IMG/VR virus record: IMGVR_UViG_3300030331_001589
Span: 1-21,367 of that record
Source: a virus
Reading direction: 5' to 3' (one strand)
DNA: 21,367 nt
Shown in pieces: positions 1 through 21,367 of the stretch. The notes beneath the pieces are model-generated. The model ran no database searches and was not told the origin of the DNA. It saw only the letters and a list, made by a program, of their open reading frames with translations. The number at the start of each line of letters is the position of its first letter. Position 1 is the stretch's first letter. The position numbers and the translations under genes were made by a program.

Positions 1-2
1 AT

Positions 3-176
3 GGAGACTTGTCTGGGGCTGCTTTTACTGAAGTTACAACTTCTGCATCACTTCAAACACTTGAAGTGAATAAAGACGAGTGTAAAAGATTCATAAAAAT
101 TGTACAAACAGTTGGTGGCTCATCACCTGTTTTTGTATATGGAATCTCACTCATAGCAGCTAAAAAATACGGATAA
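3..176 (+). CDS. C-terminal end of a capsid-associated or decoration-like structural protein (5' partial)
   Basis: An open frame enters from the left edge (first full codon at base 3) and ends with TAA at 174-176, giving 57 residues. The visible part reads as short beta-strands, with DLSGAAFTEV near the start, a charged KDECKRFIKIV stretch, then a GGSSPVFVYGISLIAA strand pair and the end KKYG. This pattern resembles the C-terminal strands of small phage capsid cement or major-head-associated proteins, where a KRF(I/V) strand is followed by a GxxPxFxxG strand. The position just before the head-tail joining gene agrees with a head protein. The family call is from memory of the pattern only and the start of the gene is not in the window. 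Confidence 0.55.
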   Translation, partial: GDLSGAAFTEVTTSASLQTLEVNKDECKRFIKIVQTVGGSSPVFVYGISLIAAKKYG

Positions 177-182
177 AAATAT

Positions 183-204
183 AGCCCCTTAGATGGGGCT
201 TTTT
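183..204 (+). terminator. Rho-independent terminator after the capsid-associated gene
   Basis: A perfect 6-bp GC-rich stem, AGCCCC (183-188) with GGGGCT (195-200), closes a six-base loop and runs into a T stretch (200-204). It lies 7 bases after the stop codon of the upstream gene, as expected for an intrinsic terminator. It separates head genes from connector and tail genes, so it probably reduces downstream expression rather than blocking it fully, since no clear promoter is seen between it and the next gene. The first ATG of the next frame (193) lies inside this hairpin. Confidence 0.8.
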
Positions 205-207
205 CTT

Positions 208-486
208 ATGGCTTTTACTGAAGATTTAGATACATTCTTTAATGATTTTAAAGTAAATGTGTCTTATAAAAATGTAAATTATACAGGAATATTAGATCAA
301 CCTGATGAGATAGTAGCTGACGATAGAATTTTAACAACTGATTATGAGTTGCAAGTAAAAACAGATGAATTAGGATCAGTTGTATTTAATGATGAAATAA
401 CAGTAGATTCTGAAAAATATAAAGTTAGATCAGTAAGAAAAATAGATGACGGTAAGCTTTCTATTATTTCATTAATTAAGGTATAA
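208..486 (+). CDS. Head-tail joining protein, lambda FII / Gifsy-2 like
   Basis: A 92-residue protein beginning MAFTEDLDTFF, a start typical of the small phage head-tail connector family related to lambda gpFII. These proteins sit at the head-tail interface and dock the finished tail. The body is mostly beta: a short N-terminal helix, then strands around NVSYKNVNYTGILD, a DDRILTTDYEL segment, and a C-terminal VDSEKYKVRSVRKIDDGKL strand pair. The frame is open from ATG 193, but that codon lies within the terminator hairpin and would add MGLFL. I chose ATG 208 because it gives the family-like N terminus. No strong ribosome binding site is seen before it. The next gene starts 1 base after its stop. 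Confidence 0.75.
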   Translation: MAFTEDLDTFFNDFKVNVSYKNVNYTGILDQPDEIVADDRILTTDYELQVKTDELGSVVFNDEITVDSEKYKVRSVRKIDDGKLSIISLIKV

Positions 487-487
487 A

Positions 488-916
488 ATGACCAGTAAAA
501 GAGAACAAATATTAGCAAAGATAACATCTGATTTAGCGGGAACAACTGGTGTAGGAACTCGTATATTCAGATCGAGAGCAGCAGCAATCAATAGAAATGA
601 AAGTCCAAGTTTAGTCATAGAATTTGTTACTGATGATCCAACAATCAATAGTGCAAGTTATTTAAAACTTGATTGGACTTTAAGAGTAAGAATAGTTGTA
701 ATAGTAAGATCTGAGACTCCTGATACAACAGCAGATCCAATAATAAAAAGTCTTCATACTAAAATAGTTACTGACCCCACTCTTGGAGGTATTGCTATTG
801 ATGTAAGACCATCAACAGTTACTTTTGATATTATTGAGGCCGATCAAACAGCAGGAGTTACTTTTTGTGAATATGAAGTAGATTACAGATCAAACTATAA
901 CGATTTAACAACATGA
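488..916 (+). CDS. U: Tail terminator / minor tail protein U-like
   Basis: A 142-residue protein. Proteins of this class cap the tail tube at the head-proximal end, stop polymerisation of the tube protein and contact the connector. The N terminus has an amphipathic helix (MTSKREQILAKITSDLAGTT) followed by GVGTRIFRSR and ESPSLVIEF. The middle has a DWTLRVRIVVIVR strand and a DTTADPIIKSLHTKIV helix with TLGG, and the C terminus has a DQTAGVTFCEYEVDYR strand. This order is characteristic of U-like tail terminators in lambda-like siphophages. It follows the joining protein and precedes the tail tube gene, the usual place for it. Confidence 0.8.
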   Translation: MTSKREQILAKITSDLAGTTGVGTRIFRSRAAAINRNESPSLVIEFVTDDPTINSASYLKLDWTLRVRIVVIVRSETPDTTADPIIKSLHTKIVTDPTLGGIAIDVRPSTVTFDIIEADQTAGVTFCEYEVDYRSNYNDLTT

Positions 917-958
917 TCTATACTTCAAGCATGACCCTAACAACCCTTATTGTCTATT

Positions 959-1111
959 ATGAAGTATGAAAATCCAACTGAGGGCGGTACTTACATACTT
1001 GACCCTAAAACTGGCAAAAAAAAGCTAGTACAACAAACAAAACAAGCAGAACCCCCTATCGAGGAAACTAAAGATGGCACTACTAACGAGAAAGAGAGTA
1101 ATTCTGATTGA
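959..1111 (+). CDS. Small acidic hypothetical protein between tail terminator and tail tube
   Basis: A 50-residue open frame starting at ATG 959 and ending with TGA at 1109-1111, overlapping the first 38 bases of the tail tube gene in another frame. The sequence begins MKYENPTEGGTYILDPKTGK and continues into a charged, Pro/Glu/Lys-rich and probably disordered tail. A similar small protein with an N-terminal ENPTEGGxY segment, placed just before the tail tube gene, occurs in other siphophages as far as I remember, so I favour a real gene. Upstream sequence offers no strong ribosome binding site. It fills the otherwise unexplained gap between 916 and 1074. Function unknown. Confidence 0.55.
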   Translation: MKYENPTEGGTYILDPKTGKKKLVQQTKQAEPPIEETKDGTTNEKESNSD

Positions 1112-2003
1112 GGCAGAAAGCAGCTATGGATCAGATCCAGGTATAGCTGCTGCTGATGCAGTTCTTGTACGAGATTTAAGTATTACACCACAATCAAGTG
1201 ATGTAGTAAGTAGAGATGTTGTAAGGCCATTCTTAGGAGCTTTCCAACAGCTACTAGCAAACACAAACGTTGAGGTAACTTTCAGCGTAGAACTTGCAGG
1301 TAGTGGGACAGTTGCTACACCACCTAGATATGGTGACGCATTGAAAGCTTGTGGTTTTAGCGAAACAATTAATTCTGGTAATAATGTTGTTTATGCACCT
1401 GTTTCTTCAAGTTTTTCTTCAGTTACTATTCATTACAACACAGATGGTGTTAGGCATAAAGTAGTTGGAGCAAGAGGGAGTTTTGTAATTAACGGATCTG
1501 TTGGCGAAATTCCAACAATAGATTTTACTTTCCAAGGCATATATATTCCTCCAACAGACTCAGCCTTACCTACAGTGACTTATGGAGATCAAGCAACACC
1601 TCTTATATTTAAGCAAGGCAATACAAGTAGTTTTCAATTACTTTCACATTCTGCTGCTCTATCTTCTATCTCTTTAGATGTAGGTAATGAGCTTGTTTAT
1701 CGTGAGTTAGTTGGTGGTACACAAGAAACATTACTGACTAATAGGAACATTACTGGTTCTGTTTCAATAGAAGCAATGTTACTTGGTACTAAAGATTATT
1801 TTGCTGCTGCACTTGCTGAAACAACAGGTAATTTAACTTTTACTCATGGCACTGCTGCGGGTAACACAGTTCAAGTATCTTCTACAAAAGCAGATATTGG
1901 TGACGTTGCTTATGGAGAAGAAGATGGAATCCAAATGTTAGAAATTCCTTACACATTAGTTCCAACATCAGAGAATGATGAAGTCACGATAACTTACACA
2001 TAG
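1074..2003 (+). CDS. Major tail tube protein
   Basis: A 309-residue protein that fits the phage tail tube family, whose subunits stack in rings to form the tail shaft. It starts MALLTRKRVILIEAESSYGSDP and contains the family-like segment AADAVLVRDLSITPQSSDVVSRDVVRPFLG, followed by an ELAGSG strand, PPRYGDALKACGF and a YAPVSSSFSSVTIHYNTDGVRHK hairpin. The C-terminal half continues as beta-strand repeats, ending in IPYTLVPTSENDEVTITYT. Being longer than lambda gpV, it probably carries an added beta domain. The start overlaps the end of the small upstream frame by 38 bases. A 55-base gap follows before the G-like gene. Confidence 0.85.
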   Translation: MALLTRKRVILIEAESSYGSDPGIAAADAVLVRDLSITPQSSDVVSRDVVRPFLGAFQQLLANTNVEVTFSVELAGSGTVATPPRYGDALKACGFSETINSGNNVVYAPVSSSFSSVTIHYNTDGVRHKVVGARGSFVINGSVGEIPTIDFTFQGIYIPPTDSALPTVTYGDQATPLIFKQGNTSSFQLLSHSAALSSISLDVGNELVYRELVGGTQETLLTNRNITGSVSIEAMLLGTKDYFAAALAETTGNLTFTHGTAAGNTVQVSSTKADIGDVAYGEEDGIQMLEIPYTLVPTSENDEVTITYT

Positions 2004-2058
2004 ATACTGACTAAGTATTGACTACTGAGTTAGAGTAAAGAGGAATATATTTTAATTT

Positions 2059-2391
2059 ATGCCTTTTGTAAGAAAAAAAACTAAGGTTTACTCTTGGCCT
2101 GTAAAAGTAAAAACACCATCTACAACTAAAGTAGGCGAGTTTGAAACTACAAAATTTACAGGCAAGTTTAATCGTTTATCAAGGTCTGAACTTAATAACT
2201 TTGAAGAAGCAACTGAGTATGATGCTTTGCAAAAAGTCTTAGTAGGTTGGGAAGATGTTAATGAGGAAGATGGTACACCTATTCAATTCTCACAAGCAGT
2301 ATTAAAAGAATTGGCTGAGGATACAGATTTTGTAGCGGGTGTATTAGAAGCATTTAAAGATTTTTATAGTAATGCACAAGCAAAAAACTAA
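2059..2391 (+). CDS. G: Tail assembly chaperone, lambda G-like (non-frameshifted product)
   Basis: A 110-residue protein in the position of lambda gpG, between tail tube and tape measure genes. It begins MPFVRKKTKVYSWPVKVKTP and contains a TGKFNRLSRSELNNFEEATEYDALQKVLVGWEDV core, which resembles tail assembly chaperones that coat the tape measure protein and recruit tube subunits. Chaperones of this type are not found in the finished virion. The stop TAA (2389-2391) directly follows an A_AAA_AAC slippery heptamer. The frame continues in -1 to make the longer GT product described separately. A weak Shine-Dalgarno-like AGAGGAA lies about 14 bases before the start. Confidence 0.85.
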   Translation: MPFVRKKTKVYSWPVKVKTPSTTKVGEFETTKFTGKFNRLSRSELNNFEEATEYDALQKVLVGWEDVNEEDGTPIQFSQAVLKELAEDTDFVAGVLEAFKDFYSNAQAKN

Positions 2392-2729
2392 CTGATGCTA
2401 CTTTATATTGGGCTTCGGGTAGCAAAAAAGTTATAGATGAAACCGCTAAAGATGCAGAAGTTTTTGGTATTCAGATAGAGAAGCCACCAGAAGAAAAAGA
2501 CGAGTTTGAAGTGATGGAAGAAAATTGGGATATAGTTATGATGTTTTTAAGAATGAATACACAATGGTCAATGTCCTTTGGAGGTGTAGTAGGATTAAAA
2601 TATGAAGTCTTACTGCTTGCTGGTGGACTATTTGACCTATACAATGTAGAAAACAGATTAGAAATGTTAGAGGGCTTACAACTTATGGAATCTGTGGCTC
2701 TTCGTGAAATTAATAAGGAGAAAAAATAG
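2059..2729 (+). CDS. GT: Tail assembly chaperone GT, made by -1 ribosomal frameshift
   Basis: The same start as G, read through codon AAC (2386-2388), then shifted back one base so that translation continues CTA-ACT-GAT from 2388 to the stop TAG at 2727-2729. The product is about 223 residues: 110 from G plus 113 from the T part. The T part has no ATG until 2511 and begins LTDATLYWASGSKKVIDE in the shifted frame, continuing open across the entire gap. It has EKDEFEVMEENWDIVMMFLRM and a hydrophobic GVVGLKYEVLLLAGG stretch. In lambda the T domain recruits tail tube subunits while the G domain binds the tape measure. The stop overlaps the GTG start of the tape measure gene by one base. Confidence 0.85.
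2382..2424 (+). promoter_or_regulatory. Programmed -1 frameshift signal: slippery A_AAA_AAC plus downstream hairpin
   Basis: The heptamer AAAAAAC at 2382-2388 is in the right phase for the upstream frame (gcA AAA AAC) and matches the X_XXY_YYZ rule for -1 slippage. The zero-frame stop TAA follows at once. Seven bases after the heptamer, TGCTAC (2396-2401) can pair with GTAGCA (2419-2424), a 6-bp stem with a 17-base loop, at the spacing usual for a stimulatory structure. The long loop leaves room for a pseudoknot, but I cannot establish one. The upstream frame is phase 1 and the T frame is phase 0, which a single -1 shift connects. Confidence 0.85.
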
Positions 2730-4945
2730 TGGCAAAAGCTATTGATACCGTACAACTTCAATTAAAATTAAAAGGTTTTTCTGCTGTTAAAAGTATAGGA
2801 AAAGATTTTGAAAAATTCCAAAGTACAGTAAAAATTTCAAGTCAACAATTAGAACCATTACTAAAAAAACTTACTCAAGTAAATGGAAAAACTGTTTTAA
2901 GTAAAAATGCTTTTCAAGGACAAATTGGTGTTTTAACCAATCTTAGAAATAGTGTTGGAATTGGTACTGTTGCTTATGACAGACTTGGTAGGGAAATTGA
3001 TGAGGTAAGAGCAAAAATGAACGCTCTTACTCAATCAGCATCAGGTCAAGGTGGTATATTTTCAAAACTTCAAGCACGTTTCGATAAAATTCCAGTAGGA
3101 GGAAGAGCAGCTTTAGGGGCTTTAGCGGGTACAGCTACATCAAGGTTAGGCACTACAGGTCAGTTAGCATTTACTGGTGGTGCTGTCGGAGGGCCTGCTG
3201 GTGCTGTTATTGGTGCAGGTATAGGTGCTGCTGTTGATACTGTACAAGCTGCGGGTGCTGCAGCAAAATATTCTGCACAAATACAAAGACTCGAAATAGC
3301 TTTAAAAGGTGTTACAGGGACTCAGGCACGTTTTAATAAAGCTCAAAAAATTATTTCTGATACTTCTAAAAGATTAAATGTTCCTATTGCAGCAGCAACA
3401 AAACAATTTACTCAATTATCTGCATCTGTAATTGGTGCGGGAGGTTCATTAGATGATGCAAAACTTGTTTTCAATGGTGTTACTGAAGCCATAAAAGCAA
3501 CGGGTGGTGGAGCAGATGATGTACAATCTGCTATTCGAGCCATGTCGCAAATCTTTGGTAAAGGTAAGGTGTCGGCTGAAGAATTACAAGGTCAACTTGG
3601 TGAACGCTTGGCTGGTGCAGTTGTAAAATTTGCAGAAGCTAGTGGAAGAACTTTACAAGAATTACAAAAAGATTTAAGAGATGGAACTGTTGGATTGGAT
3701 AGTGTTATGAAATTTGTAGTTAAATTAAGTAAAGATCATAAGAATGCTGCTGAAGCTATGGCTGCATCAAGTGTTGAGGCTGGATTAAGGATGCAAGTAG
3801 CATTAGAATCATTACAGAAAGAAGTTGGAGATATATTTGTTCCTGTTGGAGCATTTTTCCAGAATATTATTTCTTCAATAGCATTATTAATTACTAGAAT
3901 TTTAAAATTAAGAGATGCTTTTAATCTTTTAGGTAAGTTAAGAGGTGCTGCAGGATTAGAAAAAGAATTAGCAGATATTGATAAACAACTAGAAAGTGGT
4001 ATGAAAAAAATAACTACATTTAGTAAAGGTGAGTTTGGATTACCAAAAGTTACATATGAGAAATTGACTGAAGAGGAAAAAGCTGCTTTACAACAAAGAA
4101 AAAAAGATATTGATAACGAGCTAAAAGGAATAGAAGATAAAAGTGGATTTCAAGGAGTTGGTAAAGATCAAGGTAAACTTGTTTTAGAACAACAAAAAAT
4201 ATTAAATTTAGTAGGTCAAATTAACGATGAAAAATTAAAACAAGTTGAGATTGATTTTGAAGCTGCAAAAATGTTTGAACTTCTTGGAGGTGAGGGAAAT
4301 AAATTTAAAGTTACTCTTGAACAAATTACAGAAGCCCTAAAAAAAGGCAAAACAGAAACATTTAATTTTGCAGAAGAATTTAAAAAATTATCAGATAAAG
4401 CTACAGATTTAAAAAGTCGAGTTGGTGAATTAGCTTTAGATACAACAGTAAAATTAGCTGATGCTTTTGCTGACTTTTTTATAGAAGGCAAAAGAGGTTT
4501 TAAAGATTTAGCTAAATCAGCAATACAAGATTTAACAAGAATAATAATTAGAGCAACTTTTATGAAACATATAGCTAATCCAATTTTAGGTAAGTTAAAT
4601 TTACTTCCTAATGCAGACGGAAATGTTATTGCAAACAACAAAATTGTACCGTATGCAAAAGGGGGTCTAATTACTCGTCCTCAATTATTTCCTTTATCTA
4701 ATGGGGCAGCGTTGGCAGGGGAAGCTGGTGTAGAAGCAATCATGCCTTTGCGTAGAGGTAGAAATGGAAGACTTGGTGTAGAAGCATCAGGTGGAATGTC
4801 TAATAATATTATTGTAAATGTAGATGCTACTGGAAGTTCTGTTGAAGGTGATGAAGATAGCGGAAGACAGTTAGGTCAATTAATTGCAACTGCTGTACAA
4901 TCACAATTAGTAGAAGAAAAAAGACCTGGAGGTTTATTAGAATAA
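2729..4945 (+). CDS. H: Tail tape measure protein, lambda H-like
   Basis: A 738-residue protein that sets tail length and is ejected with DNA. It starts at GTG 2729, preceded by AAGGAG at 2715-2720. Residues about 40-110 are charged helices; about 110-180 are a Gly/Ala-rich hydrophobic stretch (GGRAALGALAG, AGAVIGAGIGAA), plausibly membrane-active. About 180-340 matches the tape-measure N-terminal domain (VTGTQARFNKA, GGGADDVQSAIRAMSQIFGKGKVSAEELQGQLGE). A second hydrophobic segment near 375-395 precedes long coiled-coil-like helices. The C terminus (about 580-680) carries the lambda-type pattern FADFFIEGKRGFKDLAKSAI and later YAKGGLITRP with AGEAGVEAIMPL. Scaling from lambda, length suggests a tail somewhat over 100 nm, which is an inference. 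It overlaps M by one base. Confidence 0.93.
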   Translation: MAKAIDTVQLQLKLKGFSAVKSIGKDFEKFQSTVKISSQQLEPLLKKLTQVNGKTVLSKNAFQGQIGVLTNLRNSVGIGTVAYDRLGREIDEVRAKMNALTQSASGQGGIFSKLQARFDKIPVGGRAALGALAGTATSRLGTTGQLAFTGGAVGGPAGAVIGAGIGAAVDTVQAAGAAAKYSAQIQRLEIALKGVTGTQARFNKAQKIISDTSKRLNVPIAAATKQFTQLSASVIGAGGSLDDAKLVFNGVTEAIKATGGGADDVQSAIRAMSQIFGKGKVSAEELQGQLGERLAGAVVKFAEASGRTLQELQKDLRDGTVGLDSVMKFVVKLSKDHKNAAEAMAASSVEAGLRMQVALESLQKEVGDIFVPVGAFFQNIISSIALLITRILKLRDAFNLLGKLRGAAGLEKELADIDKQLESGMKKITTFSKGEFGLPKVTYEKLTEEEKAALQQRKKDIDNELKGIEDKSGFQGVGKDQGKLVLEQQKILNLVGQINDEKLKQVEIDFEAAKMFELLGGEGNKFKVTLEQITEALKKGKTETFNFAEEFKKLSDKATDLKSRVGELALDTTVKLADAFADFFIEGKRGFKDLAKSAIQDLTRIIIRATFMKHIANPILGKLNLLPNADGNVIANNKIVPYAKGGLITRPQLFPLSNGAALAGEAGVEAIMPLRRGRNGRLGVEASGGMSNNIIVNVDATGSSVEGDEDSGRQLGQLIATAVQSQLVEEKRPGGLLE

Positions 4946-5289
4946 TGGCAACTTTTCCAAGTATAGACCCAAGTTTTCCTGTAAGAAAGAAATCACAGCC
5001 AAATATTAAAACGGTGAAATTTGGAGATGGTTATGAACACCGAGTGAATTTGGGTTTAAATCAAAATCCAAAAGAATTTAATTTAACTTGGAAAAATTTA
5101 TCTGACGCAGATAGTAATACTGTTGAAGCATTTTTAGACGCAAGGGCAGTTGATGGTGCAAGTTTTACATACACACCACCAAAAGAATCAAGTGCAATGC
5201 AGTTTAAATGTTCATCATGGGAAAAAAATATAAACTTTCCTACAAGAGCAACAATCACAGCTACTTTTGTAGAGGTTTTTGAGCCATGA
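4945..5289 (+). CDS. M: Minor tail protein M-like (tail tip)
   Basis: A 114-residue protein of the phage minor tail M family, a distal-tail protein that joins tube to tip complex. Diagnostic stretches are the N-terminal FPSIDPSFPVRKKSQPNIK, the strand VKFGDGYEHRVNLGLNQNPKEF, LTWKNLSDADSNTVEAFL, and the closing NFPTRATITATFVEVFEP. Length is close to lambda gpM (109). Its ATG shares a base with the tape measure stop (ATAATGG), and its own stop overlaps the L start by 4 bases (ATGA), so translation of H, M and L is likely coupled. Confidence 0.92.
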   Translation: MATFPSIDPSFPVRKKSQPNIKTVKFGDGYEHRVNLGLNQNPKEFNLTWKNLSDADSNTVEAFLDARAVDGASFTYTPPKESSAMQFKCSSWEKNINFPTRATITATFVEVFEP

Positions 5290-5861
5290 GTACTGCTCCA
5301 GTTTTTAGTGAATTACAAAAAGTAAATCCATCTGCAATCATTGAACTTTTCGTTTTACAACTAGATAATGCTTTACATGGTTCAACTGATATATATAGAT
5401 TTCATGCGGGTTCTAATTTAAACGCAAATGGTCAAATAGTTTTTGCAGCTAATACATATTTAAGATTTCCTGTAGAAGCATCAGGTTTTGCATATGAAAA
5501 AGGAAAAATTCCTCGTCCAAGATTAAAAATAAGTAATGCAACAGGTTTGATGTCATCAATTTTGGTTACTGTAAATAAAGTAACAGCAGGCAATGATTTA
5601 ACAGGAGCTACTTTAACTAGAATAACAACGATGGCTAGATTTTTAGATAATGCAAATTTTAGTGGTGGTACAAACCCTTTTGGAACTCCAGATCCATCAG
5701 CAGAATTTAAACGTCAAATTTATACAATAGATAGGAAATCTGCTGAAAACAGAGAAGTAGTAGAATTTGAACTTGGAGCATCTCTTGATATGGCTGGCGT
5801 AAAATGTCCTAAAAGGCAATGCACAAGAGCCTTGTTCCCTTCTATTGGCACGTTTAATTAA
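5286..5861 (+). CDS. L: Minor tail protein L-like, lacking the usual C-terminal cysteine-rich domain
   Basis: A 191-residue member of the lambda L tail-tip family. Family signs are LQKVNPSAIIELFVLQLDN, the YRFHAGSNLNANGQIVF strand, VEASGFAYEKGKIPRPRLKISN, and the closing REVVEFELGASLDMAGVKCPKRQC. Lambda gpL (232 residues) continues beyond this point into a C-terminal domain whose four cysteines bind an iron-sulfur cluster. Here the protein ends about a dozen residues after CPKRQC, and only Cys174 and Cys179 remain. The stop is directly followed by the ATG of the K gene, so this is a clean ending and not a lost frame. The tip of this phage probably does without that cluster. Confidence 0.9.
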   Translation: MSTAPVFSELQKVNPSAIIELFVLQLDNALHGSTDIYRFHAGSNLNANGQIVFAANTYLRFPVEASGFAYEKGKIPRPRLKISNATGLMSSILVTVNKVTAGNDLTGATLTRITTMARFLDNANFSGGTNPFGTPDPSAEFKRQIYTIDRKSAENREVVEFELGASLDMAGVKCPKRQCTRALFPSIGTFN

Positions 5862-6563
5862 ATGAGTTGGAAAACAGATGCTTTAATTCATGCAAAAGAC
5901 CAAGACCCGAAAGAATCTGTTGGTCTTTTGCTAAATGTTAAAGGCAAAAAAAGATATTACCCTTGTCAAAATTTAGCTATAACCAGTTACCAAGAGTTTA
6001 TCTTAAATCCAGAAGATTATGTTAAAGCAGATAATACAGGTGAAATTGTTGCAGTAATTCATAGTCATCCTCTTAATCCACCAACACCAAGTCAAGCGGA
6101 TAAAGTTAGTTGTGAGTATAGTGGATTACCTTGGCATATTGTTAATCCAAAAACAGAAGAGTGGGGTTATCTTGAACCTTCAGGTTATAAAGCACCTTTA
6201 CTTGGAAGGCAATGGGTTTGGGGTGTTACTGATTGTTGGTCTTTAGTAAGAGATTGGTATAAAGAAACAAAAAACATTGACTTAAGAGATTGGGAAAGAC
6301 CTTTTACATATGATGAATTTGTAAAGAATCCAATGTTCGAGAAATGTGCTGCAAAAACTAAATTTAGAAAATTACAATCTGATGAAAAATTAAAAAATGG
6401 TGACTTAATTTTTATGTCTATATGTAGTGCAGGATTAAATCATGTAGCTATTTTTTTAGACGGTGATGTATTGCATCATTTAACCAATAGACTATCTTGT
6501 AGAGAGCCTTACTCTGAATGGTTGCTAAAATGTACAGGAGGTAAGTATCGTTATGTTGCGTAA
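5862..6563 (+). CDS. K: Tail assembly protein K-like: JAB/MPN isopeptidase domain plus NlpC/P60 peptidase domain
   Basis: A 233-residue two-domain protein. Residues about 1-105 form a JAB/MPN (JAMM) metallopeptidase domain with Glu18 in ESVGLLL and the zinc motif HSHPLNPPTPSQAD (His67, His69, Ser77, Asp80). Residues about 112-233 form an NlpC/P60 domain with catalytic Cys125 in VTDCWSLV, His194 in LNHVAIFL, and a polar third position likely at His205 or His206. The family is needed for tail-tip assembly and may cleave host peptidoglycan on entry. All the visible catalytic residues are present. Its end overlaps I by 11 bases, and the I ribosome binding site (AGGAGGTAAGTA, 6536-6547) lies in its last codons. 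Confidence 0.93.
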   Translation: MSWKTDALIHAKDQDPKESVGLLLNVKGKKRYYPCQNLAITSYQEFILNPEDYVKADNTGEIVAVIHSHPLNPPTPSQADKVSCEYSGLPWHIVNPKTEEWGYLEPSGYKAPLLGRQWVWGVTDCWSLVRDWYKETKNIDLRDWERPFTYDEFVKNPMFEKCAAKTKFRKLQSDEKLKNGDLIFMSICSAGLNHVAIFLDGDVLHHLTNRLSCREPYSEWLLKCTGGKYRYVA

Positions 6564-7134
6564 AATAAAATTGTATGGAAATTTAGCAGAATTTGTTGGT
6601 CACAAAGAATTTGAAGTTGAAGTTGATACTATTTCTAAAGCAGTTAGTTTTTTAGTTCACAATTTTAAAGGAATTGAAAAACATATGAGTCTTCAAAATT
6701 ATCATGTAAGTGTAGGTGATTATGATATTGATAAAGATGAAATTGATTATCCTCTTGGAGGGCAAGATATACATTTTGTACCAGTTATATCAGGAGCAGG
6801 AGGGCCTGGCTTTAGAAAGTTTATAGTGGGAGCAATTTTAATTGGTTTTTCGATAGGAACAGGTGGAGGTTTTGGTGCTATAGCTGCAGGTAATTTTAAA
6901 TTAGGTTTTTTTGGAAAACTTGGAATCGCTTTGGCATTACAAGGGGTGAATGAAATGTTGTTTCAAACTCCAGAAGATCCAGAATTTGAAGAAGATCCTA
7001 GAGTTTCTTTTAGCTTTTCTGGTATTCAAAATACATCACGAGCAGGAACTAGCCATCCTATTGTTTACGGTGAAATTTTTACTGGTTCTGTAGTGATTTC
7101 AGCAGGCATTGACACTAATCAGGTATCAGCATGA
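6553..7134 (+). CDS. I: Tail assembly protein I-like
   Basis: A 193-residue lambda tail assembly protein I homologue. The N-terminal part (about 1-80) is ubiquitin-like (LRKIKLYGNLAEFVGHKEFEV, later IHFVPVISGAGG). It is followed by a Gly-rich hydrophobic region of about 55 residues (KFIVGAILIGFSIGTGGG, GKLGIALALQGVNEMLF) and a C-terminal segment with FSFSGIQNTSRAGTSHPIVYGE, shared with the family and resembling a motif at the start of J-type hubs. It sits between K and J as in lambda. A strong Shine-Dalgarno is embedded in the end of K. The stop overlaps the J start by 4 bases (ATGA). Confidence 0.9.
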   Translation: MLRKIKLYGNLAEFVGHKEFEVEVDTISKAVSFLVHNFKGIEKHMSLQNYHVSVGDYDIDKDEIDYPLGGQDIHFVPVISGAGGPGFRKFIVGAILIGFSIGTGGGFGAIAAGNFKLGFFGKLGIALALQGVNEMLFQTPEDPEFEEDPRVSFSFSGIQNTSRAGTSHPIVYGEIFTGSVVISAGIDTNQVSA

Positions 7135-10100
7135 CAGATAAAATTATTAGAGGTGCTTTTTTTGGATTGTTTGGCTCTCCAAAACCTCCAAAACCTTTTA
7201 AAGCTCCTGATACTCTTAATAGTAAACAGTTTGCATCAATACAAGATTTAATTTCTGAGGGAGAAATAGAGGGTTTTGCAACACCATCAAAAGCTAATAT
7301 TACTGATAGATTTTCTAGTGCTTATATAAATGCTTCTCTTAAAGATGTCTTTTTAAACAATACTCCTGTTTTAAATAAAAATGCAAGTAATACAAGTCCA
7401 CAATCAACAGATTTTAATTTTCAAGACGTAGGTTTTGCTGCTCGCTTTGGCACATCAAACCAATTACATATACCTGGCATTGAGGGTTCACAATCATCGT
7501 CTAACGTTGGAGTAAAAGTTGAAAAATCATCTCCTAGAGTTCGTACAATAACTAATACTGCTGTTGATGCAGTAAGAATAACTATTACAGTTCCACAATT
7601 ACAGAGATTTACTGACAAAGGAGATATATTTGGAACTTCAATATCTTTAAGAATATCAATAAAATACAACGGAGATTCTAGTTTTACAAATTTAATAACA
7701 GATACTATTACAGGAAGAACTGCTGACGCATATCAAAAAGATTATCGTGTTACTTTTGATCGTGAAAGAATTAATTTAGGAACAGCTTTTCCTTTGGATT
7801 TAAGAGTTGAAAGACTTACAGATGATAATGCTTCTGACACATTAAAAAATGAATTTAATTGGACAACTTTAACTGAAATAGTTGATGATAAACTTTCTTA
7901 TCCAAATAGTGCATATACAAACTTAAGAATAGATTCTGAGCAATTTAGTTCTATTCCAGATAGAGCTTATCGTATTAGAGGTGTAAAAGTAAGAATACCA
8001 GGTGCAGGGTCTAATAATTCTGGTACTCCTACTGTTGATTTGCAAACAGGTAGAGTTATATATCCTAATGGTTATATCTTTGGGGGAACTATGGGTGCAG
8101 CCCAATGGTGTTCATGTCCAAGTCTAATTTTACTTGACCTTCTTACTAATAAAAGATATGGATTTGGTACTCAATTAGATGCTGATAATTCATTTACACA
8201 AAATGGAACTTCTAATACATTAGATTTATTTAGTTTTATATCTGCAAGTAAATATGCAAATGAATTAGTAGATGATGGAGATGGAGGTCAAGAAGCAAGA
8301 TTTAGTTGTAATGTAAATATTCAAGGTTCTAATGAAGCTTTTAAGTTAATAAATGAATTAGCTGGAGTTATGAGATGTTTCCCTATTTGGTCTGAAGGTA
8401 CTGTAAATATAAGTCAAGACAGACCAATAGATTCTAGTTATTTATTTAGCTTATCTAATGTGGGAGAGGAAGGTTTTAATTATTCTGGAAGTAGTTTAAA
8501 ACAAAGAAATACTGTAATAAATGTCAGTTATTTTAATATGGATAGTAGAGAAATAGATTATGAGGTCGTAGAAGATACTGCTGCTATTGCCAAGCTAGGA
8601 ATTTTGAAAAAAGATATAAAAGCATTTGCTACAACTTCAAGAGGCCAAGCTCAGAGACTTGGGAAAGCAATACTTTTCAGTCAGCAGCAGGAAACTGAGG
8701 TTTGCACTTTTACAACTTCTATTGAGTCTGGAGCTATTGTAAGACCAGGTAGTGTTATTACTGTTAATGATCCAGTAAGAGGTGGAGAACGCAGAAGTGG
8801 TCGTGTAAAATCTGCAACGACTACAACAATAACTGTTGATAATGATTTGAACTTAAATACGTTTGGAGGTGCAAATCAGAAATGTAGTGTAATCTTACCT
8901 GATGGATCTGTAGAAACAAAAGATGTTATTGGTGTTGTATCAGGTGTTATTACTTTAGATTCTGCCTTATCTCAACTACCAAATGTTAATACTATTTGGT
9001 TATTAGAAAGTGATACCTTAAAAGCACAAACTTTTAGAGTTATATCAGTAACAGAAAAAGATCAAATAAATTATGAAATTACTGCTGTTACTTACATAGC
9101 AGAAAAATATGCAAACATAGAGCAAGGCATAAGCTTACCTACAAGAAATATTTCATTATTAAATGAATTAAAAAATCCTCCACAAAACTTACAAGCTGAA
9201 GAAAAAATAGTAATTATTAATAATTTAGCAGTTCCTAAATTACTAATTTCATGGAAATTTATTAATGGTGTTAGCCAATATCTTGTTCAATATAGATTTA
9301 ACAGTTCAAACTGGGTAAGTGAAGTCGTATTCAAGCCAGATTTTGAGATATTTAATACAGAGGCAGGGACTTATGAGATAAGAGTTTTTTCTTATAACTC
9401 AGGGTTAAAACTTTCAGCAACTTCTTCAGATATAACATTTATTGCAAAAGGCAAAACAGAACCACCTGAGAATGTTCAAAATTTATCTATAGAACCTGTA
9501 ACAAATAAATTAGTAAGATTAAGATGGAGCGAGTCAATATCTCCTGATGTAATTCATGGGGGAAAAGTTTATGTCAGACATTCTAATAAAACTGATGGTA
9601 CAGGTACATTTCAAAATTCTATTGATTTGATTGAAGCACTTGCAGGCAATACTACAGAAGCAGTTGTACCAAGCCTTGAAGGAGAGTACATTCTTAAATT
9701 TAGAGATGACCAAGGAAATTTTAGCACTGGAGAAACTTCTATAATCCAAGATTTGCCTGATTTAATTGATAGTCAACAAATATTAGCTGATAGAGAAGAT
9801 ACTGATACAACTCCTTTTGGTGGTAACAAAGATAAATGTTCAGTAGTGTCGGGAGCATTGACCTTAACTGACCCTGCTACAGATTTAGAAGGAACATATG
9901 ATTTTGCGACAACTTTAGATTTAGGTTCTGTATTTTCTTTAAATTTAAAAAGACTTGTACAAAGTATTGGTTTTGCTCTTGGAGGGCAAACTATCACAGC
10001 TACATATGAAAGAAAAACTGCAACTGTAAACAGTCAGTCTGTAACTGTAATAGAAATCACAAGTAATAGTCATGGTAGATCATCAGGTGATTATATTAAT

Positions 10101-10856
10101 TTTGTTTCTTTAACAGGTGGTGCAAGTAATGGAGTATTTCAAATAATTTCAGACAATATAACTTCTAATAGTTTTCAATTTTTAGCTTCTGGAAATGCAA
10201 TATCCTCATCAAACTGTACTTTTGCTTTTGTTAATACAATAGATCAATTAATACCATCAGGAACATTTTGGGATGATTATGCCCCTAATGGTAATTTCGA
10301 TGGGCCTGCTGTAAATGATGTTACTGCTGCATTACAAGTAAGAACTACTCAAACAGACCCTTCGGCTTCTCCTACATATACACAATTTAATACATTTGCA
10401 AATGGTACTTTTAAAGGAAGAGGTTTTCAATTTAGATTAGTTCTCAAATCTGAAAATATTGGACATAATATTTCAATTCAACAGCTTGGTATTCTTGCAG
10501 CTTTTGAGTCAAGAACAGAAAGAAGTTATGTTAGTGGATCAGGAACATCAACAGTAGCTTTATCTTCTGGAACAAATGCAAATGGGTTAGATGTAACTTT
10601 TGCTAAACCGTTTTTTGTAGGTACATCTAATTTAGGAGGAGCGAATGCTTTCCCACCTTCAATCGGAATAACAATTCAAAATGCTGCTCAAGGAGAATAT
10701 TTTGTAATAAAAACAGATACAAATGGAAATTATTTAAATGCAGCAGGGTCAATTATTAATGGTCAGGGATTTAATATTAAAATTTTAAATAGTTCTAATA
10801 ATCCAGTAAATAAAAAATTTACTTTTCAAGCTGTTGGTTATGGCAAAGGGGTGTAA
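7131..10856 (+). CDS. J: Central tail-tip / host specificity protein J-like
   Basis: A 1241-residue homologue of lambda gpJ (1132), the central hub and spike of the tail that contacts the host. The N-terminal part begins with a conserved block (KPFKAPDTLNSKQFASIQDL, GEIEGF, AYINASLKDVFLNNTPVLN). A middle block contains YRIRGVKVRIPG and CPSLILLDLLTNKRYGFG, typical of the J hub domains. Residues about 680-880 form two fibronectin type III-like units (NPPQNLQAEE to SDITFIAKGK, then EPPENVQNLSIEPV onward). The last 350 residues are beta-rich, with GASNGVFQIISDNI and an AVGYGKGV end, probably the tip-distal and receptor-proximal region. The next gene begins 22 bases downstream. Confidence 0.93.
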   Translation: MTDKIIRGAFFGLFGSPKPPKPFKAPDTLNSKQFASIQDLISEGEIEGFATPSKANITDRFSSAYINASLKDVFLNNTPVLNKNASNTSPQSTDFNFQDVGFAARFGTSNQLHIPGIEGSQSSSNVGVKVEKSSPRVRTITNTAVDAVRITITVPQLQRFTDKGDIFGTSISLRISIKYNGDSSFTNLITDTITGRTADAYQKDYRVTFDRERINLGTAFPLDLRVERLTDDNASDTLKNEFNWTTLTEIVDDKLSYPNSAYTNLRIDSEQFSSIPDRAYRIRGVKVRIPGAGSNNSGTPTVDLQTGRVIYPNGYIFGGTMGAAQWCSCPSLILLDLLTNKRYGFGTQLDADNSFTQNGTSNTLDLFSFISASKYANELVDDGDGGQEARFSCNVNIQGSNEAFKLINELAGVMRCFPIWSEGTVNISQDRPIDSSYLFSLSNVGEEGFNYSGSSLKQRNTVINVSYFNMDSREIDYEVVEDTAAIAKLGILKKDIKAFATTSRGQAQRLGKAILFSQQQETEVCTFTTSIESGAIVRPGSVITVNDPVRGGERRSGRVKSATTTTITVDNDLNLNTFGGANQKCSVILPDGSVETKDVIGVVSGVITLDSALSQLPNVNTIWLLESDTLKAQTFRVISVTEKDQINYEITAVTYIAEKYANIEQGISLPTRNISLLNELKNPPQNLQAEEKIVIINNLAVPKLLISWKFINGVSQYLVQYRFNSSNWVSEVVFKPDFEIFNTEAGTYEIRVFSYNSGLKLSATSSDITFIAKGKTEPPENVQNLSIEPVTNKLVRLRWSESISPDVIHGGKVYVRHSNKTDGTGTFQNSIDLIEALAGNTTEAVVPSLEGEYILKFRDDQGNFSTGETSIIQDLPDLIDSQQILADREDTDTTPFGGNKDKCSVVSGALTLTDPATDLEGTYDFATTLDLGSVFSLNLKRLVQSIGFALGGQTITATYERKTATVNSQSVTVIEITSNSHGRSSGDYINFVSLTGGASNGVFQIISDNITSNSFQFLASGNAISSSNCTFAFVNTIDQLIPSGTFWDDYAPNGNFDGPAVNDVTAALQVRTTQTDPSASPTYTQFNTFANGTFKGRGFQFRLVLKSENIGHNISIQQLGILAAFESRTERSYVSGSGTSTVALSSGTNANGLDVTFAKPFFVGTSNLGGANAFPPSIGITIQNAAQGEYFVIKTDTNGNYLNAAGSIINGQGFNIKILNSSNNPVNKKFTFQAVGYGKGV

Positions 10857-10878
10857 TATGGAGAAAAGTCTTTAAGTA

Positions 10879-12036
10879 ATGTCACAAGTTGGAAATAAAA
10901 ATATAGATAATGCGTCAGGTCAAGTTGTTAGGACTGATATACAAAATACTATTAAAGCTGTTGCTTCAAATAATTTTGGTGCAAAAGCTAGTGCTGGAGA
11001 AATAGAACCTGCTGAATTTGTTGCAGATAATTCCTCTACACCTAATAAGTTGCTTATCAGATCAACAACTGGTGCTTCTGCTGCTGCAAGTGCAACTTTT
11101 TTTGAAGTAGGTAATTTAGATGAAGCTAATTTAGGTCTTTTGCCTAAATCAGGTGGCACAATGACAGGTCAGCTTTTAGGAGATGATGGATCTGCTGCTG
11201 GATCTCCAGCTTATGCTTTTGATACAGATGGTGATACAGGAATGTTCAGACCATCTGCAAATACTCTTGGATTCTCAACTGCTGGTCAACAAAGATTTTC
11301 AGTAAGTGACTCAGGATTAGATATTACTGATGGTTTGCCTTTAAGATTTCAAGATGCAAGTGGTTCTCCTTTCGTATCTTTAAAATCGCCATCATCTTTA
11401 TCAGCAAATGTGTCATTAACTTTACCTCCTAGTATTCTTGATGGTGGTTTTATTCAAACTGATGCTTCTGGTAATTTAAGTTTTCAAACTATAGCTGGTG
11501 TTCCTGCTGGTTCTGTTTTTTGCATGGCAGTAGCTACAGTGCCTTCTGGTTATTTAGAATGTAATGGAGCAGCAGTTAATAAATCAACATACGCAGCTTT
11601 GTTTGCAGTAATTGGGATTACTTACGGAGGAACTAATGCAAGCTCAACTTTTAATCTTCCTGACTTAAGAGGAGAATTTGTTAGGGGTTTTGATAATGGT
11701 AGAGGAGTAGATAGTGGAAGAAGTATCAATGACCCTCAATCAGATCAAAACAATAGTCATACTCATGCTTTTTCTGCTAACACAGCTAATGCAAATATAA
11801 CAGGTACTATTTCAAGAATTTCTGAATCATTTAATAGTTCTGGTTCTGTTAGTGGAGTGTTTTCAAAGCAAACTGGCTTTAGTGCGGCAAACACACCTGG
11901 AAGACCTGACACAAATGATACAGGCCAAGTTACTCTTAATTCAAATCACGTTCATAGTATTTCTGGTACAACTAATAGTCAAGGTTCAGAATCAAGACCT
12001 CGTAATATAGCTATGATGTACATAATAAAAATTTAA
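10879..12036 (+). CDS. Tail fibre protein with tail-collar domain
   Basis: A 385-residue fibre protein. The N-terminal part (about 1-100) probably anchors to J or the tail tip. The middle has short shaft-like repeats with GSPAYAFDTDGDTGMFRPS, a motif often seen in phage fibre shafts. From about residue 205 a phage tail-collar domain begins (PAGSVFCMAVATVPSGYLEC, NKSTYAALFAVIG, STFNLPDLRGEFVRGFDNGR). The C terminus is a His/Asn/Ser-rich beta region (HTHAFS, NHVHSISG) ending SRPRNIAMMYIIKI, the standard ending of collar fibres. It follows J directly, as side or distal fibre genes commonly do. Confidence 0.88.
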   Translation: MSQVGNKNIDNASGQVVRTDIQNTIKAVASNNFGAKASAGEIEPAEFVADNSSTPNKLLIRSTTGASAAASATFFEVGNLDEANLGLLPKSGGTMTGQLLGDDGSAAGSPAYAFDTDGDTGMFRPSANTLGFSTAGQQRFSVSDSGLDITDGLPLRFQDASGSPFVSLKSPSSLSANVSLTLPPSILDGGFIQTDASGNLSFQTIAGVPAGSVFCMAVATVPSGYLECNGAAVNKSTYAALFAVIGITYGGTNASSTFNLPDLRGEFVRGFDNGRGVDSGRSINDPQSDQNNSHTHAFSANTANANITGTISRISESFNSSGSVSGVFSKQTGFSAANTPGRPDTNDTGQVTLNSNHVHSISGTTNSQGSESRPRNIAMMYIIKI

Positions 12037-12038
12037 TT

Positions 12039-12383
12039 ATGGCCATAGCACCTGCAACTTATGACATAACTATTCAAAGAAGATCAGATCATGTTGAAAA
12101 TATTTCTTTGACTGACAGTAATGGAACAGCTATAAATCTTACTGGTTTTAACATAGCTGCTCAGGTATGGAGTCAAGATAGAACAAAAAAATTTGCAGAT
12201 TGGGCTGTTAATTTTACAAACAGAACAAATGGTGAATTTAGTATAACTTTAACTTCGACTCAAACAACAACATTTTTTCCCGATAAATTAGCTTACGATG
12301 TATTAGTTGTTAATGGCTCAGGACTGAAAGAATACTATTTAGAAGGTAGTATAAATATGAGTGAGGGTTACACAACATTATGA
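12039..12383 (+). CDS. Small tail-tip or baseplate-associated beta protein (BppU N-terminal-like)
   Basis: A 114-residue protein, 2 bases after the collar fibre. It reads as an immunoglobulin-like beta-sandwich: ATYDITIQRRSDHVENISL, then NGTAINLTGFNIAAQVWSQD, TNGEFSITLTSTQTTTF and YDVLVVNGSGLKEYYLEGSI. This pattern of a linear-term strand, a (I/L)TG(F/Y) turn and a GEFxIxLT strand resembles the N-terminal adaptor domain of baseplate upper proteins and similar small phage proteins that hold fibres on the tail tip. It shares an ATGA overlap with the next gene. The assignment is by pattern only. Confidence 0.6.
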   Translation: MAIAPATYDITIQRRSDHVENISLTDSNGTAINLTGFNIAAQVWSQDRTKKFADWAVNFTNRTNGEFSITLTSTQTTTFFPDKLAYDVLVVNGSGLKEYYLEGSINMSEGYTTL

Positions 12384-12634
12384 GTCAAATAAATATTACA
12401 ACTAATAAGAACACTGTTACTGTAAACGGTGAGACAAGAGTTGTAAAAATATCTACAGCAGGGCCTCAAGGGCCTGCTGGTACATCAGGGGGAGGAGGAT
12501 CTGCTGGTGGTCTTAACTTTGATCTTTCTGGCAAAGTTGATGATGCAGTTCTGTACTATCACGCTGCTTCTGATACCATAAAAGCAGATAACACAACAAC
12601 CAAACTTACACTTGTCGATGGGGGTAACTTCTAA
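12380..12634 (+). CDS. Small fibre-associated protein with a short collagen-like segment
   Basis: An 84-residue protein with an N-terminal beta region (ITTNKNTVTVNGETRVVKIS), a collagen-like stretch GPQGPAGTSGGGGSAGG at about residues 28-45, and a C-terminal FDLSGKVDDAVLYYHAASD region. Short GPxGPxG stretches linking an anchor to a distal part are common in phage fibre proteins. Prolines in such a stretch are potential substrates for the oxygenases encoded near 17.4-19.0 kb, which is speculation. The start overlaps the previous stop by 4 bases. The next gene begins 2 bases after its stop. Confidence 0.6.
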   Translation: MSQINITTNKNTVTVNGETRVVKISTAGPQGPAGTSGGGGSAGGLNFDLSGKVDDAVLYYHAASDTIKADNTTTKLTLVDGGNF

Positions 12635-12636
12635 AG

Positions 12637-13821
12637 ATGGCTAACACAGTTCGCATAAAAAGATCAACAGGGTCTTCAGCACCAACAAGCCTTGCAAATG
12701 CTGAGTTAGCTCATGCAGAAGGTTCTGATATTCTTTTTCTTGGTAAAGGGACAGGTGGTGCTGGAGGATCGGCTACGACAATTGAAAAGGTAGGTGGTAA
12801 AGGTGCATTTTTTGATAAAGATACCGTAAGAGCAGCAAATTCAGTATTAGCAGGCCCATCGTCAGGATCAGATGCCGCACCTACATTTAGAGCGTTAGCA
12901 GCAGCAGATATTCCTTCTTTAGCTCATACAAAAATTTCAGATTTTGATACAGGTGTTCAGTCAAATAGATTAGATCAAATGGCCGCACCAACTGGCTCGG
13001 TTGGATTAAATGGACAAACAATAACAGGACTTGGATCGCCTGTTAATGCTTCTGATGCAGCAACTAAGTCGTTTGTTGAATCTACAGCACAAGGACTTGA
13101 TGTAAAAGATTCTGTAAAAGCAGCGACAACTGCAAATATTACAATTTCAACTGCTCTTAATAGTGGAGACACTTTAGACGGTGTTACTCTTGCTGATAAT
13201 GATAGAGTTCTTGTTAAAAATCAAAGTACTCAGTCAGAAAACGGCATTTACATAGTTGGTAGTAGCCCATCAAGGGCAACTGATTTAGCTGCTGGTGCAG
13301 ATGCAGCAGGCATGTTTACCTTCGTAGAGCAGGGAACTGTTAATGCGGATAATGGTTTCGTCTGTACCAGTAACAAAGGATCAGCAGTTGTTGGCACAAA
13401 TAACCTCACTTTTGCTCAATTTTCTGGAGCAGGAAATGTAACTGCTGGAGATGGACTCGATAAAAGTGGTAATACCTTAAGTGTTGATTTAAAAGCAAAC
13501 GGAGGACTTGTTATTGAGTCAACAGAACTTGCTATAGATTTAGGAGCAAGTTCGATAACAGGATCTTTACCTGTTACTAAATTAGCTAGTTTAACAGCAA
13601 CAGTGTCAGAGTTGAACGTGTTGGATGGCATTACCTCGACCACTACAGAATTAAATTTATTGGATGGAGCAACTTCAGCTACCTCAACAACACTTGCAGC
13701 AGCAGATCGTATTATAGTTAATGACAATGGAACAATGAAACAAGTTGCTTTTACTGATCTAGTAACATTTCTTGAAAATGGTGCTGTTTCTGGTTTAGAA
13801 ATAGATGGGGGCAGCTATTAA
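12637..13821 (+). CDS. Tail fibre / virion structural protein with LNxLDG repeats
   Basis: A 394-residue fibre-like protein. The N terminus MANTVRIKRSTGSSAPTSL followed by NAELAHAEGSDILFLG matches the short module found at the start of many phage fibres and tropism-type proteins (an IKR start, then a ...LANxELA turn). The middle contains GLGSPVNASDAATKSFVEST and GDTLDGVTLADNDRVLVKNQ, a block often seen in marine phage structural proteins. Near residues 320-350 are two copies of a TELNxLDG repeat (SELNVLDGITSTT, TELNLLDGATSAT). The protein ends GLEIDGGSY. It lies in the fibre cluster and probably forms part of a trimeric shaft. Confidence 0.75.
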   Translation: MANTVRIKRSTGSSAPTSLANAELAHAEGSDILFLGKGTGGAGGSATTIEKVGGKGAFFDKDTVRAANSVLAGPSSGSDAAPTFRALAAADIPSLAHTKISDFDTGVQSNRLDQMAAPTGSVGLNGQTITGLGSPVNASDAATKSFVESTAQGLDVKDSVKAATTANITISTALNSGDTLDGVTLADNDRVLVKNQSTQSENGIYIVGSSPSRATDLAAGADAAGMFTFVEQGTVNADNGFVCTSNKGSAVVGTNNLTFAQFSGAGNVTAGDGLDKSGNTLSVDLKANGGLVIESTELAIDLGASSITGSLPVTKLASLTATVSELNVLDGITSTTTELNLLDGATSATSTTLAAADRIIVNDNGTMKQVAFTDLVTFLENGAVSGLEIDGGSY

Positions 13822-13831
13822 TTTATAATTT

Positions 13832-14551
13832 ATGGCTAATGTAATAAAGAACAAAAGAGGCACTACTAAACCAGCAACATCCGATCTTGTTGTTGGAGAA
13901 ATAGCAGTCAAAACTGATGATGCGAAGTTATATATTGAAAACGATGCGGGATATGTTTTTGAAGTAGGTGAAACTCTTGGAACTTTTAGCGGTTCTACAA
14001 TAACCTATACAGTTACAGTTGCATCAAAAACAGCAGCACATAGATATAACGGAACTGGTTCTTCGCTAGGTTATCAAATTAATGGTATTTTTTCTCCATT
14101 TTTATCATTAGTTCCAGGTAATACTTATAAGTTCGATCAGTCACACAGTAGTAACAGTGGTCATCCTTTTCGTTTTTATTTAGAAGCTGACAAAACAACT
14201 GCATATACAACAAATGTTACTACGAGTGGAACAGCAGGCTCTAGCGGTGCTTATACGCAAATTGTTGTAACTGACTCAACACCTATGATCTTGCATTATC
14301 AATGCTCGGCACATGGTTATATGGGCAATAGTCTTACCGCAAATAGTAATAATACAGGAGTATCGTCAGGAGGAGCAGAGGTTTATGGATTTAATACTAA
14401 TAGTTCTGGAAATTTAATAGTGACTACAACAAATTCTGGTGTGGACAATATTTCTGGCACAGTTTATGATTCATTTGAAGATGTGATTTTTGCAGCTACA
14501 GGTTTATCCTTTAGCGTTAATGCAAATGGTAAATTAATTGCAACTATTTAA
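13832..14551 (+). CDS. Fibre protein with cupredoxin-like domain and type 1 copper ligand pattern
   Basis: A 239-residue protein. Residues 1-45 repeat the fibre N-terminal module of the previous gene (MANVIKNKRGTTKPA, VGEIAVKTDDAKLYIEN). Residues about 55-170 look like a cupredoxin-type beta-sandwich: LVPGNTYKFDQSHSSNSGHP (His105, His111), then TPMILHYQCSAHGYMGNSL (Cys158, His161, Met164). Cys-x2-His-x2-Met with an upstream His is the ligand spacing of amicyanin-type blue copper proteins. Similar domains occur in structural proteins of marine phages as far as I recall, and whether they bind copper is unknown. Residues 180-239 are a separate beta segment with VYDSFEDVIFAATGLSFSVN. Confidence 0.75.
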   Translation: MANVIKNKRGTTKPATSDLVVGEIAVKTDDAKLYIENDAGYVFEVGETLGTFSGSTITYTVTVASKTAAHRYNGTGSSLGYQINGIFSPFLSLVPGNTYKFDQSHSSNSGHPFRFYLEADKTTAYTTNVTTSGTAGSSGAYTQIVVTDSTPMILHYQCSAHGYMGNSLTANSNNTGVSSGGAEVYGFNTNSSGNLIVTTTNSGVDNISGTVYDSFEDVIFAATGLSFSVNANGKLIATI

Positions 14552-14553
14552 TT

Positions 14554-15255
14554 ATGGCAACTATTGATCTCGGAAAAATTAAGCTAGTTTGGCGAGGTAC
14601 TTACAATGCCTCAACAGCCTATGCTGTAGATGATCTCGTGGAATATACAGATACAGGTATTCTGTCAGCATACATTTGCAAAACCGCTTCACAAGGAAAC
14701 GCACCCTCTAGTGGTGGTACATTACATGGTTCATGGGATTATATTGCAAAGGGTTCTGGAACGGAAACTGGATCAAGCATAGCCACCAAGTTAAATGGAC
14801 AGAATGTATATACTACAGGAAATATAGGAAGAGATAGTACGGATTATTTTTCTTTCACTGATAATACTCAAATAGATGTTTATGTTAATGGTAGTAATGA
14901 ATTTAGATTTGAAGCTGATGGAGATTTTCATGCAGATGGAGATGTTATTGCAGTATCTTCAACAGTTTCATCGGATAAAAAATTAAAGGAAAACATTGAA
15001 AAAGTATCTAATGCACTAGAAAAAATAGAAGCACTTAATGGTGTTTTATTTAATTGGAAAAAAACTGGTGAGAAAAGTGCAGGTGTTATAGCTCAAGATG
15101 TACAACAAGTATTACCACAAGCTGTTAAGGAGGTAAAATCAGTATCAGAGGAAGACAGTTATCTTGCAGTAAATTATAATGCTTTAACTTCATTGGTAAT
15201 AGAAGCTATAAAAGAGTTAAAATTAGAAATTGAACAACTAAAAGGAGGTAAGTAA
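14554..15255 (+). CDS. Fibre protein with carbohydrate-binding-like N terminus and S74 intramolecular chaperone
   Basis: A 233-residue protein, 2 bases after the previous gene. Residues about 9-66 follow the pattern of small chitin-binding-type (CBM5/12-like) modules: VWRGTYNASTAYAVDDLVEY, then AYICKTASQGNAPSS and a closing SWDYIAKG. A short beta shaft follows (FRFEADGDFHADGDV). Residues about 139-233 are an S74 intramolecular chaperone with the Ser-Lys dyad Ser140 and Lys145 in SSDKKLKENI, then the conserved GVLFNW and AGVIAQDVQQVLP, and a helix ending in a coiled coil (IEAIKELKLEIEQLKGG). S74 domains help trimers fold and then cut themselves off, here expected between Ser140 and Asp141. Confidence 0.85.
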   Translation: MATIDLGKIKLVWRGTYNASTAYAVDDLVEYTDTGILSAYICKTASQGNAPSSGGTLHGSWDYIAKGSGTETGSSIATKLNGQNVYTTGNIGRDSTDYFSFTDNTQIDVYVNGSNEFRFEADGDFHADGDVIAVSSTVSSDKKLKENIEKVSNALEKIEALNGVLFNWKKTGEKSAGVIAQDVQQVLPQAVKEVKSVSEEDSYLAVNYNALTSLVIEAIKELKLEIEQLKGGK

Positions 15256-15651
15256 ATGCCTTTCCATAACGTAACTGCATTTTCTGATCAAACACTTAAG
15301 AAAGATATAACTACAATTAATGATGCTTTAAGTCTTTGCGGCAAATTAAGAGGTGTTTCTTATAAGTGGATTAAAGATGATAAACCGAGTATTGGTGTTA
15401 TCGCACAAGAAATAGAGCAACACATTCCAGAGATTGTTACTACTACACAACTAGATGGTAAAGATGTAAAGTCTGTTGATTATGGAAAAATAGTTGGTGT
15501 TCTTATAAATGCTATTAATGAATTAAAAGCAGAATTAGATGAATACAAAGGAACTTTTGAAACAATGACAATTGAAGATCTTGCAGCTATGACTGGTGAT
15601 AATGTTATAAAAAAAGTAATGGTTCTTAAGAAGTCAGAAGGAGGTGAGTAA
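15256..15651 (+). CDS. Nearly bare S74 intramolecular chaperone domain protein
   Basis: A 131-residue protein consisting almost only of an S74 chaperone domain. The dyad is Ser10 and Lys15 in FSDQTLKKDI, followed by LRGVSYKW, IGVIAQEIEQHIPEIV and a coiled-coil helix VLINAINELKAELDEYKG. After this comes an extra tail with MTIEDLAAMTGDNVIKKVMVL. S74 domains normally cap a long fibre. Here only nine residues precede the cleavage serine, so there is no fibre part of its own to fold. The start ATG has an ideal Shine-Dalgarno (AGGAGGTAAGTA, 15243-15254), so it is translated independently. It could act in trans on a neighbour's fibre, or be a remnant. Confidence 0.85.
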   Translation: MPFHNVTAFSDQTLKKDITTINDALSLCGKLRGVSYKWIKDDKPSIGVIAQEIEQHIPEIVTTTQLDGKDVKSVDYGKIVGVLINAINELKAELDEYKGTFETMTIEDLAAMTGDNVIKKVMVLKKSEGGE

Positions 15652-16773
15652 ATGGCTTGCCCTGCTGATGGTCAAATATCTGTTCAATCTTTAGTAGATG
15701 AATTTGGAGGTAGTCCACCTCATGCTTTAACTGAATACTATAGAAATGCTGGTTTAGTACCAGGTAATAATACAAACGTGCCTGAGTCTGGTCAGTTTGC
15801 ATTAACGAATTGCTACTCAGCAGTTAATGAAATACAGCATACTCATAGTGATGGAGATACTCATGCTAATTATGCAACAATTTTTGGAAGTAATTATGCT
15901 TCAACTATTCCAAAAAGAGTAATTGTTCCTGCTGGAGTTACCGTTGGAGGAACTACAACTCACGCAATGTTGTTACCTTCTGGAATGGGCGGCACGATTA
16001 TCTTTGATATTTCTGGAAATGTTCATGGATATGGTGGGGCTGCCAATGGTGGTAACGGTGGTGATGCAATACATTGCGTACAAACTAGCGGTGTAACTGT
16101 TACCGTAAACTCTGGCGGTGTTATCTATGGCGGCGGTGGCGGCGGTGGACAAGGTGGAGCTGGAGGAGATGGTGGTAACGGTGGTCAAGGTGGAACAGGC
16201 GGAGGTGGAAGAGTAGGAGGTGTTACATTTAGTGGAGGTGCTGGTGGTGCTGGCGGTGCTGGTGGTTCTGGGGGGACTGGAGGAGCTGGTGGAATAGGTC
16301 AAGGTTATAACCAATCTGCTACTTCTGGTTCTGCTGGATCTAGTGGTTCTGGCGGTTCTGGCGGTTCTCAAGGAGTTCATCCTACCCCTCAAAGTGCGTA
16401 TAATATGCCATCTAGCCAGCCTGACCATCCAGCATGGGGTGGAGATGGTGGAGATGGTGGCACTGGAGGAAATGGAGGAAATGGTGGCACTGGAGGTACT
16501 GGTGGTTCATTTGGAAATTCAGGAGCTACTGGTGCAACTGGAGCAGATGGTGGAAATGGAGGTCAGGGTACTACTGGAGGAAATGGTAGTTGTTTTAATC
16601 ATAATTCTTGTAATTATTGGATTTCGATAGGTGTTTATAATGGACATTCAGCACCATCAGCACCATCAGGTGATTCTGGATCAGCAGGTTCAAGTGGAGG
16701 ATTAGCTGGTCATTACATATATAATCGTGCTTCAATCACATTAAACAACAGTGGTACTGTAGGTGGTAGATAG
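15652..16773 (+). CDS. Glycine-rich receptor-binding adhesin (gp38-like)
   Basis: A 373-residue protein. The N-terminal part (about 1-90) is globular, with GQISVQSLVDEFGG, ALTEYYRNAGLVPG and a His-rich HTHSDGDTHANYATIF segment. Residues about 95-145 contain KRVIVPAGVTVGG, TIIFDISGNVHGYGGAANGG and GDAIHCVQTSG. Residues about 145-315 are extremely glycine-rich, with runs such as GGGGGGGQGGAGG and GGDGGDGGTGGNGGNGG. A final part has CFNHNSCNYWISIGVYNGHS and ends ITLNNSGTVGGR. Dense glycine runs separated by variable loops are typical of gp38-type adhesins of T4-like phages, which form packed polyglycine II helices with receptor-binding loops. It closes the fibre cluster, and is a plausible host-range determinant. 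Confidence 0.75.
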   Translation: MACPADGQISVQSLVDEFGGSPPHALTEYYRNAGLVPGNNTNVPESGQFALTNCYSAVNEIQHTHSDGDTHANYATIFGSNYASTIPKRVIVPAGVTVGGTTTHAMLLPSGMGGTIIFDISGNVHGYGGAANGGNGGDAIHCVQTSGVTVTVNSGGVIYGGGGGGGQGGAGGDGGNGGQGGTGGGGRVGGVTFSGGAGGAGGAGGSGGTGGAGGIGQGYNQSATSGSAGSSGSGGSGGSQGVHPTPQSAYNMPSSQPDHPAWGGDGGDGGTGGNGGNGGTGGTGGSFGNSGATGATGADGGNGGQGTTGGNGSCFNHNSCNYWISIGVYNGHSAPSAPSGDSGSAGSSGGLAGHYIYNRASITLNNSGTVGGR

Positions 16774-16785
16774 GAAAGAAACATT

Positions 16786-17010
16786 ATGAATGATCCATTA
16801 GATTTATTAATTAAACAGTATGAAAATCAACTTTTAGAAGTTCAAAAACAGAAAGAAGAAGCTAAACGAGCGTATGATATTGCTTGTAAGAATGAAGACA
16901 GGTATCAAGGTGCAATTATAGGTGTAAAAGATGCACAGGCACAATTATTATCTACAAAAGGACAAGAAAAAGAATTAAAACCTTCTGACGCGAAAAAAGC
17001 AAAGAATTAA
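16786..17010 (+). CDS. Small coiled-coil protein, unknown function
   Basis: A 74-residue protein, 12 bases after the adhesin, with an AGGAAAG ribosome binding site before the start. Residues about 5-60 are a charged helix with heptad-like spacing (LDLLIKQYENQLLEVQKQKE, KRAYDIACKNEDRYQG), followed by a Lys-rich tail (SDAKKAKN). No signal peptide or membrane segment. It resembles other small helical proteins at the end of phage structural clusters, which may be chaperones, but I do not recognise a family. Confidence 0.65.
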   Translation: MNDPLDLLIKQYENQLLEVQKQKEEAKRAYDIACKNEDRYQGAIIGVKDAQAQLLSTKGQEKELKPSDAKKAKN

Positions 17011-17046
17011 CGTTTAGACTCTTGCATTTGCCTTGTCATAAGGCTC

Positions 17047-17367
17047 ATGGTGACATACAAAGGCGATAAACCTATAATGAGCAATAGAACAGCTATGCTC
17101 ATAACTGACATAGCTCTAATTACGGCAAGTTTTATCATGTTTCAAAAGATAGCTAATGTTTTAAGTATTGTCTCTTTTGTTATGGTCACATCAATTTTAG
17201 GTGGTGGCTACTTCGGTTACAAGTATGTAACATCTGAGCAATTTAAAGCAAAGATAATGAATCAAGTATTAGGAGAGGTAAAAGGTTTATTACCTAATGT
17301 TATGGATAAAGCACTACCAAAAACAACAGGGGAATCAATAGCTATACCTAAAAAACTTGGATTATGA
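17047..17367 (+). CDS. Small membrane protein with two hydrophobic segments, unknown function
   Basis: Up to 106 residues. Two hydrophobic helices are seen, at about residues 15-32 (AMLITDIALITASFIMF) and 36-55 (NVLSIVSFVMVTSILGGGYF), followed by a soluble amphipathic C terminus with KIMNQVLGEVKGLLP. A second in-frame ATG at 17077 gives a start MSNRTAMLIT that places the first helix close to the N terminus, so the true protein may have 96 residues. A 5-bp hairpin GCCTT/AAGGC (17030-17044) lies just before the first ATG. The stop TGA is directly followed by the ATG of the next gene. The protein could be holin-like by topology, but no lysis motif is seen. Confidence 0.65.
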   Translation: MVTYKGDKPIMSNRTAMLITDIALITASFIMFQKIANVLSIVSFVMVTSILGGGYFGYKYVTSEQFKAKIMNQVLGEVKGLLPNVMDKALPKTTGESIAIPKKLGL

Positions 17368-17865
17368 ATGAAAATAATAGATAATTTTTTACCGCAAGAA
17401 CAATTTAATCTAGCTGCAAAACATTTAATGAGTTATGGATTTCCTTGGATGTGGAACGACTCTGTTACAAAAAACGAATGTATAGCAGACCCCTCAGAAT
17501 TTCAATTCGTTCATTCTTTTTATGAACCGTTATGTGGGGTAACAACTGATTATCCTGAGTGGCTTGAAATTATAAAACCATATGGAGATAGATTAAATCC
17601 AATATCTTTAATGAGAATAAAAGCAAATCTTAATATAGGAACTTCAGAATTTATAACAAGGGAATTGCATACAGATTTTAATGTTTCATGCAAGACAGCT
17701 ATAGCTTATATCAACACTAATAATGGATATACAATTTTTGAGGATGGCACAAAAGTTGAGAGTATAGAAAATCGAGTGGTAATTTTTGATTCACATAAAA
17801 AACACGCTGGAGTTCCATGTACAGATGAAAAAAGAAGAGTAGTTTTAAATTTTAATTTTTTATAG
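17368..17865 (+). CDS. 2-oxoglutarate/Fe(II)-dependent oxygenase-like protein (first of two)
   Basis: A 165-residue protein with a double-stranded beta-helix pattern. The putative iron ligands are His101 and Asp103 in RELHTDF and His146 in SHKKHAGVP. Arg156 or Arg157 in DEKRRVVLNFNF probably holds 2-oxoglutarate. The N terminus MKIIDNFLPQEQFN and the FPWMWND segment are typical of phage members of this group. These enzymes hydroxylate protein side chains, nucleobases or small molecules; the substrate here is unknown. The start directly follows the previous stop, and the end overlaps the GTG start of the next gene by one base (TAGTG). Confidence 0.8.
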   Translation: MKIIDNFLPQEQFNLAAKHLMSYGFPWMWNDSVTKNECIADPSEFQFVHSFYEPLCGVTTDYPEWLEIIKPYGDRLNPISLMRIKANLNIGTSEFITRELHTDFNVSCKTAIAYINTNNGYTIFEDGTKVESIENRVVIFDSHKKHAGVPCTDEKRRVVLNFNFL

Positions 17866-18482
17866 TGGAAATTCCAGAAATTAATATTCCAGAAATAAGT
17901 ATTCCAAATATTCATATCCCTTATACTTTTTTGCCTAACTATGAACACTCAAATATTGAGGTAATAGGTTGTAAATATTATCACAGAGATACAAAAAATA
18001 CAGGTAATAGAAACTTGCTAATAGATGATCCTAGAGGAGTTGTTTCAGATTGTCCTTTTCCTAGTTTTATTCCTCTTCAATATGTACCAGATCAATTAAT
18101 TATTGTTGAAGAAGCTGCACCAGAAAATAAAGAACCTGATAAATTACCAGAAGGAAAACCACCTCAAGCTCAAATACCTAAAGAAGAAAAGAAAGAGGAT
18201 GATTATAAACCTTGTCCTGATAAGAATGATCGCAGAATTGGTGAATATACTTCAGAAGCTCGCACTGAAAGGATAAAATCGTATAAAAGAGGTTCAGATG
18301 GCGAATGTATCACCGAATACGAATCAGTTACGTTTGTTGATTCCTTTCTTCCTTCTCCTAGTGCTGCTCTTAACGTGGCTACAATTAGCCTTATCGCTGC
18401 GACATCTCCTCTTATACTTAATGCTATAAAACCATTAGTTAAAAATTTAATAAAAAAATTAACCAAGAAGAAAGAAAAATAA
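17865..18482 (+). CDS. Proline-rich protein with N-terminal IPxIx repeats and C-terminal membrane segment
   Basis: A 205-residue protein starting at GTG 17865. The N terminus carries three or four tandem pentapeptide units (IPEIN, IPEIS, IPNIH, then IPYTF) at about residues 3-22. Next comes a Cys-containing region (GCKYYHRDTKNTGNRN, SDCPFPSFIPLQY), a Pro/Glu/Lys-rich linker at about 85-125, and a second Cys pair (KPCPDK, GECITE). Residues about 165-188 are hydrophobic (ALNVATISLIAATSPLIL), followed by a Lys-rich tail, giving a C-terminal membrane anchor without a signal peptide. Proteins with an N-terminal IPxI repeat and this type of tail occur in cyanophages as far as I remember; function is unknown. 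It is translationally coupled to an oxygenase gene on each side. Confidence 0.7.
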   Translation: MEIPEINIPEISIPNIHIPYTFLPNYEHSNIEVIGCKYYHRDTKNTGNRNLLIDDPRGVVSDCPFPSFIPLQYVPDQLIIVEEAAPENKEPDKLPEGKPPQAQIPKEEKKEDDYKPCPDKNDRRIGEYTSEARTERIKSYKRGSDGECITEYESVTFVDSFLPSPSAALNVATISLIAATSPLILNAIKPLVKNLIKKLTKKKEK

Positions 18483-18991
18483 TGTTTACGATACCTTTTT
18501 ATCAATACAAAATAAACGATTGGAAAAATAAAAAACAAGAATTTGTTAGATTAGCTAATCAAAAAGAATATTATATTGATCCTGTATCTAATGTTTATAC
18601 AAACTATGGAAGAAGTAGCTCATTATGTATTACAAATGTTTTTAACTTAGTAAAAAATGAATTTATTTTATTTAATAAGCAAGCAAATCTAAATTCATCA
18701 TATATTAGTGATCTTTGGTTTCAAAAATATTATGAAAATCAATATCATGGTGTTCATAATCATGGTGCAATAGGATTTAGCTCAGTTTTATACATAGAAT
18801 TTGATAAAAACGAACATAAAGGAACTCAATTTATTTCACCGTTTACTAACCCAAGAGGTCTTACAGATACTTTTAACGCTGAAGTTGATGAAGGAGATTT
18901 AATAATTTTTCCTTCTGTAATTAATCATTTTACAATTCCTACTCAAAGTAAAAAATTAAGAATGATTTTGTCTATGAATATAAAATTTTAA
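18482..18991 (+). CDS. 2-oxoglutarate/Fe(II)-dependent oxygenase-like protein (second)
   Basis: A 169-residue protein resembling the 2OG-FeII_Oxy_5 group. Pattern: WFQKYYENQYHGVHNHG (His89, His92, His94), a GFSSVLYIEF strand, a GDLIIFPSVINHFTIP segment (His149), and KKLRMILSMNIKF (Arg160). The first metal motif is H-x-H and not the common H-x-D, which is usual for this subgroup as far as I recall. It differs in sequence from the other oxygenase, so this is not a recent duplication. The start shares a base with the previous stop (AATAATG). Its stop is the last coding base of the + strand block before the non-coding gap. Confidence 0.8.
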   Translation: MFTIPFYQYKINDWKNKKQEFVRLANQKEYYIDPVSNVYTNYGRSSSLCITNVFNLVKNEFILFNKQANLNSSYISDLWFQKYYENQYHGVHNHGAIGFSSVLYIEFDKNEHKGTQFISPFTNPRGLTDTFNAEVDEGDLIIFPSVINHFTIPTQSKKLRMILSMNIKF

Positions 18992-18997
18992 AAAAAA

Positions 18998-19025
18998 CTG
19001 ACAAACAAAAAAAATAAGGTAAAAT
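18998..19025 (+). promoter_or_regulatory. Sigma70-like promoter for the candidate small RNA
   Basis: CTGACA (18998-19003) matches the -35 consensus TTGACA at 5 of 6 positions. TAAAAT (19020-19025) matches the -10 consensus TATAAT at 5 of 6 positions. The spacer is 16 bases and contains an A-tract. The expected start site, about 7 bases after the -10 box, falls at about 19032, the first base of the structured RNA described next. In such AT-rich DNA promoter-like matches are common, so the weight comes from the coincidence with the RNA 5' end and the lack of any coding frame after it. Confidence 0.55.
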
Positions 19026-19031
19026 AAATAT

Positions 19032-19118
19032 TAACCCAACAAGGGCTGATCCCTGTTTAAGATTGGACGAAAGGCTTAGACGGTTTAAATACCAAAGGTG
19101 GTACTAAGTTGGGTTTTT
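19032..19118 (+). ncRNA. Candidate small structured RNA with four stems (novel or unrecognised)
   Basis: A compact fold can be drawn by hand. P1: AACCCAAC (19033-19040) with GTTGGGTT (19108-19115), 8 bp. P2: AGGG (19042-19045) with CCCT (19051-19054), loop CTGAT. P3: GTTTAAG (19055-19061) with CTTAGAC (19075-19081), 7 bp with one G-U, 13-base loop containing GGACGAAAGG. P4: TACCA (19090-19094) with TGGTA (19099-19103), loop AAGG. P2 and P3 are directly adjacent, forming a four-way junction. P1 then runs into a T-rich tail (19114-19118, TTATT after), so the transcript would start at P1 and end at P1. There is no ATG within it. It looks cloverleaf-like but lacks tRNA features. Whether it is an independent RNA or only an elaborate terminator is undecided. 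Confidence 0.55.
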
Positions 19119-19120
19119 AT

Positions 19121-19211
19121 TAAGCACCTGTCTCTAGTTTGGTCACTAGATGCAAAGAGGTTGAGTGATTGAGCCAAGTTGGTCACTTTCTCGGCAAGTG
19201 CTTATTTTTTT
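19121..19211 (+). terminator. Branched hairpin with long T-tract at the end of the + strand block
   Basis: An outer stem TAAGCAC (19121-19127) with GTGCTTA (19198-19204) is followed by seven Ts (19205-19211). Inside are a hairpin TCTAG/CTAGA (19133-19137 and 19146-19150) and a second stem GAGTGA/TCACTT (19163-19168 and 19183-19188), extended by GAG/CTC. A 9-base repeat TTGGTCACT occurs twice, at 19139-19147 and 19179-19187, once in a loop and once in a stem. The T-tract overlaps the stop codon region of the convergent minus-strand gene. On the minus strand no T-tract follows, so termination should mainly act on + strand transcripts. Confidence 0.6.
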
Positions 19212-19918
19212 GTCTTGATTTTGTGCGTATGGGGTATAACTTGATTTGGTGGTACTGTTACTTTTATCCCTTCACAAATCTCTGCGTATTTTCCAACGAA
19301 CTGTACTCCTAACTTAGCCTGCTTTCCGCAAACCTCTAGACGAAAAAGTGCCATCTCCAATGCCTGTTTCTGGTATAGCAATTCTTGATTTTTAATATTT
19401 ACTTCTGTAGCTCTAAGGCATAAGTCAGGTGCTTTACCTAACGGAATACTAATTTGTGCTGAGATTCCATAGTTCAAGTTATAATTATCTTTTTCAAATC
19501 TTGGTGTTTCTTGCACATATTTAATAGCACCAGTATCTTCGTCATAAATATTTTGTCTAGTTATAGTTTCTTTTGGTCTATTAAATGACCACGCATCTGT
19601 CACATAAGGAGTAATCGTAAGACTTGGAGAACTACAAACAATACCTTGTGACATCCTAAATTGTGGAGTGCTTTGCGGAGCAATCATAGTCGCATTATTA
19701 TTTACTGTTCCTTGTGCATTAGAGCTAGGACTTGCAACCGTAGTATTAGCCAAAACCTTTGTAGGGCAAAGGATTAGAGCTATTGCCCAAATGTAGTTTC
19801 TACGGTTGTTGTGGTTGTTGTATTTATAGTGCGATTTATTTGGGTAATTGTGTCGATGCCTGGTGTCATTACTGTCTCTACCAAACTGAATGGCTGAGAC
19901 TCGTTTACGATCTTCCAT
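19202..19918 (-). CDS. Exported or membrane-anchored protein, unknown (last gene of the minus-strand operon)
   Basis: 238 residues from ATG 19918. Residues about 43-60 are a hydrophobic export-like segment (YIWAIALILCPTKVLANT) with a signal-peptidase-like site VLA before Asn. The mature part has a Ser/Asn/Thr-rich start, then GIVCSSPSLTITPYVTDAW, a charged DEDTGAIKYVQETPRFEKDN, GISAQISIPLGKAPDLCLRA, an ELLYQKQALEMALFRLEVC helix and EICEGIKVTVPPN; four cysteines could form two disulfides. The first 42 residues are His/Asn/Arg-rich, overlap the upstream gene by 139 bases and look like its shadow, but GGAGG lies 10 bases before this ATG. A shorter protein from an ATT or ATA codon near 19795-19785 would have a normal signal peptide. 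Start uncertain; function unknown. Confidence 0.6.
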   Translation of the reverse strand: MEDRKRVSAIQFGRDSNDTRHRHNYPNKSHYKYNNHNNRRNYIWAIALILCPTKVLANTTVASPSSNAQGTVNNNATMIAPQSTPQFRMSQGIVCSSPSLTITPYVTDAWSFNRPKETITRQNIYDEDTGAIKYVQETPRFEKDNYNLNYGISAQISIPLGKAPDLCLRATEVNIKNQELLYQKQALEMALFRLEVCGKQAKLGVQFVGKYAEICEGIKVTVPPNQVIPHTHKIKTKK

Positions 19919-20217
19919 CTAGGCATACCCTCCAAGGTAGGACTTGTATAAGAAAAATTAATTCCATTTACTGTTTGTGTAGCTTCTGCTGTTGGTATTG
20001 CATTAATATATCCATTTACATCAGCACTTTCAATGTTAGTGCCACTAACACCAACTGAATACCCTGTCCTATACTGATAACTCGTAATAGATTCCGTTAT
20101 GACTGATTGAGAAGTACTGTTTGTCGAGGAACTACCTGTCCTGAAGGTTGGGACGACAGGATTTGCAAAGGTTTTAACAGGAAATAATATAAAAAATAGC
20201 AGCCAAACCCTAGTCAA
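19780..20217 (-). CDS. Secreted Thr/Ser-rich protein with signal peptide, unknown
   Basis: 145 residues if started at TTG 20217, whose TTGACTAG overlaps the upstream stop. This gives an ideal signal peptide, MTRVWLLFFILFPVKTFA, with cleavage before NPVVP. An upstream TTG at 20265 would add 16 residues read across the previous gene and weaken the signal peptide. The mature part is polar and beta-like: SSSTNSTSQSVITESITSY, GYSVGVSGTNIESADVNGY, and a Thr-rich C terminus with a run of six Thr. It has no cysteine. It is the middle of three consecutive exported proteins. Family unknown; perhaps a structural protein acting at the host envelope. Confidence 0.65.
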   Translation of the reverse strand: MTRVWLLFFILFPVKTFANPVVPTFRTGSSSTNSTSQSVITESITSYQYRTGYSVGVSGTNIESADVNGYINAIPTAEATQTVNGINFSYTSPTLEGMPRWKIVNESQPFSLVETVMTPGIDTITQINRTINTTTTTTVETTFGQ

Positions 20218-20728
20218 TTTGGATAGAAACTGTAGTGGACGCTGTACAGCTAGAACCTGATCCAAATGTACCTGAGCAGGTTGTAACCCCTGATGATAAA
20301 CTCGTCATTGCTCCACTACCTTGAGTCCCTCCGCTTCCAACTGTCGTTACTCCAGATAAATGAGGTAAGCTTGCTATCCCTGATGACGGAGTAATTGCAC
20401 TAGGTTGGGAATCTCCAATAGTGACGGTTTCCGTCAGCGAGAAGGCCGATCCTGCTGTCGTAATAGCTTTATCAGTTTGAATTAAAGCTGGCACACCTGC
20501 GGTCAAACTTGAAACATTGAGTCCTCCAATCGCCCCAGAAGTAGTGCTGCCACCTGATGTCACGCTTGGAGTTATATTATTACCGCTAAGACTGTATGTA
20601 GTCCCCAATTTCTGAGTCGTTACAAATGGCATATCGACAGAAATTTGGGCTGATGTCACAAATTTCTGCGTGATGTCGGCATAGCTAGGACTTGCAACTA
20701 ATAGCAATAATGGAAGTAGTTTTTTCAT
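20210..20728 (-). CDS. Secreted low-complexity Ser/Thr/Gly protein with signal peptide, unknown
   Basis: 172 residues with a textbook signal peptide MKKLLPLLLLVASPSYA and cleavage before DITQ. The mature protein is poor in charged residues and rich in Ser, Thr and Gly: GTTYSLSGNNITPSVTSGG, STTSGAIGGLNVSSL, and a C-terminal pair of cysteines (TTCSGTFGSGSSCTASTTVS) about 12 residues apart that may form a disulfide. The composition recalls extracellular fibres or surface proteins. Its ATG overlaps the preceding stop (ATGA) and no Shine-Dalgarno is seen, so it depends on coupling to the 55-residue gene. Function unknown. Confidence 0.75.
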   Translation of the reverse strand: MKKLLPLLLLVASPSYADITQKFVTSAQISVDMPFVTTQKLGTTYSLSGNNITPSVTSGGSTTSGAIGGLNVSSLTAGVPALIQTDKAITTAGSAFSLTETVTIGDSQPSAITPSSGIASLPHLSGVTTVGSGGTQGSGAMTSLSSGVTTCSGTFGSGSSCTASTTVSIQID

Positions 20729-20892
20729 GTTTTTTTAGGTGTATGTGTCCAAATTTGTGTTGTTTTTTGACCAGAAGAAATATTAGGATTTGTACCTTTA
20801 AATTCTGAGATAGAAATTGTGTGACTACCTTTATGTTTTGTATTCCATAAAGCATAAGCTTTATACATTTTTTGAATTTCTTTGTAACTCAT
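20725..20892 (-). CDS. Small basic hypothetical protein (55 residues)
   Basis: A 55-residue gene running from ATG at 20892 to TGA at 20727-20725. A strong Shine-Dalgarno (GGAGG, 20904-20900) lies 7 bases before the ATG, inside the last codons of the upstream gene. The protein starts MSYKEIQKMYKAYALWNTKH and has a polar Ser/Thr/Lys-rich remainder ending TPKKT. ATGA overlaps with both neighbours indicate a coupled operon. It lies in a stretch that otherwise would have no gene. No recognised domain and no membrane segment. Confidence 0.75.
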   Translation of the reverse strand: MSYKEIQKMYKAYALWNTKHKGSHTISISEFKGTNPNISSGQKTTQIWTHTPKKT

Positions 20893-21293
20893 TTTTTCTC
20901 CTCCTTTTTGTTCACAACTTCAGCACCAAGAATTTTAATAGGTGTTTCTATTCTAATGGTTTGAAAGTTACCCGATTGTGTAGCTAATAACTGTTCTACC
21001 TCTTTTTTGTTTAATGGTTTTTCATCTGGTTTATATGTTCCATCTCCTCTCTTTTTAGCTCCCTCAAGCCCAAAACTAGCCAAGGCTCCCGTTAAGAGCG
21101 AAGCTGGAAAAGTTATATCCTTTGGCTCGTTGCTATAGCCAGGTATAGTTATATAGTTAAGAGATACGATAAAACCACTCCAACCAACTACAACAAGTCT
21201 GACAACAACTGATATAAAAGCTAATTGTTCCTCTTTATCAGTAATGTTTTCTTTTAGTTTTTGCAAAGGGTTTTTGCTCTTTTCTGTTTCCAT
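20889..21293 (-). CDS. Membrane protein with two hydrophobic segments, holin-like by topology
   Basis: A 134-residue protein from ATG 21293, first gene of the minus-strand operon. A charged N terminus (KSKNPLQKLKENITDKEEQ) precedes a hydrophobic helix at about 24-48 (LAFISVVVRLVVVGWSGFIV). A short loop with IPGYSNEPKDITFPASL leads to a second segment (LLTGALASFGLEGAKK), then a Lys-rich soluble tail. Small proteins with this layout and the PKDITFPASLLTG-type segment occur in cyanophages as far as I remember. Two helices and a charged tail would fit a class II holin or a membrane-anchored accessory protein; no lysis enzyme lies next to it, so this is uncertain. The stop overlaps the next ATG by 4 bases. 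Confidence 0.7.
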   Translation of the reverse strand: METEKSKNPLQKLKENITDKEEQLAFISVVVRLVVVGWSGFIVSLNYITIPGYSNEPKDITFPASLLTGALASFGLEGAKKRGDGTYKPDEKPLNKKEVEQLLATQSGNFQTIRIETPIKILGAEVVNKKEEKK

Positions 21294-21336
21294 AGGCTTT
21301 TTCTGTCATAATAGACATATATAGAGGACTCGTAAA
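21294..21336. promoter_or_regulatory. Short divergent intergenic region with possible promoters
   Basis: Only 43 bases separate the start of the minus-strand operon from the start of the next + strand gene, so any two promoters must overlap. CATAAT (21307-21312) on the + strand, and TATTAT on the minus strand over about 21310-21315, are possible -10 boxes. No convincing -35 box is seen for either. AGAGG (21323-21327) serves as Shine-Dalgarno for the GTG start at 21337. Confidence 0.3.
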
Positions 21337-21367
21337 GTGGTAGAGGTTATTGCAGCATTAGGTGGGG
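21337..21367 (+). CDS. Start of a + strand gene, probably small membrane-type phage protein (3' partial)
   Basis: GTG at 21337 opens a frame to the window edge, reading MVEVIAALGG. AGAGG lies 9 bases upstream. The short hydrophobic, Ala/Gly-rich start resembles small phage proteins with an N-terminal membrane helix followed by a coiled coil that I remember from cyanophages. Only ten residues are visible, so this is a tentative call. Confidence 0.4.
   Translation, partial: MVEVIAALGG

Follow-up and report, generated by a model that had tools for sequence, protein, structure and literature searches.

A gap between convergent operons

The window that we analyzed (the whole stretch of 21,367 nucleotides from the IMG/VR virus record IMGVR_UViG_3300030331_001589) is the tail part of a marine siphovirus genome. 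Its late operon, on the + strand, converges on an operon on the - strand, and a 210-base gap separates the last genes of the two. In most relatives, the late operon ends with the gene that lies at 17865-18482 in the window (+ strand; phrog_570, function not assigned), and in relatives the 3' end of this gene holds a promoter leader. A 2OG-Fe(II) oxygenase-like gene (18482-18991, + strand; phrog_81) is inserted between this gene and the gap; it is missing from that place in most other relatives. On the far side lies the convergent gene (19202-19918, - strand; phrog_848, no assigned function), which served as the anchor for finding homologous junctions. The gap itself holds two elements with predicted structure, which we refer to together as the RNA island: element 1 (19030-19120, + strand) and, directly behind it, element 2 (19121-19204, + strand).

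By two flanking proteins, the closest isolates are the Prochlorococcus MED4 siphoviruses P-HS2/MED4-184 and MED4-117. Judging solely from these relatives, the host of the window virus is probably Prochlorococcus.

The same junction also accepts protein-coding genes, namely oxygenases and an insert of about 1.7 kb (in L041, in L102, and at 18482-18991 in the window). It is a general cargo hotspot.

Homologs of element 1 support a three-way junction

As a single sequence, element 1 folds with -23.5 kcal/mol (z = -1.76), and 9 of 200 shuffled sequences folded equally well. This is just mildly better than chance, so the evidence for element 1 comes from its homologs. Using scans with a loop pattern together with a covariance model (R1, which scores the window's copy at 105.4 bits), we found homologs in eight further viral contigs, or six distinct sequences counting the window's. 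(The homologs listed from the covariance-model search are L166, L180/L392, L246/L248, L254, and L236/L257/L261.) A 15-base loop pattern alone gave mostly chance matches and was refined with flanking sequence; a pattern on the 3' half of the element yielded no new distinct members when its hits were checked by model search.

Across the six distinct homologs, 94.0% of the cells in the 28 pairs of the consensus fold are paired, and 11 of the 28 pairs have changed on both sides. The covariation of the alignment is 0.390, as compared to 0.214-0.216 ± 0.03 in shuffled alignments, and none of 500 shuffles reached the observed value; the set contains just six distinct sequences, several of them retrieved by the loop pattern, but the covarying stems outside the pattern are unaffected by this retrieval. 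Sliding the pairing partners by one to three columns abolishes the signal. Furthermore, of 168 cells in the alignment, 158 pair if the + strand is the RNA and 133 pair if the - strand is, with 25 G-U pairs and no A-C pairs, which implies that the RNA of element 1 is the + strand.

The first-pass annotation of this locus had proposed an 8-bp closing stem around inner stems of 4, 7, and 5 bp, arranged as a four-way junction. The closing stem (P1) is real: its 5' arm (AACCCAAC, 19033-19040) pairs with its 3' arm (GTTGGGTT, 19108-19115), and five of the eight pairs have changed on both sides among the homologs. As had been described, the element ends T-rich, with the 3' arm running into a T-run at 19114-19118, and has no ATG inside. 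Above P1, the consensus fold has an internal stack, in which GG (19043-19044) pairs with CT (19104-19105), some homologs having changes at both positions of each pair, and CTG (19046-19048) pairs with TGG (19099-19101). This is followed by P2, in which CCT (19052-19054) pairs with AGG (19096-19098); P2 is 100% paired and one of its pairs has changed from CG to UA. The 7-bp inner stem also stands, as P3 (GTTTAAG at 19055-19061 with CTTAGAC at 19075-19081; 100% paired, with one compensatory change from AU to GC). The P3 loop (ATTGGACGAAAGG, 19062-19074) has ATTGGWCGAAAGG in all homologs, with one position varying and the rest invariant, a conservation that is partly due to the selection of hits because the loop letters served as the scan pattern. 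A short hairpin, P4 (GGT-TTAAAT-ACC, 19082-19093), shows compensatory changes in two of its three pairs.

A search for compensatory changes in all four of the original stems had been suggested as a check, and we find them in the closing and 7-bp stems. Of the cells in the proposed AGGG/CCCT stem, 70.8% are paired, and the homolog alignment has no compensatory changes there; the TACCA/TGGTA hairpin likewise shows none among the homologs. Thus, the original observation is partly confirmed, with a corrected fold: the homologs support a long bulged stem (P1, the internal stack, and P2) that ends where it meets P3 and P4 in a three-way junction. By these comparisons, element 1 is a real family of structured RNAs.

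In L236/L257/L261, the core of element 1 lies at another genomic place rather than at the usual junction, and the copy in L257 lacks the T-run. That the core occurs elsewhere in other genomes without a T-run speaks against a role in termination alone. Besides the copy of element 1, the surrounding region in L257 (4821-5925, about 1.1 kb, with few ORFs) contains one or more other long structured elements (GTCGGGAAG...CTCCCGATC).

A conserved promoter ahead of the island

The first-pass annotation had also noticed a -35/-10 pair with a 16-nt spacer, and we find the same candidate promoter at 18998-19025 on the + strand (CTGACA at 18998-19003 and TAAAAT at 19020-19025, with a predicted start near 19032). 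Its -10 box, as TANAAT, is conserved in relatives with islands. The promoter is homologous to the leader CTGACAAAGAAAAAAGATAAGGTATAATAA, which in relatives overlaps the 3' end (the last codons) of the upstream gene. In the window, the leader (ctgacaaacaaaaaaaataaggtaaaataa) is non-coding and sits after the stop codon of the inserted oxygenase gene, and in L102 it is likewise kept as non-coding sequence behind another inserted gene. Where it is coding, the codons after a lysine vary (V or L; then stop, E, K, or Q; NTA NAA TAA) while the DNA sequence TA-AAT stays. The variable codons and the survival of the leader as non-coding sequence are best explained by a selected promoter.

We also compared junctions among unbiased relatives, which were found through the protein of the convergent gene. 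TANAAT precedes 17 of 18 non-redundant island junctions and 0 of 12 gapless junctions (p = 1.5e-7), although the gapless stretches are shorter, which somewhat inflates this contrast. In the isolates P-HS2/MED4-184 and MED4-117, a non-coding island of other sequence lies at the same junction behind TTGACT-N16-TAGAAT. (Individually, these two islands fold no better than shuffled sequences, with z of about +0.6.) This conservation supports the view that the structured RNA has its own promoter of the sigma-70 type.

Whole cassettes are exchanged

Element 2 (19121-19204) is predicted to form another three-way junction and is followed by seven T (19205-19211). Its fold is stronger than that of element 1 (-29.2 kcal/mol, z = -2.88), and its closing stem overlaps the stop codon of the convergent gene. 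It has homologs in L034/L103, L102, L073/L279, and L278/L280, among which variation is confined to the apical stem.

Among the relatives, the junction is either gapless (the genes abut or overlap), occupied by a short hairpin, or occupied by an island of one or more structured elements. Scanning with the leader, we identified 102 stretches and collapsed them to about 73 non-redundant islands. Among these, we recognized more than 20 types of element, combined in about 43 different ways; types and arrangements were assigned by regular expressions, so these counts are approximate. Several of the types show compensatory changes in their closing stems, and islands fold better than shuffled sequences (mean z = -2.5 over 41 islands, four mis-extracted coding stretches included).

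The clearest pair for following the exchange is L180 and L393. Their flanks are 86-88% identical, while their islands are 59.4% identical, as compared to 58.7% in shuffles: the island of L180 is element 1 and that of L393 is type G. Phages from the window's own clade carry type G elements that match the one in L393 at 92-98.5% identity, while their phrog_848-type protein shares just about 30% identity with that of L393. Because similar flanks surround unrelated islands and distant phages share type G, whole cassettes move while their neighbors stay. The RNA island is a hypervariable site of interchangeable cassettes between two convergent operons. This also accounts for a result that might have counted against the original proposal, which held that unrelated sequence in homologous gaps would argue against it. 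Most relatives do have unrelated sequence there, because the gap holds swappable cassettes, yet element 1 keeps its own covarying homologs.

Comparison to known RNAs

A covariance search against Rfam had been suggested as a check; with Rfam 15, no family reached its gathering score in the window. At E up to 10, the best match for the junction was Ref64, at a chance-level 15.3 bits as compared to the 44.3 required. The first-pass annotation did not recognize the fold as a tRNA, known ribozyme, or riboswitch, and this agrees with our searches, as ARAGORN detected no tRNA or tmRNA and the Rfam models gave no match. We also rejected a hammerhead ribozyme, which would have a CUGANGA plus GAAA core with a three-way junction: the element has CUGAUCC, and the hammerhead models did not match. 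BLAST of the junction against isolate phages gave just chance matches, and about 1.8 kb of joined islands gave none.

Searching 300 Prochlorococcus-family genomes with model R1 gave one match (24.6 bits, E = 0.009 per genome), which is expected by chance with so many genomes; two weak matches were dismissed on inspection. A search of 251 host genomes with the joined islands gave nothing beyond short matches (E = 0.002-0.01). The GGACGAAAGG loop had been suggested as a place to look for pairing with host mRNA; a perfect complement of the P3 loop is present in 4 of 81 Prochlorococcus genomes, so we did not find a conserved perfect target there.

A lead on function comes from sister contigs. The motif ACTCCTCACAC, which is the core of the cyanobacterial host sRNAs Yfr1 and Yfr10 (PMC2518516, PMC6778093), occurs in five non-redundant sister contigs (0.7 expected): at L096:2607, L127:5325, L162:6391, L057:2749, and L111:3288, with three of these within islands and two elsewhere. 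In L057, the motif lies in a hairpin loop ahead of a terminator hairpin, which is the arrangement of Yfr10 (PMC6778093). It is possible that the carriers encode mimics of the host sRNA. The resemblance is to the motif and its sRNA-like setting in some sister contigs; in the window, in contrast, the motif (ACUCCUCACAC) is absent from elements 1 and 2, and the Yfr10 model (RF02362) gives the motif-bearing sister contigs at most 26 bits as compared to its cut-off of 43. The motif is therefore a lead on function and not a sign of family membership.

Other known systems share some features with the island. The trans-acting sRNAs and anti-sRNAs of phages, such as AgvB of prophage Sp5 (PMC12197685), are also small phage RNAs with their own promoter and no ORF that likely act on host RNA networks; unlike them, the island's RNAs come as exchangeable cassettes that share a single locus in marine phages, and they match no known sRNA. 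CfrI, wcaG, manA, and PhotoRC-II are likewise structured or antisense cyanophage RNAs (PMC2864571, PMC9964418, PMC12197685), but these are cis elements or the antisense RNA of a known gene, while the islands are intergenic, consist of multiple units, and do not match those models. The morons of lambdoid phages are, like the islands, independent transcription units between conserved late genes that vary among relatives, but the cargo of a moron is a protein and that of the island is RNA. We did not find a description of these RNA islands in the literature.

What the island RNAs might do

The island consists of phage-encoded small RNAs, which are a known kind, arranged here as exchangeable cassettes. 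Our preferred reading, to which we assign a probability of roughly 0.6, is that 19030-19120 is a small-RNA gene of the phage with its own promoter, that it is the first of two exchangeable cassettes, and that its product likely acts in trans in the host. The homology, the covariation, the coding strand, the conserved promoter, and the exchange of cassettes are computational results. A self-contained structured RNA of about 85-90 nt would be made from the + strand via the sigma-70-type promoter at 18998-19025, and related phages swap whole cassettes at the junction of the convergent operons while the flanking genes remain. We infer that the island RNAs are transcribed and processed and that they work in trans once the cell is infected; they could serve as regulators or decoys or imitate host RNAs, comparable to protein-coding morons at such spots. 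The earlier suggestion that element 1 serves in host takeover or as a decoy would fit within this range, and any particular target is a guess.

The elements could instead be elaborate intrinsic terminators, or could stabilize the 3' end of the late mRNA at the convergent junction, in which case the inner folds would matter little. Sites between convergent operons are the classic position for a terminator, in most elements the closing stem is followed by a T-run, and some islands are simple hairpins alone (types J, K, and L). Given the T-runs behind many elements, part of the structural signal could reflect selection for termination. But in the gapless relatives a terminator would not fit into this junction, the inner stems covary, and islands come with a dedicated promoter. 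Nor would termination require that distant phages exchange conserved cores. In the window, a stem is followed by a T-run (a simple scan finds no + strand terminator there), and the relocated copy in L257 lacks the T-run. We consider this explanation rather unlikely. The covariation, the retention of the promoter where it is non-coding, and the core copies elsewhere without a T-run thus favor the original proposal that element 1 is a small RNA in its own right and not just a terminator, even though two of the four proposed stems did not hold up.

Two other explanations seem less probable still. The cassettes might be antitoxin or guide-RNA mimics that neutralize the defenses of the host or of rival phages; this would explain their rapid turnover and stacking, and it is in keeping with their phage-specific distribution and with possible pseudoknot-like cores in some types, such as type D (by inspection only). 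Against such counter-defense, which we think improbable, searches of 16 island loci against Rfam at E up to 1 gave no match, CRISPR and RNA-antitoxin families included, the window's own hits were sub-threshold and at chance level, and we identified no partner gene. Marine picocyanobacteria have few known defense systems of the antitoxin or guide-RNA sort. Alternatively, the hairpins might be selfish or recombinogenic DNA, similar to attC sites or transposon ends, whose structure serves DNA exchange and not RNA. Cassette exchange is indeed real, and by inspection of the alignment, the P1 ends fit the RYYYAAC/GTTRRRY consensus of integron attC sites in the window, L180, and L254. They do not fit in L166, L246, L257, or other cassette types, so we rejected attC as a candidate. 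The G-U pairs without A-C pairs indicate selection on one strand's RNA, the promoter is conserved, and no integrase adjoins the island in the window, all of which makes a DNA-level role very improbable. Trans-acting phage sRNAs are the most likely reading of the island elements.

Phage small RNAs have mostly been discovered singly. A fixed site that accommodates more than 20 unrelated, exchangeable types of structured RNA allows the function of phage RNAs to be studied by comparison, and the hosts are probably among the ocean's most abundant photosynthetic cells. It is conceivable, if somewhat short of probable, that this clade of ocean phages (whose nearest isolates are P-HS2 and MED4-117) maintains a promoter-driven locus of stacked RNA cassettes that are exchanged between lineages, some members with host-sRNA mimics, as an RNA counterpart of a cargo-gene hotspot that would reprogram or disarm the host. 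The small genomes of Prochlorococcus depend heavily on sRNAs (PMC2518516). Because the cultured MED4 phages P-HS2/MED4-184 and MED4-117 have their own island at the same place, these ideas are testable now.

Cassettes also occur in less regular settings. A type-B cassette in L027 (661-716) lies in front of another gene and is preceded by a further hairpin-rich stretch, and a type-I cassette in L097 seemingly has another hairpin-rich insert in its loop, as if cassettes were nested.
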